NCBI RefSeq assembly: GCF_000025325.1
Contig: NC_013743.1
Coordinates: 3,410,001-3,474,000, forward strand
DNA from: Haloterrigena turkmenica DSM 5511
GTDB taxonomy: Archaea; Halobacteriota; Halobacteria; Halobacteriales; Natrialbaceae
DNA: 64,000 nt
Direction of reading: 5' to 3'
Positions within the stretch are counted from its first letter, which is position 1, and each line of letters begins with the position of its first letter. The notes below the pieces were generated by a model. That model was given only the letters and a program-made list of their open reading frames with translations, was not told where the DNA came from and made no database searches. A program made the translations under genes and the position numbers. Shown one piece after another: positions 1-64,000 of this stretch.

Positions 1-303
1 GTCGGGATCGCGTTCGTCCTCGTCGACGCGTCGCTATCGCCCCTCGCAGTCGCTCTCGGCGGACTCGGCACGATCGTCTTCGAACTCGTGGCCGCTCGGG
101 CGTACGAGACCGTCCGCGACTACTGGGAACGACCGCTCGTGGAGGGACTGTCCCTCGTCGCGGCGCTGATCGTCGTCGCCGTCGGCGCCACCGCCGCACC
201 GGAGGTCGTGCTGTCGCTGTTCTGTGGCGGAGCGGTGACGTATCTCGCGTTTCTCGCGCTCGTCGAAACAGGGGTCGTTCCACCGCCGGAGACGTGGTGG
301 TAG
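1..303 (+). CDS. Membrane protein, C-terminal part (5' end outside window)
   Basis: The frame is open from the first base, so the gene begins upstream; a GTG at 88 is only an internal candidate. The visible 100 residues hold about three hydrophobic segments, with a charged loop (residues ~35-47, containing RDYWERP) between the first and second. The product is therefore an integral membrane protein ending in PPPETWW. It converges on the next gene with 7 bp between stops. I do not recognise the family; the pattern is compatible with a transporter or a lipid-modifying membrane enzyme, but nothing visible decides this. Confidence 0.6.
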   Translation, partial: VGIAFVLVDASLSPLAVALGGLGTIVFELVAARAYETVRDYWERPLVEGLSLVAALIVVAVGATAAPEVVLSLFCGGAVTYLAFLALVETGVVPPPETWW

Positions 304-310
304 CCCCGAG

Positions 311-1090
311 CTACCGCGGTCTGCGAGCCGTCTTCCAACGGCGACCGTAGATCCGCGGAAGCGCGTCGACCTTGGCCCCGCGAACGTTCCCTGGCACGGT
401 CGACACGCGCGTAGAGATGCCGGCCGGGAGCGGGCCGTAGGGCACCGATGAGACCGCAGTCGGGTTATTCGACACCGGTTTCCGGCCGGCGTAGCCGGAG
501 CCTCGTTGCTTCGACTCGTACAGGGTCTCGAATTTCGAGTGTCCCTCGATGACTCCGTTCCGTGCCGTTTTGGCGGCCTTTTTCGCCTTCTGTTGGATCG
601 CCGCGTCCACCGCGTCGGGTTTTATCTCGTCGACGAACGACCTCACTTCCGCTGCTGCCTCGGAGTCGCCCGAGGAGTCAAGCGCGTCGGGACCGACGAC
701 GTCCTCGAGTTCGGCCTTGAGTTGTCGTAGCTCCTTCTGGAAATCGACGAGGTCGACGGTGTTCCAGAGTTCGTGAAGGTTGACGGCGCGTCGAACCGTG
801 CTGAGATCCAGCACCTGGTCCAGATCCTTCTCGCGAATCGCGTCGGGAAGTGCGTCTAGCTTGAGGAGATCCGGTAGCGCCGACAGCTCGACGACGTCCG
901 GCAAATTCTCGAGATCGATCGTCTCAAGGAGGTCTTCGACTTCCTCGACGACGTCCCACAGTTCGGCCGCCGTCGCCGACAGCGAATCGGACGTCTCGCC
1001 GTCGGTAGTTTCCCGGATCAACCGTTCGGTTCCCGCTTCGACCCGGTCCGACAGTTGCTCGGCGGCAGATGGAGACGTCGTTTGACTCAT
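311..1090 (-). CDS. Haloarchaeal conserved hypothetical protein
   Basis: A 259-residue acidic, soluble protein with no signal peptide or membrane segment. Residues ~20-70 look helical and coiled. They are followed by short leucine-rich repeats of the type DLENLPDVVELSALPDLLKLDALPD read in successive 8-9 residue steps, which suggests a regular helical solenoid. The C-terminal ~70 residues are basic (ending in RRWKTARRPR), unusual for a halophile and perhaps a nucleic-acid or membrane contact. The start ATG is followed by a typical acidic N-terminus. Function is unknown; codon use is ordinary and the gene appears intact. Confidence 0.6.
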   Translation of the reverse strand: MSQTTSPSAAEQLSDRVEAGTERLIRETTDGETSDSLSATAAELWDVVEEVEDLLETIDLENLPDVVELSALPDLLKLDALPDAIREKDLDQVLDLSTVRRAVNLHELWNTVDLVDFQKELRQLKAELEDVVGPDALDSSGDSEAAAEVRSFVDEIKPDAVDAAIQQKAKKAAKTARNGVIEGHSKFETLYESKQRGSGYAGRKPVSNNPTAVSSVPYGPLPAGISTRVSTVPGNVRGAKVDALPRIYGRRWKTARRPR

Positions 1091-1187
1091 ACGAAATGGA
1101 GGTGCTAGACGGGGATAACGGAGTTGCTTGCCGATCGGTTGCGCGTCGGGACCGTCCGTACCGAAAGCGAGTTTCGCCGCCAGTCGG

Positions 1188-2102
1188 TTAGACGCCTCGG
1201 CCCTGCAGTTTCTCGTCCTCGGGGAGGTCGGCGTTCGCGTCGCCTTTCATCCCCTTGCCGAGGTTCTTCGAGATGTCGGCGAGTCGCTCGGGGTCGTCCC
1301 AGTTGTTCGTCGCCTCGACGATCGCTTCGGCCATCGCGGGCGGGTTCTCGGCGCCGAAGATGCCGCTGCCCACGAAGATGCCGTCGCACTCGTGGTGCAT
1401 CATGAGCGCGGCGTCGGCGGGCGTCGCGATGCCGCCGGCAGCGAAGTTGACGACCGGAAGACGGCCCATCTCGGCGGTCTCGTGGACCAGTTCCGCGGGC
1501 GCCTCGATCTCTCGAGCGAAGGCCTCGCGCTCCTCGTGTTTCATCCCCTCGAGTTCGCGGATCGCACCCTTGATCGTCCGCTGGTGGTGGACGGCCTGGT
1601 TGACGTCGCCGGTGCCGGCCTCGCCCTTGGTTCGGATCATCGCCGCGCCCTCGTCGATCCGGCGCAGCGCCTCACCTAAGTTGCGGGCGCCGCAGACGAA
1701 CGGTGCGGTGAAGTCACGCTTGTCGATATGGTAGGCGTCGTCGGCGGGGGTGAGCACCTCGGACTCGTCGATCATGTCGACGCCGACGGCCTCTAAGATC
1801 TGGGCCTCCTTCATGTGGCCGATCCGCGATTTGCCCATCACCGGGATCGACACTTCGTTCACGATCTCCTCGACGTCGGCGGGGTCGGCCATCCGGGCGA
1901 CGCCGCCGCGTTTGCGGATGTCCGCCGGGACGGCTTCCAGTGCCATCACGGCGACCGCGCCGGCGTCCTCGGCGATACGAGCCTGTTCCTTGTTGACGAC
2001 GTCCATGATGACGCCACCCTTCTGCATCTGGGCGAAGCCGCGCTTGACGAGGTCGGTTCCGCGCCTGAGTTCCTCGAGATCGGTCTCGGTTTCGTCAGTC
2101 AT
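1188..2102 (-). CDS. pdxS: Pyridoxal 5'-phosphate synthase lyase subunit PdxS
   Basis: PdxS is the synthase half of the DXP-independent vitamin B6 route. It joins ribose 5-phosphate, glyceraldehyde 3-phosphate and ammonia (delivered by the glutaminase PdxT) into PLP. The (beta/alpha)8 barrel is complete. The two catalytic lysines are visible: K91 in VMGKSRIGH forms the first sugar imine, and K159 in [10 protein letters not shown] is the second, phosphate-proximal lysine. The 304-residue length fits the family. I start at the ATG at 2102 rather than a longer frame from 2156, because the added N-terminus is basic and family members begin close to [18 protein letters not shown]. pdxT is not adjacent, so it must lie elsewhere. 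Confidence 0.96.
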
Positions 2103-2216
2103 AGTACGCAGTTGTGAGCCACTGTACTTACGCGTGTCCGTTCGAGTCCGAGTCACACGGATGACAGAACCGAAGCCGGTCAGCCGGAGCGGAAACGGCG
2201 ACAGTAGGGACGCGTC

Positions 2217-2999
2217 TCACGCCTCACCGACCGGTTCGCCCGGATGCAGCCGTGCACGCACTCGAGGCCCGGACAGTCGCGCGATCGGCTGAGTCCAGCA
2301 GCCTAATTGCGCTCGCAGTTCTGAATCGACCTCGAGCGTCGCGCCGACCGGCGTTCCGAACGAAATGTCCCCCCGGATCTCGGCCCGCGTCCGCAGGAGA
2401 TCGTCGCCCATGGTCGTGTAGTTCCATAGCGTCCACTCGCGGTGATCGGTGCCGACTCGAGTTCGGGGCGGAGCGACCGCGAGCCGAGCCCGTTCCCGCC
2501 CTCGACCGTCGTCGGAATCCTCGGCGACGACGCACTGGAACCTCTGGGGCCCGTCGTCGATCTCGATGTCGGCCCGCTCCTTCGGATACCCCCAGATCTC
2601 GCGGCCGAGCGCGACCGAGGCGTCGGTCGTGACGGGGAGCCAGTGGACGTAGCCGCCGATCTCGCCGCCGACCAGTTGCGCGCCCGGCGCGTCGGTCCGC
2701 CCGTTCCGGACCGCGGGGAGGATGACCGCGAACTCGTCGTAGGGCTCGAGCGCGCCGTCGCCCTCGGTATCGTCGAACCGGCCGCCGACGCGGTGATACT
2801 GTATTCCGACGAACGTCACGCAACTGAGTCCGGGTGCGATCGCGAGCGCGGAGAGGTCGTCCGGCAGGAGCGCCTCGAGTCGGCTACGCCGGGCCGGAAC
2901 CGTCACGCCGCCCATCGCGAGGGCGAGCTCGAGCGGGAGGTCGATCTCGTGGCCGGTCGAGAGGGTTACTCGAGATCGGGTGTCGGGACTGCGCTGCAT
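2217..2999 (-). CDS. Acetoacetate decarboxylase family protein
   Basis: A 260-residue protein with the acetoacetate decarboxylase fold signature GREIWGYPKERADIE. K140 within it aligns with the Schiff-base lysine of the clostridial enzyme, so a decarboxylase or related aldolase/dehydratase chemistry is plausible. The upstream GGEIGGYVHWLPVTTDAS stretch matches the beta-cone core. Many family members act on substrates other than acetoacetate, so the true substrate is not determinable here. It is a single gene; the neighbours (pdxS downstream, exported beta-propellers divergent) give no pathway clue. The ATG at 2999 is the first in frame and gives a normal family length. Confidence 0.8.
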   Translation of the reverse strand: MQRSPDTRSRVTLSTGHEIDLPLELALAMGGVTVPARRSRLEALLPDDLSALAIAPGLSCVTFVGIQYHRVGGRFDDTEGDGALEPYDEFAVILPAVRNGRTDAPGAQLVGGEIGGYVHWLPVTTDASVALGREIWGYPKERADIEIDDGPQRFQCVVAEDSDDGRGRERARLAVAPPRTRVGTDHREWTLWNYTTMGDDLLRTRAEIRGDISFGTPVGATLEVDSELRAQLGCWTQPIARLSGPRVRARLHPGEPVGEA

Positions 3000-3076
3000 G
3001 CGACGATCGACGAACGCGACGCGCTAAAGTGCAGGGGGTGCCGTTCGAAACGGTTGAGCGTTTTACAATTCAGCCT

Positions 3077-3099
3077 TAGATACCAGATAGTAACGACAG
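3077..3099 (+). promoter_or_regulatory. 23-bp box shared by the two beta-propeller genes (copy 1)
   Basis: These 23 bases are identical to those at 4990-5012 (core gataccagatagtaacga). Both copies sit 20 bp before their start codon. An identical non-coding block in two otherwise diverged upstream regions suggests a shared leader, operator or translation signal, or simply the edge of the duplication. A weak TATA-like ttttaca lies just upstream at 3060-3066. Confidence 0.55.
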
Positions 3100-3119
3100 C
3101 ACTCCGAACAGATCGTGGC

Positions 3120-4793
3120 ATGGAAGAATGGCATCGCCGTTCGGTACTGGCGACAGGTGCAGCGCTCTCGGCCGGCGGGTTCGCTTCGATCGGTGCGGGG
3201 TCCGAAGGTGACGACGCCGTGGATCTACCCGATCCGGACGTCGCTCCGAACCCGGAGATGGTGGACGAAGATTGGCCGTCGTTCGCCGGCGACGCCGGTC
3301 ACGCACGATTTATCGAAGATGGGTACGAGTTCAACGGCGACCTCGAAGTCGCTTGGACCGCCGCGGAGGGCGACCTCGAGTGGCCCCATCGGATCCCGTC
3401 GGTCGCCGTGGCCGACGGGACCGTCTACGTGACCGGTCCCACGACACTCGCGTTCGAACAGGGTTCGTTCGGCGTCGCCGCGTACGACGCAGCGGACGGG
3501 TCGCTGCGCTGGAAGAACGACGATATCAACGTGAGCGATCCGTCGGTCGTCGGCGACACCGTCTACGTCACGGGCGAGGAACTCTTCGCACTCGACGTCG
3601 CGGACGGCAGTGTCCGCTGGCAGACCGAATTCGATCCGGAGGAACCGATCGAGACCCAGACGGTCGCCTACGGCGCCGTGTTCGTCGTCGTCGACGGCAC
3701 GCTGTACGCCCTCGAGGCCGACGACGGGTCCGTCCGGTGGGAGATCGATTCGGTTGCAACTGCCGACGAAGAGGACGAATACGTATTTTTCACGTCTGTG
3801 GCCGCGGCAAACGGTGTCGTGTATACCGCCACAGAGGGAATCACTCTATCGGTCGAACCTGAGACCGGAGCCGAAGTCTGGCGGCACGAAACCAAATCCA
3901 CGTCCGCGCAGACCCGTGCAACTACGGCTGCGGTCGCCCTCGGGAGGATTAGTTTTGCCGAGCGGCAGATTCGCGACGCACAGACGGGCGAGCATCTCAA
4001 GATAGGAACGGCAGAATACGGAGACCTGACGCTCGGAGAGGAGATGTATACCGGCATAGGTGCCCAGTATCTGAGTGCCATGTCTATCAAAGGCGAGGAA
4101 TACAGTTGGGAAATACCAATTCTCTATGACGCTGGCCAACCGGTCATTAGCGGAGAAACCGTCTATACCTATTTCGAAGACGAGTCGGATGGAATGTCGT
4201 CGTGGCCGAAATACAGCTATGAACTCGTTGCGCTCGACAAATACGAGGGAACCGAGAAGTGGGCGATCTCGAACGACGATGCGCCGGTCGGACCGATCTG
4301 TGCGATCAGCGACGAAACGATCTACGTCGTAGACGACGGCGATCTCGTCGCACTCCGCGAGCCAGCAGATAGCGAGGGCGAGGAGAACGGGGATGACGAG
4401 CGGGAGGATGAGGGTTCCGACGACGACGGATCGGCCGACAAATCCGATGACGCTGACGACGGCCGTGGAGACGCTGACGACGACGGAGGCAGTAATAACG
4501 GAGACGCCGACAACGAGAGCAGCAACGGCAGTGACGCCGACGACGAGAGCAGCAATGGCGGCGACACTGGCGATACCGAGAGTAGTGACGGTGACAGCGC
4601 TGACGAAGACGGAAGCGATGACGACGGAAACGCCGACAGCGACGGGCAGACGGAGAACCGATCGACCGACGCCGAGGATAACGATGATACCGACGGGACG
4701 CCGGGCTTCACCGCCGGTGTAGGACTTCTCGGCGGTGCACTCGGTCTCGAGTGGCTACGCCGACGGGACGACGCGGACGAACCGGCCGAGTAG
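3120..4793 (+). CDS. Tat-exported PQQ-repeat beta-propeller protein with PGF-CTERM-like anchor (copy 1)
   Basis: A 557-residue secreted protein. It starts with a twin-arginine signal (WHRRSVLATGAAL, R6-R7) without a lipobox cysteine. Residues ~60-415 contain repeated blades of the PQQ/BamB type, seen as recurring ADGSVRW, VVDGTLYALEADDGSVRW and GETVYTY motifs, folding as a propeller outside the cell. Residues ~418-525 are a low-complexity Asp/Ser/Gly/Asn stalk. The protein closes with DGTPGFTAGVGLL, a hydrophobic segment and LRRR, the layout of a PGF-CTERM tail cut and lipid-anchored by an archaeosortase. I use the ATG at 3120; the longer open frame upstream overlaps the divergent gene. Possible roles are surface scaffolding or ligand binding. 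No quinone-enzyme residues are evident. Confidence 0.85.
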   Translation: MEEWHRRSVLATGAALSAGGFASIGAGSEGDDAVDLPDPDVAPNPEMVDEDWPSFAGDAGHARFIEDGYEFNGDLEVAWTAAEGDLEWPHRIPSVAVADGTVYVTGPTTLAFEQGSFGVAAYDAADGSLRWKNDDINVSDPSVVGDTVYVTGEELFALDVADGSVRWQTEFDPEEPIETQTVAYGAVFVVVDGTLYALEADDGSVRWEIDSVATADEEDEYVFFTSVAAANGVVYTATEGITLSVEPETGAEVWRHETKSTSAQTRATTAAVALGRISFAERQIRDAQTGEHLKIGTAEYGDLTLGEEMYTGIGAQYLSAMSIKGEEYSWEIPILYDAGQPVISGETVYTYFEDESDGMSSWPKYSYELVALDKYEGTEKWAISNDDAPVGPICAISDETIYVVDDGDLVALREPADSEGEENGDDEREDEGSDDDGSADKSDDADDGRGDADDDGGSNNGDADNESSNGSDADDESSNGGDTGDTESSDGDSADEDGSDDDGNADSDGQTENRSTDAEDNDDTDGTPGFTAGVGLLGGALGLEWLRRRDDADEPAE

Positions 4794-4989
4794 TTCACGC
4801 TGCCCGCTCTAGTCGACCGCCGACGCTAAACCGGGAAACCGAGGCGGTCGTGTCCGTCGCTCCTCGAGTGCGGCGACGAATTCGTACATCACCGTGCCGT
4901 CGTTGCCGTTGTCTACGCGCTAAAGCGTGGAGATCGGTGTTTGAAGATTTTTATAGCGTGAAACGATTATAATAGATATAATTCAATTT

Positions 4990-5012
4990 TAGATACCAGA
5001 TAGTAACGACAG
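4990..5012 (+). promoter_or_regulatory. 23-bp box shared by the two beta-propeller genes (copy 2)
   Basis: Identical to 3077-3099 and placed 19 bp before the ATG at 5032. Upstream, 4948-4985 is unusually AT-rich (tttttatag and ttataatagatata), giving good TATA-box candidates that copy 1 does not share. The two genes may therefore differ in transcription while keeping the same leader element. Confidence 0.55.
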
Positions 5013-5031
5013 TATCTGATACCGATGGCGT

Positions 5032-6669
5032 ATGGAAGACTGGTATCGCCGTTCGGTACTGGCGACAGGTGCAGCGCTTTCGGTCGGTGGGCTCACGTCG
5101 ATTGGTGCGGGATCCGAGGATGGCGACGCCACGGATCTGCCGGATCCGGACATCCCTCCGAACCCGAGGATGGCCGACGAGGACTGGCCATCGAGATCCG
5201 GCGACGCCGGTCACGCGCGATTCGTTGAGGACGGCTACGAGTTCGACGGCGACCTCGAGGTCGCCTGGTCCGTCGACCAGACGGACTCCGTTGCAGTCGC
5301 CAACGACACCGTGTACACGACGACCGAGGACGGTGTCGTCGCCCTCGACGCGGCCGACGGCTCGCTCGTCTGGGAGAGCACCGACGCCGACGCGTACAGC
5401 CCCGCGGTCGTCGGCGAAATGGTGTATCTCAGCGGCGACGAGATCGTGGCGCTCGACCGAGAAGACGGCAGCGTCCGCTGGGAGAGCGACCTCGGTCCCG
5501 AGGAGTGGACGAGTAGTCACACAGTGGCGTACGACAGCGTTTTCGCCGTCGTCGATGGGACGCTGTACGCCCTCGAGGCCGACGACGGGTCTGTCCGGTG
5601 GCAGAAGGACTCGGTTTCCATCGAGATGGACGATGGCGAGGAGCGAGCGTACGATTTCGTCACCGGAACCGCCGCGGCGAACGGCGTCGTCTACGTCGGA
5701 ACGGAGGGCGGTCCCCTCGCTTTCGATCCTGCAACTGGAGACGAGGTCTGGCGGGGCACACCGTGGTCTAATATCGTGGCCACGAGGACCGGTATCCAGG
5801 CGACGACGACGGCGGTTCTCGTCAATACGACCTGGAATCCCGAGTACCTCCACTACGATGCGCAGACCGGCGAGCGGCTGTACCCGGTCGTGGCGCACAA
5901 TGCACCGGCACTCAGCGACGAATCCACGATCGCCGGAGACGATCACGGCTACGGCAGTCAATCCATCCGCGATGGCGAAGGCGACTGGAAACTCGACGTT
6001 ACGTACACCTACGGTTACAGGCCGGTTATCAGCGGCGAGACCGTCTACGTCTATTTCGTCACGGACGGCCACAATTACGGAGACCGGGATTACGATCGGA
6101 AACTCGTCGCGCTCGACAAACGCGACGGGAGCGAGAAGTGGGCTCTCTCGAGAGACGACGCACCGGTCGGGCACGTTCGCGCGATCAGCGGCGAGACGAT
6201 TTACGTCGATCACGACGGCGAACTCGTCGCGCTCCGCGAGCGAGCAGGCGACGAAGACGCGACTGACGAGGGCGATGAGAACGGAGCCGACGAGCGGGAG
6301 GGCGAGGGTTCCGGCGACTCCGACGGGGGAGACGCGGGCGAGAGCGGCGACGCGAACGGTGACGAGGACGCCCCCGAAGACACCGGCGAAGACGCGGACG
6401 GCGATGCGGGCACGGAAGACGACGCGGACGACTCGAGCGGCGATTCCGACGATGACGATAATAGCCCCGGGGAGGCCGGCGGCGACGGGACGGCTGACGA
6501 CGGAAACGGGGACGGCGACGATCCGACGGAGAACGCGACGACGGACGCCGAGGATGACGGCACCGGCGACGGCGTTCCGGGCTTCACCACCGGCACGGGG
6601 CTCGTCGGCGGTGGCCTCGGCCTCGAGTGGCTGCGCCGACGGGTCGACGCGGACGAACCGGCAGAGTGA
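5032..6669 (+). CDS. Tat-exported PQQ-repeat beta-propeller protein with PGF-CTERM-like anchor (copy 2)
   Basis: A 545-residue paralogue of the preceding gene in tandem, 238 bp downstream. The signal peptide (WYRRSVLATGAALS) and mature N-terminus (DPDI.PNP..ADEDWPS) are nearly the same. The blades repeat DGSVRW, VVDGTLYALEADDGSVRW and ISGETVYV. The central blades are more diverged, and the acidic Gly/Asp stalk (~residues 405-515) differs in sequence but not in character. The C-terminus GVPGFTTGTGLVGG plus hydrophobic segment and RRR is again PGF-CTERM-like. An ATG at 5025 is in another frame; 5032 matches the start of copy 1. The pair arose by duplication that included the 23-bp upstream box. 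It presumably acts at the cell surface with an unknown ligand. Confidence 0.85.
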   Translation: MEDWYRRSVLATGAALSVGGLTSIGAGSEDGDATDLPDPDIPPNPRMADEDWPSRSGDAGHARFVEDGYEFDGDLEVAWSVDQTDSVAVANDTVYTTTEDGVVALDAADGSLVWESTDADAYSPAVVGEMVYLSGDEIVALDREDGSVRWESDLGPEEWTSSHTVAYDSVFAVVDGTLYALEADDGSVRWQKDSVSIEMDDGEERAYDFVTGTAAANGVVYVGTEGGPLAFDPATGDEVWRGTPWSNIVATRTGIQATTTAVLVNTTWNPEYLHYDAQTGERLYPVVAHNAPALSDESTIAGDDHGYGSQSIRDGEGDWKLDVTYTYGYRPVISGETVYVYFVTDGHNYGDRDYDRKLVALDKRDGSEKWALSRDDAPVGHVRAISGETIYVDHDGELVALRERAGDEDATDEGDENGADEREGEGSGDSDGGDAGESGDANGDEDAPEDTGEDADGDAGTEDDADDSSGDSDDDDNSPGEAGGDGTADDGNGDGDDPTENATTDAEDDGTGDGVPGFTTGTGLVGGGLGLEWLRRRVDADEPAE

Positions 6670-6791
6670 CGGACGGAGTCGTCGGGATCTCGAGTTCGAC
6701 GGTGCTGCCGTTGCCCATTCGACCGTGACTCGACTGAGAGTCACCAACCGCTACTGTTTTGCGAGTGTCGGCCGTCACGCCGAGTGAACCG

Positions 6792-7502
6792 ATGTTCGCG
6801 TCGTCCACGCTGCCCGACCGGGAGCCGCTGCCGACTTATCTCACGCCAGTTCCGAAAACCCTCGAGGACCTCGGCCTGCGGTTCGCGTGGCTCGTCGTGG
6901 CGATTAACCTCGCGGGGACGGCCTTCGGCTTCTGGTACTACGGCCCCCAGCTCGGCGAGACGCCGGCGGTGATGTGGCCGTGGGTGCCCGACAGCCCGAT
7001 GGCGACGCTGCTGATCGCGCTGGCGATCGCCTGCTGGAAGCTGGGGTACGAACAGCCGTGGCTGACGTCGCTGGCGTTCTTCGGCAACGTCATTCTGGGT
7101 CTGTGGACGCCGTACACGCTACTCGCGTTCGCCGACGCGTACAGCTATCTCAACCCGCTGATGTACCAGTTCCTCTTCTGGAGTCACCTCGCGATGGTCG
7201 TCCAGGCGTTCGTCCTCCACCGAATCTCCGACTTCCCCGTGTGGGGCGTCGCTGTGGCGGTAGCGTGGTACGGCAGCAATCTGATCGTCGATTACTTCGT
7301 GCCGATCGTCGGCGGGCCACACCACACGGCCGTCCCCGTCCCGGGGGACGAGCCGATGTTCCTCGGCGCGGACGCGCTCGGCGTCGTCGCCGCTGGTGAG
7401 GTGACGTTCGCGCTGCTCGCCGTCTTCCTCGCGCTCGCGATCCGCGTCAAAAAGTGCGAAGCGGCCCGCGGGGGCGTCCCGGCGGACCGCGTGGGTCGAT
7501 AG
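6792..7502 (+). CDS. DUF1405 family integral membrane protein
   Basis: A 236-residue protein with about six hydrophobic helices. The first is at residues ~25-45 (FAWLVVAINLAGTAFGFWYY), and later helices contain WPWVPDSPMATLLIALA and LMYQFLFWSHLAMVVQAFVL. This is the pattern I associate with DUF1405, the family of Bacillus YpjA, which has no established function. The ATG at 6792 is preferred over a TTG at 6759, because homologues begin near MF..S.LPDREPLP. The cytoplasmic tail is short and basic. It is unrelated in function to the neighbouring propeller genes as far as can be seen, and converges on the small HTH gene with 7 bp between stops. Confidence 0.82.
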   Translation: MFASSTLPDREPLPTYLTPVPKTLEDLGLRFAWLVVAINLAGTAFGFWYYGPQLGETPAVMWPWVPDSPMATLLIALAIACWKLGYEQPWLTSLAFFGNVILGLWTPYTLLAFADAYSYLNPLMYQFLFWSHLAMVVQAFVLHRISDFPVWGVAVAVAWYGSNLIVDYFVPIVGGPHHTAVPVPGDEPMFLGADALGVVAAGEVTFALLAVFLALAIRVKKCEAARGGVPADRVGR

Positions 7503-7509
7503 CGGGCGA

Positions 7510-7863
7510 TTACGGTTCGTATCGCCGCGCGAGCTGGAGGAACGGATCGAGCGCCGCCGCCTCCGGACGGCGTTCGACCGTCCCCGCGTCCGTGTCGTAC
7601 CGCACGACCGCCGCGTCGATCAGTTTCGGCAGGTGGTTGTGGCGGAACCCGGCCGTGATCGCGTCGACTCGCGTCCCCGACGCCTCGCCGTCCCGGAGTG
7701 CGACCTGTGCCACGAGGTCCTCCAGGGCGACCGCGCCCACTTTCCCCGACAAGTACTGCAGCGCGTCGCGCCGCTGATCGTCGAGCAACAGCTCGAAGAT
7801 CGTGTTCGCTGGGAGCGAGTCGGTACCAGTCCGTGATTCCGCGTTCGACGTCTCTGTTGTCAT
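7510..7863 (-). CDS. Small winged-helix protein, DUF7344-like
   Basis: A 117-residue haloarchaeal protein. The region FELLLDDQRRDALQYLSGKVGAVALEDLVAQVA followed by RHNHLPKLIDAAVVRYD read as one unit is the compact helix-turn-helix/wing layout of the DUF7344 group: a DNA-binding-like domain with a buried H-LPKL-D helix. The flanks are acidic and disordered. Such proteins are numerous in haloarchaea and are presumed single-domain transcription regulators, with no known targets. It is a monocistronic gene with a 463-bp non-coding region upstream. Confidence 0.7.
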   Translation of the reverse strand: MTTETSNAESRTGTDSLPANTIFELLLDDQRRDALQYLSGKVGAVALEDLVAQVALRDGEASGTRVDAITAGFRHNHLPKLIDAAVVRYDTDAGTVERRPEAAALDPFLQLARRYEP

Positions 7864-8326
7864 GGTGCTCTGTACTCGGCTTACGCGACTACCCGCGACT
7901 CAGCGGCGACGAACGACTTCAGCAGAGCACGTGCGACGAATGGTCGATCGAGACGATAAACGTTGCTTTACCACCGTACCTATTTCCTGAATGTTGAGTA
8001 ATACCGCGTGTTCGCACAGGATAGTCGGATATACTTGGAACTGTGATCGGCCAGTCTCGGAGACCGTCGGCGGGACACGTCGTCTGCCGATCGAAAGCAA
8101 CCGAGACGGTCGTCCTCGACTCCAGTCCGCTCGAGAGTCGCTCGAGCGGCGCTTGTTCACGGTCGTCAGCCGTCCGATCGACGGAGAATGCGACACGAAA
8201 CCTTCGCCGACACCCACAGTCACTGACGATTACCGACGCGACCGGGCGACGCTGTCGGTCGCAAAGCGGTGTCTCGAGTCGAACGACGATAGAAGCGGGG
8301 CGACCGGTTCGCCGAGGTCTACGCGA
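7864..8326. other. Non-coding interval between the DUF7344-like gene and valS
   Basis: About 460 bp with no convincing reading frame: open frames here have poor codon bias and no family features. It holds the upstream region of the minus-strand small HTH gene and the downstream region of valS. A few short tcgag-type dyads (for example around 8130-8148) are present, but no clear terminator. Confidence 0.5.
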
Positions 8327-11113
8327 CTATTCGAGGATGACGACCGCCGATTCGGTCTCGATCATCTCGCCCTCGCCCGAGTAGGTACGCTCGCGTTCGA
8401 CCTCGAAGAGGTCGTCCTCGAGTTCCTCGCCGGCGACGCGGAGCACGCCGTCATCTCGGTCTCGCGGCTCATCGCCGTCGTCTCGCGGCTGCGCCGCTCG
8501 ACTGTCCGCGGAACTTCGTTCCGCGCTACTCGACTCTTCCGCGGAGCGTTGCTCCGCGCTCACGATCTCGTACTCGCCGCTCTCGATTCCGGAATCGATC
8601 TCGCCGACCTTCGAGCCGAACTTCGGTCCGAGCGTCGAGTAGTCGAGGTCAATCGACGCGATCTCGGTGGTGACCTCGGGTTCTTCTTCGAGGACGGTCA
8701 GCTCCTGGACGTGCATGACGTTCTGGATGGCGTCCTCGAAGCCTTCGATGGGGCCGTAGACCGACACCGACTCGAGATCGGCGTTCAGCGGCAGCTGATT
8801 CTCGCTCTTGTAGCGCCGGAGCGCCGAGATGACGTCCATGGCGGCCTCGCCGGCCTCGAGGTCGGCCTCGTACCCCTGCGGGCTGGGCCAGTCGCGGACG
8901 TGGATGCTGGTGTTCTCGAGGTCCGCGGGATCATCGCTGTAGACGGCCTGCCAGATCTCCTCGGTCGCGTGGGGCAGGAACGGCGCCCACAGCTCGAGGA
9001 AGGTCCGGTGGGCCGTCCGCAGCGCGTACTGCGTCGACGGCTCGTCCTCGCGCGTCTTGGCGATCTCGAGATAGTCGTCGCAGAACGTGTTCCAGAAGAA
9101 GGTCCGCAGCCGATCGCGGGCCTTCGCGAACTCGTACTCCTCGAGGTGGGCGGTCAGATCGTCGACGGCGTCGTCGAGTTCCGCCAGCAGCCAGCGGTCG
9201 ATCGCCTCGAGCTCCGCGGGTTCCTCGGGCTCGCGGGGCGCGAGCGTGTCGACGAGCTTTGAGGCGTTCCAGAGCTTGCGCAGGAGCTTCTCGCCCGCGG
9301 TGAGGTCCTTCTCCTGATACGGGAAGTCGTCGCCGACCGCCGCGCTCGCGGCCCAGAAGCGGACGGCGTCGACGGGGAAGTCGGCGAGCACCTCGTCGGG
9401 TTCGACGACGTTGCCACGGGACTTGGACATCTTCTCGCGGTTCTCGTCTAAGACGTGGCCGTTGATCATCGTCGCGTCGAAGGGCACCTCGCCGGTGTGC
9501 TCGTAGCACTTGACGATGGTGTGGAACAGCCAGAACGAGATGATGTCGTGGCCCTGCGGACGGAGGTCGAACGGGTACAGCTCCGGTTTCTCCATTCGGA
9601 ACTCCTCGGCGTCTTCGTCCCAGTCCCAGCCCGCGTTGATCAGGGGGGTCAGCGAGGAGGTGGCCCACGTGTCGAAGACGTCCTCTTCGGCGACGAAGTC
9701 GTCAGCCCCGCACTCGGGACAGCTATCGACGGGCGGCTCGTCCGAGAGCGGATCGACCGGGAGCGTCTCCCGGTCGGCCATGATCTCGTGGTCGCAGTCC
9801 GCGCAGTACCAGACCGGGAATGGGATCCCCGAGTCGCGCTGGCGCGAGATGAGCCAGTCCCACTCGAGGCCCTCGATCCAGTGTTTGTAGCGGCTGAACA
9901 TCTTCTCGGGGTACCAGTCCATCTCCCGGCCGGCCTCGAGGTACTCCTCCTTGTGGTCCAGAATTTCGACGTACCACTGCTTGGAGACGCGGTACTCGAC
10001 GGCGGTGTCACAGCGTTCGTGGACCTGCACCGCGTGGGAGATCTCCCAGCGGTCGCGCAGGTACCCCTCGTCCTCGAGGTCTTCGACGATGGCCTCGCGG
10101 GCCTCCTCAGTCGACATTCCCTCGTAGTCGCCGGCGAGGTCGGTCATCGTCGCGGACTCGTCGATGGCCACGCGCAGCGGCAGGTCGTGGGCCTGGTACC
10201 ACTCGATGTCGTTCTGGTCGCCGAAGGTACAGCACATCACGACGCCGCTGCCCTTCTCCATGTCGACGCGCTCGTCCTCGATGATCGGCACCTCCTGCTC
10301 GAAGATCGGGACGCGGGCGGTCTCGCCGACCAGATCCTGGTTCTCCTCGTCGTCGGGGTGGACGAAGACGGAGACGCAGGCGGGGATGAGTTCCGGTCGC
10401 GTCGTGGAGATGACGAACTCCTCGCGGTCCGCACCGTCGCTTGCCACGTCGAACGCGATGTCGTTGAAGTGCGAGCCGCGCTCGTCGTCTTCCATCTCGA
10501 CCTGCGAGATGGCCGTCTCGCAGTCGGGACACCAGATCGCGGGCGCCTTCTTGCGATACTCCCGTCCCTTCTCGTAGAGATCGAGGAAGGAGAGCTGTGA
10601 GACCCGCTGGACGCGAGGTTCGATCGTCTTGTAGGTGTTATTCCAGTCGATCGAGGTGCCGAGATCCTGCATCTTCTCCGTGAACTCGGCCTCGTACTCC
10701 TGACAGACCTCGCGGCAGAGCTCCTGGAACTCGCGGCGCTCGTAGTCCTGGTGGCGGATGTCCAGTTCCGACTCGGTCAGTCGCTCGCTGGCGATCCCAT
10801 TGTCGTCGTAGCCGAAGGGGAAGAGCACGTCGCCGTCGGCCATCCGCTGGTATCGCGCGGCGAAGTCCTGTAGGGTCGAGCCGTAGAGGTGGCCCATGTG
10901 CAGGCTGCCCGAGACCGTCGGCGGCGGCGTGTCGATCGCGTAGACCGTGTTGGGATCGCGCTCGGCGTCGCTCTCGTAGGCGTAGACGTCCGCGTCGATC
11001 CAGCGCCGCTGCCAGCGATCCTCGACCGCTTCGGGATCGTAACCGCCCTCGAGGGTCGGCTCGCTATCAGCGGGATCGCTCTCCGGCTCCGATTCGGGCG
11101 CGTCCGTACTCAT
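8327..11113 (-). CDS. valS: Valyl-tRNA synthetase
   Basis: This class Ia synthetase charges tRNA-Val with valine and edits mischarged threonine. The HIGH motif appears as HMGH (residues 72-75), the KMSKS loop as KMSKSRGN (561-565 onward), and the editing domain with TTRPE lies between. A zinc-knuckle insertion with CADC...CPEC precedes KMSKS. The anticodon-binding domain follows KMSKS, then an archaeal C-terminal region. The ATG at 11113 (928 aa) is chosen; a longer frame to 11221 adds a basic, non-conserved stretch. Oddity: residues ~848-885, between EYEIVSAE and LRVAGEEL, are a Ser/Arg/Asp-rich stretch whose DNA is three perfect palindromes (8485-8558). It is probably an in-frame insertion in a surface loop. 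The gene is otherwise complete. Confidence 0.97.
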   Translation of the reverse strand: MSTDAPESEPESDPADSEPTLEGGYDPEAVEDRWQRRWIDADVYAYESDAERDPNTVYAIDTPPPTVSGSLHMGHLYGSTLQDFAARYQRMADGDVLFPFGYDDNGIASERLTESELDIRHQDYERREFQELCREVCQEYEAEFTEKMQDLGTSIDWNNTYKTIEPRVQRVSQLSFLDLYEKGREYRKKAPAIWCPDCETAISQVEMEDDERGSHFNDIAFDVASDGADREEFVISTTRPELIPACVSVFVHPDDEENQDLVGETARVPIFEQEVPIIEDERVDMEKGSGVVMCCTFGDQNDIEWYQAHDLPLRVAIDESATMTDLAGDYEGMSTEEAREAIVEDLEDEGYLRDRWEISHAVQVHERCDTAVEYRVSKQWYVEILDHKEEYLEAGREMDWYPEKMFSRYKHWIEGLEWDWLISRQRDSGIPFPVWYCADCDHEIMADRETLPVDPLSDEPPVDSCPECGADDFVAEEDVFDTWATSSLTPLINAGWDWDEDAEEFRMEKPELYPFDLRPQGHDIISFWLFHTIVKCYEHTGEVPFDATMINGHVLDENREKMSKSRGNVVEPDEVLADFPVDAVRFWAASAAVGDDFPYQEKDLTAGEKLLRKLWNASKLVDTLAPREPEEPAELEAIDRWLLAELDDAVDDLTAHLEEYEFAKARDRLRTFFWNTFCDDYLEIAKTREDEPSTQYALRTAHRTFLELWAPFLPHATEEIWQAVYSDDPADLENTSIHVRDWPSPQGYEADLEAGEAAMDVISALRRYKSENQLPLNADLESVSVYGPIEGFEDAIQNVMHVQELTVLEEEPEVTTEIASIDLDYSTLGPKFGSKVGEIDSGIESGEYEIVSAEQRSAEESSSAERSSADSRAAQPRDDGDEPRDRDDGVLRVAGEELEDDLFEVERERTYSGEGEMIETESAVVILE
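8485..8558. repeat. Three 3-nt-loop palindromes inside valS
   Basis: Three perfect inverted repeats follow one another: 8485-8497 (5-bp arms, loop tgc), 8507-8525 (8-bp arms, cgcggaac, loop ttc) and 8540-8558 (8-bp arms, cgcggagc, loop gtt). They are read in frame as a Ser/Arg/Asp-rich segment. The same architecture of perfect arms around exactly three unpaired bases recurs behind pan and in the histidine kinase gene. Confidence 0.75.
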
Positions 11114-11515
11114 GCTCTCACCGCCCGCGCGGGGCGTCGGCCGTGCGTCGTCGTGGCGTCGAAGGTGTGCGTACTCATTGCTGATACCGGTCGTTGCTCG
11201 GTGAATGCTGGTCGCCGACAATACATCCGTCGAAACGGGGTGGGGAATGCGGGGCTATGGCGCCCCTACAAAGACGGTGCCGCGCGGACCGTCGACGGCG
11301 CCGACCGGAACCGCGACTGGAGTGGGCATACGGATACGTGGGTGTTCCGCCGGGAGCGGTGTTAGGTTTTTCGTCACGGAAACCCTCACCCGGCGTCCGC
11401 GGCGGAACACGCCGTCCAGTGTGGGATCCGATCGTCGTATAAAAAATACGGGGTTCGGCTGATCGGTCGCCAACCGACCGACCCCTTAACGTCGGACTGG
11501 TCCGTGCAATCACGT
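11114..11515. other. Divergent intergenic region, valS / DUF4097-like lipoprotein
   Basis: About 400 bp between divergent genes with no gene I can support. It contains the valS upstream region and, near its right end, a clear AT-rich promoter (11438-11447) for the lipoprotein gene. Short open frames here overlap each other on both strands without codon bias. Confidence 0.5.
11438..11447 (+). promoter_or_regulatory. TATA box for the DUF4097-like lipoprotein gene
   Basis: The sequence gtataaaaaa in otherwise GC-rich DNA lies about 70 bp before the ATG at 11516. The position implies a leader of roughly 45 nt, longer than the leaderless norm of haloarchaea. Confidence 0.5.
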
Positions 11516-12349
11516 ATGAGCGCCGACATGACCAGGCGGGAACTGCTCGGGAGCGTCGGAACAGTCGGTCTCCTCGGGCTCTCCGGCTGTCTCGGAGCGA
11601 CGCCGCTGGTCAGCAACCGCAGCGAGGAGAGCGAGACGATCTCCCTCGAGGACGCCGCGTCGATCGCGATCGTCGGCGATATCGGGCAGATCTCGGTCGC
11701 CGGCGCGGATCGGGACGACGTGGGACTCGAGATCGTCAAGGAGTCCGATTCGGTCCGGACCGATCTCGAGGACCTGACCCTCGAGACCGAGCGTACCGAC
11801 GGCCGGCTCGAGCTCCGATCGGAGTGGGACGGCAGCGAGGGGTGGCTCGCCAGCCGTCCCTCGATGGACCTCAACGTGGAGATCCCCCGCGAGGTCGCCC
11901 TCGAACGCGTCGAAACGAGTACGGGACGGATCACCGTCCGCGACGTCGCGGGCGATCTACACGCGGATACCGGAACGGGGCGAGTCGATATCGCGGGCGT
12001 CGACGGGACGGTCTCCACCGAGACGAGCACGGGCCGGGTCGAGATCCGGGACGTGGAGCGACTCGGCGACGTGTCCGCCTCGACCGGCCGGATCAGCGTC
12101 GAGGTACCGGCGATCGACGGTGAGACGACGATCTCGGCGTCGACCGGACGGGTCACCGCCGCCGTGAGCGAGGCCGTCGACGCCGATCTGCGCGTGGAGA
12201 CGAGCACGGGTCGGATCGACGTCGACGACCTCTCGCTCGAGAACGCGACCCGAGGCGAGGACAGCGTCGCGGGACGGCTCGGTGACGGCGGTCCGCGGCT
12301 CCGGATCGAGACGAACACGGGTCGAGTCACGATCGAATCGCTCGAATAA
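11516..12349 (+). CDS. Tat lipoprotein with DUF4097-like beta-solenoid
   Basis: A 277-residue secreted lipoprotein. The twin-arginine motif (MTRRELLGS) is followed by a hydrophobic stretch and the lipobox GLSGC, so C25 is the lipidated residue. From residue ~120 to the end, the chain carries seven turns of a motif like ETSTGRI.V, spaced about 20 residues apart (STGRIT, GTGRVD, STGRVE, STGRIS, STGRVT, STGRID, NTGRVT). This is the hallmark of the DUF4097 adhesin-like beta-helix. I choose the ATG at 11516 over a GTG at 11504. It is likely an extracellular surface protein; ligand unknown. The adjacent downstream gene is convergent and unrelated. Confidence 0.8.
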   Translation: MSADMTRRELLGSVGTVGLLGLSGCLGATPLVSNRSEESETISLEDAASIAIVGDIGQISVAGADRDDVGLEIVKESDSVRTDLEDLTLETERTDGRLELRSEWDGSEGWLASRPSMDLNVEIPREVALERVETSTGRITVRDVAGDLHADTGTGRVDIAGVDGTVSTETSTGRVEIRDVERLGDVSASTGRISVEVPAIDGETTISASTGRVTAAVSEAVDADLRVETSTGRIDVDDLSLENATRGEDSVAGRLGDGGPRLRIETNTGRVTIESLE

Positions 12350-12449
12350 CCTGCATCGCCCCACTTGCCAGCGGTCGCCGGTGGTCGCCCGCAATCACTA
12401 GCGATCCCACGCCTCGGCCGGGAACGGCGCGTTCGAAGCGGTGCCGGAC

Positions 12450-13094
12450 TCACTCACCCTCGAGGTCGATGACCGCCCGCGAGTCGGTCACGTACCGCAG
12501 TTCTCCCTCGAGATACCCCGCCAGCCGCTCGAGGAAGCCGTCCCTGAGATCGTCCGCGTCCGCGTCCGCGTCAGCGATTACAACCCGATCGTGAACCGCC
12601 GGATCGTGATCGCCCTGCATGACGACGGTAAAGAGTTCGCGCGGTGTGACCGGATCGCCGGCCTCGAGCCGCGAGACGACGCCCGACAGCGAGGACTCGA
12701 CGGTCGTCTCGACGTCGAAGCGCACGTCGACCGAGACGCGCTCGTCGCCGCTCGCCGCGAGGAACTCCTCGCAGCTTCTGACCGCCGGCTCGAGGACGGT
12801 CTCGAAGTCGGTGCCCGACTCCTCGAGCCCCAGATAGGCGAACGCGAGCATCGCCCGCAGTCCGGCGAGGAACTCCTCGTCGGTCGCCGCCTCCTCGAAC
12901 ACCTGTCTGCGGTCCTTCTTGGCCAGCGTGTGCAAGAACAGGTCGAAATCGAGGACGGCAGCGCGGATGCGCCGTCGAATACGGGCCTCCGCGTTCCGTT
13001 TCGACTGGTCGTGGCTCATCTCGCGGTCGCCGAGCAGGTAAGCGCGGTCCGCGGGGCTGAGAACCCCCCGTTCGCGATCGATATCGGTGTTCAT
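12450..13094 (-). CDS. Haloarchaeal conserved hypothetical protein
   Basis: A 214-residue soluble acidic protein. The N-terminal block (GVLSPADRAYLLG, then a helix with SHDQSKRNAEARIRRRIR) resembles a recurring haloarchaeal domain of unknown function; the remaining ~140 residues are helical without recognisable catalytic residues. Two starts are possible, 13094 (used) and 13118, which would add eight residues. A TATA-like gtataatcc lies between them on the minus strand and favours 13094. The Asp/Ala-rich stretch near residue 180 is low complexity. It could be a regulator, but I see no decisive motif. Confidence 0.6.
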   Translation of the reverse strand: MNTDIDRERGVLSPADRAYLLGDREMSHDQSKRNAEARIRRRIRAAVLDFDLFLHTLAKKDRRQVFEEAATDEEFLAGLRAMLAFAYLGLEESGTDFETVLEPAVRSCEEFLAASGDERVSVDVRFDVETTVESSLSGVVSRLEAGDPVTPRELFTVVMQGDHDPAVHDRVVIADADADADDLRDGFLERLAGYLEGELRYVTDSRAVIDLEGE

Positions 13095-13187
13095 AATCGA
13101 ATATGGATTATACGACATCGATTTCCATCCGAACCGTTATGAGCGGTCCGGTCGGAGCCGGAGACGATGATCGAGCGTGAGTGACGA

Positions 13188-15806
13188 ATGAGCGGGTCCG
13201 TCGCGACGAAGTACGCCGAGTGGATCGTTTCCCACAGCCGCCTCGTGATCGTCCTCGTCCTCTCGCTGACCGCCGTCGTCGCCGCCGGCGCGGCGATCGG
13301 CGAGAGCGAGGAGGGCGAGATCGGCCAGTTCGACGTCGACTCCGAGGAGACCGATGCGCTCGAGGAGATCGAGTCGACCTACGGCACCGACGACGCGATC
13401 GTCGCTCAGGTCGTCGTCCGCGACGAGGGCGGCGACGTGCTCACCCGCGAGTCGCTGCTCGAGGGGCTCGAGCTTCAGCGGGCGGTTCGCGAGGACGAGG
13501 AACTGAACGCCACGCTCGACGAGCAGGGGTTCGTCGGCCTCGAGAACGTCGTCGGGACGGCCGCCGTCTACGAGGATCGGGCCGCGGAAGCGGACGGACC
13601 GCCCGACGCCAGTCAGCCGACCCTCGAGGAACAGATCGCGGCGCTCGAGTCGCGCTCGGACGAGGAGGTCGAAGAACTGCTCGCCGACGTGCTCGATCCC
13701 GACGGCGACGTGGGGCAAGGGGGCCAGTCGGCGGGAGCGGGCGCGGAGGCTGACCCCTACGAGTTCCTCCCGACCGACTACGAGCCGGGTGAGACCGAGG
13801 CCGACGCGCGGCTCACCCTCGTCTTCCAGGTCGACGACAGCGGTTCCGAGGGGGACCCCGAGGCCGCGTACGCGGCGCAGGTCGATATCGCCGACCGCGT
13901 CGACGAGCGCTTCGACGACGCGTTCGTCTTCGGACAGGGGATCAGCGACGAGGCGTCGTCGAACGCCGTCGGCGACAGCTTCGCGATCATCACGCCCGTC
14001 GCGCTCGTGTTCGTACTGTGCGTGCTGGCGGTGACCTACCGGGACGTCGTCGACGTCCTGCTCGGCCTGTTCGGCATCGGCGTCGTGCTGGTCTGGCTCG
14101 CGGGGATCCGGGGCTGGCTCGAGATCCCTTCGAGTCAACTGCTGATCGCCGTCCCCTTCCTGCTGATCGGACTGAGCATCGACTACGCGCTCCACGTGGT
14201 GATGCGATACCGGGAGGCGAGGGCGGGCGAACTCGAGGCCGCGCCCGCCGCGGACGGGGGACGGGTCGGGGCGGACGAGGGCATGCGACTCGGCCTCGCC
14301 GGCGTCGCCCTCGCGCTCGCCGCGGCGACGGTCTCGACGGGCGTCGGCTTCCTCTCGAACGTCGTCAGCCCGCTGCCGGCGATCCGGGACTTCGCGGTCC
14401 TCTCCGCGGGCGGCATTCTCGCCGCGTTCGTCGCCTTCGCGGTGCTCGTCCCGGCGCTGAAGGTCGAGGTCGACGGTTTCCTCGAGCGCCGGTTCGGTCG
14501 CACGCGAGCGAAGCCGGCGTTCGGGTCGGGGTCGGGCATCGGCAACCGAGTCCTCTCGGGCGTCGCCGCCGTCCCACAGCGGCTGCCGCTGGGCATCGTG
14601 CTGGTCGCGTTCCTGCTCGCCACCGGCGGCGCCTACGGCGCGACGACGATCGACACGGAGTTCAACCAGGCCGATTTCCTCCCCGAGGACGCCCCGGAGT
14701 GGGCCAAGTCCCTGCCGGGACCGCTCGCGCCGGACACGTACACGATCAGCGACGACGCCGCGTACCTCGGCGAGAACTTCGGCGGACAGGGCGAGAACGG
14801 GCAGACGCAGGTACTCATACGCGGAGCCGTCACCGATCCCGACGCGCTCGTCGCGATGGACGACGCCGTCGGCGGCGTCGACGGCGACGAGGGAACGATC
14901 GCCTCCCGGCCCGGCGGCGACCCCGCCATCGAGGGCCCGCCCTCGGTAATTCGGGACGTCGCGAGCGAGAACGAGACCGTCGCCGCCGCGCTCGAGGAGC
15001 GCGATACGACCGGCGACCGGCTCCCGAACGAGGACGTCGCCGGCTTCTACGACGTGCTGTTCGACGCCGATTCGGACCGTGCGTCCGCGGTGCTCTACCG
15101 CGCGGACGGTGGCGACGGGGACGGCAGCGGCGACTACGAGAGCGCCCGCCTCGTCGTGGACGTCCAGGGTGACGCGTCCGCGCAGGCCGCTGCCGACGAC
15201 ACCCGCGACGTGGCGTCGGCGATCGAGGACGACACCGACGCCGTGACGGCGACCGCGGCGGGCGGCCCCGTGACGACCGCCGTGGTTCAGGACGCGCTGC
15301 TCGAGACGCTCGTCGAGGCGTTCGTCGTCACGCTGGTGGTCATCTTCGCCTTCCTGACGGCGCTCTACTGGGTCCGCCACCGGGCGCTCTCGCTGGGCGC
15401 GATCACGCTCGCGCCGGTGGTCGCCGCGCTCGCGTGGCTGCTGGGAGCGATGGCGCTGCTCGGCCTGCCGTTCAACAGCGAGACGGCGGTCATCACGAGC
15501 CTCGCGATCGGACTGGGGGTCGACTACAGCATCCACGTCGGGGAGCGGTTCGTCGCGGAGCGAAGTGAGCGGGACTCGCTTCCGGACGCCCTCGCGGCGA
15601 CGATCACCGGCACCGGCGGGGCGCTGCTGGGGAGCGCGGCGACGACCGCGGCCGGCTTCGGCGTCCTCGCGCTCGCGCTGGCGCCGCCGCTGCAGCGCTT
15701 CGGTCTCGTGACGGGCCTCAGCATCGTCTTCGCCTTCGTCGCCTGCCTCACCGTGCTCCCCTGTCTGCTCGTGCTCCGCGAGCGACTGCTCGCTCGCCTG
15801 TCGTGA
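13188..15806 (+). CDS. MMPL/RND-superfamily exporter (HAE3-like)
   Basis: An 872-residue membrane transporter made of two homologous halves. Each half has one N-terminal helix, a large extracellular loop (residues ~35-260 and ~480-690) and a five-helix bundle. The repeat is visible in the paired motifs GLSIDYALHVVMRYREAR and GLGVDYSIHVGERFVAER, where the buried Asp is the proton-relay residue of RND pumps. Sterol-sensing-like helices around these fit the MMPL/HAE3 group. Substrates in archaea are unknown; hopanoid- or lipid-like molecules are guesses. The ATG at 13188 gives a normal N-terminus (VSHSRLVIVLVLSLTAVV). The ERSERD codons near 15558 include a haloarchaeal repeat-like gagcgaagtga. 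Confidence 0.9.
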   Translation: MSGSVATKYAEWIVSHSRLVIVLVLSLTAVVAAGAAIGESEEGEIGQFDVDSEETDALEEIESTYGTDDAIVAQVVVRDEGGDVLTRESLLEGLELQRAVREDEELNATLDEQGFVGLENVVGTAAVYEDRAAEADGPPDASQPTLEEQIAALESRSDEEVEELLADVLDPDGDVGQGGQSAGAGAEADPYEFLPTDYEPGETEADARLTLVFQVDDSGSEGDPEAAYAAQVDIADRVDERFDDAFVFGQGISDEASSNAVGDSFAIITPVALVFVLCVLAVTYRDVVDVLLGLFGIGVVLVWLAGIRGWLEIPSSQLLIAVPFLLIGLSIDYALHVVMRYREARAGELEAAPAADGGRVGADEGMRLGLAGVALALAAATVSTGVGFLSNVVSPLPAIRDFAVLSAGGILAAFVAFAVLVPALKVEVDGFLERRFGRTRAKPAFGSGSGIGNRVLSGVAAVPQRLPLGIVLVAFLLATGGAYGATTIDTEFNQADFLPEDAPEWAKSLPGPLAPDTYTISDDAAYLGENFGGQGENGQTQVLIRGAVTDPDALVAMDDAVGGVDGDEGTIASRPGGDPAIEGPPSVIRDVASENETVAAALEERDTTGDRLPNEDVAGFYDVLFDADSDRASAVLYRADGGDGDGSGDYESARLVVDVQGDASAQAAADDTRDVASAIEDDTDAVTATAAGGPVTTAVVQDALLETLVEAFVVTLVVIFAFLTALYWVRHRALSLGAITLAPVVAALAWLLGAMALLGLPFNSETAVITSLAIGLGVDYSIHVGERFVAERSERDSLPDALAATITGTGGALLGSAATTAAGFGVLALALAPPLQRFGLVTGLSIVFAFVACLTVLPCLLVLRERLLARLS

Positions 15807-15841
15807 TCGCGGGCGAAAACCGAGCCGATCGCCGCCTCCCG

Positions 15842-16759
15842 CTATCGCGACTCGTCGTCGGAGTGGGCCCGCACCCAGAGTTCACCGATGCGAGAGAGCC
15901 GCGTTCGGTAGGATTTGCCGTGTTCTTCGCGTTCGATGTACCCCTTGCCGCCGGGGCCGAGGCGGTCGACGTTGTAGATGACCTTCGACCGGAAGCTGTC
16001 GGTGTACTCCTCGTTCAGTTCGCGGGCCAGCGACTCCGCGAGTTCGGAGACGGAATCGAACTCGCCGTCCTCGCCGAGTTTGAACAGGATGAGCTCCTCG
16101 AAGGGTTTGACGTTCGAGAAGGAGGCGACGGGCAGTTCGACGATGTGGCGACCGTCGATCTCCTTGGCGCCGATCGTCGTCCCGCGCTCGTCGAACTCCG
16201 AGAGGAGGTCGCGGGCGCTCTCGAGGCGTTCGTCGATCCGTTCGCCGTCGAGCGCCTCGTCGCCGTCGACGCCCGCCCCGGCGTCTAACTCCTCGAGCAG
16301 TTCGATCTGCTCGCGGAGTTCCTCGGCCAGTTCCGTCTCGAGGTACTTCTCGGGGGCCGTGTAGTAGGTGTGGATCCCCTCGCGGTCCTCCTGGCGCTCG
16401 ACCATCAGCGAGTGGGCGGCGTTGGCGAAGGCGAAACTCACCGTGCGGGGCATCGCGGCGACGTTGACCCAGACTTCGTTTCCGTCGTCGAGTTCGGCGG
16501 TGATGAGGTCGTAGGCCTGCTCGAAGGCCGCGTCGTAGTCGTAGACGTCTTCGAGGACGAACCGCTCGGTGGTCGCCCCCAGCAGGTTCTTGAAGTCCGT
16601 CTCGAGTTTGTCCGAGAGGTGCCGGGAGTACTCGACGTTGGCCTCGCTCCCGACGGCGCCCTCGAGGAGGATGACGCTGTCGACGTCGATCTGATCGCGC
16701 ACCAGCGGCGCGATCAGCCGGTCGTAGTCGAAGCCGACCGGGACGATGTGGGTTTGCAT
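15842..16759 (-). CDS. CARF-like Rossmann / winged-helix regulator (HFX_2341 / DUF6293 type)
   Basis: A 305-residue protein. The N-terminal half (MQTHIVPVGFDYDRLIAPL, then VDSVILLEGAVGSEANVEYSR in separate strands) is a Rossmann-like domain of the kind seen in CARF regulators, including a DDGNEVWVNVAAMPRT loop where CARF proteins bind small nucleotides. Residues ~215-300 (FELLFKLGEDG-type helices, TDSFRSKVIYNVDRL, then KGYIEREEHGKSYRTRLS) form a winged helix. This matches the family annotated HFX_2341/DUF6293 in haloarchaea. No CRISPR or cas gene is in the window, so it probably regulates other genes. A TATA box at 16782-16789 makes the transcript essentially leaderless. Confidence 0.8.
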   Translation of the reverse strand: MQTHIVPVGFDYDRLIAPLVRDQIDVDSVILLEGAVGSEANVEYSRHLSDKLETDFKNLLGATTERFVLEDVYDYDAAFEQAYDLITAELDDGNEVWVNVAAMPRTVSFAFANAAHSLMVERQEDREGIHTYYTAPEKYLETELAEELREQIELLEELDAGAGVDGDEALDGERIDERLESARDLLSEFDERGTTIGAKEIDGRHIVELPVASFSNVKPFEELILFKLGEDGEFDSVSELAESLARELNEEYTDSFRSKVIYNVDRLGPGGKGYIEREEHGKSYRTRLSRIGELWVRAHSDDESR

Positions 16760-16781
16760 ACGCGGTACGTGGAGGCGGCGC

Positions 16782-16789
16782 TTATAAAA
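16782..16789 (-). promoter_or_regulatory. TATA box for the CARF-like regulator gene
   Basis: On the minus strand this reads tttttata and lies about 25 bp before the ATG at 16759, which is the expected distance for a leaderless haloarchaeal transcript. Confidence 0.6.
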
Positions 16790-16863
16790 AGCACCAGTCT
16801 CCGATCCGCCGGTTCGCAGAATGAGCGGTGTAGTGACGCGTTCCCCGCGCCATTGCGGTCGGG

Positions 16864-17868
16864 CTACGACTGGTAGCCCAGCGCCCGGAGGTGTTCTTCG
16901 ACGACCTCGTCGTCGACGTCGTCCCGTTCCACCGGGCGTTCCGCGACGATATCGCGCCGGTTCTCCCAGGGGACGACGAGCCAGGGGACGAGTCGGAGCT
17001 CCGGCGTCCAGACGTAGCCCGGATGCTCGTACCGGTCGCCGGTGAGTCGGGAGTAGAGGTTCGTGGTCTCGCCGAGCAGTTCCCCGTGGTCGGCGGTGAT
17101 GACGGTCTTTCCATCGAGTCGTTCGACGAGTCGCTCGACGTGCTCGAGGACCCGCTCCAGGTTTTCGACGTACACCGCCTGCAGTTCGGCCGGGGAAACG
17201 TAGCCCGCCTCCGCGGCATCCATCAGATACACCATGCCGTCCGAGCGACTGGTGACGTCGGCGTCCGATTTCCAGGCGGAGAACTCGAGCCCCTGATTCG
17301 TCCGGAGCCGTTCTCGCAACGCTTCGGCCTTCGGTCCGAAGTACGGGCCGTGGGGCTGCATGAAGTGGACGAGTAACCGCTTGTCTGGATGGCGTTCGTA
17401 GGCCTCGACGGCCTTCTCGCGAACGATCCCCGGCCGGTAGTTCCGATAGAGTTCGCTATCGAGAACGTCCCGCTGGGACTCGGGGTACGTCGAGACGAAC
17501 TCGTGGAAGGTGCCGTCCTCCAGCTGGTGAGAAAACCCGTTGGCGGAGACGTATACGGTGTCGTGGAACGTCTCCCCGGCGAACGTCTTCTCCATGAATT
17601 CGTTGCTCGTCGACGCGACGGAGACGGCGGCGGTTAGCTCACCGTCTATCGAATTGTGTTCGGCGAGATAGTCGAATCGACAGGCGTCCAGCAACAGAAG
17701 GTTGTCCCAGTCCGCGTCCATGATATTCGTCGGGCGGCCGTGCTCCCGATAGAAGACGTGTTTCTGCACATCGCCGTACCGCTTTTTGAGCTCGTGTTTG
17801 AACGCTTCTGGATTCTTACACGCCTCGATAAAATTGGAGAGGGTGTACTTCTCCGGGGAGAGGTCCAT
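16864..17868 (-). CDS. Alkaline-phosphatase/sulfatase superfamily hydrolase
   Basis: A 334-residue protein with the metal-site layout of the sulfatase/alkaline-phosphatase fold. LLLLDACRFDYL carries the first metal-binding Asp, HFMQPHGPYFG is a substrate-site segment, and VITADHGELLGE gives the second-metal Asp-His pair. No cysteine of the formylglycine sulfatase motif (CxPxR) is seen, so it may be a phosphotransferase or phosphodiesterase rather than a sulfatase. There is no signal peptide. Similar genes occur near haloarchaeal glycosylation and envelope clusters, so a role in cell-surface glycan or lipid modification is an inference. The frame extends to a TTG at 17895, but the ATG at 17868 fits homologues, which start close to LS.EKYTLSNF. 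Confidence 0.75.
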   Translation of the reverse strand: MDLSPEKYTLSNFIEACKNPEAFKHELKKRYGDVQKHVFYREHGRPTNIMDADWDNLLLLDACRFDYLAEHNSIDGELTAAVSVASTSNEFMEKTFAGETFHDTVYVSANGFSHQLEDGTFHEFVSTYPESQRDVLDSELYRNYRPGIVREKAVEAYERHPDKRLLVHFMQPHGPYFGPKAEALRERLRTNQGLEFSAWKSDADVTSRSDGMVYLMDAAEAGYVSPAELQAVYVENLERVLEHVERLVERLDGKTVITADHGELLGETTNLYSRLTGDRYEHPGYVWTPELRLVPWLVVPWENRRDIVAERPVERDDVDDEVVEEHLRALGYQS

Positions 17869-17992
17869 CGTGTCGAGGTCCAACTGGACGATCAATCAAT
17901 TTTAGCATCCGTTAGGATGAAAGTCACGATATCGAGAGCGTCCGAACTCGGCCGAGCGATCGGCCCAGACGGCGCGGCGAGTCCCCGAACAG

Positions 17993-18634
17993 TCAGGAGG
18001 CGTCCGACGCGTCGTCGTCGAAGTCGACCGTCCGAATCAATTGCGCGATCGTCTCCCGGTCGCGCTCCGGATCGATATCCAGCTCGCCGTCTGCCGTCGT
18101 CGAGTCGGTGGTCTCGGTGCGAACGCCGTTCTCGAGCGGGAGCACCCCGCCGGCCATCCCGAACGTCGACTCGAGCGGCCAGACGGCGATGTGGGCCTCG
18201 GCGTCGATCCGGTTCGGGCCCTCGCTCGTCTCCCCGTCGACGGGGTATCCCACGTCGAGGACGTACCACGAGCCCCCGTTGCCGTTGGACGCCTCGAACT
18301 CGAGGCTGTTCCGGGTGCCCTCAACGGCCAGCCCTTCGGACTCGAGGGTGTCGACGAACTGGTCTCTCGCTTTCGGTGCGGCCTTCGAGAAGACGGACGT
18401 CGTCGATAGCCCGAGATCGTCGGGCGAGGGGGAGACGGTCACGTCGACGACGAACAGGGAGCGGGCCGGAATGTCACTCGCCTCGAGCGCGCCCACGCCG
18501 GTCGCGGGCGTGACGCGCTCGTAGACCGTCGTCTCAGCGGTGATCGAGGCGAGCATGGCGCTCGTCTCGCCGGTTCGCGTCCCCAGCGGACGCCACGAGT
18601 CGGCTACTGCCTCCGGCAGGTCGAAGGTCATCAC
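17993..18634 (-). CDS. Haloarchaeal conserved hypothetical protein
   Basis: A 213-residue acidic protein without a signal peptide, membrane segment or catalytic motif I recognise. Several beta-strand-like segments (SLFVVDVTVSPSPDD, GSWYVLDVGYPVDGE, AEAHIAVWPLESTFGMAGG) suggest a compact beta-rich fold. The C-terminus ends with an Asp-rich tail. It is flanked by the hydrolase gene downstream and the Tfx gene upstream on the same strand with 87 bp between, so it might share a transcript with tfx; no function can be assigned. The first ATG (18634) is followed by a second at 18631. Confidence 0.6.
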   Translation of the reverse strand: MMTFDLPEAVADSWRPLGTRTGETSAMLASITAETTVYERVTPATGVGALEASDIPARSLFVVDVTVSPSPDDLGLSTTSVFSKAAPKARDQFVDTLESEGLAVEGTRNSLEFEASNGNGGSWYVLDVGYPVDGETSEGPNRIDAEAHIAVWPLESTFGMAGGVLPLENGVRTETTDSTTADGELDIDPERDRETIAQLIRTVDFDDDASDAS

Positions 18635-18721
18635 CCTCGCGTATGCCGCCGTCGCCTTTCGGTCTTCGGACTGCTGACGCTGCCTGCAACCGGCGTCGTG
18701 CGACGCGGCGTCGGACGGCGA

Positions 18722-19189
18722 TCACTCTTGGCGGTCCTGGTGGCGGACCCGCACCATCCCATCGGAGGTGACGCCGACGATCAGCGGCGTCGACACCTCC
18801 CGGCCCGACACCGCCGACCCCGCGGCGTCGCTGACGACCTTCATCAGGTCCGGCGCGGTGTGATCGACCTTGACACCCTGCTCGTCGCAGGCGTCGTAGA
18901 CCAACTGCGGGACGTCGTAGAGGTCGGTCCCCGCCGACACCCGGACGCGGACCGGCGCCCGCAGCGCCTCGGCGAAGGCGACCGTCTCGTGGGCCTTCTC
19001 CAAGTTCTCGCGCGCGCTCGACTCGATCGAGGAGACGTTCGCCCGCGAGGTGCCCAGCGCGTCGGCGATGTCGGCCTGCGAGACGCCGCGTTCGCGGAGC
19101 GCGAGCACCTGCGCCTGACGGTGTGTCAACACGCTCGTCTCGCCGTCGAATCCGATCTCCTCGAGCAACTCCTCGATCTCGTCGATCAC
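18722..19189 (-). CDS. Tfx family DNA-binding regulator
   Basis: A 155-residue archaeal regulator. The N-terminal helix-turn-helix TSVLTHRQAQVLALRERGVSQADIADALG.SRANVSSIE (split here at its turn) is the LuxR/Sigma-70 region-4-like domain of Tfx, first described as an activator at methanogen formylmethanofuran-dehydrogenase promoters. The C-terminal half (VRVRVSAGTDLYDVPQLVYD onward) is the Tfx-specific domain. Haloarchaea lack that methanogenic pathway, so its target here is different and unknown. The ATG at 19189 is the natural start. The upstream region contains the MoxR fragment on the opposite strand. Confidence 0.88.
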   Translation of the reverse strand: MIDEIEELLEEIGFDGETSVLTHRQAQVLALRERGVSQADIADALGTSRANVSSIESSARENLEKAHETVAFAEALRAPVRVRVSAGTDLYDVPQLVYDACDEQGVKVDHTAPDLMKVVSDAAGSAVSGREVSTPLIVGVTSDGMVRVRHQDRQE

Positions 19190-19344
19190 GGCGATCGCCT
19201 CTGCTCCCGCTCGCGCTCGAGTCCGCTCATACCCCAGTCTAAGACGGCGGCAGGGTCAAAGCTTCCCCGGTCCGTCCCGTCGGTCGTCGGCCGGCCGCGT
19301 GAAATCGGCCGAACGCTATATGCGGGTCGCGCGACTGTCATCGG

Positions 19345-19542
19345 CTGTTCGAGGCGAGCCGCGCCCGCGCGGTGGTTTCGGGCCGGGACTACGTCGCTCC
19401 CGAGGACATCCACGCGGTCGTTCACCCCGCGCTGGATCACCGAATCGTCCTGACCACCGAGGCGGACGTCCGCGGCGTCGATCCGCGGACGGTCGTCGAG
19501 GGTGCGGTCAACAGCGTGCCAATGCCCTCGATGGATCGGTGA
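19345..19542 (+). pseudogene. MoxR-type AAA ATPase, C-terminal remnant
   Basis: A 65-residue open stretch reads LFEASRARAVVSGRDYVAPED, then IHAVVHPALDHRIVLTTEAD, then VRGVDPRTVVEGAVNSVPMP before a TGA. This is the lid/C-terminal part of MoxR ATPases (compare the family pattern of an ARA.. helix, GRDYV.P.D, LRHR...T.EA, V..VPVP). No start codon, Walker A, Walker B or the rest of the ~320-residue ATPase is present upstream, where the sequence is the tfx upstream region. It is therefore a broken relic. The coding-like composition implies fairly recent loss. No DUF58 partner gene is adjacent. Confidence 0.7.
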
Positions 19543-19836
19543 GGGCTCGAGCGAACGGTGCCGTTCGATCGGAACGTCGCTGAAATCGACCTGTCGACTG
19601 ATCGGAACTAACCAATAGAGATAACAGTCGGTGTGCCGGAATGTATACTGCGCACCGGATGCGCCACGGCGGGTCCGTGCCTCTGACATCGCCTCTCGCC
19701 GTGTCTCACGCGGCTCCCGCGAGGGGAGCGAGAGTCACCCTAGGGGGGTACTCTTTCGCCGCGTCTTTCGCCGTCCCGCTGCGAGCGTGAGCGACTGGTT
19801 TTCGCGGAAACCGGAGACAGAGGGGCCGCGCCGCGG
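19543..19836. other. Non-coding interval after the MoxR remnant
   Basis: Nearly 300 bp without a gene. It contains the downstream end of the minus-strand metallo-hydrolase gene and short dyads, such as ggttttcgcggaaacc at about 19797-19812, that could act in transcript ending. Confidence 0.4.
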
Positions 19837-20829
19837 TCAGTACTCGAGGTGCCAGCGCCGTTCGTCCTTCGCGGCGAGCACTTCGGCGACGCCGTCGGCC
19901 AGCCGATACTCGGTTTCCTCCCGAACGACGGTCCCGGCCCGCTCTAAGTGCTCCAGATGGGCGTACGATTCGCCGGGGCCGTGGAGGATGTGGATGTCCT
20001 CGAGGTCGCCGAACAGGGCCGCGCTCACCGTCCAGGTGTCGCAGGGGCCCTCGCGATCCAGCGCGTCGAGGACCCGCCAGGCGCGTTCCGCGTGATGGTC
20101 GATGATGTGCTGGGCCCGGTCGGCGGGTTCGTCGATCGGATCGCGGTGGCCCGGCCACGCGCGATGGTAGTCGGCCTCGACGATCCCGCGGAGCGCCCGC
20201 AGATAGCGCTCGAGCGGGCGATCGACGCGGACGTCCGCGCCGCCGACGTTGGGCGTGTAGACGGGCAACAGCGCGTCGCCGGAGAGCACCTCCCGTCGGC
20301 CCTCGAAGGTCGTCTCGAACATGCACAGTCCCGCGGCGTGGCCGGAGGCGTGGACGACCTCGAGTTCGCCGCCGGGTACGGGAAACGTCTCGCCGTCGGC
20401 GAACGTCGTGACGGTCGGCGACGCGGCGCCCGTCTCGGCGTCGGACATCCGCTCGCGGAGGACGGCCCGCTGCTCCTCGGGCATCCCCCACTGTTCGAAG
20501 TACTCCTCCTGTAGCTCGTACATCGTGTTCCAGGCGTCCTCGTCGCCCTCGACGAGCGGCGCGTCGGCCTCGTGGACGTAGACCTCGGCGCCGCCTTCGG
20601 CCTGAATCGCGCCCGCCAGCCCGGTGTGGTCGCCGTGCCAGTGGGTGAGGAACACCTGATCGACGTCGGCGAAGGCGAGGCCCCGTTCGGCGAGGGCGGC
20701 CTCGAGTTGCTCCCGCGTCGTCGCCGTCCAGTCGCCGGTGTCGATCAGCGCCACCTCCGACCCCTCCGTGAAGAGGTACGCGTTGTTGTCGCCTTCGAAC
20801 GCCGCGTTCGACAGGGGGATCCGCTCCAT
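19837..20829 (-). CDS. Metallo-beta-lactamase fold hydrolase
   Basis: A 330-residue enzyme. The zinc-site motif THWHGDH gives H63, H65, D67 and H68. Further metal ligands are expected in ELEVVHASGHAAGL and VLSGDALLP, and the last histidine in AWPGHRDPI. The C-terminal ~80 residues contain a winged-helix-like domain (ALFGDLEDIHILHGPGESYAH, then LEHLERAGTVVREETEYR), the architecture of LACTB2/glyoxalase-II-like hydrolases. The probable substrate is a thioester, acyl-CoA or nucleic acid; the sequence alone does not decide. I start at the ATG at 20829; the open frame continues upstream as basic sequence without conservation. Confidence 0.85.
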   Translation of the reverse strand: MERIPLSNAAFEGDNNAYLFTEGSEVALIDTGDWTATTREQLEAALAERGLAFADVDQVFLTHWHGDHTGLAGAIQAEGGAEVYVHEADAPLVEGDEDAWNTMYELQEEYFEQWGMPEEQRAVLRERMSDAETGAASPTVTTFADGETFPVPGGELEVVHASGHAAGLCMFETTFEGRREVLSGDALLPVYTPNVGGADVRVDRPLERYLRALRGIVEADYHRAWPGHRDPIDEPADRAQHIIDHHAERAWRVLDALDREGPCDTWTVSAALFGDLEDIHILHGPGESYAHLEHLERAGTVVREETEYRLADGVAEVLAAKDERRWHLEY

Positions 20830-20885
20830 GCATTTGTGTCGCACAAGCGACGGGAAAACCCTTGCGTCGCGACGGTCGCGGCGTT

Positions 20886-21242
20886 CTATCCGCGAAGCGC
20901 CCAGGCGACGAGCACGACCGCGAACAGCCCGCTGCCGACGGCGACCGCCGCGTACGCCGGATCGGCGATCGCGACGCCCGTCGCGACCCACCGGTAGCAG
21001 GCGACGGTGGCGCCCGCGACGACCGCGCCCGTCAGCGTGGCACCGCCGACGTGGACGAGTTCCGCCCGCGTCGTCGCCGCGTCGCGACCAAGTTCCGTCC
21101 GAACGCCGTCGGCGGCGACGAGCACGTCGCCCGCGACGCCGAGCAGGTCCATCGCGGCCGCGCCGGCGTGCTCGCGGGCGCCGGAGTCAGGGAGGATTCG
21201 AAGAGCGACGATCCCGACCACGTCGATCGCAGTGAGCGTCAT
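20886..21242 (-). CDS. Small multi-pass membrane protein
   Basis: A 118-residue hydrophobic protein with about three membrane helices: one at the N-terminus (TLTAIDVVGIVALRIL), one near residue 65 (GGATLTGAVVAGATVACY), and one at the end (AYAAVAVGSGLFAVVLVAWAL). The middle portion is an acidic/alanine-rich linker. The ATG at 21242 is chosen; the frame can be extended to 21287, but the extension is basic. It has no recognisable family or partner, and lies head-to-tail with the metallo-hydrolase gene, 56 bp upstream of it, so the two may be cotranscribed. Confidence 0.5.
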   Translation of the reverse strand: MTLTAIDVVGIVALRILPDSGAREHAGAAAMDLLGVAGDVLVAADGVRTELGRDAATTRAELVHVGGATLTGAVVAGATVACYRWVATGVAIADPAYAAVAVGSGLFAVVLVAWALRG

Positions 21243-21293
21243 CTCGGTCGCAGCCCGACTGCTGTGTTGTCGCTTCACCGCCACCAATGCCGT

Positions 21294-21425
21294 CTAACAG
21301 GCCGTTGGCTGGCGATTCCGAGCCACCATCGGCATCGCGCTCGCGGCGAGAACGAGTCCGCAGACGGCACACAGGACGGCACCGATCGTCAGTATCCGTT
21401 GTCCACTCCCCGAACCAGTTGCCAT
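21294..21425 (-). CDS. 43-residue single-pass membrane peptide (candidate)
   Basis: A short frame begins MATGSGSGQRILTIGAVLCA and continues VCGLVLAASAMPMVARNRQP before a TAG. It has one clear hydrophobic helix (residues ~10-31) and a short polar, basic tail. GC at third positions is high, as in the neighbouring genes, and it sits in an otherwise unexplained 245-bp gap upstream of another small membrane protein gene on the same strand. The coding call rests on composition and topology only; it could also be chance. Confidence 0.4.
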   Translation of the reverse strand: MATGSGSGQRILTIGAVLCAVCGLVLAASAMPMVARNRQPTAC

Positions 21426-21532
21426 CGGTCGCCTAACAGTTACCAGAACTGGTACTTACGTCTTATTGCAGTTAAACCGCCGAAATACGCGAAAACGGAT
21501 CGATCGACGACTGTCCACTCGCGGGGGTCCGA

Positions 21533-22057
21533 CTACGAGCCCCAGAAGTTCTCCCGACTGCCCAGCCGTTCGCGGGCCGGCTTGTCGGCACCCTTCCCGC
21601 CCTCGTCGTCCGAGTCGGCCGCCGCATCGTCGCCGTCGTCTGCAGCGTCCTCGTCGGTCGACGCCGCGTCCGCCGCCGATTCTGCGTCGTCCTCCGACTC
21701 CGCGTCCTCGTCCTCGTCCGGATCCATCGGGAGGAGTTCGAGTTTCTCCGCGCGGGCGTGATTGCTGTGGACTCGAGTCACTTCGACGCGAGCGCGGGCC
21801 TCCGGCAGGATGCCGTCGACCATCACGATAAATCCGTCTTCGGTTCGCCCGACGCCGGCGCCGCTCTCGTGCATGTCGACGACGTCGATAACGATCTCCT
21901 CGCCCGACTTGACGGGCTGGGTCTTCAGGTCCTCGATGGGCTGGCTGTAGTGGTTACACCATTCCTTGCCCCCGCGGTCGCCGTAATGCTGACACCCCAT
22001 TCCCGAGATCCGTTCGGAGAATTCCGGGCAGTCGTCGGCAAGTGGACAGTCTGCCAT
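21533..22057 (-). CDS. TRAM-domain protein with N-terminal four-cysteine knuckle and acidic tail
   Basis: A 174-residue protein. Residues 1-40 carry C4, C10, C22 and C34, a probable zinc or iron-sulfur knuckle. Residues ~50-112 are a TRAM beta-barrel (VKSGEEIVIDVVDMHESGAG, then GFIVMVDGILPEARARVEV), the OB-like RNA-binding domain that also occurs in tRNA methylthiotransferases and methyltransferases. The last ~60 residues are a disordered Asp/Glu/Ala tail. Stand-alone TRAM proteins are proposed archaeal RNA chaperones; this one probably binds RNA. The start is the ATG at 22057; the frame runs on to 22186, but through the intergenic region shared with etfB. Confidence 0.85.
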   Translation of the reverse strand: MADCPLADDCPEFSERISGMGCQHYGDRGGKEWCNHYSQPIEDLKTQPVKSGEEIVIDVVDMHESGAGVGRTEDGFIVMVDGILPEARARVEVTRVHSNHARAEKLELLPMDPDEDEDAESEDDAESAADAASTDEDAADDGDDAAADSDDEGGKGADKPARERLGSRENFWGS

Positions 22058-22260
22058 ACGGCATACTACCAGTGGCGTCGTTAAACCGTTTCCGTCTTGC
22101 GGATCGATGGCGTCGTGTCTAGAAACGTTGGTAGTATTTTTCCCAAATATGGATGATGTTGTAGTCTTTTCTGGATATTTAATCACAGGTTGTTAAATGA
22201 ACTGGCTCCCTATGAAAGCGCGTTTCGAAAAGGTTTACGGTACGGGCGTGGCAGTGATAA

Positions 22261-23055
22261 ATGATGAAAATCCTCGTTACGGTCAAAGAAGTCGCGACCG
22301 TCGAAGACGAGTTCGAAATAGAGGGTACTGCGATCGCCGACCAGTACCTGGGCGCCGACTTGAACGAGTGGGACGACTACGCCATCGAGGAGGCCGTCCA
22401 GCTCCAAGAGGCGGGCGTCGCCGACGAAGTCGTGACGGTCACGATCGGTCCGGAGGAGTGCGAACAGACCATCCGGCAGGCGCTGGCGAAAGGCGCCGAC
22501 CGCGCCGTCCGCGTCTGGGACGACTCGCTCGAGGGCGTCGATCTGTTGGACGTCGGCGCCAAAACGGAGCTTCTGAGCGCCGTCATCGAGGAGGAGGATC
22601 CCGACCTCGTGCTGACCGGCGTTCAGGCCGGCGACGACAGCTTCGGCGCGACGGGCGTCTCCGTCGCCGAGAACCTCGGCTACCAGTGGGGGGCCGTCGT
22701 CAACCACTTAGAGCACGGGTTCGACGACGACGCGGCCTCCGTGCGACGCGAACTCGAGGGCGGGGTCGAGGAGCTGACCGAGATCGAGCTCCCCGCCGTC
22801 CTGACGATCCAGACGGGGATCAACGAGCCGCGCTACGCCAGCCTGCGGGGCATCCGGCAGGCCCAGCGCAAGGAACTCGACGTCAAGGCGCTGGCTGATA
22901 TCGGCGTCGACGAGAGCGCTATCGACGCCGACCTCGAGCTGACGGACATGTACGAGCCCGAAAGCGAGAGCGACGTAACGACCTGGGAGGGTAGCGCCGA
23001 GGAGACGGCCGGAGAGCTCGCTGAGCTCCTTCGCGACAAGGGGGTGGCACAATGA
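22261..23055 (+). CDS. etfB: Electron transfer flavoprotein beta subunit
   Basis: A 264-residue ETF beta subunit, AMP/FAD-binding partner of EtfA. Together they carry electrons from acyl-CoA and related flavin dehydrogenases to the quinone pool. Family features include MKILVTVKEV at the start, a DLVLTGVQAGDDSFGATGV nucleotide-binding turn, and the signature region LPAVLTIQTGINEPRYASLR. The ATG at 22261 is followed by a second at 22264; an AT-rich gtttacgg about 25 bp upstream fits a leaderless promoter. The stop overlaps the etfA start (ATGA, 23052-23055), indicating translational coupling. Confidence 0.95.
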   Translation: MMKILVTVKEVATVEDEFEIEGTAIADQYLGADLNEWDDYAIEEAVQLQEAGVADEVVTVTIGPEECEQTIRQALAKGADRAVRVWDDSLEGVDLLDVGAKTELLSAVIEEEDPDLVLTGVQAGDDSFGATGVSVAENLGYQWGAVVNHLEHGFDDDAASVRRELEGGVEELTEIELPAVLTIQTGINEPRYASLRGIRQAQRKELDVKALADIGVDESAIDADLELTDMYEPESESDVTTWEGSAEETAGELAELLRDKGVAQ

Positions 23056-24005
23056 CGGATATCCTCGCAGTCACGGACCACCGCCGCGGCGAACTGCGCG
23101 ACGTCAGCTACGAGATCATCACCGCGGGCCGCCAGCTGGCCAACGAGACCGGCGGCGACCTGCATCTGGCGGTCATCAGCGGTACCGTCGACGAGTTCGC
23201 AGAGAAACTGAACCGCGAGGGCGTCGACGCCATCCACACCGTCGACTACGGCGAGGAGTTCAACCACGACGTCTACACGCAGGCGATCACGCAACTGTAC
23301 GACGAACTCGCCCCGCAGTACGTCCTCGCGCCCAACAGCGTCAACGGTCTCGACTACGCCCCCGCCGTCGCCACCCGACTCGACCTGCCGATCGTCACCG
23401 ACACGATCGACTTAGCGACCGACGGCGAGACCCTGATCGCCACCCGTGAGATGTACGGCGGGAAGGTCGAAACCACCACCGAACTCGAGGGGAGCGCGGT
23501 CGCGACGATCCGCAGCGCCGAGTGGCCCCAGACGGAGGGGACCGGCGACGCCGCGATCGAGGCCTTCGACGCGGCGATCGACGAGGACGCGATCGGCTCG
23601 ACGGTCAACGGCTTCGAGGAGGTCGGCGGCGGCGACGTCGACATCAGCGAAGCGGACGTCCTCGTGAGCGTCGGCCGCGGGATCGAAGAGGAGGACAACC
23701 TCCCGCTCATCGAGGAGCTCGCGGACGCCCTCGGCGCGACGCTGTCGTCCTCGCGACCGATCGTCGACAACGGCTGGCTGCCCAAGAATCGGCAGGTCGG
23801 CCAGTCCGGCAAAGTGGTGACGCCGGACGTCTACATCGCGATCGGCATCTCCGGTGCGGTCCAGCACGTCGCCGGCATGAAGGGATCGGACACGATCGTC
23901 GCGATCAACACCGACCCCAACGCGCCGATCATGGACATCGCCGACTACGCGATCGTCGACGACCTCTTCGACATCGTCCCCGCGCTCACGGAAGAGTTCC
24001 AGTAA
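23052..24005 (+). CDS. etfA: Electron transfer flavoprotein alpha subunit
   Basis: A 317-residue ETF alpha subunit. The N-terminal domain (residues ~1-185) pairs with EtfB, and the C-terminal FAD domain contains the family signature VSVGRGI, then [19 protein letters not shown], then [20 protein letters not shown] and [14 protein letters not shown]. All of these are intact. It overlaps etfB by four bases. The unusual part is its end: the last 35 nt (23971-24005, coding VPALTEEFQ and stop) recur as a decayed copy at 24214-24248, separated by an element of 208 bp. The gene itself is full length, so function should be unaffected. Confidence 0.95.
23971..24005 (+). repeat. Direct repeat, gene-proximal copy (etfA 3' end)
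   Basis: These last 35 nt of etfA match 24214-24248 with four differences. Twenty-one consecutive bases, ending in gctcacggaag, are identical. Both copies end in a stop codon in the same frame (VPALTEEFQ here, VPALTEAFQ in the distal copy). Confidence 0.85.
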
Positions 24006-24213
24006 CTGCGTGGTTCGAGCGGAGTGAGAACCACGACAGGCGAACGGGCGCGTTGCGCCCGTGAGCTGTACCGCGAGCGACCGAAGGGAGCGAGCGGCTT
24101 TTTGGTCCAGATTTTTTCGAGAGGGTGAGTGAGAGCGCGGCGCGTAGCGTCGCGGTGAAGCGAACGGCGCAGCCGTGAGCAGGGAGCGAACCCGAGCGAA
24201 AAAAGGTGGTCGC
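24006..24213. mobile_element. 3'-end element E1 behind etfA (candidate)
   Basis: A 208-bp non-coding segment bounded by the 35-nt direct repeats of the etfA end. From left to right it has a hairpin with 8-bp arms and an 11-nt loop gagcggagtga (24009-24035), a 7-bp hairpin with loop gtt (24045-24061), a block gtaccgcgag...gagcgagcggctttttg (24068-24104), T-runs near 24112-24117, a small hairpin acggc-gca-gccgt (24164-24176), and an end block gagcgaac...gaaaaaaggt (24185-24207). The blocks at 24068 and 24185 recur in the element behind the radical SAM gene. The T-runs could end etf transcription. No protein is encoded. The insertion mechanism is inferred only from the flanking repeats. Confidence 0.5.
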
Positions 24214-24248
24214 ACGTCGTCCCCGCGCTCACGGAAGCGTTCCAATGA
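24214..24248 (+). repeat. Direct repeat, distal copy of the etfA 3' end
   Basis: A 35-nt decayed copy of the etfA end, still closed by a stop (tga instead of taa). Differences fall at four positions: two change no amino acid or only the stop codon, and one turns Glu into Ala. It marks the far border of element E1. Confidence 0.85.
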
Positions 24249-24884
24249 GCGGATCGCGGGCACGGCGGTAGTGAACGATCGGTCTGGGCCGGTCGTAGCG
24301 CAGCACGCGTTCAATGGGTTCGGTCGATCGGTGTTCGTCCGTCGGCGTTTCGCTTTCGTGCGCCCGCGTATACGACGACCCTCTCGTGAACCGCCTCGCA
24401 GTCACGCGCTTCGAGCTCCCCTCGGCGTCTCGTCACCGAGCCGAGCGAAGTTCGGCGAGGTCGGCGGGGCGAAGTCGTTCGAACACGCCGAGGCACTCGG
24501 TCTGCGTTCGCTGTCGATTCGACGCTCCGTTTCTCGGTCGGGTGGCAGCGACAGCGTTCGCTGGCTACCGCCGTACCCACCGGGCGGCCACGCATCTTCT
24601 TCGACTGCCGTTCGACGCGATCGAAAGCGCACTATTGAAGATACCTGATATATCTTGTACAGTACTGTTCTACGGTACATCTGTCGATAATTTACTAGAT
24701 CGATTACCGATCGAGGTTTGGTAGCTCTTCACACCTATTGCCGCTTGCGAGTGTCTTTCAAACGTAGTACGACGTGTTGCCACTGTAACTATTTCAGAGT
24801 ATACTAAATCGAGTTATGATTTACTTAGAGTCTTTCACAGAAATCAGACAGTGTGGTTATATGGTATGAGTAGAATGCAGAAGT
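24249..24884. other. Non-coding region between element E1 and the binding-protein gene
   Basis: About 636 bp with no supportable gene. The left 350 bp are GC-rich with hairpin-like scraps (for example gccgagcgaagttcggc near 24443). From about 24630 the DNA turns AT-rich and contains two adjacent dyads: agata-N7-tatct (24639-24655) and tgtac-N14-gtaca (24656-24679). These may be regulator sites. A TATA box is at 24856-24863. Confidence 0.45.
24856..24863 (+). promoter_or_regulatory. TATA box for the binding-protein/transducer operon
   Basis: The sequence gttatatg lies roughly 25 bp before the ATG at 24885, in AT-rich surroundings, as expected for a leaderless or short-leader transcript. Confidence 0.55.
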
Positions 24885-26153
24885 ATGTCCGTTCAATTGA
24901 ATCGTCGAAAACTACTGTCCGGTCTCTGTACCGCCGGACTCGGCGGCCTCGCCGGCTGTCTCAGTTCGGTTCCCGGGCTCGACTCGACCGACGTCGAGGA
25001 CGGGAGCGACGTCGGAGGCACCGATCGAACGCTCAGACTGGGAATCATGCAACCGCTCAGCGGCGACCTCGAGAACGTCGGACTCCCGATTCGGGACGCC
25101 GCAACACTTCCTATCAAGCAGATCGAAGACGAGATCTCGCTCGATATCGAGTACGAAGTCGTCGACACCGAGACATCGCCGTCGGCGGGCGTCCAGGGTG
25201 CGGCCGCCCTGGTCGACGAAGGATACCCGATGGTCAACGGCCCGGCTGCCTCGGACGTGACGCTGCAGGCGACACAGCAGGTCCTCATTCCGTACCGGAC
25301 CGTCTGCTGTTCGCCCGGTGCGACCACGCCGACGATCACCTCGCTCAACGACGCCGGGCTGGTCTTCCGGACCGCGGTCTCCGACTCGCTGCAGGCGGTC
25401 GTGCTCGCCGACCGGGCGGCGAACGATCTCGGCCACGACAGCGCCGCGACCCTCTACGCGAACAACGACTACGGCTGGCAGTTGAGCCAGGCGTTCGCGC
25501 GCTCGTTCCGGAGCGATCACGGCGGGACGGTCTCGGCGCAGATCCCGCTAACGGAAGGACAGGACACCTACGAAGCGGCTCTCGAGCGGGCCAGGGAGGA
25601 CGACCCCGAACTGCTCGTCGTGGTCGGCTACCCGGAAACGGGAGGACAGGTTCTCAGAGATCTCGGAGCCGACGCCCCGGAAGACGTCCTCGTCACCGAC
25701 GGCCTGCGGGACGGAGACCTCCACGACGAGATCGACTACTCGCTCGACGGCATCCGCGGCACCGCGCCGCTGGTCGACGGGCCGGGGACCGAAACGTTCA
25801 CCGAGCTGTTCGAGGACGCCTACGACGCCGAGCCGAGCGTCTTCACGCCCCACTCGTACGACGCGAGCGCCGTCCTGTTGCTCGCGAACGCCTACGCCGG
25901 GCAAAACGACGGCACCGCTATCAGAAACGCCATGCAGGCGGTCACCACAGGCGACGGCGAGGAGATCACACCGGAGACCCTCGCCGAGGGGGTCGACCTC
26001 GCGGCCCGGGGTGACTCCGTCACCTACCAGGGGGCCTCGAGTTCGGTTGACTTCGACGAGAACGGTGACATCGTCGGCGCGGTCTTCGAGTACTGGGAGT
26101 TCGACGAAAGCGCGGACGGCGGAATCACCGAGATAGAACGGGTGAGCTCCTAA
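24885..26153 (+). CDS. Branched-chain-amino-acid-type substrate-binding lipoprotein (BasB-like)
   Basis: A 422-residue extracellular binding protein of the Leu/Ile/Val type (type I periplasmic fold). It has a Tat signal (NRRKLLSGL) and the lipobox GLAGC (C25). The mature part shows LGIMQPLSGDLENVGLPIRD at the start, a ligand-site segment with YRTVCCSPGATTPTIT, and the hinge-side FTPHSYDASAVLLLANAYAG. No ABC permease or ATPase genes are near. Instead the stop overlaps by one base the start of a chemotransducer (taatg), the arrangement of BasB-BasT in Halobacterium. It is therefore probably a chemotaxis receptor for an amino acid or similar ligand rather than an uptake component. The ligand is not deducible. 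Confidence 0.88.
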   Translation: MSVQLNRRKLLSGLCTAGLGGLAGCLSSVPGLDSTDVEDGSDVGGTDRTLRLGIMQPLSGDLENVGLPIRDAATLPIKQIEDEISLDIEYEVVDTETSPSAGVQGAAALVDEGYPMVNGPAASDVTLQATQQVLIPYRTVCCSPGATTPTITSLNDAGLVFRTAVSDSLQAVVLADRAANDLGHDSAATLYANNDYGWQLSQAFARSFRSDHGGTVSAQIPLTEGQDTYEAALERAREDDPELLVVVGYPETGGQVLRDLGADAPEDVLVTDGLRDGDLHDEIDYSLDGIRGTAPLVDGPGTETFTELFEDAYDAEPSVFTPHSYDASAVLLLANAYAGQNDGTAIRNAMQAVTTGDGEEITPETLAEGVDLAARGDSVTYQGASSSVDFDENGDIVGAVFEYWEFDESADGGITEIERVSS

Positions 26154-28816
26154 TGCCGTCGCTCTCATCCCTGGTTCCGTCGTTCATCAGGCGGCGGTAT
26201 CTCGTGAAGTTCGTGGTGTCGATTCTGGCGGTCGTGCTCGTCATCGGGGCCGTCGGGGCAGTCAGCTACGCCGATATTGACAACACGGTTCGGGCGGACT
26301 CGAACGAGCAACTCGAATCGACCGCCGAGATGCAGGCCGACGCGATCAGCAACTGGGTCGAGACGATGCGGGTCCAGACCCGGACCGCGTCGGACTCGCA
26401 GATCCTGCAGGAAGGCGATCCCCAGGAAGTCCAGGGCCAGCTCGTCGAAGAGCAAGCCCGAATGGACGTCGACGTGCGGGCCATCCACTACGTCGACACC
26501 GAAAATGGTGAAATCGTCACGAGCACGAACGCCGACTACCGCGGCGAGTCGTTCGCAGACCTCGAGGAACCGTGGGCGACCGACGACTTCGGGAACAACC
26601 TCGGGCTCGAGGAGTCCGTCTGGCACTCCCAAGAAGCCTACCAATCGCCGACCCTCGACGACCAGGTGATGGCCTTCGCCAGCCCGGTCACCGAACGGGA
26701 GGATCGAGCCGTCGTCATCATCGGGACGCTCGAGTACCAGGTCGAGCAGCTCCACCAGGAGAACACGTCCGCTTCGACGGCCATTATTGACAGCGACGGC
26801 TCGGCCGTCTTCCAGGCCGAATCCGCGTCGATCGACGAGGCAGCGATCGACGACGAGGCGATGGCTGCCGCCCTCGGCGGACGACTGACCCGCATGCAGG
26901 ACGGCGACGTCGTACGGGCGTACGTCCCCGTCGGCAACACCCAGTGGGTCGCGGTTACCAGCGTTCCGACGGACCAGGCCTACGGCGTCGCGTCCGACGT
27001 CGGGACGAACGTCGTCGCGATGGTGCTGACGAGCCTGCTCGCGCTCGGCGTCGTCGGCGTCGTTCTCGGCCGGCAGACCGTCGGCCCGCTGGCCAGATTG
27101 CGCGACCGGACGACCGAGATGGAACAGGGGAACCTTAACGTCGATCTCGAGACGAACCGCGTCGACGAGATCGGACGGCTGTATGACGGCTTCGACAGCA
27201 TGCGAAACTCGCTGCGAGACCAGATCGAAGCCGCCGAAACCGCGCGCGAGGAGGCCGAAGCGGCCCGCGCCGAGACCGAGTCGATAAATCGCCACCTCGA
27301 GGCGAAAGCCGAGGAGTTCAGCGCCGTGATGGACGACTGTGCGGACGGCGATCTGACCCGTCGCCTCGATCCCGAGAGCGAGAGTCAGGCGATGACCGAC
27401 ATCGCCGACGCGTTCAACGAGATGATCGCGGACCTCGAGGAGACGACCGCCGACGTCAAAGCCTTCGCGAACGAGGTGGCGGCGGCCAGCGAACAGGTGA
27501 CCGCGTCCAGCGAAGAGGTTCGCTCGGCCTCCCAGCAGGTCTCCGAGTCGGTCCAAGAGATCTCCGACGGCGCCGATCGGCAGAACGAGAACCTCCACTC
27601 GGTCAACCAGGAGATGAGCGGGCTCTCCACGACGACCGAGGAGATCGCCGCCTCCTCGAACAACGTCGCCGATCTCGCCGAGCAGACGGCCGAAACCGGT
27701 CGACTCGGGCGCGAGGCGGCACAGGAGGCTATCGACGGGATGCACGAGATCGAAGCGGAGTCGACGGAGGCCGTCGAGGCCATCCGAGAGCTGGAAGCGG
27801 AGATGACTCAGATCGACGAACTGGTCGAGTTCATCAGCGACGTCGCCCGCGAGACGAACATGCTCGCGTTGAACGCGAACATCGAGGCCTCTCGAGGCGG
27901 CGACGGCGAGGGCTCCGGCTTCGGCGCCGTCGCGACGCAGGTCAAAGAGCTCGCCGCGGACACGAAATCGACCGCCGAGGACATCGAGCAGCGGCTCGAG
28001 CAGATCGACGAACAGACGGCCGAGACCGCGACGGAGGTCCAACAGACCGCCGATCGGATCGCCGAACACGTCGACTCCGTCGAGAACGCCGCCGAAGCGC
28101 TCGACGAAATCGCCGACTACGCCGACCGGACCAACGAGGGCGTCCAAGAGATTTCCGCGGCGACCGAAGAGCAGGCGGCTTCGACCCAGGAGGTCGTTGC
28201 CATGGTCTCGTCGGCGACCGATATCTCCGAATCGACGGCCGCCGAGGCCCAGCGCGTCGCCGCGGCCGCGGAGGAACAGACCTCCGCCCTCTCGGAAGTC
28301 ACCGAGAGCGCGAGCTCGCTCACCGATCAGGCGACGTACCTGAGCGAGACGCTCGATCACTTCGAGACCGACGAGACGGCGGACGTCTCCGTCGACGACT
28401 CCGGCACCGACGAGACCGTCGCGTTCGACGAACTGGATATCGACGATGCCGACAGCGCTGTCGATACCGACTCGAGCGAGGATACCGACGGCGATACCGG
28501 CGAATTCACGCCCGAAACGAACGGCGGGATCACGGACGCGAGCGGTATCGACCGAGACGCCGAACCGACGCCCGTCACCGACGACGGAAACGACCTCGTC
28601 CACGACGGGTTGCGTGAGACGATCGACGGGGCCGACGTCGTCGAACTCGAGGAGGGAGAGGCTGCGGAAAGCGGCGAGGACGACGCGGCGGCCGACTCGG
28701 AATCGACGCACGGCGACACCGGGGATGCCGACGCCGCCGACGATGGCGACGACGACGGAACCGTCTCCTCGGACGGCGAGGACGGGTTCACGTTCAGCCA
28801 GTTCGACGACGAGTGA
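26153..28816 (+). CDS. Htr chemotaxis transducer (methyl-accepting), BasT-like
   Basis: An 887-residue transducer. A membrane helix at residues ~18-40 is followed by an extracellular sensor (~41-275) of Cache type, a second helix (~283-305), a HAMP domain (RQTVGPLARLRDRTTEMEQG) and a second HAMP-like region near 395-440. The long signalling coiled coil follows, with the hairpin tip ARETNMLALNANIEASRGG and GSGFGAVATQVKELA, where CheA/CheW bind. Glu/Gln-Glu methylation-site pairs flank the tip. The C-terminal ~150 residues are a disordered acidic tail. It is cotranscribed with the binding protein, which should dock on the Cache domain. Its length is typical of haloarchaeal Htr proteins. Confidence 0.93.
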   Translation: MPSLSSLVPSFIRRRYLVKFVVSILAVVLVIGAVGAVSYADIDNTVRADSNEQLESTAEMQADAISNWVETMRVQTRTASDSQILQEGDPQEVQGQLVEEQARMDVDVRAIHYVDTENGEIVTSTNADYRGESFADLEEPWATDDFGNNLGLEESVWHSQEAYQSPTLDDQVMAFASPVTEREDRAVVIIGTLEYQVEQLHQENTSASTAIIDSDGSAVFQAESASIDEAAIDDEAMAAALGGRLTRMQDGDVVRAYVPVGNTQWVAVTSVPTDQAYGVASDVGTNVVAMVLTSLLALGVVGVVLGRQTVGPLARLRDRTTEMEQGNLNVDLETNRVDEIGRLYDGFDSMRNSLRDQIEAAETAREEAEAARAETESINRHLEAKAEEFSAVMDDCADGDLTRRLDPESESQAMTDIADAFNEMIADLEETTADVKAFANEVAAASEQVTASSEEVRSASQQVSESVQEISDGADRQNENLHSVNQEMSGLSTTTEEIAASSNNVADLAEQTAETGRLGREAAQEAIDGMHEIEAESTEAVEAIRELEAEMTQIDELVEFISDVARETNMLALNANIEASRGGDGEGSGFGAVATQVKELAADTKSTAEDIEQRLEQIDEQTAETATEVQQTADRIAEHVDSVENAAEALDEIADYADRTNEGVQEISAATEEQAASTQEVVAMVSSATDISESTAAEAQRVAAAAEEQTSALSEVTESASSLTDQATYLSETLDHFETDETADVSVDDSGTDETVAFDELDIDDADSAVDTDSSEDTDGDTGEFTPETNGGITDASGIDRDAEPTPVTDDGNDLVHDGLRETIDGADVVELEEGEAAESGEDDAAADSESTHGDTGDADAADDGDDDGTVSSDGEDGFTFSQFDDE

Positions 28817-28823
28817 GCTGATC

Positions 28824-28841
28824 CCGCGACTGACGTCGCGG
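28824..28841 (+). terminator. Hairpin behind the transducer gene
   Basis: An inverted repeat with 7-bp arms (ccgcgac / gtcgcgg) and a 4-nt loop lies 8 bp after the stop and is followed by a pyrimidine-rich stretch rather than a clean T-run. It could end the binding-protein/transducer transcript. Confidence 0.35.
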
Positions 28842-28922
28842 CGCTTCTCCCCCGTGTAAGCGTTCCAACTACTACACCGCTGAACCGTCACGTACTTTTC
28901 ACCCCCGTCCTAAGCGCGTGTG

Positions 28923-29765
28923 ATGGAATTGCTGGAGCGCCGTCGGGCGCTGATCGAGGAGCGGCTCGTCGAGGTAGTCGACGACCTCGAGCCGGACGCG
29001 CTCAGAGCGGAAGTAGAACATACAGCCCTCGCCGGCGGCAAGCGCGTCCGGCCGATGGTGACGGTGCTGGCCTGCGAGACGGTGGGCGGAACGGCCGAGG
29101 ACGCCGTCGACTTCGGCGTCGGGATCGAACTCGTCCACGCGGCGTCGCTGGTCGTCGACGACATCATCGACCGCTCGGAGCTGCGCCGCGGAACGACCAG
29201 CGCCTGGGCCGAGTTCGGCTACGGCCCGGCGATCGTCTCGAGCGACGGCTTGCTCGGCGAGGCCTTCGCCCTCTTTTCGTCGGATCCCGACGCCACGCGC
29301 GTCGTCGCCGAGGCCATGGTCGAACTCGGCATCGGCGAGGCGACGGAGCTGTCGGCCGAGCCCGAAACCGAGGCCGAGTACATGACCCTCGCGCGCCGAA
29401 AGACGGGCGCACTCTTTCGCGCCGCCGCGGAGCTCGGAGCGATCGCCGCCGGATCGGATGCGGTCACCGTCGAGGCGCTCGGCGAGTACGCCGAACGGGT
29501 CGGAGTCGCCTTCCAGATCCGCGATGACGTCTTAGACGCGATCGCCGACCCCGACGAACTCGGCAAGCCGACCGGCCACGACGCCGCCTTAGAGCGCCCG
29601 TCGGTCGTGCAGGTGACCGATCTCACGCCCGACGAGGCCAACGCCCGCGCTCGAGCAGAATCGGACCGAGCGATCGAGGCCCTCGATCGGGTCGAGGTCG
29701 CCGACCCGACGGCCCGAAACTACCTCGTCGAACTGGCCGAGTTCGTCGTCGAACGCGAACAGTGA
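28923..29765 (+). CDS. Trans-prenyl diphosphate synthase
   Basis: A 280-residue isoprenyl diphosphate synthase. The first Asp-rich motif is in LVVDDIIDRSELRRG (D79, D80, D83) and the second in FQIRDDVLDAIADP (D201, D202, D205); GGKRVRP at ~38-44 binds the IPP phosphate. Enzymes of this type elongate isoprenoids for ether lipids, quinones or carotenoids. It is shorter than the main ~340-residue archaeal GGPP synthase and has small residues before the first Asp motif, so it may be a second, chain-length-variant copy. Start: the ATG at 28923; a GTG at 28920 directly before it is also possible. Confidence 0.87.
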   Translation: MELLERRRALIEERLVEVVDDLEPDALRAEVEHTALAGGKRVRPMVTVLACETVGGTAEDAVDFGVGIELVHAASLVVDDIIDRSELRRGTTSAWAEFGYGPAIVSSDGLLGEAFALFSSDPDATRVVAEAMVELGIGEATELSAEPETEAEYMTLARRKTGALFRAAAELGAIAAGSDAVTVEALGEYAERVGVAFQIRDDVLDAIADPDELGKPTGHDAALERPSVVQVTDLTPDEANARARAESDRAIEALDRVEVADPTARNYLVELAEFVVEREQ

Positions 29766-29766
29766 G

Positions 29767-30891
29767 TTAGGCGCGGTCGGTCTGTCGCGTCCCGTCTTCG
29801 GGTTCTCGATCGGCGCCGTCCGAGTACTTGGACTCGATGACGGCGAAGGCGAGCGTGCTTGCGATGCCCAGCAGCGTGCCGACGGTCAGCGCCGTCGCGA
29901 GGAAGCTGATCCCGACCTCGTCGAGGAAGAACGCGCTCACCGCGTAGAGGACGATGGCGATCGAGAGCACGTAGAACGGCGCGTTCAAGTAACGCCACTC
30001 GAGGGTCCCGGCGATGTACTCGTCGGTGATCTGGCCGAGGCTGGTGGTGACTCCCGCGGCGGCGATCCACTGGATCGAGCCGTAGACGAGCGCGGAGAGC
30101 ATCACGGGAACGCCGACTTCGCCGGGCGTCGCCTCCCGGACGGCCTCGAGTTCGTTCCGGCCGCTGACGCCGCCGAGGGCGAACAGGGCGGCGGCGACGA
30201 CGTAGGCGAGCAGGGTCGTCCGGCCGGCGTACAGCGACCGGCGGGCACGCTCGACGGCGGCGTCGAGGCGGTCGCCCAGTCCGAGTCCTCTCGAGATGAG
30301 GTACAACCCCAGCAGCGCCGAGGTCGTTCCCAGCACGAACCCGGGCATGTCGAGGACGGTCCCGACCAGGGCGAGCGGGTAGATCAACAGGAGGATCCCC
30401 AGCGGGATCAACACCGTCCCCCGGGTCTCCGGATCGTTCAGCACCTGCTTGATCGTGTAGTACATCGACTCTAAGTTCTGGGCCTGCCGAACGACGACGC
30501 GGCGGACGCCGTCGATGGGGACCCGCGAGCGGATGATCGGAATGACGGACTCGTCTTGGGCGCCGTCGGTGACCACGAGCGCGGTGACGTCCTCCGCGGT
30601 CGAGAGGCTCGCGAGGACGGTGTCGACCTCGTCGCCGACCTCGCGGTTGGCCATCACGTCGCCCTCGTCGTTACCGGTGACGACGGCGACTTCGACGCTC
30701 TCGTCGCGATCGGCGAGATCGTCGTAGACGTGTAACCCCTGGAAGATCACGTTGACGTCGGAGTCCTCCGGGTCTTCGGTCGCCAGCGCGACGGCCGCTT
30801 CCTCGACGGGGTCGCGGCCGATTACCGGCGTCGAGAAGCCGGTCTTGCGACCCAGATCGTCGTCGAGGTCGACACAGAGGACGAGCAGCAT
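29767..30891 (-). CDS. DUF373 family membrane protein
   Basis: A 374-residue protein. The N-terminal ~145 residues are cytoplasmic and Rossmann-like (LLVLCVDLDDDLGRK, EVAVVTGN, ALVVTDGAQDES), with acidic clusters that could bind metal or nucleotide. The rest contains seven or so membrane helices, starting at GTVLIPLGILLLIYPLAL. This combination is the DUF373 family, widespread in archaea and of unknown function; a role linked to lipid precursors has been suggested by gene neighbourhoods but is unproven. Here it converges on the prenyl synthase gene with only one base between stops. The start ATG at 30891 is clear. Confidence 0.85.
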   Translation of the reverse strand: MLLVLCVDLDDDLGRKTGFSTPVIGRDPVEEAAVALATEDPEDSDVNVIFQGLHVYDDLADRDESVEVAVVTGNDEGDVMANREVGDEVDTVLASLSTAEDVTALVVTDGAQDESVIPIIRSRVPIDGVRRVVVRQAQNLESMYYTIKQVLNDPETRGTVLIPLGILLLIYPLALVGTVLDMPGFVLGTTSALLGLYLISRGLGLGDRLDAAVERARRSLYAGRTTLLAYVVAAALFALGGVSGRNELEAVREATPGEVGVPVMLSALVYGSIQWIAAAGVTTSLGQITDEYIAGTLEWRYLNAPFYVLSIAIVLYAVSAFFLDEVGISFLATALTVGTLLGIASTLAFAVIESKYSDGADREPEDGTRQTDRA

Positions 30892-31017
30892 CTATCGATC
30901 GTTCGACCGGGAGGTATTTCCATCTTCTGGGGACGACAGAATTCCCCGGACGTCCGCGAGACGGGCCGCTCGCCGGTCGTCGGCACCGAGCGCGGATCGC
31001 CCGCTGCAGGCACAGCG

Positions 31018-33075
31018 TTACGTCGACCCTGACCGATCGTCGCGAACGTCGACGCCGCTGATCTCGAAGCGCGCGCCGCCATCGTCGCCGTTTCGCGCGG
31101 TCACGGCCCAGCCGTGGGCCTCGGCGATCCCCTCGACGATCGCCAGCCCGAACCCGGTGCCGTCCTCGGCGGTGGTGTAGCCGAACTCGAACAGTTCGTC
31201 GACGCTCGAGTCGAGCCCCGACCCGTCGTCGGCGACGTAGAACCCTCGTATCGGCCGATCGTCGCTGGCGTCGGCCTCGAGGGGACCGACGGTGACGGTG
31301 ACGGTGACGCCGGATCGATCCTGTTCAGTCGACGAGTCAGGGCTCGTGGGGCCGTGCTCCACGGTGTCGTCAGCGCGGTTCCCGCGCTGACTGCTTGTCG
31401 AGCCATGCTCGACACCGTCGTCGGCCTGCGGCCGACTGTCCGTGGAACCGTGTTGCACGCTGTTCTCCTGAGCTTGCGAAGGAGAGCCTGTCGAACCGTG
31501 TTCGACAGCGTTCCGAAACAGGTTCTCGAGCAGCGCCTGCAGGCGCCCCTCGTCGGCGACGATCGTGGTATCGACGTCGCACTCGAGGGTGGCGTCCGCG
31601 GTATCGACCGCGTTCCAGGCCCTGTGGACGCTTGTCGAGAGCGAGATCGGGGTCTGCTCGCCGATCGTTCGCCCGTGGCGAGCCAGCGACAGCAGCCGGT
31701 CGATCAGGTCGTCCATCCGCTGGAGCGACCAGCGGACTCGCTCGATCGACTCCCCCGACTGCGGACAGTCCTCGGCGTGGAGTTCGAGCGTGCCCCGCGC
31801 CACGTTCAGCGGGTTGCGCAGGTCGTGGCTGACGACGCTCGCGAACTCCTCCAAGCGGTCGTTCTGGCGCTCGAGCTCCCGCTGGGAGCGCCGTCGTCGG
31901 GTGATATCGCGGATCGCGTGTATCGTTCCGACGAACTCTCCGTCCTCGAGCGGGAGGAGCTCGGTGTGTACGTCGTGGATCCGCTCCTCACCGTCGGGCG
32001 ACTGGAACCGGACCTGATACTTGGCTCGAGTGCGGTCGACCGACGAAGAGAGGAGCGCTCTGACCTCGTCGGTGTACTTGCTGATCACCCGCTCGTCGTA
32101 GTAGCCCCGTTCGATGAGCTCCGGAAACGGGGTCCCGATCAGGGCGTCGATCTCCTCGGTGAACGCGTCGGCGAACTCGTCGTTACACCAGGTGATCGTC
32201 GCGTCCGCATCGAGGACGAACAGCGCGATCGGCGCGAGATCGACGATCCGCTCGTACCGGGCGAGTTCGCGTTCCCGACGTTTCCGCGCGGTGATGTCTC
32301 GAACGACGGCCGTAGAGCCGGCGAACCGACCGTCGTCGTCTGTGAGGGCGGTCACGTTCGCCTCGCCGACGCGCTCCGTGCCGTCCTCGGTTCCGATGGT
32401 GAATTCGAAGCGATCGGACGCCCGGTCGCTCTCGTGGAGGTGATACACCGTCTTGGCGCCGCGCTCGAGCGCCTCCCCGGAGATGAACTCGGCGATGGGT
32501 TCGCCGACGATGCGGTCTCGATCGACGCCGAGCAGGTCGCAGAACGCGTCGTTGATGATCGTGCACCGTCCGTCCGCGTCCAGGACGTACATGGGGTCGT
32601 CGACCGTTTCGACGAGCGTCCGATACCGCTCGAGTTCGCGTTCGCTCTCGCGTCTGGCTCGCTCCGCGCGGCGTTTCTCGACGGCGTTCTCGATGCGGTT
32701 CGCGAGGACGACGTACTGATCGGTCCCCGTCCCCTTCTGGAGATAGTCGGTGACGCCGGCCGAAATCGCCTCGCGCGCGATCGCTTCGGATCCCGTTCCG
32801 GTGAAGAGGAGAAACGGCATCTCCGGGTCGCGCTCGCGAACCGCCGCGAGGAACTCGAGGCCGTCCATTCCGGGCATCTCGTAGTCGCTGACGATACAAT
32901 CGATAGCGGGGCGCTCCGGCTCGCTCTCGGTCCCGTCCAGGCGCGAGAGCCCGTCTCGTCCGGAGTTCGCCGTCGACACGACGAACTCCGATCGGGATCG
33001 CTCGAGTGTGGCGGCAGTTACCGAACGAATGTCCGGGTCGTCGTCGACACACAGGACGTGGATCCCGGATGCCAT
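31018..33075 (-). CDS. Hybrid sensor histidine kinase (receiver-PAS-PAS-HisKA-HATPase)
   Basis: A 685-residue cytoplasmic kinase. Residues 1-125 are a receiver domain with phospho-acceptor D64 in VSDYEMPGMDG. Two PAS domains follow (about 150-265 and 275-390). HisKA has the phospho-histidine H417 in SHDLRNPLN. The HATPase domain begins with NLFRNAVEHGST (N box) and ends with DDGSGL and GFGLAIVEG (G boxes). Between N box and G1 box, residues ~523-575 are an insertion of four repeats of the type VEHGST..S plus Gln/Asp-rich spacers, encoded by tandem palindromes (31352-31508). The insertion lies in the ATP-lid-side loop, so activity may persist. The start is the ATG at 33075; the frame runs further upstream without homology. 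Confidence 0.9.
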   Translation of the reverse strand: MASGIHVLCVDDDPDIRSVTAATLERSRSEFVVSTANSGRDGLSRLDGTESEPERPAIDCIVSDYEMPGMDGLEFLAAVRERDPEMPFLLFTGTGSEAIAREAISAGVTDYLQKGTGTDQYVVLANRIENAVEKRRAERARRESERELERYRTLVETVDDPMYVLDADGRCTIINDAFCDLLGVDRDRIVGEPIAEFISGEALERGAKTVYHLHESDRASDRFEFTIGTEDGTERVGEANVTALTDDDGRFAGSTAVVRDITARKRRERELARYERIVDLAPIALFVLDADATITWCNDEFADAFTEEIDALIGTPFPELIERGYYDERVISKYTDEVRALLSSSVDRTRAKYQVRFQSPDGEERIHDVHTELLPLEDGEFVGTIHAIRDITRRRRSQRELERQNDRLEEFASVVSHDLRNPLNVARGTLELHAEDCPQSGESIERVRWSLQRMDDLIDRLLSLARHGRTIGEQTPISLSTSVHRAWNAVDTADATLECDVDTTIVADEGRLQALLENLFRNAVEHGSTGSPSQAQENSVQHGSTDSRPQADDGVEHGSTSSQRGNRADDTVEHGPTSPDSSTEQDRSGVTVTVTVGPLEADASDDRPIRGFYVADDGSGLDSSVDELFEFGYTTAEDGTGFGLAIVEGIAEAHGWAVTARNGDDGGARFEISGVDVRDDRSGST
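31352..31508. repeat. In-frame array of 3-nt-loop palindromes in the histidine kinase gene
   Basis: Palindromes with exactly 3-nt loops: 31352-31364 (5-bp arms, loop ctc), 31369-31391 (10-bp, ttc), 31396-31414 (8-bp, cat), 31420-31436 (7-bp, tgc), 31442-31458 (7-bp with one mismatch, cgt) and 31488-31508 (9-bp, cgt). A looser dyad lies at 31463-31485. Hairpins of the gtcgaac-acg-gttcgac type, which encode VEHGST, alternate with others encoding the spacers. The protein repeat is thus a by-product of DNA hairpin multiplication. Confidence 0.8.
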
Positions 33076-33295
33076 TGATACTCTATCGTTCGGTCCAATC
33101 GTATAATAGCATACTGGGCAACGAGAGGCGATTCGAGACGCAGTTCGGTTTCGGGTCGACGGGGCCGCCGTCCGGCGGTCGCGGCCGTGTTGATCGCGTG
33201 ACGCCGCCCGAGCGACGGCGGCCCACGGTGACGGGACCCACGCGAGATCCGCGTTTCGCACGGCTTTTGTGAGTCGGGACAGTACGTTCCCTCGA

Positions 33296-34291
33296 ATGAT
33301 CTCGAAGGGCTGTGAGCAGTGCGCGAAAGGCGGCAAGATGGTGCTGTTCGTCTACGGTTACTGCGACCAGCGCGACTGCTTCTACTGCCCGCTCGGCGAG
33401 AACCGAAAGAACGTCACCGACGTCTACGCCAACGAGCGACTCGTCGAGTCCGACGAGGATGTCATCACGGAGGCAAAGCGGATGGACGCGCTGGGGACGT
33501 CGATTACCGGTGGGGAACCCCAGGAGGCCCTCGATCGGACCTGCCACTATCTCGAACTCCTGAAAGACGAATTCGGCGAGGACCACCACACACACCTCTA
33601 TACGGGTATCACGGGCGGTCGCGAGAACATGCGACGGCTCTCCGAGGCCGGCCTCGACGAGATTCGGTTCCACCCGCCGTACGAACAGTGGGGCGACCTC
33701 CACGGCACCGAGTGGGAGGAGATCCTCCACATCGCCCGCGAGGAGGGGCTGACGCCCGCGTTCGAGATCCCCGGCATTCGCGCCGAAGAGGAGTTCCTCG
33801 AGTTTTTGGACGAGGGCGCAGCGGAGTTCTGCAACGTCAACGAGTTCGAGATGAGCGACGGGAACTACCGGCGGATGCAAGAGCAGGGATTCGAACTCAA
33901 GGAAGACCACATGAGCGCCGTCGAGGGCTCCCGCGAGGAGATCCTCGAGGTCATGGGCGACCACGAGAAGGTCTACTTCTGTACCTCCGTGTTCAAGGAC
34001 GCGGCCCAGCACCGCCGCCGCCTCAAGCGCATGGCGCGGAACATCCGCCGCGAGTTCGACGACATCACCGACGACGGCACGCTCGTCTACGGGAAGACCC
34101 GCGCCGACCCCGCGGAGTTCGAGGCCCTCGGCGTCCCCGAGGAGTTCTACACCGTCAAGACGAACCACGTCGAGGTGGCCTGGTGGCTCTTAGAGGAGAT
34201 GATCGAGGAAGGTGACCTCGAGGACGGTGAGATCGTCGAGCAGTATCCGACGTACGACGGACAAGTCGTCGAGCGGACGCCGCTGGTGTAA
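33296..34291 (+). CDS. Radical SAM protein related to pyruvate formate-lyase activase (COG2108 type)
   Basis: A 331-residue radical SAM enzyme. The cluster ligands are C23, C28 and C31 in YCDQRDCFYCPLGE. The spacing is C-x4-C-x2-C, one residue longer than the canonical motif, as I recall for the archaeal COG2108 group. GGEPQEALDRT is the SAM-binding GGE motif. Two extra N-terminal cysteines (KGCEQCAKGGK) may bind a metal. Length and motifs are complete; the reaction is unknown. The ATG at 33296 is used, with a GTG at 33269 as alternative. As with etfA, its last ~30 nt recur downstream (34442-34476) beyond a 147-bp element. Confidence 0.85.
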   Translation: MISKGCEQCAKGGKMVLFVYGYCDQRDCFYCPLGENRKNVTDVYANERLVESDEDVITEAKRMDALGTSITGGEPQEALDRTCHYLELLKDEFGEDHHTHLYTGITGGRENMRRLSEAGLDEIRFHPPYEQWGDLHGTEWEEILHIAREEGLTPAFEIPGIRAEEEFLEFLDEGAAEFCNVNEFEMSDGNYRRMQEQGFELKEDHMSAVEGSREEILEVMGDHEKVYFCTSVFKDAAQHRRRLKRMARNIRREFDDITDDGTLVYGKTRADPAEFEALGVPEEFYTVKTNHVEVAWWLLEEMIEEGDLEDGEIVEQYPTYDGQVVERTPLV

Positions 34292-34294
34292 GTA
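34260..34294 (+). repeat. Direct repeat, gene-proximal copy (radical SAM gene 3' end)
   Basis: The last 32 nt of the gene plus three bases match 34442-34476, with a central identical run gtcgtcgagcggacgccg of 18 bases and five differences elsewhere. Confidence 0.85.
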
Positions 34295-34441
34295 CCGCGA
34301 GTGTGCGGAGTGAACGAGCGGCTTTTTGATGTCTTCGTGAGGACAATGAGCAAAGGATCAGCGAGAGCGTCGCTCTCGCAAGGGGATTTTTCAAGGAGTG
34401 GTGAGCATCGCGAGCGAACTCGACGAGAAAAAGGTCCACGT
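34295..34441. mobile_element. 3'-end element E2 behind the radical SAM gene (candidate)
   Basis: A 147-bp non-coding segment between the two copies of the gene end. It begins (from 34292, sharing the gta) with gtaccgcgag...gagcggctttttg, of which 32 of 39 positions equal element E1. It contains a perfect hairpin with 8-bp arms gcgagagc and loop gtc (34361-34379) and a second T-run (34386-34391), and ends with gagcgaac...gagaaaaaggt (34411-34435), again like E1. No protein is encoded. The T-runs after GC-rich sequence could end transcription of the radical SAM gene. The shared ends and the duplicated gene end argue for a common element family. Confidence 0.5.
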
Positions 34442-34476
34442 GACAGGTCGTCGAGCGGACGCCGTTAGCGCAAGTA
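34442..34476 (+). repeat. Direct repeat, distal copy of the radical SAM gene 3' end
   Basis: A decayed copy of the gene end, encoding QVVERTPLA in place of QVVERTPLV. The stop codon taa has become caa, so this copy no longer terminates. It marks the far border of element E2. Confidence 0.85.
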
Positions 34477-34683
34477 GTCGGTCCGCCTCGGTTGCGAACC
34501 GTCAGGAGTTCCGTCGAACACCGCGCTCGTGTCGGTTGGTGAGATCATAAGGACCGTTCCGCTGCACTCAAACTTGCGAAAGTGGCCGATATGATCATGC
34601 AGAAGCTATATTACCACCGATTCAGGAAACGCTGCTTATCGGGGCTGTAATAATGGGCCGTCCCCCGGTATGACCGGTCACTG

Positions 34684-35457
34684 ATGCAATTTCGAACGCT
34701 CGCTGTCGTCGCAGTTGCACTGCTCGTGGCCCTGTCGGGGTGTGCCGCCCTCGAGGGGGTAACGACCGACGACTCACCGAACGAGACGGACGCCGAGAAC
34801 GGGACGAATATCACGTCCGAGAACGGTGACGCCCAAGACACCGAGACGGACGTGACGGACCCAGCCGACGAAGACGAGACGGCGACCGCGGAGTGGCGGC
34901 CGCCGGAGGAGCCGAACCGGCCGCTGGAAAACAAACGCGAGGACCGGATCGAGAGCGTTTCGGTCGTCGATACGGAGCCCGCCGAGGACGGTGACGGCTA
35001 CTCGAACTTCAACCTCGAGGTCGTCGCCAACACGAGCATGGAGAATGTCGACCCGGCCGAACACGGCGACGTGGAAGGCGAGCCGTACTTCTTCGTCAAG
35101 ATCAACGAGGGGCCGGGCGACCGGAAGATCGTCGAGCGGACGGGAGAGGTCCAAATGAAGGAGAACGGCACGTTCCACATCGACGTCCGACCGGCCGGAC
35201 TCGAGGAGTTCGGCGAGGGGTCGCTGACCGTCGAGGTCTTCCTGATGGACGAGGACAAGGACTGGGACGACATCTACGACGCCGTGGCAACGGAGGTCGA
35301 GTTCAACCCGGAGACGGAGGACGGTGAGACTGACGCAGAAACGGACGACGGAAGCGAGAACGACTCGGAGACAGACGATGGAACCGGTGACGAGTCGGAG
35401 ATAGACGGGAACGAGTCAGAGACGGACGGGAACGAATCAAATACGACCGAAAACTAG
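34684..35457 (+). CDS. Haloarchaeal lipoprotein with acidic tails
   Basis: A 257-residue secreted lipoprotein with a Sec-type signal (QFRTLAVVAVALLVAL) and the lipobox LSGC (C20). An Asp/Glu/Thr-rich linker precedes a beta-rich domain (residues ~85-205: IESVSVVDTEP, NFNLEVVANTSMENVDP, GEVQMKENGTFHIDV, GSLTVEVFLMD), which resembles an immunoglobulin-like module. Several N-x-S/T sites (NET, NGT, NTS) suggest N-glycosylation. The last ~45 residues are pure Asp/Glu/Ser/Thr/Asn. A TATA-like ctatatta lies at 34605-34612, implying a leader of about 45 nt. Function unknown; surface-located. Confidence 0.7.
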   Translation: MQFRTLAVVAVALLVALSGCAALEGVTTDDSPNETDAENGTNITSENGDAQDTETDVTDPADEDETATAEWRPPEEPNRPLENKREDRIESVSVVDTEPAEDGDGYSNFNLEVVANTSMENVDPAEHGDVEGEPYFFVKINEGPGDRKIVERTGEVQMKENGTFHIDVRPAGLEEFGEGSLTVEVFLMDEDKDWDDIYDAVATEVEFNPETEDGETDAETDDGSENDSETDDGTGDESEIDGNESETDGNESNTTEN

Positions 35458-35489
35458 TTGCGACCGACCGGACGTCGGTCCAGCGGAAC

Positions 35490-36767
35490 TCAGTCGATCT
35501 CAGTCGGATCGATGTCGGGGAGGGTGATGAGATTCTCGCGGCCGATTCGGAGCTTCCGAATCCGGTCGTCGTCGTCCATCTCCGAGAGGAGTTGCGAGAC
35601 TTTCGCGTCGGACCAGCCGGTCTCCTTGACGATCGTCGCCTGTTTCATCCGCCCGCCGTTTTGCTCGAGCAGTCGCCGGACTCGCTCGTCGTCGCTTAGA
35701 AGTTCCTCGTCGATCACGTCGTCCGTATCCCCGTCGGGGCCGGCGTCGACCGCCTCGGTCTCGTCGAACTCGTGTTCGATTCCCGGCGGATCGGTCCTCG
35801 AAGCGCCGAAAGCAGTTCCCGAGCCGTCGGTTTCGGTCGCTCGGGGATATTCGGCGCCCGTGGGAGACTCGTCGTCGAACGGCCACGCCGATCGCTGGTA
35901 ACGGCTGACAAGTAGCGCTGCTCCCACAATAACCAAGACGAAGCCGCCGAACGCTGCGGCGATTCCCTCTGCCGTGAAAACCGACTCGCTGAGGGGATCG
36001 GGCTCGGACGGTGTCCCGCCGGATCCGCCCGGTGAATCAGTACGGAATAACTCCATCTCGAAGTCCCCTTCGGTGAAGCTCTTCGGTCCCTCGTAAACGA
36101 TAGTCCCGTTCTCGATCCCTGTCGGTGCGGCTTCGAAGCCGTAGTTCGGCGGTGACTCGACTACCAATCGCTGCCCGTCCTCGAGCGATCGGAGCCAGAC
36201 GCCGCCGTCGTCGGTCACGAACGCGTCGCCAAAGTGGACTTGCTGGCCGTCGACGACAGCGAAGTTCGTCCAAGTAAAGGAGTAGGAGATGATTCCCAAT
36301 TTCTGGCCGTTGCGGGATTCGATCCGCGGGTCGTTCCAGCTTTCGTTCTCGAAGGCCATCTCGCGGCCGGTCGAGCGCTCGGCGAGGACACGTGCCTGAT
36401 CGTACTTCTTGACGTCGTAGCCGACGTCGCTGTTTGCAACGGACTCAGCGTACTGTTTGAACTGATCGGTCTCGTTTTCCGAGAGTCGAAAGCGACTCTC
36501 GAGCGTCCAGCGAACGTCGCCGTCTTCGGTCACGTTGAGACGGATCACCTGCCTGGTGTCGGCCCGCTCCGGTTGATACTCCTGATCAGCGTCTTGGACC
36601 GACGACTCGAGGGTGGCGGAAGCGAGCCGCGACTGGGAAGCAGAAAGCGCGGCGGACTCGTCGGCGGTCGACGTCGCGGCCGTCGCGGGAGCGATGACGA
36701 CCGTTCCGACGGTGAGCGCGGCGAGGAGGACGGATAGGGCGAGGGCAACAGCGGTTGATAACCGCAT
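35490..36767 (-). CDS. Membrane-anchored winged-helix regulator with extracellular domain
   Basis: A 425-residue protein. A signal peptide (RLSTAVALALSVLLAALTV) leads to an extracellular beta-rich domain (~30-250), then one membrane helix (~260-283, AAFGGFVLVIVGAALLV). An acidic linker leads to a cytoplasmic winged helix (~345-425: SDDERVRRLLEQNGGRMKQA, then WSDAKVSQLLSEMDD). This is the haloarchaeal DUF7345/DUF7343-like layout: an outside sensor wired directly to a DNA-binding domain. The ATG at 36767 is the start; an upstream extension would precede the signal peptide. It is divergent from the secreted-protein gene at 36927 and probably senses or controls it. Confidence 0.75.
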   Translation of the reverse strand: MRLSTAVALALSVLLAALTVGTVVIAPATAATSTADESAALSASQSRLASATLESSVQDADQEYQPERADTRQVIRLNVTEDGDVRWTLESRFRLSENETDQFKQYAESVANSDVGYDVKKYDQARVLAERSTGREMAFENESWNDPRIESRNGQKLGIISYSFTWTNFAVVDGQQVHFGDAFVTDDGGVWLRSLEDGQRLVVESPPNYGFEAAPTGIENGTIVYEGPKSFTEGDFEMELFRTDSPGGSGGTPSEPDPLSESVFTAEGIAAAFGGFVLVIVGAALLVSRYQRSAWPFDDESPTGAEYPRATETDGSGTAFGASRTDPPGIEHEFDETEAVDAGPDGDTDDVIDEELLSDDERVRRLLEQNGGRMKQATIVKETGWSDAKVSQLLSEMDDDDRIRKLRIGRENLITLPDIDPTEID

Positions 36768-36926
36768 ACGTACCAACTGGTTGATCGCAGGGGAAAAAAC
36801 CCTTTCCATCCAAACAATGCGACATTACCACTCTGAGCGGATGCTCCCGAGCGATCATAAGTGCCGATTACTGGCCGTCTCGGTCGGGCGACTCCTTTTT
36901 GTACGTCGGGAAAAAAGACAGTATCG

Positions 36927-38204
36927 ATGAGACACCCGGTTCCGATCATTCTCGCCGTGCTTCTCGCTCTCTCGTTGCCGGTTTCGGCAATTGGAACCGC
37001 TGGATCCGCGGGATCGGCGACCGTTGCTAATGAGAGCGACGACGAGGAACAGACATTCCAATTCCAAAATCCGTCTGTTTCGGTCGAAGGTGACCACGCG
37101 CAACTCGAAGGAACGCCGAACAGGCTCGTCCTTCGGGGAGACGGGAAGACGGCGTATGCCACCCCGACACTCGATTTCGGCCTCGCAGTTTCGAGCCACG
37201 ATGAATCGATTCACACCGATTACCGGACGTACGCGTTCGAAAATTCCCTGGGAGAGATCGAAGGCGACGAGAACCGCACCGAAGCCGTCGTTGCGGAGCT
37301 CGAACGTATCGAGGAACGCATCGAAAACCTCCGTGAGCGCGAACAGAGGATCGTCGCGGCCAACGCCGCAGCTGATAGCGACGTCAGCGAGGAGGAAGTC
37401 CTCCAAACGCTCGCGCGCAATTACTACGAAGCGCAGGTTCTACAGCGAGCCTTGAACGATCTCGACAGACAGTCCGCTGGAATCGTCGATATCTCGGACT
37501 CAGTCGACGCGCTCACCGCCGAACTCGAAGTGTATCGCGGTCCGATTCGCACGGATATCGAGCGTGCGATTCGCGGCGTCGACGAATCGGATGACGCCGC
37601 GGAATCGAATCCGACGATCCTACTCGAGTCCGCGTCGAACGGTCTCACCCTCTCGATGCTCGACGGGGACACGTACGTTCGCGAGACAACTCGGTACGAC
37701 AATCGCGCGCGTGATCGGTCCGACCAGATCAGGACGATGGACAATGCGCGCGGGACCGCACAGGAACTCTACCCGTGGGCATTTGAAACGACGACCGGGA
37801 CGTACACGATCAAGCACGACGCTACGAATCTGTATCAGGTTCAGGCGCTGTCGCACGATCAAGGTCAGCTCACGGTTTACTTTGACGGCGGATCAAACGC
37901 TGTCTACCACGAGCGCCAGACGCTCGATATAGATTCTATTCCGATCGAAACCACCGACGCGATGTCCAGCGACAATGTGACCGCGACGCTCGAGCGCACG
38001 CCGGACACCGCACCGGCGAGGATTACCGTCACGGAGTCGGGAAGCGAGACACACGTCGACGCAACGGTCACCGTCGACGGGACAGTCGTCGGCGAGACAG
38101 GTGAGGACGGGAAATTCTGGTTCGTGCCGCCGACCGACGGGTTCGAACTCACGGTCCGTGCGGAATCAACGTCGCTAAACGCGGTCGAATTTCCGAGACG
38201 GTAA
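36927..38204 (+). CDS. Secreted protein, DUF7096-like, divergent from the membrane regulator
   Basis: A 425-residue exported protein with a Sec signal (PVPIILAVLLALSLPVSA). Residues ~95-225 form long helices with heptad character (VVAELERIEERIENLRERE, then LQRALNDLDRQSAGIVD), probably a coiled-coil stalk. The C-terminal part contains a small beta-sandwich (VDATVTVDGTVVGETGEDGK) like a carboxypeptidase-regulatory module. The ATG at 36927 is preferred because the frame's earlier ATG (36861) precedes the signal peptide. It shares a 159-bp promoter region with the membrane-anchored regulator. No enzyme motif is seen; a surface role is likely. The family name is from memory and less certain. Confidence 0.7.
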   Translation: MRHPVPIILAVLLALSLPVSAIGTAGSAGSATVANESDDEEQTFQFQNPSVSVEGDHAQLEGTPNRLVLRGDGKTAYATPTLDFGLAVSSHDESIHTDYRTYAFENSLGEIEGDENRTEAVVAELERIEERIENLREREQRIVAANAAADSDVSEEEVLQTLARNYYEAQVLQRALNDLDRQSAGIVDISDSVDALTAELEVYRGPIRTDIERAIRGVDESDDAAESNPTILLESASNGLTLSMLDGDTYVRETTRYDNRARDRSDQIRTMDNARGTAQELYPWAFETTTGTYTIKHDATNLYQVQALSHDQGQLTVYFDGGSNAVYHERQTLDIDSIPIETTDAMSSDNVTATLERTPDTAPARITVTESGSETHVDATVTVDGTVVGETGEDGKFWFVPPTDGFELTVRAESTSLNAVEFPRR

Positions 38205-38352
38205 TACCGAAGACCGTCTTCCTGTACCACTTTTGTGAAGTTTCTGGATTTTTCTAGCTGATTCGACACCGGTTCCCTGTGACTGGACCGGAAGCATCGA
38301 CACTATCGTTCGGTGCCCTGTCGCGATCCTCGCGGGTTCCGGTAGCCAGATT

Positions 38353-38360
38353 GCTTATAC
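38353..38360 (+). promoter_or_regulatory. TATA box for the subtilase gene
   Basis: gcttatac lies about 28 bp before the ATG at 38385, giving a nearly leaderless transcript. Confidence 0.5.
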
Positions 38361-38384
38361 CACGTGACTTTCTGGTAGTAACTA

Positions 38385-41285
38385 ATGTCTGGATTTCCGA
38401 TACGCTGCCGTCGGCTCATCGTAGTCTCTCTGGCGGTGGTTCTTTGTACCTCACTGTTATTTCCAATCGGTTTGGCGGCCGGAAGCGATCCGCTCGCGGA
38501 CGCGGCCAAAACGGGTGACACAGTCTCCCAGCAATCGGCCGACGGTGTGACTGCAGTCGAACGCTCGAAGCCCGCACAGATCGACCCGACACTCGAGGAT
38601 GCCGACGGTATCGTGGAGGTAATTGTCCGACTCGAGAGCGACCGGATGACCGCGATATCGACCGGTGAAACGAAACCGGCGGCGTTGCGGGCCGCCGCAG
38701 ACGACTCACAGACATCGCTCGAGCGCGCGGCCGAGACGACTGCGGGACTCGACGTCGAACGACAGTTCTGGCTCGCGAACGCCGCATTGGTGGCAGTCGA
38801 CACCGATCGCGTCGCTCTAGAGACGGTCGGTTCGATCGACGGCGTCGTCGAAATTCACGCCGACGCCGCCGTGGAACTCGCAGCGGGGGCGACAGCGTCC
38901 AACCCGAACGCCTCGACAGTCGGTCCGCGATCCGGACCGACTGCTAACAGATCGACGACGAACGGGTCGTCAATGACCGCAGCGACGGGGTTTGGTAGTG
39001 CGTATACTTACGGCCTCGAGCAACTCTCCGTGCCTGCAGCCCAAGAGAAATACGGCGCCCGCGGCAACGGAGCGACGGTCGCAGTCCTCGATACGGGCGC
39101 CGACGACTCACATCCCGACGTGACGGTCGATGCGTGGCGGGATTTCTCTGGCAAATCGTCGACGCCGATGGATTACAACGGCCACGGGACCCACGTCGCC
39201 GGGACAGTCGTCGGCGGCGACGCGAGCGGGACGCAGATCGGCGTCGCACCCGAGGCGAACCTGCTCGCCGGCGCCGTTCTGACTGACTGTACCGACGGGA
39301 GTTGCGTCGGCCGGACGTCGGACGTGATCTCCGGCATGCAGTGGGCTGTCGATAACGGCGCCGACGTTATCAGCTTGAGTCTCGGTTCCGAGGGGTACAC
39401 CACCTCTTATATCAGCGCCGTTCGGAACGCGGAAGCCAGCGGTACCGCCGTCGTCGCTAGCGCCGGAAACGGCGGCGACGGCGTCTCCTCGTCGCCGGGA
39501 AACGTCTACGACGCTATCAGTGCCGGGGCCACCGACGAGAGGAAGCGCGTCGCTGACTTCTCGAGCGGTGAGGTCATCGATACTCGCGACGCGTGGGGGT
39601 GGCGCGCGCCCGACGAGTGGCCCAGCAGCTACGTCGTTCCGACGGTGACGGCGCCCGGCGAGCGCGTCCTCAGCGCGTCCTCGAACGGCGGCTACGTTCG
39701 CAAGAGCGGAACTAGTATGGCCACACCCCACGTCGCGGGCGTGGTCGCGCTGTTGCAGGGGGCGACCGACCGACACCTCGAGCCCGACGAGATCGAGGCG
39801 GCGCTGACGGAAACGGCCGCGAAGCCGGCCGGAGAACCCGAGGAGCAGGACACCAGATACGGTCACGGGATCATCGACGCGGTCGCCGCCCTCGAGGCGG
39901 CCGGGTCGTTCGCGACCGTCGAAGGGACGGTGACCGATACGGTGACGGACAAGCCGATCGCGGATGCGACCGTCACTCTCGAGGGCGACGACGGAACCGT
40001 TTCCGAGACGACGACCGACCTTTACGGGCGGTACGAACTCAAAGGCGTCACCGGCGACCGCGAGTACGCCCTCACTATCGCTGCCGACGGGTACGAGACG
40101 AGCAGCGAGACACGGTTCGTGCCGGCCGACGAGACGACGACGGTCGACGTCTCGCTCGCCGGTGACGGGGAACTCGAGGTGATCCTCACGGACGACCAGT
40201 TCGGCGACGGGATCGCGAACGGAACCGTAACGGCGACGACCTGGTACGGCACGTATCCGGCGAGCCACGAGGGCGACGGGAGCTACGTCGTCAGGGACGT
40301 CCCCACTCGAGGCGAGTATACGCTGACCGCGGCCGCACCGGGATACGACGACCGAGAGCGCGACGTAACGGTGACGAAGTCAGGGACGCACGTCACTGAG
40401 CGGTTCGAGCTCACGGGCGACGCGACGCTCGAGATCGCCGCCGAAGACGCGGTGACGGGGACACCGATCTCGAACGCGACCGTCGTTATCGAACGCTCGG
40501 ACGGCGCTTCGTTCGAAGCCGCCGACCCGACGGACGGTGCCGGGACGGTCGCGGTCACGATACCGGGAACCGACGAGGAGTACACCGTCTGCGTCGACGC
40601 AGCGGGATACGAGACGGGAACTGAGTCACGAATCGTCTCGAGCGGGGATGACACGGACGTCGGTCTCGCACTCGAGGGAGACGGCGTTCTCGAGGTGATC
40701 CTCGAGGACGCGCAGTTCGGTGACGGCATCGCGGACGCGACCGTCGACGCGATCGGCCGACAGGGGACGTATTCAGGCGTTCACACGAAGCACGGAACGT
40801 ACCGCATCGAATCCGTTCCCGGCGGTGACGAGTACGCGGTGAACGTGTCCGCGGCGGGCTACGTCGACGAGACGCTCTCGATGGAAATCGATTCGAACCG
40901 AACGGCGCGTGAACGGGCGGTTCTCGAGGGCGACGCGACGCTGTCGGTGACCGTCACCGACGAGGACGGCGATCCGATCGACGGCGCGACCGTTACGATC
41001 GAACGCCCGGGCGGAACCTCGTTCGCGGTCGCCAACGAGACGGATTCGGACGGCACACTCGAGACGACCGTGTCCGGAACCGGTGTAGGATATGCAGTCG
41101 AAGTCGGTGCGGAGGGATACGAGTCGGAGCGCGTGACGACGGAGGAGATCTCGAGCGGAGCGACCGAGTCCGTCACCGTCACGATGACGGCGGCCGACAA
41201 CGGTGTCCCTGGATTTGGAATCGCAGTCGGCGTGATTGCCTTAGTGACGGCGCTCGTCGTCGGTATCTCGCGTCGGACACCATAG
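38385..41285 (+). CDS. Secreted subtilisin-family protease with repeat domains and PGF-CTERM
   Basis: A 966-residue extracellular serine protease. A signal peptide at residues ~8-32 is followed by an I9-like propeptide (~60-170) and the S8 catalytic domain with triad D236 (VLDTGAD), H267 (NGHGTHVAG) and S444 (GTSMATPH). From residue ~510 come five carboxypeptidase-regulatory-like beta modules with recurring motifs (ADATVTLEGDDG, GDGELEVILTD.QFGDGIA, SNATVVIERSDG, GATVTIERPGG, YEVGA.GYES). The tail NGVPGFGIAVGVIALVTALV plus RR is a PGF-CTERM anchor, so the enzyme should be attached to the cell surface rather than released like halolysins. It lies two genes from the S-layer-type gene and could process or remodel surface proteins. 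Confidence 0.93.
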   Translation: MSGFPIRCRRLIVVSLAVVLCTSLLFPIGLAAGSDPLADAAKTGDTVSQQSADGVTAVERSKPAQIDPTLEDADGIVEVIVRLESDRMTAISTGETKPAALRAAADDSQTSLERAAETTAGLDVERQFWLANAALVAVDTDRVALETVGSIDGVVEIHADAAVELAAGATASNPNASTVGPRSGPTANRSTTNGSSMTAATGFGSAYTYGLEQLSVPAAQEKYGARGNGATVAVLDTGADDSHPDVTVDAWRDFSGKSSTPMDYNGHGTHVAGTVVGGDASGTQIGVAPEANLLAGAVLTDCTDGSCVGRTSDVISGMQWAVDNGADVISLSLGSEGYTTSYISAVRNAEASGTAVVASAGNGGDGVSSSPGNVYDAISAGATDERKRVADFSSGEVIDTRDAWGWRAPDEWPSSYVVPTVTAPGERVLSASSNGGYVRKSGTSMATPHVAGVVALLQGATDRHLEPDEIEAALTETAAKPAGEPEEQDTRYGHGIIDAVAALEAAGSFATVEGTVTDTVTDKPIADATVTLEGDDGTVSETTTDLYGRYELKGVTGDREYALTIAADGYETSSETRFVPADETTTVDVSLAGDGELEVILTDDQFGDGIANGTVTATTWYGTYPASHEGDGSYVVRDVPTRGEYTLTAAAPGYDDRERDVTVTKSGTHVTERFELTGDATLEIAAEDAVTGTPISNATVVIERSDGASFEAADPTDGAGTVAVTIPGTDEEYTVCVDAAGYETGTESRIVSSGDDTDVGLALEGDGVLEVILEDAQFGDGIADATVDAIGRQGTYSGVHTKHGTYRIESVPGGDEYAVNVSAAGYVDETLSMEIDSNRTARERAVLEGDATLSVTVTDEDGDPIDGATVTIERPGGTSFAVANETDSDGTLETTVSGTGVGYAVEVGAEGYESERVTTEEISSGATESVTVTMTAADNGVPGFGIAVGVIALVTALVVGISRRTP

Positions 41286-42147
41286 ATCGTCTGTTCAGTG
41301 TAATCGACGCTCGGACGCCAGTACTGCTCGAGTGTCCTGTTCCCTTCGCATGCTACTGAGCAGTCGGTTCCCTGTGCACGGATAGAATTCATCGTCTCGA
41401 AACGTCTCCGTTGACACCCTGAAACAGCAGCCGATGGCTGCCGTCGCGGAGTCCCCCATCCGCGCGATAGTGTGTCACCGGATCGGCGATCGAAATCGAA
41501 TCGGGTCAGAGAGACGATCGACCGATCTCGGTCCGTGGCGAGGCAGTTGCCTCAGTGCAGTCGGCTCCCGTCGTCAACGACAGCGAGCGGTGCCTCGCCG
41601 GATAGCTCATTCGACCATCGGAAAGTAAGCGTACTGGCCGGTCAGTCGTCCGATATCGGGTTGCAGCCTCCGATCTCGTCGTTCGGCCAGTACTCGAGTA
41701 GCTCTCGAGCAGCTTGCGTCGATCGGCAAGACGAAGGCGACGAATCAAGCGCGGATTCTCAGTTCGAACGGAACAGCGAGCTCCACGCTCGACTCGAGGC
41801 TGTGTGGACAGACGCGATCACCGAACGGGACACACACGACTGTCGAACAGTGGCTCTCTCGAGTCGAGTTGCTCTACGGTCGAGTCGAGCTGGCTGCGCG
41901 ACGTCAGGTCTCGAGTGGCTCTTGACCCGGTGTGTCCGTCAGGTCCAGTTCCGGCTCGGTGTGCTGGACTCGAGGCCACCGATGATTGCGTCCGAAGTGG
42001 TACACTGTGAACCGTCGACCGGTGGACTGCCGAGGTGAGGCCTCGAGCAGTCGGCACGGAATCGGTCACGGTGACGGCGTCGGTCGCGAAAAGAGTACGT
42101 CCGCGGCGGGTCGCGGACAGCGCTGTCGCTCGAGGTGTAGCGTCCAA
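41286..42147. other. Long non-coding interval between the protease and S-layer-type genes
   Basis: Some 860 bp with no gene I can support. Open frames on both strands (for instance 41472-42038 on the plus strand) have Ser/Arg-rich, non-haloarchaeal composition, no hydrophobic core and no family features. The region carries many tcgag/ctcgag-type words (41865-41985) but no inverted terminal repeats or transposase remnants I can recognise. It may be decayed DNA. Confidence 0.5.
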
Positions 42148-42190
42148 GAAAAAATCAGCGTACCGCAGGGTCGACCTCACCGCGAGGTCG
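42148..42190 (-). terminator. Terminator of the S-layer-type gene
   Basis: Reading the minus strand from the stop at 42217, an inverted repeat with 7-bp arms (cgacctc / gaggtcg, 42172-42190, 5-nt loop) is followed about 16 nt on by a run of six T (attttttc). A strong terminator is expected for a highly expressed surface protein. Confidence 0.65.
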
Positions 42191-42216
42191 GTGGTTCGAA
42201 CGAGTGCGTCGCAGCC

Positions 42217-44577
42217 TTAGTTCTCGCGGCGGAGTGCGAGCATGGCGGCGGCGAGCAGCGCGATGGCGGCGACAGCGACGCCGAAGCCGGGCGTGCCGTC
42301 GTCCGAGCTCTCGGAGTCGTCGGAGTCGTCCGAGCTGTCGGAGCTGTCAGAGTCGTCCGAGCTGTCGGAGCTGTCGGAGTCGTCGGAGTTGTCCGAGTCG
42401 TCGGAGTCGTCCGAGTCGTCAGAGTCGTCCGAGTCGTCAGAGTCGTCCGAGTCGTCAGTCTGCTCGTTGACGGTCAGCGTACCGGACTCGTCACCAACGG
42501 ACCACGCGACGTCGCCCGCTTCGTCGGTGGGGAGGTCGAAGGAGACAGTGTCAGAGGCGCCAGCGTCGAGCGTGACGTTCTGGGTGCGTTCCTCACCGTT
42601 GATCGTCGCGGTGACCGTGGTGGTACCTTCGACGTCGCCGGTGTTCTCGACGGTCACGTCGAGGGTGGCGTCGTCGCCAACGGTGACGTTGTCAGGTGCG
42701 CTGACGTCCGTGGTTTCGAACGAAGCCTCTGCAGGCTCGTCGCCTGCGACGAGGACTGCGTTCCGACGGTCGCCGTCGTAGTCGCTACCTTGAATGTCGA
42801 GCGTGAATTCGAAGCCAGGCTCGTACTCGCTCAGGTTGAACTCAGCGGCGAATTCGCCGTTCTCGAGTTCGACCTGCTGCGTCAGGAGCTCGTTGGCTTC
42901 GTCGCTACGGAGGGAAACAGTGTACTCCGCACCGTCTGCGGCGGTACCTTCGCCCATGATGGCGACCGTACCGTCGTCCTGCTGTTCGATCTCGAATTGA
43001 CCGTCCGCGTTCGCTTCGTGAGCGAAGTCGACCGTGCGGTCAGTCACTTCGAACTGCGTTCCGACATCGAAGGCGTAGTCGTCCTCGTAGTCCTCGGCGT
43101 CGAAGTACTTGTTCTCGTTAGCGTCGAGGAGGAGCGAAACGTCGTAGGCCTCGTCGACACTGACGTTTGCGTTAGACGTGTCGATAGCGACCGTGTACGT
43201 ACCTGCGTCCTCGTCCCAGGCCATACTAACGCCGCTGTCACTCTCGTCCAGCGTCATGGGCTCCTGGTTCAGGGCCGCTTCGCTCTCCTCAATGATTGCG
43301 CTCCAACCATTGTCGGAATCGTTCGAATCATTGTCGGCGTAATCGCCGTTAAAGCCAACGCCCTCGTAGATGACGATAACCGTGTCGCCTTCCGCGACCA
43401 CGTTTCCGCTCGTCGTTCGGACGTCGTCAGGGTTGGTGTTACCAGCGGTGAAGGTGTCGCCAGTTACGTACGTACCTTCAAGCGAAGGCTCTTCGTGAGA
43501 ATTCACGTCGAGCGTGCCGATAGCCGACGCGATGCCGGTAGTGAGGTCGAGTTCCATGCCGTACTCGCCCGTCGCGAGTTTGTCACGGGCGATGTCCTGA
43601 CTCACATTGACGTTCTCAACATCACCGCTGAGAACCTCGCTGGTGTTCGAACCAGGTGCGGACGTATCGACCGTCACGGTGGCGGTGTTGCTGTTTTCGG
43701 GGTTGATAACAGTTGCGTTCACTTCGAAACCAACGTCCTCGCCACCGAGGACGAGCTCTGCGTCGTCAGCGGTGTTCTGGAAGTTGATCTTGAGGTCAAC
43801 TTTATCGCCTTCGTTGACCGAAGTGACGGAGTTCTCGAAGTCGATGTTAACGGAGCCCTTCTCCGCGACAGACACCGTAGCGGTGTCCGATGCGGTCGTG
43901 TCGACAACATTGATGTCGAACGTGTAGTCTCCGGTCTCGACGCTCTCGAAAGTGAGGTCCTGAAGCGCCTCAGTGTTCTCTGCATCCGGGATGACGACCG
44001 GGTCGTCATCGCTAGCGTCAGGGTCCTCAGAGACGTTGAAGAGCGTCGCGAGTTCGCTGTGGGTGAGACCATCAGCGTTGACCGTGACGTTGTACTGGTT
44101 GCGGAGGCTGGACTCAATACTCAGGTCAACCGAGTCGCTGTCACCGTTCGTGACGGTGTCTCCGCTGAAGCTAGCATCGACGTTCTGGACGACAACCTCG
44201 AAGGAGTTATCCGTCGAGATATTGTCACCGGTCAGTTCGTATTCACCGGTGTCGAGGTCTGCCGTGTCGAACGTGATGGTAGAGTTTGCGTCGGCCGTCT
44301 CAAGGACAACCGGACTACCGCCCTTGACGCGAATCTGGATATCGTCACCCTCTGTGACGTTTTCACCAGAGAGGTCGACCTGAACGGTCTGACCAGCGTA
44401 AACGAGTGAGTTGTCAAGGTCGTTAAGGGAAGTGTAGTTCGCATCCGGTTCATCTTCTGCCGCGGCCGCCCCGCCCGCAAACGCTGCGGACATGGCGAAA
44501 ACCGACATCACCATAAGCGCGGCCAGGACGACTGCGCGTCCCTTTTCGCGATATGATGGTTCGTTATTGCGTGTCAT
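42217..44577 (-). CDS. S-layer-type surface glycoprotein with PGF-CTERM
   Basis: A 786-residue secreted protein built like haloarchaeal S-layer glycoproteins. It has a long signal peptide (REKGRAVVLAALMVMSVFAM, ending near GGAAAAE) and many beta-rich Ig-like modules with numerous N-x-S/T sequons (NYT, NVT, NST, NVS, NDS, NAT). A CARDB-like module is at ~600-690 (DATLDVTVENTGDVEGTTTV). An Asp/Ser-repeat stalk (~700-755) resembles the O-glycosylated spacer of known S-layer proteins, followed by DGTPGFGVAVAAIALLAAAM and RREN, the archaeosortase-processed anchor. The strong terminator, AT-rich leader and proper TATA box suggest high expression. I call it the likely main or a second S-layer protein; which one needs comparison with the rest of the genome. 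Confidence 0.85.
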   Translation of the reverse strand: MTRNNEPSYREKGRAVVLAALMVMSVFAMSAAFAGGAAAAEDEPDANYTSLNDLDNSLVYAGQTVQVDLSGENVTEGDDIQIRVKGGSPVVLETADANSTITFDTADLDTGEYELTGDNISTDNSFEVVVQNVDASFSGDTVTNGDSDSVDLSIESSLRNQYNVTVNADGLTHSELATLFNVSEDPDASDDDPVVIPDAENTEALQDLTFESVETGDYTFDINVVDTTASDTATVSVAEKGSVNIDFENSVTSVNEGDKVDLKINFQNTADDAELVLGGEDVGFEVNATVINPENSNTATVTVDTSAPGSNTSEVLSGDVENVNVSQDIARDKLATGEYGMELDLTTGIASAIGTLDVNSHEEPSLEGTYVTGDTFTAGNTNPDDVRTTSGNVVAEGDTVIVIYEGVGFNGDYADNDSNDSDNGWSAIIEESEAALNQEPMTLDESDSGVSMAWDEDAGTYTVAIDTSNANVSVDEAYDVSLLLDANENKYFDAEDYEDDYAFDVGTQFEVTDRTVDFAHEANADGQFEIEQQDDGTVAIMGEGTAADGAEYTVSLRSDEANELLTQQVELENGEFAAEFNLSEYEPGFEFTLDIQGSDYDGDRRNAVLVAGDEPAEASFETTDVSAPDNVTVGDDATLDVTVENTGDVEGTTTVTATINGEERTQNVTLDAGASDTVSFDLPTDEAGDVAWSVGDESGTLTVNEQTDDSDDSDDSDDSDDSDDSDDSDNSDDSDSSDSSDDSDSSDSSDDSDDSESSDDGTPGFGVAVAAIALLAAAMLALRREN

Positions 44578-44716
44578 TTAGTATTTATGTTCGTTGTCTG
44601 CTGTTTTGTGTGCGATTCGTCGGGGAAGCCCGATTTCGGCATGAACGCGCAGCCGTAATCGGGGCTTACCCCGGATGGGTAGGGGTAGTTCAGCATTAAG
44701 AGGTGTTTATAATAAG
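44578..44716 (-). promoter_or_regulatory. Promoter and structured AT-rich leader of the S-layer-type gene
   Basis: On the minus strand a TATA box (ttattataaaca, 44705-44716) predicts transcript start near 44683 and a leader of about 100 nt, long for haloarchaea. In the leader, 44629-44663 forms a stem-loop with 12-bp arms and a single A-A mismatch (cccgatt.cggc pairing with gccg.aatcggg, 11-nt loop). A short gggg-ctta-cccc hairpin (44661-44672) overlaps its base, so the two structures may compete. Confidence 0.6.
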
Positions 44717-45357
44717 CTTTCTGGTCATTGGGCGTCAGACAACGAAATCGTAACCGGTCATTACACCGCTTCCGTCCGGTGTTTCTCCGTGTTAACGAGA
44801 TCGGGTAAGTCTCGATAAGCAGGTGATACAGGTGGGTAGTCATATAAAAAGGACATCGGTGAATGGAATCCTATTTGGACGGAATCCGTACGTTCAATTC
44901 CTATAGAAAGTCGGCTTATACGGAATATTAACGTCTTATTCAGGTCGTAATTGAGACAGGGTGGAAACAATATAAAGACGGATCAGCTACCGACGCTGCT
45001 CTACGTGCGGGCGTGTGAAAAATACGATATCGCCGATCTTGCATTGCCATCGCTTCACGCATGACTGCGCTGCTCGAGCGCGCGTCTCAGGACCCGCAGA
45101 TATGAACGGGCTGCGACCGAAACCCAGCCGCCAGTCGAACGTCCGATCCTGTGATGCCTACTAGCCACAGTCTGAGCGCGTCTGATCGAATCACGTGACC
45201 GTCGAGTCATTCGTAACGTTCTCGAGCGAACTCCAAACAGATCGAAGCACGACAACCGAGGCCGGCCGCTCGAGTTTCCGGTCCAGGGTCGCTGTTAGCC
45301 ACCGACTCGAGGAACTGATCTCGAGCGATCGACTCACAGCGACAGAGCCATCCAACT
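44717..45357. other. AT-rich non-coding region upstream of the S-layer-type gene
   Basis: About 640 bp. The stretch 44700-45020 is clearly less GC-rich than the rest of the window and holds several TATA-like words and two ggaatcc repeats (44869 and 44879 vicinity). It may hold extra promoter or regulator sites for the surface protein. A run on the plus strand near 44975-45064 reads DQLPTLLYVRACEKYDIADL before a stop and may be a gene scrap, but I cannot place it. 45065-45357 shows nothing clear. Confidence 0.45.
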
Positions 45358-45365
45358 CTTTATCA
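45358..45365 (+). promoter_or_regulatory. TATA box for the pilin-like gene
   Basis: ctttatca lies about 28 bp before the GTG at 45390, supporting that GTG as a leaderless start rather than the upstream in-frame ATG at 45195. Confidence 0.5.
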
Positions 45366-45389
45366 ACCAGTACGCGGCGAACCCGTGGC

Positions 45390-45884
45390 GTGCCCGCCGA
45401 TCCGCCACTCGAGTCTCGCACCCGCGCCGTCGCCCCCATCGTCGGCCTCCTCGCTCTCCTCGCGCTCACGGTCGTGCTGGCAGCCACCGTCGCCGTCGGG
45501 ATGGGCTTCGCTGGCGGCGCCCTCCTCGAATCGAGCCCGAACGCCGCGTTCGACCTCGAGGCCGACGCCGATCGTTCGGAGCTGACCCTCGAGCACGTCG
45601 GCGGCGAGTCGATCAACGTCACTAACCTCGAACTCGAAATCGCGGTCAACGGGGACCGACTCGAGCACCAGCCGCCGGTGCCGTTCGTCGGCGCCCATGG
45701 ATACCGGGGCGCGCCCAGCGGGCCGTTCAACCCCGAAACCGATCCGGAGTGGCGGGTCGGTGAGACGGCGACGCTCCGCGTTGCCGGAACGAACGATCCG
45801 GCGATCCAGTCGGGCGATACGGTGTCGGTCATGGTCGTCGTCGACGGCACTACTGTGACGAAACTCAAGACGACGGCGAACTGA
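45390..45884 (+). CDS. Archaeal type IV pilin-like protein
   Basis: A 164-residue protein with a class III (prepilin) signal. After SRTR the hydrophobic segment AVAPIVGLLALLALTVVLAA follows, matching the archaeal pilin N-terminus where PibD cuts behind the arginine. The remainder is a small beta-sandwich (FDLEADADRSELTLEHVGGE, INVTNLELEIAVNGDRLEHQ, ATLRVAGTNDPAIQSGDTVS), typical of pilin/archaellin-like globular heads. A GTG start at 45390 is supported by the TATA box 28 bp upstream and by the expected short leader peptide; the frame extends to 45195 but through non-homologous sequence. It is a single gene without a secretion ATPase nearby, so probably an accessory pilin or a pseudopilin. Confidence 0.8.
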   Translation: MPADPPLESRTRAVAPIVGLLALLALTVVLAATVAVGMGFAGGALLESSPNAAFDLEADADRSELTLEHVGGESINVTNLELEIAVNGDRLEHQPPVPFVGAHGYRGAPSGPFNPETDPEWRVGETATLRVAGTNDPAIQSGDTVSVMVVVDGTTVTKLKTTAN

Positions 45885-45935
45885 AAGAACGCACGGAGCC
45901 GACGAGATCGACACCCAACGCGAGCGGACGGCGCC

Positions 45936-46559
45936 TTATTCGGGTGCGCGACCGATCGTCGTAATCGCGACTTCGGGCTCGTACGACGGCCCCATGAAGG
46001 CGTGTTTGACGTCCTCGAAGCCGGCCCGCTTGAACATGCGGTCGGCCTCGTACTCGTCGTAGAAGAGCATAATGGAGTCGGCCAGCAGCTGGCTGACGAC
46101 GTTGTCGGGATAGTTCGGGCCGACGACGAGCACCTGCCCGCCGGGTTTCAGCACGCGGCGGAACTCCCGCAGCGCGAGGATCGGGTTCGGCCAGTACTCG
46201 ATCGAGCCCGACGACCAGACGACGTCGAACGTGTCGGTCGCGAAGGGGAGGCGTTCGGCGTCCCCGCGGTGGAAGTGGACCGGCGGGGAACGTTTCCCGA
46301 ACTTCGCGTAGGCCTGCTCGAGCTGGTGTTCGCTCTGGTCGAGCGCGTACACTTCGTCGACGTGCTCGAGCAGTCCCTCGGTCGCGAAACCGGTGCCACA
46401 GCCGACGTCTAGAACCGTCATTTCGGACTCGAGGTCCAGCAGGTCGAGCGCCGCAGTACGCATCTCCTCGTTCCAGATAAAGGGGTTGACCTGGTCGTAG
46501 ACCTTCGAGAGGTACTTATAGAACAGTCGCGCCCGAGCCTTGTTCTCGAGGATTCCCAT
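45936..46559 (-). CDS. SAM-dependent methyltransferase (UbiE/MenG-like)
   Basis: A 207-residue class I methyltransferase. SAM-binding motif I is VLDVGCGTG (residues 49-57), followed by an acidic loop ending DQSEHQLEQA. Motif II is in AERLPFATDTFDVVWSSGSI and motif III in RVLKPGGQVLVVG. The N-terminus LFYKYLSKVYDQVNPFIWNE recalls quinone methyltransferases, so a role in menaquinone synthesis is plausible; quinones would link to the respiratory genes here. It stands divergent to the A-ATPase operon, a position I recall from other haloarchaea. The ATG at 46559 is chosen because homology begins there, although the frame runs to 46784. Confidence 0.82.
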   Translation of the reverse strand: MGILENKARARLFYKYLSKVYDQVNPFIWNEEMRTAALDLLDLESEMTVLDVGCGTGFATEGLLEHVDEVYALDQSEHQLEQAYAKFGKRSPPVHFHRGDAERLPFATDTFDVVWSSGSIEYWPNPILALREFRRVLKPGGQVLVVGPNYPDNVVSQLLADSIMLFYDEYEADRMFKRAGFEDVKHAFMGPSYEPEVAITTIGRAPE

Positions 46560-46680
46560 TAACGGCTGCTTTCGCACCGACCGGGATATGTCTACTGTTC
46601 GGCCGGTCGCCGCCGCCGAGTAATCGACGACTTCGAGCCGATTGGAGCCGAACGGTGGCTGACGCTCTTTCGCAACTACC

Positions 46681-46686
46681 ATATAC
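46681..46686 (+). promoter_or_regulatory. TATA box of the A-ATPase operon
   Basis: The word atatac lies about 33 bp before the atpH start codon, implying a short leader of a few bases. Confidence 0.5.
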
Positions 46687-46717
46687 GCGCTCTGGCAAAC
46701 GTTCAAGCGCTTAGAGT

Positions 46718-47050
46718 ATGCCGAGGCCAGAGGTTCTCGAACGAATACAGTCGGCGGAGGAGGAAGCCGACGAGATCGTCGCATTGGCAGAGAACGACCG
46801 CGACGAGCGAATCACCGAGGCCCGGGAACGAGCCGAGGAAATTCGCTCGGAAGCGGAACGGGAGGCGCGCGAGCTCAAGGAGCAGCGCCTCGAGGAGGCG
46901 CGCGAAGAGATCGACGCCGAGTGTGAACGCATCCTCGAAGAGGGCGAGCAGGAGCGAGAGGCGCTCGCGGGTCTCGCCCGGGATCGGGTCGACGAAGTGA
47001 CCGATCACGTCGTCGAACTGTTCCAGGAGGACATTCATGCTCAGACCTAA
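46718..47050 (+). CDS. atpH: A-type ATP synthase subunit H
   Basis: The first gene of the A1AO ATP synthase operon. A 110-residue, almost wholly helical, heptad-patterned protein (EEADEIVALAENDRDERITE, then AREEIDAECERILEEGEQER) that pairs with subunit E to form the peripheral stalks holding the catalytic head against the membrane rotor. Length fits the family. It overlaps atpI by 14 nt, which indicates coupled translation. Confidence 0.9.
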   Translation: MPRPEVLERIQSAEEEADEIVALAENDRDERITEARERAEEIRSEAEREARELKEQRLEEAREEIDAECERILEEGEQEREALAGLARDRVDEVTDHVVELFQEDIHAQT

Positions 47051-49286
47051 ACAGATGAGCAAGGTCTCGGTGACCGGCTCCAAGGGCGTCATGCCCACGG
47101 TCATCGAGACGATCCACGAACTGAACCTGATCCACCTCTCGGACTACGACGGCTCCTGGGCGGGGTTCGATAACGGAAACCCGATCGAGGGCGCCGACGA
47201 GGCGTCCGAGAAGCTGGTGACCGTTCGCTCCCTCGAGAGCTCCCTGGAGCTGTCCGACGAGGACGTCGACCCGAGAGTCCTCGAGGACGACTGGGAACAG
47301 CGACTCGAGGAGGTCCGCGAGCGAGTCACCGAACTCGACGACCGCCGCGGAGCGGTCAACGACGACCTGCGGGCGGTCAACGAGAAGATCGATCGCGTCG
47401 AGCCGTTCGCCGAGCTCGGAATCGACCTCGACCTGCTGTCCGGCTACGAGACGGTCGACGTCGTCGTCGGCGAGGGGAACGTCGGTGCGATCGAAGACGC
47501 CGTCGCGGCGTCGGACGACATCCGCGCCTTCGAGACGTTTACCGGCGGTGACGTCGTGGCCATCGTAGCCGCGCCTACCGAGGACGCCGACGAGGGCGCC
47601 CTCGAGGACGCGCTGGTCGGGATCGAGTTCTCGCGCCACGAGGTTCCCGAGACTGAACAGAGCCCGAGCGCGTACGTCAACGAACTCGAAGAGCGACAAC
47701 AGGAGCTCGAGTACGAACTCGAGGAGATCGACGCGGAACTCGAGCAGCTCAAGGCGAACCACGGCGAGTTCCTGCTTCGCGTCGAAGAGCGGCTGACAAT
47801 CGAGGTCCAGCAGGCGGAAGCGCCCCTGCAGTTCGCGACGACCGATCGCGCGTTCGTCGCGGAGGGGTGGCTCCCGACCGAGGAGTACGATCGCCTCGTC
47901 GCCGGACTGAACGACGCGGTCGGCGACAGCGTCGAGGTCGAAGAACTCGAGCGGGCGGACTACGACCGCCACGGCGCCCACACCCACACGGAAGAGATCC
48001 AGAAGGGGGCCGAAGCCGGCGCCGAGGACGAGTCGTCCCCCGCCGCGACCGACGAGGACGAGCAACAGCAAAAGGCCGTCACCGACGGCGGATCGGCGGT
48101 CACGATGGGCGACGAGCCCCCGACGATTCAAGACAACACGGGACCGGCGAAACCGTTCGAGGTGCTGGTCCAGGCGGTCAACCGTCCGAAGTACAGCGAG
48201 CTCGATCCGACGATCTTCCTGTTCCTGACGTTCCCGGCCTTCTTCGGCTTCATGATCGGTGACGTCGGGTACGGGATCATGTACATGGCCATCGGCGCAT
48301 ACATGGTCACGCAGTTCGACAGCGACGGGATCACCAGCCTGGGCGGCGTCGCCATCTGGGCCGGTGCGTTCACCGTCCTGTTCGGGATCATCTACGGCGA
48401 GATCTTCGGACTACACGTGCTCGGAGAAGTGCTCTGGCACGACATGCTCCACTCGGAGCTCTTCCCGCTGAACAAGGGGCTCGAGCCAGCAGCCGGTGAC
48501 TTCGCGCTCGGCTGGATGGTCGTGAGCGTGCTCGCCGGGATCGTCCACCTGAACATCGGGTACATCCTGGACTTCTACGAGAACCTCAGCCACGGCGTCA
48601 AAGACGCCGTCCTGCACAGCGGGACGTGGATCCTGATGCTCAACGGCGTCTGGATCTGGATCTTCTCGCAGCAGGCCCGAGCGTCGAAGCCGGACTTCCT
48701 GTTCACGACGTTCGCGAGCGACGGGCCGTTCCCGATCGGTTTCACCGGGTTCCCGGAGTGGGTACTCATGACGATTCCGCTGGGGATCACCGACTTCCCG
48801 CTCTCGGCGCCGCTACTCGTCTTCCTGATCGGGTTCGTCCTGCTCATCGTCAGCGAACCCGTCGAGGCGATCGAGGCGCTCGACGTCGTCGTCAACGTCT
48901 TCTCGTACACCCGAATGGGCGCAGTGTTGCTCGCGAAGGCCGGCATGGCGTTCGTGGTCAACCTGCTGTTCTTCGGCGGGTACGAGGACCCCGACGGCGC
49001 GTTCCACTTCCTGCGGAACCACGAGCCGAGCTACGTCTCCGAACACTACGGCGAGGGCGCCGAGGTCATCTTCGGCGGCCTCATGCACTCGGGGACCGCA
49101 GCGCTCATCGGTGGCCTCGTCATTCTCATCGTCGGACACATCGTCGTGCTAGCGCTTGGCGTGACAAGCGCCGGCTTACAGGCTGTGCGCCTCGAGTACG
49201 TCGAATTCTTTAACAAGTTTTATGAAGGCGGTGGGAAGAACTACGAACCGTTCGGACACGATCGAACTCACACGGAGGACTACTAA
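47037..49286 (+). CDS. atpI: A-type ATP synthase subunit I (a)
   Basis: A 749-residue stator subunit. The cytoplasmic N-terminal arm (residues ~1-375) is coiled-coil rich and binds the peripheral stalks. The C-terminal part has about eight membrane helices starting at TIFLFLTFPAFFGFMIGDVG and forms the ion half-channels. The essential arginine is R626 in FSYTRMGAVLLAKAGM, facing the rotor carboxylate of AtpK. An acidic His/Glu-rich linker (~305-350) separates the halves. The ATG at 47037 lies inside atpH; a second methionine at codon 7 is an alternative start. Confidence 0.95.
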   Translation: MLRPKQMSKVSVTGSKGVMPTVIETIHELNLIHLSDYDGSWAGFDNGNPIEGADEASEKLVTVRSLESSLELSDEDVDPRVLEDDWEQRLEEVRERVTELDDRRGAVNDDLRAVNEKIDRVEPFAELGIDLDLLSGYETVDVVVGEGNVGAIEDAVAASDDIRAFETFTGGDVVAIVAAPTEDADEGALEDALVGIEFSRHEVPETEQSPSAYVNELEERQQELEYELEEIDAELEQLKANHGEFLLRVEERLTIEVQQAEAPLQFATTDRAFVAEGWLPTEEYDRLVAGLNDAVGDSVEVEELERADYDRHGAHTHTEEIQKGAEAGAEDESSPAATDEDEQQQKAVTDGGSAVTMGDEPPTIQDNTGPAKPFEVLVQAVNRPKYSELDPTIFLFLTFPAFFGFMIGDVGYGIMYMAIGAYMVTQFDSDGITSLGGVAIWAGAFTVLFGIIYGEIFGLHVLGEVLWHDMLHSELFPLNKGLEPAAGDFALGWMVVSVLAGIVHLNIGYILDFYENLSHGVKDAVLHSGTWILMLNGVWIWIFSQQARASKPDFLFTTFASDGPFPIGFTGFPEWVLMTIPLGITDFPLSAPLLVFLIGFVLLIVSEPVEAIEALDVVVNVFSYTRMGAVLLAKAGMAFVVNLLFFGGYEDPDGAFHFLRNHEPSYVSEHYGEGAEVIFGGLMHSGTAALIGGLVILIVGHIVVLALGVTSAGLQAVRLEYVEFFNKFYEGGGKNYEPFGHDRTHTEDY

Positions 49287-49288
49287 CA

Positions 49289-49555
49289 ATGGCAATTGAG
49301 AACGCAGCAGTTGACGCTGGTATCGCACTTCAGCAGACCGTCGAAGAGAGTCCGTTCCTGACCGATGCGGGCGCGGCCGCCCTCGCCGTCGGCCTCGCCG
49401 CACTGGCATCCGGCTATGCAGAGCGTGGTATCGGTGCGGCTGCGGTCGGTGCGCTCGCCGAGGACGACAGCCTGTTCGTTCAGGGCCTGATCATGACCGT
49501 GCTTCCGGAAACGCTCGTGATCCTGGCGCTGGTCGTCGTCTTCATCGTCGGATAA
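49289..49555 (+). CDS. atpK: A-type ATP synthase subunit K (rotor c)
   Basis: An 88-residue proteolipid that forms the rotor ring. Two membrane hairpin helices are visible: GAAALAVGLAALASGYA, and GLIMTVLPETLVILALVVVF containing the ion-carrying E74. The polar loop AERGIGAAAVGALAEDDSLF faces the central stalk. The first ~22 residues are likely cleaved or periplasmic. The single Glu per hairpin and the lack of extra Na+-site polar residues suggest proton coupling, which is inference. It starts three bases after atpI. Confidence 0.95.
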   Translation: MAIENAAVDAGIALQQTVEESPFLTDAGAAALAVGLAALASGYAERGIGAAAVGALAEDDSLFVQGLIMTVLPETLVILALVVVFIVG

Positions 49556-49577
49556 CCACCGCGACCCTTCTCTTACA

Positions 49578-50159
49578 ATGAGTTTGGACACAGTCGTAGA
49601 AGACATTCGAGAAGAGGCCCACGCGCGTGCGGAGGATATCCGCGCTGAGGGCGAAGCGCGCGCTGACGAGATCGAATCGGCCGCCGAGGAGGACGCCGAG
49701 GAGATTCGCGCGGAGGCCGAGCGGGAGGCCGACCGCGAGGTCGAGCAGTTGCGCGAACAGCGCCTCTCCAGCGCGAAGCTGGAGGCGAAACAGAAGCGCC
49801 TGGAGGCCCGCCGCGACGTCCTCAGCGACGTCCGCGAGGAGGTCGAAGACGAACTCGCCGCCCTCGTTGGGGACACCCGCGAGGAGCTGACGCGTGCGCT
49901 CCTCGAGGGCGCCAGCGACGAGTTCGACGAGGGCGACGACGTCAACGTCTACGGCCGCGCCGACGACGAGGAGCTGATCGAGTCGATCCTCGCCGACTAC
50001 GACGGCTACGAGTACGCCGGCGAGTACGATTGCCTCGGCGGCGTCGTCGTCGAGAGCGACCAGTCTCGGGTTCGGGTCAACAACACGTTCGACTCGGTGC
50101 TCGAGGACGTCTGGGAAGACAACCTCCGGGAGATCAGTAACCGACTCTTCGAGCAATGA
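49578..50159 (+). CDS. atpE: A-type ATP synthase subunit E
   Basis: A 193-residue peripheral-stalk subunit. The N-terminal ~100 residues are a long charged helix (VEDIREEAHARAEDIRAEGE) that pairs with subunit H. The C-terminal domain (VYGRADDEELIESILADYDG, GGVVVESDQSRVRVNNTFDS) is a compact alpha/beta fold contacting A and B. It overlaps atpC by ATGA. The complement strand shows a long frame, but this one has the family features. Confidence 0.93.
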   Translation: MSLDTVVEDIREEAHARAEDIRAEGEARADEIESAAEEDAEEIRAEAEREADREVEQLREQRLSSAKLEAKQKRLEARRDVLSDVREEVEDELAALVGDTREELTRALLEGASDEFDEGDDVNVYGRADDEELIESILADYDGYEYAGEYDCLGGVVVESDQSRVRVNNTFDSVLEDVWEDNLREISNRLFEQ

Positions 50160-51223
50160 GCGCAGGTGCCTCGAATCCGGAATACGTGAACGCTCGCGTG
50201 CGGTCCCGACGAGCGTCGCTGTTCGCGGACGAAGACTATCGGAAGCTGGTCCGGATGGGGCCGAGCGAGATCGCGCGGTTCATGGAGGAGACGGAGTACG
50301 AGCGCGAGATCAACGCGCTCGGTGCGCGGTTCTCGGGCGTCGACCTGATCGAGTACGCCCTGAACCGCAACCTCGCGAAACACTTCCAGGATCTGCTGGA
50401 CTGGTCGGAGGGTCGCCTCTACGACCACATCGCCCGGTATCTCCGGAAGTTCGACGTCTGGAACCTGAAGACGGTCTTCCGCGGGATCTACACCGACAGC
50501 GAGCCCGAGGAGGTCCGGACGGACCTGATCCGGGCCGGCGAACTCGAGGACGCGACGATCGATCGCCTCCTCGAGACCGACTCCATCGAGGACGCGATCG
50601 AGTTCCTGCGCGGTACGAGTTACTACGAGCCCCTGACCGAGGCCTACGCGGAGTTCGAGGATCACGGCGCACTCGTTCCGCTCGAGAACGCCCTCGACCG
50701 GGAGTTCTACGAGAACCTGCTCGCGGACGTTTCGCGGGGCCCGAGCGCCGAACCTCAGGAGGGGCCGGAGGCGAAATACGTCGAGTTCCTGCAAGCGGAA
50801 ATCGACTTCCGGAACGTCCGGAACGCCCTGCGGCTGGCCCGCAGCGGAGCGGATCTCGATCCCGCGGCCTACTACATCGACGGCGGCGTCCTGTTCGATC
50901 GGACGGATCTGAGTCGGCTCGTCGGCGATTACGACGCGCTCGTCGACCACATCGCCGAGAACAAACGCTACGGCGACCGCCTCTCGGGGGCGCTGGAACG
51001 GCTCCGCGACGCTGACAGCCTTATCCAGTTCGAGCACGCACTAGACGCTGCGTTGCTCGAGTACGCCGATACGCTCTCGAGCATCTACCCGACCTCCGTT
51101 TCGGCCGTGCTCTCGTACATCCTCGCGAAGGAGCGCGAGGTCGAGAACATCCGTGCGATCGCGCGCGGTCGAGAGGTCGGTCTCGACGAAACCGAGATCG
51201 AAGAGGAGCTGGTGATCCTATGA
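50156..51223 (+). CDS. atpC: A-type ATP synthase subunit C
   Basis: A 355-residue subunit that couples the central stalk to the c ring (V-type d homologue). It is mainly helical; family features include YVNARVRSRRASLFADEDYR at the N-terminus and ENIRAIARGREVGL near the end. Length matches relatives. It is translationally coupled to atpE and atpF by four-base overlaps. Confidence 0.93.
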   Translation: MSAGASNPEYVNARVRSRRASLFADEDYRKLVRMGPSEIARFMEETEYEREINALGARFSGVDLIEYALNRNLAKHFQDLLDWSEGRLYDHIARYLRKFDVWNLKTVFRGIYTDSEPEEVRTDLIRAGELEDATIDRLLETDSIEDAIEFLRGTSYYEPLTEAYAEFEDHGALVPLENALDREFYENLLADVSRGPSAEPQEGPEAKYVEFLQAEIDFRNVRNALRLARSGADLDPAAYYIDGGVLFDRTDLSRLVGDYDALVDHIAENKRYGDRLSGALERLRDADSLIQFEHALDAALLEYADTLSSIYPTSVSAVLSYILAKEREVENIRAIARGREVGLDETEIEEELVIL

Positions 51224-51549
51224 GCCAGGAAATCGCAGTCGTCGGCAGTCCGGAGTTCACGACCGGCTTCCGCCTCGCGGGGGTCCGCCGCTTCGAGAAC
51301 GTCCCGGACGACGAGAAGGACGAGCGACTGGACGAGGCGGCGACGGCGGCCCTCGAAGACGAGGGTGTCGGCATCGTCGTCATGCACGACGACGACCTCG
51401 AGCACCTGTCGCGCAACGTGCGCCAGGAAGTCGAGACGAGCGTCGAACCGGTCGTCGTCACGATCGGGAGCGGAACCGGTGGCGGCGGACTGCGCGAGCA
51501 GATCAAACGCGCGATCGGTATCGACCTGATGGACGAGGACGAACAATAA
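51220..51549 (+). CDS. atpF: A-type ATP synthase subunit F
   Basis: A 109-residue Rossmann-like subunit of the central stalk. IAVVGSPEFTTGFRLAGVRR, VGIVVMHDDDLEHL, VVVTIGSGTGGGG and LREQIKRAIGIDL are the conserved strands and helices. It rotates with subunit D and helps engage the c ring. It overlaps atpC and precedes atpA by three bases. Confidence 0.93.
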   Translation: MSQEIAVVGSPEFTTGFRLAGVRRFENVPDDEKDERLDEAATAALEDEGVGIVVMHDDDLEHLSRNVRQEVETSVEPVVVTIGSGTGGGGLREQIKRAIGIDLMDEDEQ

Positions 51550-51552
51550 ACT

Positions 51553-53316
<1,764 letters not shown>

Positions 53317-53318
53317 CA

Positions 53319-54734
53319 ATGAAAGAGTACCAGACAATCACGGAAATCAGCGGTCCGCTGGTGTTCGCCGAGGTCGACGAACCGGTCGGTTACGACGAGA
53401 TCGTCGAGATCGAGACCGAGGACGGGCGGACGCTGCGCGGCCAGGTGCTGGAATCGAGCGAAGGACTCGTCTCGATCCAGGTGTTCGAAGGCACTGGCGG
53501 GATCGACCGCAACGCCTCCGTTCGCTTCTTAGGCGAGACGATGAAGATGCCCGTCACCGAGGATCTGCTCGGGCGGGTGCTGGACGGCTCCGGGAACCCG
53601 ATCGACGGCGGCCCGGAGATCGTCCCCGACGAACGACATGACATCGTCGGCAAAGCGATCAACCCCTACTCCCGGGAGTACCCCGAGGAGTTCATCCAGA
53701 CGGGCGTCTCCGCCATCGACGGCATGAACACGCTGGTCCGCGGCCAGAAGCTCCCGATCTTCTCCGCGTCGGGGCTGCCCCACAACGACCTCGCGCTCCA
53801 GATCGCCCGACAGGCGACTGTGCCGGAGGAGGACGAGGGCGGCGACGGCGACGAGGGCTCCGAGTTCGCCGTCGTCTTCGGCGCGATGGGGATCACCGCC
53901 GAGGAGGCCAACGAGTTCATGGACGACTTCGAACGCACGGGCGCCCTCGAGCGCTCGGTCGTCTTCATGAACCTCGCGGACGACCCCGCAGTCGAGCGGC
54001 AGGTCACGCCGCGACTCGCCCTGACCACGGCCGAGTACCTGGCCTTCGAGAAGGATTACCACGTCTTGGTCATCCTGACGGACATGACCAACTACTGTGA
54101 GGCGCTGCGCGAGATCGGCGCCGCACGCGAGGAGGTCCCGGGCCGCCGTGGCTACCCCGGCTACATGTACACCGACCTGGCACAGCTCTACGAGCGCGCC
54201 GGTCGTATCGAGGGCAAGGAGGGATCGGTCACGCAGATTCCGATCCTGACGATGCCCGGCGACGACGAGACCCACCCGATTCCGGACCTGACCGGCTACA
54301 TTACCGAGGGCCAGATCATGATGGATCGGGACCTCAACAGTCAGGGGATCGAACCGCCGGTCAACGTCCTGCCCAGCCTCTCGCGGCTGATGGACGACGG
54401 GATCGGCGAGGGCCTGACCCGCGCGGACCACGGCGACGTCTCCGACCAGATGTACGCCGCCTACGCGGAAGGTGAGGACCTGCGCGACCTCGTCAACATT
54501 GTCGGTCGCGAAGCGCTCTCCGAGCGCGACAACAAGTACCTCGACTTCGCCGACCGCTTCGAGGAAGAATTCGTCCAGCAGGGCTACGACACCAACCGCT
54601 CGATCGACGAGACGCTCGAGCTCGGCTGGGACCTGCTCTCGATGCTCCCACCGGAGGAGCTCAACCGGATCGACGAGGACCTCATCGAGGAGCACTACCG
54701 CGAAGAGGAGCCGGAAGCCGTTCAGGCCGACTGA
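53319..54734 (+). CDS. atpB: A-type ATP synthase subunit B
   Basis: The 471-residue regulatory nucleotide-binding subunit. It begins [20 protein letters not shown]; the head contains [20 protein letters not shown] (degenerate P-loop region), [20 protein letters not shown] and [20 protein letters not shown], all B-subunit hallmarks. An acidic insertion [11 protein letters not shown] near residue 170 is haloarchaeal. The longer frame to 53064 is rejected since the ATG at 53319 aligns with family starts. It is the last gene of the compact operon; atpD lies 2.8 kb away. Confidence 0.97.
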
Positions 54735-55113
54735 TCGGGCTTCGGCACCGCGTTCCGACCGTTTTCGGGTATTTTTCGACGACATCGACGCAACCGGAAT
54801 CCCGCTCGACGACGCATTCGATCGCGCCGTAATCGCGTTCTCGAGTCGAGTTCGAGCCAGACCGCTGCCCGATTCGAGCCACTGACGTCTTTCTCTATCG
54901 ATGCGCGGACCGTTCCGTAACTCGACCGTCGCTGTCGGCCACTGATTCTCACATAGTACACCGGTAGCTGGTGCCGCTGGAACCGACGTCACGTGGAGCG
55001 ACTCGCTCCGAGATTCGAACCGGCTGAGCGGAGGCAATCGAGACCGTCGCTCGCTCCCGCGGTCCGGATCGAACCGAAATGAACTTAATTATCGTTAATG
55101 TCGTATACCGCAT
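54735..55113. other. Interval between atpB and the acyl-CoA ligase gene
   Basis: About 380 bp without a supportable gene. A T-rich gtatttttcgac at 54768-54779, 34 nt after atpB, may end the atp transcript. At the right end cttaattatcg (55084-55094) is a TATA candidate for the ligase gene. Confidence 0.5.
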
Positions 55114-56727
55114 ATGCACAAGCCACTGCTCGTGACGGACTTCCTCGACCGGGCGCGCAACCATTACGGAGACGAGGAAGCCGTCGTCGCCACGACGGGG
55201 GAGCGGTACACGTACGGCGAGCTCGGCGAGCGAGCCGATCGATTCTCGGCGGCGCTGCAGGAGCGGGGCATCGAGAAGGGCGACCGCGTCGCGGTGCTCG
55301 ATCCCAACACCCACTACCACCTCGAGGCGGCCTACGGGAGCATGCAACTCGGCGCGGTGCACACGCCGCTGAACTACCGGTTGACGTCCGACGACTTCTC
55401 GTACATGCTCGAGGACGCGGAGGTCGACGCCATCTACGCCGACTACGACTTCGCCGACAAGATCGAGCCGATCCGCGACGAGGTGCCGACGGAGACGTTC
55501 ATCACGAACGACGCCGACGCGGTGGAGGGCGAGTGGGAGGAGTTCGACGCGGTGCTCGAGGACGCGGGCACCGAGTACGACCGCCCCGAGATGAACGAAG
55601 ACGAAATCATCACGATGAACTACACCTCGGGGACGACGGGCGACCCGAAGGGAGTCTGTCGGACCCACCGCTCGGAGACGCTCCACGCCTATCTGATCAC
55701 GGCCCACCAGGAGCTGCGCGACGACGACGTCTACCTCTGGACGCTACCGATGTTCCACGTCAACGGCTGGGGCCACATCTACGCCGTGACGGGGATCGGC
55801 GCGAAACACGTCTGCACGCGCGGCGTCGACGCCGGGGACATCTTCGAGGCGGTGCAGACGGAGGACGTCTCGTACATGTGCGGCGCGCCGACGGTGTTGA
55901 ACATGCTGATCGACTACTACGAGGAACACGATCCGGAGACGACCGGAGCCAACGACGTCCGCATCGCGACCGCCGGATCAGCGCCGCCAGAGGCCACCAT
56001 CCGCACCGTCGAGGACGAGTTCGGCTGGTACCTGAAACACGTCTACGGCGCGACCGAGACGGGACCGCTGATCACCACCTCCGACGCCCGCCGGACGTTC
56101 GACGACGACGATTTGGACCGGTTCGCGATCAAGAAACGCCAGGGACTGGGCTATCTCGGCACCGAGATCCGCGTCGTCGACGAGGACGGCAACGACGTCG
56201 ACCGCGACGACGCCTCGATCGGCGAGATCGTCGTCCGCGGCAATCAGGTCATGGAGAAGTACTGGAACAAGCCCGAGGAGACCGAAGAGGCGTTCAACGA
56301 CCGCGTCGAGGGCTACTACCACACCGGCGACCTCGCCGTCGTCGACGAACACGGGATGATCTCCATCCAGGACCGCAAGAAGGACATTATCATCTCCGGC
56401 GGCGAGAACATCTCGAGCATCGAACTCGAGGACACGCTGTTCGACCACCCAGAGGTCTCGGACGTGGCCGTCATCCCGGCGCCAAGCGACGAGTGGGGCG
56501 AGACGCCGAAGGCCTTCGTCGTGCCGAGTAACGGCGATCCCGACGACCCGAGCGTGACCCGCGACGAACTCGTCGAGTTCACTCGCGACAACCTCGCGGG
56601 CTACAAGGTCGTTCGAGAAGTCGAGTTCGTCGAGGAACTGCCGACGACGGCGACCGGCAAGATCCAGAAGTACGAACTCCGCCAGGAGGAGTGGGAAGAC
56701 GAGGATCGGATGGTGGGTCAGGGCTAA
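55114..56727 (+). CDS. AMP-forming acyl-CoA ligase
   Basis: A 537-residue enzyme of the ANL superfamily, activating a carboxylic acid via acyl-AMP to the CoA thioester. The P-loop-like motif is MNYTSGTTGDPKGV. Substrate-site motifs are LPMFHVNGWG and YGATETGP; the hinge motif is YYHTGDLAVVDEHG; the catalytic lysine of the C-terminal domain is in TATGKIQKYELR. FHVNGWG is typical of medium/short fatty-acyl or 3-methylmercaptopropionyl-type ligases, so the exact acid is open. It interrupts the usual proximity of atpB and atpD. etfAB elsewhere in the window could accept electrons from the resulting acyl-CoA dehydrogenation. Confidence 0.9.
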   Translation: MHKPLLVTDFLDRARNHYGDEEAVVATTGERYTYGELGERADRFSAALQERGIEKGDRVAVLDPNTHYHLEAAYGSMQLGAVHTPLNYRLTSDDFSYMLEDAEVDAIYADYDFADKIEPIRDEVPTETFITNDADAVEGEWEEFDAVLEDAGTEYDRPEMNEDEIITMNYTSGTTGDPKGVCRTHRSETLHAYLITAHQELRDDDVYLWTLPMFHVNGWGHIYAVTGIGAKHVCTRGVDAGDIFEAVQTEDVSYMCGAPTVLNMLIDYYEEHDPETTGANDVRIATAGSAPPEATIRTVEDEFGWYLKHVYGATETGPLITTSDARRTFDDDDLDRFAIKKRQGLGYLGTEIRVVDEDGNDVDRDDASIGEIVVRGNQVMEKYWNKPEETEEAFNDRVEGYYHTGDLAVVDEHGMISIQDRKKDIIISGGENISSIELEDTLFDHPEVSDVAVIPAPSDEWGETPKAFVVPSNGDPDDPSVTRDELVEFTRDNLAGYKVVREVEFVEELPTTATGKIQKYELRQEEWEDEDRMVGQG

Positions 56728-56786
56728 CCGGTTCGGTCTCACCGGACTCGGTCCGCAGGTGTTCCCGAATGGTCGCGCAGAACTAA

Positions 56787-57113
56787 CTACTGCCAGCGAT
56801 CATCGCGGTCCGACTCGTCCGAGCGGGTTCCCCACTGCTCGTCTCGCTCCGTCGAGGATCGATCGTCGGTCCGTGGCCGCCGGTCGGATTCTTCCTCGTG
56901 GTCGTCGGTAGCTGTCTTCGCGCTCGTCGCCGGATCGTCACTCGAGTCGGCTCCCGACGTTCCTCGACCGCCGCGTTCCGTCGCGATCCGTTCGGCTTCC
57001 GCGCGGTCGACGACGGTCGGGTCCGACGTCTCGCTCTCGATCGCGATCCACAGGAGGAGCGGGATCGCGATCGCGAACAGGAGGAAGACGAGGATGACAG
57101 CGCCGGACATCAT
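56787..57113 (-). CDS. Small single-pass membrane protein with long charged tail
   Basis: A 108-residue protein with one N-terminal membrane helix (GAVILVFLLFAIAIPLLLWI). The remaining ~85 residues are a disordered Asp/Glu/Arg/Ser tail facing the cytoplasm or outside. Two adjacent ATGs (57113, 57110) are possible starts. Similar short membrane proteins sit near haloarchaeal atp genes in my recollection, but I cannot name the family. It is convergent with the acyl-CoA ligase gene and divergent from the zinc-ribbon gene. Confidence 0.55.
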   Translation of the reverse strand: MMSGAVILVFLLFAIAIPLLLWIAIESETSDPTVVDRAEAERIATERGGRGTSGADSSDDPATSAKTATDDHEEESDRRPRTDDRSSTERDEQWGTRSDESDRDDRWQ

Positions 57114-57172
57114 TGGTCGCTCCGACGGGTCGCGAGCACAAAATATTTGTCCTCTAACACGAATGCAGACGT

Positions 57173-57376
57173 ATGAAAGGCGACGACCGCGGCTGCCCCA
57201 AGTGCGATCACACGGGGACCGAGATCGACGAGATCGCGACGAGCGGGACCGGGCTATCGAAGCTTTTCGATATACAGAACCGCCAATTCATGGTCGTGAG
57301 CTGTACGAACTGCGGCTACTCCGAACTCTATCGCGGCCAGTCGACGGGGAATATGGTCGACCTCTTTCTCGGGTAG
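57173..57376 (+). CDS. Zinc-ribbon nucleic-acid-binding protein
   Basis: A 67-residue protein with two knuckles: C8-x2-C11 (GCPKCDHTG) and C44-x2-C47 (SCTNCGYSE). The layout and the segment NRQFMVVSCTNCGYSELYRG match the small COG3478-type zinc ribbons, proposed to bind nucleic acid. It is located directly before atpD but has its own upstream region. Confidence 0.8.
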   Translation: MKGDDRGCPKCDHTGTEIDEIATSGTGLSKLFDIQNRQFMVVSCTNCGYSELYRGQSTGNMVDLFLG

Positions 57377-57512
57377 TACCGGGTGCCGAGCCGAGTCGGC
57401 TCGTCCCCCAGTCGTAAACGGGACCCGACGGGCACTACGGGGCTCTCCCGTCGGCCGATACCCGCCAAAACTGTAAACAGTTATCCGACTGGGGGCGCAA
57501 ACCCTCCACAAG

Positions 57513-58265
57513 ATGGCCAAGGACGTCAAGCCCACCCGCAAGAACCTGATGGAGATCGAGGATCGGATCGAACTCTCCGAGCGGGGACACGGGACGCTCG
57601 AGAAGAAACGGGACGGGCTGATCATGGAGTTCATGGACATCCTGGACAAGGCCCAGGACGTCCGCGGGGACCTCGCACAGGACTACGAGGACGCCCAGAA
57701 GAAGATCAACATGGCCCGAGCCATGGAGGGCGACGTCGCGGTCCGCGGGGCCGCCGCCGCGCTGCAGGAACACCCCGAGATCACCACCGAATCGAAGAAC
57801 ATCATGGGCGTGGTCGTGCCCCAGATCGAGTCCTCGCGAGTCTCGAAGAGCCTCGATCAGCGGGGCTACGGGATCATGGGCACTTCCGCCCGCATCGACG
57901 AGGCCGCCGAGGCCTACGAGGACCTCCTCGAGAGCATCATCCTCGCCGCCGAGGTCGAGACGGCGATGAAGAAGATGCTCCGGGAGATCGAGACCACCAA
58001 GCGCCGCGTCAACGCTCTCGAGTTCAAACTCCTGCCTGACCTCTACGAAGGCCAGGAATACATCGAGCAAAAACTCGAGGAGCAGGAACGTGAGGAGACG
58101 TTCCGCCTGAAGAAGATCAAGGAGAAGAAAGAGCAGGCCGAGAAGGAAGAGCGGAAGGCCGAAGAAGAGGCGGAAGACGAAGTGGCTCCCGAGGACGAGG
58201 GCGGAGACACGGCCGAACCGGACATGGAGCAGTCGACTGCGGGCGGCGTTCCGGGCGGCGACTGA
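57513..58265 (+). CDS. atpD: A-type ATP synthase subunit D
   Basis: The 250-residue central-shaft subunit of the A1 head. [20 protein letters not shown] at the N-terminus and [20 protein letters not shown] near residue 165-180 form the long antiparallel coiled coil that rotates inside the A3B3 ring. A charged C-terminal tail (Lys/Glu then acidic, ~205-250) is a haloarchaeal extension. It is separated from atpHIKECFAB by 2.8 kb with an acyl-CoA ligase, a membrane protein and a zinc ribbon between. Expression must therefore be matched from another promoter. Confidence 0.95.
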
Positions 58266-58295
58266 TTGCCCTCCGTCCGCGCATCTCTCACGACT

Positions 58296-58691
58296 ATGGC
58301 CTGCACGGCGTGTAGCTCACCGACGGTCGTCTTTTCGATCCCCGAGGAGTACCGCGAGCACGCGCCGGGAGAGTCGCCGGCCGGGTCGCTCTGTACCCGC
58401 TGTTTGAACGTCGATCCCGACGGGGGAAGCCCCCTCGAGGAACCGGATTTCTCTAGGGTCAGCGACGCGTATCCGACCGACCCCGACGCGGCGATTCCGC
58501 TGGCGCTCGCCGTGGCTCTGTGTTCGTCGCTCGCGACGAATCGGGCCGCGATCGAAGACCTTCTCGAGGCCGTCGAACGCGCGGGGACCGACCCGCTGCT
58601 CGCGCTCGACCGGCTGGTCGACGACCCCGACATCGAGCCGACGATCGACCTCGAGCGGCGCCGGCATCAACTCGAGCAACTGTTGTACTAA
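58296..58691 (+). CDS. DUF6276-like small protein with four-cysteine knuckle
   Basis: A 131-residue haloarchaeal protein. C3-x2-C6 (ACTACSS) and C33-x2-C36 (LCTRCLNV) form a probable zinc site. The rest is helical with LALAVALCSSLATNRAAIED and an acidic C-terminus, which I associate with the haloarchaeal DUF6276 family (function unknown). The start is the ATG at 58296; an earlier frame start at 58266 directly abuts the atpD stop. It follows atpD by 30 bp and is probably cotranscribed. Confidence 0.65.
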   Translation: MACTACSSPTVVFSIPEEYREHAPGESPAGSLCTRCLNVDPDGGSPLEEPDFSRVSDAYPTDPDAAIPLALAVALCSSLATNRAAIEDLLEAVERAGTDPLLALDRLVDDPDIEPTIDLERRRHQLEQLLY

Positions 58692-58840
58692 TTTCCACCG
58701 CCCGTCAGCGTCGGTGACCCCGGGTACTCCGTACGGGCCGATCTGGAACGGGACATCAGTTCGACTCGATCAGCATTGTTGATCGCGAAGGCAGCGACTA
58801 TCGATCTTCGTTCACTCGAAAACGGCGACGACGACGGGCG

Positions 58841-59239
58841 TTACTTCGCGGTCGGCGTCACGTTGTCGCTGATCGCCTGCTTGACCTGCAGGGCGGCGCT
58901 GGCCGCCAGTCCGCGGGCCACCTCGTCGCGTTCGTCGGCGGTGATCACCGCGTCGCCGGCCGCGACCTCCTCTAAGTCGGGCGTGAAGCCGGCGCTGACG
59001 GCGTGGCCGATCGGCGGGCGGACGGCGACGGTGACCTGCGGGCCGGTCATGCTCTGGGAAACCTCGGAGTCGACGACGTATTCGTCGGGGAGGAAGTCAC
59101 GGGTTCGAGCGGCGATTCGGGAGACGTCTCGGTGGAGGGAGCGTTTCTGGGTCCGCGAGAGGTCCGGAACGTCCGCCGCGGCACGCTGACCAGCACCCGT
59201 TTCTCCCGGCAGCCCGGCGTACGGCGTATTTCCGTTCAT
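58841..59239 (-). CDS. DUF5811-like haloarchaeal protein
   Basis: A 132-residue protein. The region DLSRTQKRSLHRDVSRIAAR followed by LPDEYVVDSEVSQSMTGPQV and TVAVRPPIGHAVSAGFTP appears conserved; it ends with a helical segment rich in Ala. I connect it to the haloarchaeal DUF5811 family, with no known function. The start ATG at 59239 is chosen although the frame is open far upstream; that part is basic and not conserved. It is on the same strand as pdaD and 71 bp downstream of it, so cotranscription is possible. Confidence 0.65.
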   Translation of the reverse strand: MNGNTPYAGLPGETGAGQRAAADVPDLSRTQKRSLHRDVSRIAARTRDFLPDEYVVDSEVSQSMTGPQVTVAVRPPIGHAVSAGFTPDLEEVAAGDAVITADERDEVARGLAASAALQVKQAISDNVTPTAK

Positions 59240-59310
59240 GAGAAGTGTGTACTGGTAGCAACGCACCGACGCATCAAAAGGATTCGCTTTCGGGAAATTC
59301 CGACAACGCG

Positions 59311-59787
59311 TCAACAGATCGGCTCGCTCTCGCCGTACACCGCGAGGACGATAGCAGTCGTGTGCTCGCCGGATTCGGCCCGCTGGCTCTCGACGGCTAC
59401 CTGCGGATCGGCGAACTGCCAGTCCCGAAGTTCCTGACCGGCACGGAGTCCCTCGCGAACCCGGCGTTCGACGTCGGCCTGATCCGTCTCGCCGGCCGTC
59501 TCGTAGAACAGCCCCGGCCCCTCGGCCGATTGGGCCCACGCCAGCGCCGCGCTGACCCGTCCCGGTCCCGCAGTGGTGGCTCGAGCCTCGACGACGGTCA
59601 GTCGGTCGCCGACGGGGCCGAGGTCGGGCGCCGTCCCGACGGCCTCGACGTCGACGTCGGCCGGGATCACCGAGGAGACGGAAACCAGATTGTAGTTCTC
59701 GACACCGGCCTCGGCGAGCGCGGCGTCGTAGGAGGCCATCGCCGTCGGGGCCGAGGCGGACCCCCAGACGACTCGAATCGTGCTCAT
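59311..59787 (-). CDS. pdaD: Pyruvoyl-dependent arginine decarboxylase
   Basis: A 158-residue proenzyme that makes agmatine from arginine. The self-cleavage site is the Ser-Ser pair S38-S39 in NLVSVSSVIPADV; S39 becomes the pyruvoyl group of the larger chain. Further family features are VWGSASAPTAMASYDAALAE at the N-terminus and GLFYETAGETDQADVERRV. Archaea need agmatine to make agmatidine at C34 of tRNA-Ile(CAU), and it can also feed polyamine synthesis. The ATG at 59787 matches family starts; a longer frame to 59853 is not conserved. Confidence 0.92.
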   Translation of the reverse strand: MSTIRVVWGSASAPTAMASYDAALAEAGVENYNLVSVSSVIPADVDVEAVGTAPDLGPVGDRLTVVEARATTAGPGRVSAALAWAQSAEGPGLFYETAGETDQADVERRVREGLRAGQELRDWQFADPQVAVESQRAESGEHTTAIVLAVYGESEPIC

Positions 59788-59886
59788 ACCCGACTTTGGG
59801 ACCGGACGGCGTAAGGCGTTGCGATCCGACGGTGGCTCGAGAGAGATACCCATTCAGTGGCCGTGAATGGAGCCCGAAAAAGTGAG

Positions 59887-60359
59887 GGCTCCGTGAGCCG
59901 GGGGAGGGCAGGCCGTCACACTGTTATTCACCGCGAGCGAGTGAAACGAGCGAGCGGGCCGACGACCGATGTGAGCGACTGTAAGGAGCGAACGGAGGGA
60001 GGTGTGTCTTCGTGAGCGGAGCGAGCGAAGGCTCGGAAGTCGCAGCCCGCGAACGGAGTGAGCGGGAACGTCTTCCGTTGCTTTTCATCAAAGCTGAGCG
60101 GGATCGAAGATCCCGCGAGGTCGTCGGCGCGAAGCGCCGACTGCAAGCGATTCCGAAGGAATCGCCCAGTCCAAAAGAGTGCGTAGCACTCTTTTGAGGA
60201 TTTTCCCGAGGGCGCGGCTTTGCCGCGTCCGTGGTTCGAAAGACGCCTTCGGCGTCTTTCGTCATCAAGCGAGACCTCCGGTCTCGCGGACCTCGCGAAT
60301 CGAAGATTCGCTCAGTCACGAGAGAGCTTCGCTCTCTCGAACGACAGAGCAAAGCTCTG
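59887..60359. repeat. Hairpin array behind pan (E3)
   Basis: A 470-bp non-coding block abutting the pan stop. Between 60098 and 60359 it contains ten palindromes in a row, nine perfect and one with a single G-T pair, each with a 3-nt loop: 60098-60116, 60123-60141, 60147-60165, 60172-60196, 60210-60230, 60237-60261, 60269-60287, 60295-60311, 60319-60339 and 60345-60359, with arms of 6-11 bp and different sequences. To the left lie a dyad with an 11-nt loop gaacggagtga (60046-60066), a segment accgcgagcg...gagcgagcgg (59930-59957) like the left block of E1/E2, and ggctc-cgt-gagcc (59887-59899). No gene is encoded. Confidence 0.85.
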
Positions 60360-60362
60360 CTT

Positions 60363-61595
60363 TTATTGATAGAAGTAGCCGGGCGACGAAATCACGTCGC
60401 TCGAGTCGTCTTCCTCGATCTTCTCGAGGGCCTCTACGAAGTCCTGGTGGGTGACCTCGTTGCGGTCGTTGCGGATGGCGAACATGCCGGCCTCGGTGGA
60501 GAGGCTCTCGATTTCGGCGCCGGAGTAGCCCTCGGTGTCGTCTGCGAGGGCGGCGAAGTCGACGTCGTCGGCGACGTTCATGCCGCGGGTGTGGATCTCG
60601 AGGATCTGCTCGCGGCCGTCGCGGTCGGGTTCGGGCACCTCGATGAGGCGGTCGAATCGGCCGGGGCGCAAAATTGCGCGGTCGAGCATGTCGAAGCGGT
60701 TAGTCGCGGCGATGATGCGGATCTCGCCGCGGGCCTCGAAGCCGTCCATCTCGGAGAGGAGTTGCATCATGGTCCGCTGGACCTCGGCGTCGCCGGAGGT
60801 CTTGGACTCGGAGCGGCGGGTCGCGATGGCGTCGATCTCGTCGATGAAGATGATGGCGGGCTCGCGCTCGCGGGCCATCTCGAAGAGGTCACGGACGAGC
60901 CGCGAGCCTTCCCCGATGAACTTGCGGACGAGTTCGGAGCCGGCCATCTTGATGAAGGTGGCGTCGGTCTCGTTGGCGACCGCTTTGGCGAGCATCGTCT
61001 TGCCCGTCCCCGGCGGGCCGTAGAGCAGGACGCCGCTCGGCGGTTCGATGCCGACCTCGGTGAACAGCTCGGGTTCGGCCAGCGGCTGTTCGACGGCCTC
61101 GCGGACCTCCCGGACCTGCTCGTCGATGCCGCCGATGTCGGCGTAGGTGACTTCGGGCCGTTCGGTGATCTCCATCGACTGGGCCCGCGCGTCGGTCTCG
61201 GCGTTTAACACCGTCTGAATCGCGAAGGAGTCGTTGACGGCGACGCGGTCGCCGGGCTCGATCTGCTCGACGATCCGCGGCGAGACGTCGGTCAGTACCT
61301 CCTGGTTGTTCCCGTGCTGTTTGACGATGACCTCCTCGTTCTCGAGGACGTCCTCGACGGTGGCGATGTACAGCGAGGAGCTCTTGAGCGTCTCGTTTTC
61401 GCGCTCGATGCGGTCGACGCGCTCGCGGAGTTGCTCCCGGCGCTCGTCGGCGTCATCGAGCTGTTCGGAAAGCTGTTCGTTGACGTCCACGAGGTCCTGA
61501 TAGTGATCGCGGAGCGCCTCGAGCCGCTCGTCGTCGGGGAGATCCGGATCGATATCGCGGTGAGGTCGGTCGGGGATAGACGGGCTTCGAGACAT
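60363..61595 (-). CDS. pan: Proteasome-activating nucleotidase PAN
   Basis: A 410-residue AAA ATPase that unfolds proteins and feeds them into the 20S proteasome. An N-terminal coiled coil (~30-75, LVDVNEQLSEQLDDADERRE) precedes an OB domain. Walker A is GPPGTGKT (193-200), Walker B IIFIDEIDAIATRR, and the second region of homology RGEIRIIAATNRFDMLDRAI. The C-terminus GYFYQ fits the HbYX motif (hydrophobic-Tyr-any) that opens the proteasome gate. Haloarchaea usually have two PAN paralogues; which one this is cannot be told here. Directly after the stop begins the hairpin array, so the 3' UTR is exceptionally structured. Confidence 0.95.
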   Translation of the reverse strand: MSRSPSIPDRPHRDIDPDLPDDERLEALRDHYQDLVDVNEQLSEQLDDADERREQLRERVDRIERENETLKSSSLYIATVEDVLENEEVIVKQHGNNQEVLTDVSPRIVEQIEPGDRVAVNDSFAIQTVLNAETDARAQSMEITERPEVTYADIGGIDEQVREVREAVEQPLAEPELFTEVGIEPPSGVLLYGPPGTGKTMLAKAVANETDATFIKMAGSELVRKFIGEGSRLVRDLFEMAREREPAIIFIDEIDAIATRRSESKTSGDAEVQRTMMQLLSEMDGFEARGEIRIIAATNRFDMLDRAILRPGRFDRLIEVPEPDRDGREQILEIHTRGMNVADDVDFAALADDTEGYSGAEIESLSTEAGMFAIRNDRNEVTHQDFVEALEKIEEDDSSDVISSPGYFYQ

Positions 61596-61823
61596 CCTGA
61601 CGTACGCTGGTAAGTCCCCGACGATAAATGTGCCTTTGGGTCCCGGATGCTTTTCGAATCCCGCGAATGCTGGCTCAAACCCGCGATATGCGCCGTCTCA
61701 GAGCGAACTACAGGGGCGACGACGGCGACTCGAGCAGGGGTCTCGGGTCGACTCGAAGCCGGACGATTCGAGACTGCTTCGGTCGGAACCGAGTGAAGCG
61801 ACACCGCCGGAGTATTCGGACCG
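61596..61823. other. Interval between pan and the ABC permease gene
   Basis: About 230 bp, holding the pan upstream region and the downstream end of the minus-strand permease gene. I see no gene; the tcgggtcgactcgaagccgg surroundings have weak dyads only. Confidence 0.4.
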
Positions 61824-63584
61824 TCAGGCCGTCGTATAGTGCTCGAAACGGTCGATCGCGCGCCGGTACGAGAGCACCGCGACGAGGAGGCCACCGACGA
61901 GCACGAGGCCGCCACCGCCGAATCGCAGGACCGCGAGGTCCAGACTCCCGATCCCGTCGCCGAGTGCGACGAACCAGTCGGCGGGCGCCGCGACGACGTC
62001 GGCGGTCGCGGCCGCGAGCAGTTCCGACAGGACCGCCGGAAGGACGCCGAAGAGGCCGGCCAGCGCTCCGCGCGTCAGTTCCGGGGCGAGGACGAGTCCC
62101 GCGAGAACGGTTCCGGGAACGACCGTCAGTCCTGCGTGGAGGGCCACGGCGGTCATCCGCGGCGGGATCACGTCGCAGCTCCGCCCGACCGAGATAGCGC
62201 TGAACCGCGGGAACACCATCCCGATCGCCGGTGCGATCGCGACCGCGACGCAGGTCACGAAGCCGCTCAGAGTGATCAGGCCGACGCGCTCGAGGAGCGT
62301 GTACGGCGAGACGAGCGTCGCGAGCCCGGTCACGAGGGGGACGAGCGGGAGGCCGATCAGCAGGCCCGGCACCAGGAGGCCGCGGACGTACTGGCGGCCC
62401 GGGACGGCCGTCAGCGTTACCGGGAGCACCGCACCCTCGTCGCCGAAGGGGTTCATCGCGAACAGGGAGCCGACGACCCACGGGAGCGCGACGGCACACA
62501 GCGGCGCGGCCACCGTCTCGATCGAACCGGACTGGATCGCCGTATTGACGACCGCGCTGCCGACGGCGAAGAGGGGAATCATGAGGAACATCAGCCGGTT
62601 GGAGTCGCGTCGCGTTCGAAGGAGCGCCCACTCCGCGACGCGGCGCGTCGGCGTCGACAGCAGTCGGGGCACCGGCAGCGGCGCCGCGGCGGTCGTGAGC
62701 GCGTCGCGACGGAGCGTGAGTTCGCCTGCACGTTCGCCGTCGCTCGAGCCGTCCGAATCGACGCTCACCGGCTCGATAAACCACAGCGTCGTCGTCAGCC
62801 GGTCGACGAGGAACCCGCCGACGAGCAGAATCACCGCGCTGCTGAGACCGACGCCGAACCAGCGCAACGGCGTCGTCGTAAGCCCCGTTCCGGCCAGTGC
62901 GAGGTCGGCGAACCACCCGACCGGGAGCACGGCGAGCGACGATTGATCGACGCCGCCGATCTGCGGATAGAAAAACAGCGCGTAGCCGCCGAACCCGAGC
63001 AGCGAGGCGGCCGTTCCGAGCACCGTCTTGTGGCGAGCGACGAACGGGGACGTCGCCACCAGCAGGGCCACCACGTAGCCGGCCGCCGACCCCGTGACGA
63101 CCGCGGTCGCCGCGAACAGCGCCGCCGTCGTCGGAACGACGAGCAGACTCGCGGGCGACCCCAGCAGGAGGACACAGACCGCAGTCGTCAGGAGTACCGG
63201 CGGCGCGAAATAGGCGAGGACGCGGAGCGTCTCCGCGACGACCAGTCCACCGGCGGTCGCTCGCGACGAGACGGTCGTCAACACGAAGGGTTCGGCTTCG
63301 ATCCGCGTGCGCACGGACACGACCCGTTGGCCGATCAGAAACACCGCGAACAGCCAGAAGAGCGCGACCATTCCGCGGACGGAGTCCAGTTCCGAGAGCG
63401 TCTCGAGGCCGCGGATCGCATCGGCGAAAACGAACACGACGAGGGCCCCGATTAGCGTCGGCACCGCCGCACCGAGCGCGATGAGGGCGAACCGGCCCTT
63501 GGAACGCCACAGCGCGCGGATCGACCGCCGGAACTCGAGGACGCCGATGTCGAGGCTCGCCTGAGCCCACCTCGAGTCAGTCAC
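61824..63584 (-). CDS. ABC exporter permease (ABC-2 like)
   Basis: A 586-residue membrane protein with about 12 or more helices in two groups, separated by a cytoplasmic region (~285-345) containing the acidic DGSSDGERAG and the helix TPTRRVAEWALLRTRRDSNR. The N-terminus FRRSIRALWRSKGRF is the amphipathic elbow typical of ABC-2 exporter permeases. It overlaps the ATPase gene upstream (stop at 63577, start at 63584), so both are made together. The substrate is unknown; the size suggests a fused two-domain permease. Confidence 0.82.
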   Translation of the reverse strand: MTDSRWAQASLDIGVLEFRRSIRALWRSKGRFALIALGAAVPTLIGALVVFVFADAIRGLETLSELDSVRGMVALFWLFAVFLIGQRVVSVRTRIEAEPFVLTTVSSRATAGGLVVAETLRVLAYFAPPVLLTTAVCVLLLGSPASLLVVPTTAALFAATAVVTGSAAGYVVALLVATSPFVARHKTVLGTAASLLGFGGYALFFYPQIGGVDQSSLAVLPVGWFADLALAGTGLTTTPLRWFGVGLSSAVILLVGGFLVDRLTTTLWFIEPVSVDSDGSSDGERAGELTLRRDALTTAAAPLPVPRLLSTPTRRVAEWALLRTRRDSNRLMFLMIPLFAVGSAVVNTAIQSGSIETVAAPLCAVALPWVVGSLFAMNPFGDEGAVLPVTLTAVPGRQYVRGLLVPGLLIGLPLVPLVTGLATLVSPYTLLERVGLITLSGFVTCVAVAIAPAIGMVFPRFSAISVGRSCDVIPPRMTAVALHAGLTVVPGTVLAGLVLAPELTRGALAGLFGVLPAVLSELLAAATADVVAAPADWFVALGDGIGSLDLAVLRFGGGGLVLVGGLLVAVLSYRRAIDRFEHYTTA

Positions 63585-64000
63585 GGGCCGCCTCCTCGGT
63601 CTCGATCACGGTCTCGCTGCCGGCCCCGTCGCGAGCGGAGTCGATAGGGTCAGCGTCGGTCAGTTCGAGGAAGACGTCCTCGAGCGTGCCGTCGTCGCCG
63701 GTTTCGGCCCGTCGGGCGAGCGCGTCGGGCGCGCCCTCGGCGACCAGTCGCCCGTCGGAGAGGATGCCGACCGTGTCGGCGACCGCTTCGACGACCGGGA
63801 GGATGTGCGTCGAAAGGAAGACGGTCGTCCCCCCGTCGGCGAGGCCGCGAATTCGCTCGCGGATCGTCTTGGCCGCTCGCGGGTCCAGCCCGGAGGTCGG
63901 TTCGTCGAGGAAGACGACGTCGGGGTCGTGGAGCACGGCCTGCACGAAGGCGACCTTCTGGCGCATCCCCGTCGAGTAGTCGTCGATAAGCGTCTCGGCG
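63577..64000 (-). CDS. ABC transporter ATP-binding protein, C-terminal part (cut by window end)
   Basis: The ATPase partner of the permease. The visible ~141 residues include the signature region YSTGMRQKVAFVQAVLHDP, in which S-T-G-M-R-Q replaces the canonical LSGGQ as in many exporter ATPases. Walker B and the D-loop are VVFLDEPTSGLDPRAA and the switch His is in FLSTHILPVVEAVAD. The Walker A half lies beyond 64000. A C-terminal ~45-residue acidic extension follows. Its last eight bases overlap the permease start. Confidence 0.9.
   Translation of the reverse strand, partial: AETLIDDYSTGMRQKVAFVQAVLHDPDVVFLDEPTSGLDPRAAKTIRERIRGLADGGTTVFLSTHILPVVEAVADTVGILSDGRLVAEGAPDALARRAETGDDGTLEDVFLELTDADPIDSARDGAGSETVIETEEAARD

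Follow-up and report, generated by a model that had tools for sequence, protein, structure and literature searches.

Ten three-nucleotide-loop hairpins follow the pan gene

The window analysed here is a stretch of 64,000 nucleotides from the genome of Haloterrigena turkmenica DSM 5511 (5,440,782 bp in 7 contigs). Close to its end, the minus strand carries an open reading frame (60363..61595) for pan, the proteasome-activating nucleotidase of the Pan2 type (NCBIfam NF047747, 760.7 bits, exceeding the cut-off), and the stop codon of this gene is the anchor of a hairpin element at 60098-60359. A first-pass annotation of the window had described ten non-overlapping hairpins in these 262 bp, with arms of 6-11 bp and a loop of 3 nt in every case, and all ten are indeed present, perfect or near-perfect. 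Its statement that the array touches the pan stop codon needs correction: pan is read from the minus strand, its stop lies at 60365-60363, and the array starts 3 nt past it. The single G-T pair of the array (60212/60228) exists as such on the plus strand only, and in the pan mRNA the same position is an A-C mismatch.

In 3000 dinucleotide shuffles of the 262 bp, similar arrays never arose. The highest number of hairpins in any shuffle was 2, and the mean number of non-overlapping hairpins with 3-nt loops and arms of at least 6 bp was 0.13, compared with 10 observed; a chance origin is thus ruled out. The RNA fold of the array has a z-score of -10.4. The arms within the array are unrelated and only the loop length is common to them, which bears out the earlier remark that this is not a simple repeat expansion and also excludes a tandem or CRISPR-like repeat. 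No Rfam match reached the gathering score in the 64-kb window, and sub-threshold matches to mir-555 and tfoR were dismissed as implausible. Phage records gave no match, and a phage origin was therefore discarded.

The pan copy of the element extends from approximately 59869 to 60362, past the coordinates first given to it, as similarity to other copies runs on to about 59891. All its parts are given here in the sense of pan, on the minus strand. Nearest to the gene is the hairpin CAGAGC-TTT-GCTCTG (60345..60359), followed by the modules h1 (CGAGAGAGC-GAA-GCTCTCTCG, 60319..60339), h2 (GCGAATC-TTC-GATTCGC, 60295..60311), h3 (GCGAGACC-GGA-GGTCTCGC, 60269..60287) and h4 (CGAAAGACGCC-GAA-GGCGTCTTTCG, 60237..60261). 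The core hairpin, of R1 type (GGACGCGGC-AAA-GCCGCGCCC, 60210..60230), bears the sole mismatch of the array, the A-C of the mRNA, and has an orthologue in 5/5 congeners. Further modules are CAAAAGAGTGC-TAC-GCACTCTTTTG (60172..60196), GCGATTCC-TTC-GGAATCGC (60147..60165), GTCGGCGC-TTC-GCGCCGAC (60123..60141), whose loop is inverted in the congener G005, and GCGGGATC-TTC-GATCCCGC (60098..60116). The distal half of the element (59869..60097), known from a consensus of 44 copies, comprises GATGAAAAGC.., GTCGTCGGCCCGCTCGC.., CTGCCCTCCCCCGG.. and a closing stem, and is retained behind pan in congeners. Inside the closing stem of the pan copy, GGAGCCC/GGGCTCC (59869-59892), lies a T5 tract in sense (TCACTTTTTC), and this structure could be a terminator. 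At loci L309-L353, a conserved distal stem was seen 100-200 nt 3' of the core, between CCTGCCCTYCCCCG and CTCCCGGCC; this stem is variable, apparently covarying, and its loop resembles TCGCnnTGCTC.

A dispersed modular element of which the array is one copy

A search with the array recovered a second, near-full copy in the host genome (94%, G000:C1:964145-964421) and partial copies in 6/6 members of the genus, with long copies and many matches among them. Among all copies found of this dispersed, modular and palindromic element, the pan array is the longest. In aligned copies the linkers TGACTGA, GAGGTCC, TTGATGAC, GAACCAC and CTCGGCAAAA are constant and the hairpins between them vary. The order h1-h4 with its linkers TGACTGA / GAGGTCC / TTGATGAC / GAACCAC is kept across genera, and the same order was found on plasmids of Natronorubrum bangense, Natrinema sp. 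SYSU A 869 and Natronosalvus amylolyticus. Thus, the idea that the chain of hairpins is a feature of pan proved wrong. What lies there is a single copy of an element that is dispersed behind many housekeeping genes, and since the same array and core are found behind many unrelated genes, a pan-specific regulatory structure is ruled out.

Short palindromes in many extragenic copies, arranged as mosaic units with conserved linkers, are features that the element shares with bacterial REP/BIME sequences (BIME, bacterial interspersed mosaic elements), which likewise cluster at gene 3' ends, often near stop codons. The element differs from them in being archaeal, in the unrelated arm sequences of its modules with a uniform 3-nt loop, in the inversion of loops and covariation of arms between species, and in the host genome lacking an intact gene for a cognate Y1 (RAYT-type) transposase. 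Apparently, it is a repeat so far undescribed, which follows closely on the stop codons of many haloarchaeal genes; no earlier description was found in the literature searched, which included few subscription papers, so its novelty is provisional.

A second dispersed hairpin family was also noticed, with ACGGGYGC, TGCGGGACC and GGAAGACGC modules and an end reading ATCGGCTGGGGAGG... It occurs at G000:C1:3012259-3012470 (locus L111) and at C1:3020353, 3151571, 3356036 and 3362450, and a piece with two hairpins, about 61 bp long, is cleanly present or absent between congeners.

Most core copies lie at a fixed distance past stop codons

In its simplest form the core reads CNAN-c-TTTTGC-kctgc-[arm]-NNN-[arm']-tcg-GCAAAA-c-NTNG-ATGAAAAGC, so that TTTTGC..GCAAAA provides a T4 tract on each strand. 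Its conserved unpaired positions are strand-specific: the KCTGC/TCG internal loop, a C-C mismatch and the ATGAAAAGC tail. The core model R1 found 18-30 copies per genome of the genus, and it matched 109/121 genomes of the family and 46/296 of the phylum, all haloarchaeal and of the same order among the matches listed.

Among the 66 family copies with a callable upstream neighbour, the TTTT of the core lies 5-10 nt past a stop codon, in sense, in 50, and another 10 lie 44-60 nt upstream of the start of an antisense gene. The former address holds in 13/16 copies from other haloarchaeal families. Genes were called by a simple caller based on codon usage, so individual neighbour assignments may be off. 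The antisense-facing copies (about 15%; L279, L280, L298, L300, L313, L334, L347, L353) are often placed exactly 45 nt from the start, just outside the probable promoter. Genes followed by the element include pan, the DNA polymerase II large subunit (DP2), gyrB, the thermosome, a ribosomal protein of L16 type, EngB and a member of the geranylgeranyl reductase family. Several of these genes are followed by it in two or more species or genera, at orthologous positions; for pan, DP2, gyrB, EngB and the L16-type gene it was found in more than one species and for some in more than one genus. Behind pan the element is absent in other family members, including other genera, hence its presence is patchy. 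Most hits of a genome-wide GTDB scan with pan were remote AAA ATPases, and little use was made of it.

The T4 tracts raise the question of a bidirectional terminator or insulator, which would stop transcripts of the upstream gene and keep antisense transcription from reading through. A tract on both strands, and a core placed either past stop codons or a short way upstream of promoters, would suit such a device, and in Haloferax volcanii transcription is terminated by T tracts and by one tested hairpin (PMC7237163). Hairpin-cluster and U-tract terminators (PMC8355165, PMC7237163) resemble the element in combining hairpins and T tracts just 3' of stops, whereas in the element the T tract precedes the core hairpin and the stems are modular and evolve concertedly. 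With the tract ahead of the hairpin in sense, termination there would leave the hairpin out of the RNA. Moreover, the leading T4 tract has been lost in the pan copy, and a chain of ten hairpins is unnecessary for termination. We therefore regard this explanation as rather unlikely.

The patchy distribution can also be read as that of a selfish or passively mobilised repeat of REP, MITE or PATE type, spread by a transposase and surviving mainly at gene ends, where insertion is harmless. Core copy number varies from 1 to 30 per genome, some copies are on large plasmids, and orthologous intergenic regions differ in having or lacking the element, e.g., behind pan in other genera. The closest haloarchaeal precedent is given by PATEs and IS605-type termini (Dyall-Smith et al. 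2011, PMC3119063), which are also transposase-free, multicopy and palindrome-containing; however, the palindromes of PATEs lie near their termini and are akin to IS605 ends, whereas those of the element are internal modules. No intact Y1 (RAYT/TnpA) transposase was found in the host genome G000, only a 38-aa Y1_Tnp fragment containing a stop, and in the 464 kb sampled neither of the two TnpB genes is bordered by a 3-nt-loop hairpin; a palindrome with a TTCA loop was seen instead at the end of one. An identity with IS200/IS605/PATE was rejected on these grounds. A third TnpB gene (locus L361) has an h1-like hairpin with TGATGAC/GAACCA linkers on its 3' side (G000:C1:2414850-2414874), and this hairpin may connect the modules with ends of IS605 type; hence the exclusion is not fully closed. 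The fixed distance of 5-10 nt from the stop, together with retention across genera at orthologous genes, exceeds mere tolerance. On balance, passive spread is conceivable, and we lean against it.

The 3-nt loop is a genus-wide property

A census of hairpins covered about 2.37 Mb of DNA of five congeners, about 421 kb of it intergenic. Perfect intergenic hairpins with arms of at least 8 bp numbered 118 for loops of 3 nt, compared with 13-39 for each other loop length from 0 to 15; in coding DNA of the same genomes the excess of 3-nt loops was small. When the arm pair GCGGGACC..GGTCCCGC was searched with any gap of 0-12 nt, nearly all gaps were of 3 nt and the loop letters varied. The 3-nt loop is thus a property of the whole genus. 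In the window itself, four 3-nt-loop hairpins occur in 140 bp (31369-31508) within overlapping long ORFs, a possible cluster in coding sequence.

A C-G pair closes 126 of the 178 intergenic 3-nt-loop hairpins with arms of at least 7 bp, and C(GNA)G together with its complement C(TNC)G makes up about half of the intergenic 3-nt loops, compared with an expectation of about 16%. GNA triloops are known to form DNA mini-hairpins of unusual stability (Hirao 1994, Yoshizawa 1997, cited in PMC6479982). GNA and TNC loops were equally frequent in the sense strand (49 and 42, P=0.53). The density of intergenic 3-nt-loop hairpins was 0.08 per kb between divergent genes and 0.34-0.46 per kb between tandem or convergent ones (P=3e-8).

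Arms change in pairs and loops are inverted

The intergenic region 3' of pan was compared in six congeners, with G005 used only locally, as it is not syntenic beyond the neighbourhood of pan. Between flanks that are nearly identical, whole modules are found in some species and missing from others, and the core hairpin is rewritten as GGGCGCGGC, GGGTGCGCC or GTGCGGTCGC within constant sequence. Hairpins are gained, lost and remodelled in relatives, and the test that could have refuted the first-pass annotation, a lack of hairpin conservation or turnover there, came out in its favour. In the core alignment A1, pairing holds in 99.7% of cells; 49 changes are two-sided and none is one-sided, and modules h1-h3 have 27 and 1, respectively. 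Over 67 copies, the 1144 pair cells comprise 1121 Watson-Crick pairs, 1 G-U, 3 A-C and 19 other mismatches. The arms covary almost only via paired Watson-Crick changes. With loops free to change in orthologous and paralogous hairpins, it is structure rather than sequence that is conserved across species, as had been suggested for the array.

Loops were tallied at orthologous sites with identical arms, after pairs had been collapsed to sites and one non-orthologous pair dropped (n=18, species pairs mixed). The changed loop is the exact reverse complement in 9/18 sites and another sequence in 9/18, while random draws from the family loop pool would give inversion in 14.6% (P=4e-4).

The hairpin next to pan offers a view of how a module may arise. 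Its position reads CGAAGTTTTGCTCTGTCGTTCGAGAG in sister copies, and it was apparently formed anew from the conserved start sequence of the element (..TTTTGCTCTG). CAGAGC-TTT-GCTCTG matches CGAAGTTTTGCTCTG in a sister copy, a half-hairpin precursor. Read from these alignments, one arm would have been pre-existing and its complement replaced the other side.

Perfect stems could also be the product of compensatory evolution, if the element were a 3'-UTR structure selected for pairing in RNA, with a putative role in protecting mRNA 3' ends, stalling ribosomes past the stop or serving as a protein scaffold. The sense placement 5-10 nt past stops, the strong RNA fold of the array (z = -10.4), the conserved unpaired positions of the core and the depletion of 3-nt-loop hairpins between divergent genes all speak for it, and a precedent exists in E. 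coli, where REPs at most 15 nt from the stop were reported to stall ribosomes (PMC12306157). Against it, there is one G-U among 1144 cells, and in hairpins with a single mismatch G-T is not in excess over A-C in the sense strand (8 vs 13). As RNA loops GNA and TNC are not alike, yet both occur equally often in sense; selection on RNA offers no reason for loops to invert between orthologues; and about 15% of core copies are reversed, upstream of an antisense start. Since G-U pairs are nearly absent and the loops are strand-symmetric, we find no support for RNA-level selection on individual hairpins. The explanation as a whole deserves serious attention, at somewhat less than an even chance.

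Template switching as a proposed engine of hairpin turnover

From their appearance, it would be copying errors during DNA replication that keep the hairpins perfect and flip their loops. Arms are perfect, one-sided changes in them are rare, and spacers are inverted between relatives more often than chance predicts. Polymerase template switching between short inverted repeats is reported to leave arm homogenisation and short-spacer inversion as its signature (PMC8604942, PMC8794818); in yeast genes it inverts 3-nt palindrome spacers (GAA<->TTC, TCC->GGA; PMC8604942), and hairpins can arise in one such event (PMC8794818). As both marks of this published signature are found here, we infer a DNA-level process with template switching as its engine. 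Of the ideas offered by the first-pass annotation, footprints of a hairpin-inserting process fits best, in the form of arm homogenisation and loop inversion. Quasipalindrome mutations of this kind resemble the element in these two features and in one-step hairpin creation (PMC8604942, PMC8794818); they are scattered in coding and RNA genes, whereas those of the element are concentrated in a conserved dispersed repeat.

We propose that the nascent strand would switch template inside short palindromes during replication. A switch within the strand would copy one arm onto the other, so that stems stay perfect or new hairpins form around a 3-nt turn, and a switch between strands would invert the 3-nt loop. 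Modules would be shuffled through exchange between dispersed copies. The anchored core hairpin would be kept for a role at the gene end, most likely a putative structured mRNA 3' end or a boundary of transcription or translation; this is the weakest step of the proposal. Part of the arm changes is explained equally well by conversion between paralogues, because swapping of paralogous modules also gives sudden paired changes; for the arms, template switching is therefore not separately proven, and only the loop flips exceed the paralogue-pool null. The conserved unpaired positions and the strict sense orientation suggest selection on a transcribed or protein-bound form beyond template switching alone.

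Taken together, the pan array is probably an expanded copy of a haloarchaeal REP/BIME-like dispersed palindromic mosaic, anchored at stop codons in sense and shaped by template switching. More tentatively, undescribed elements of this kind, found throughout haloarchaea 5-10 nt past the stops of housekeeping genes, might act at the end of translation or transcription, with hairpins rebuilt by template switching around GNA turns. With such continual rebuilding, cis-elements would owe their conservation not to selection alone, but also to a mutational mechanism.

The element is a clear archaeal counterpart of the bacterial REP/BIME mosaics, with an address that is unusually regular, 5-10 nt past the stop codon, in several haloarchaeal families. 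Its loop flips, half-hairpin precursor and paired arm changes make these dispersed palindromes a natural data set on the origin of hairpins, which bears on whether perfect hairpins are built by template switching or by stepwise compensatory substitution. Lying so close to stop codons, the element may have a role in archaeal termination or at mRNA 3' ends.
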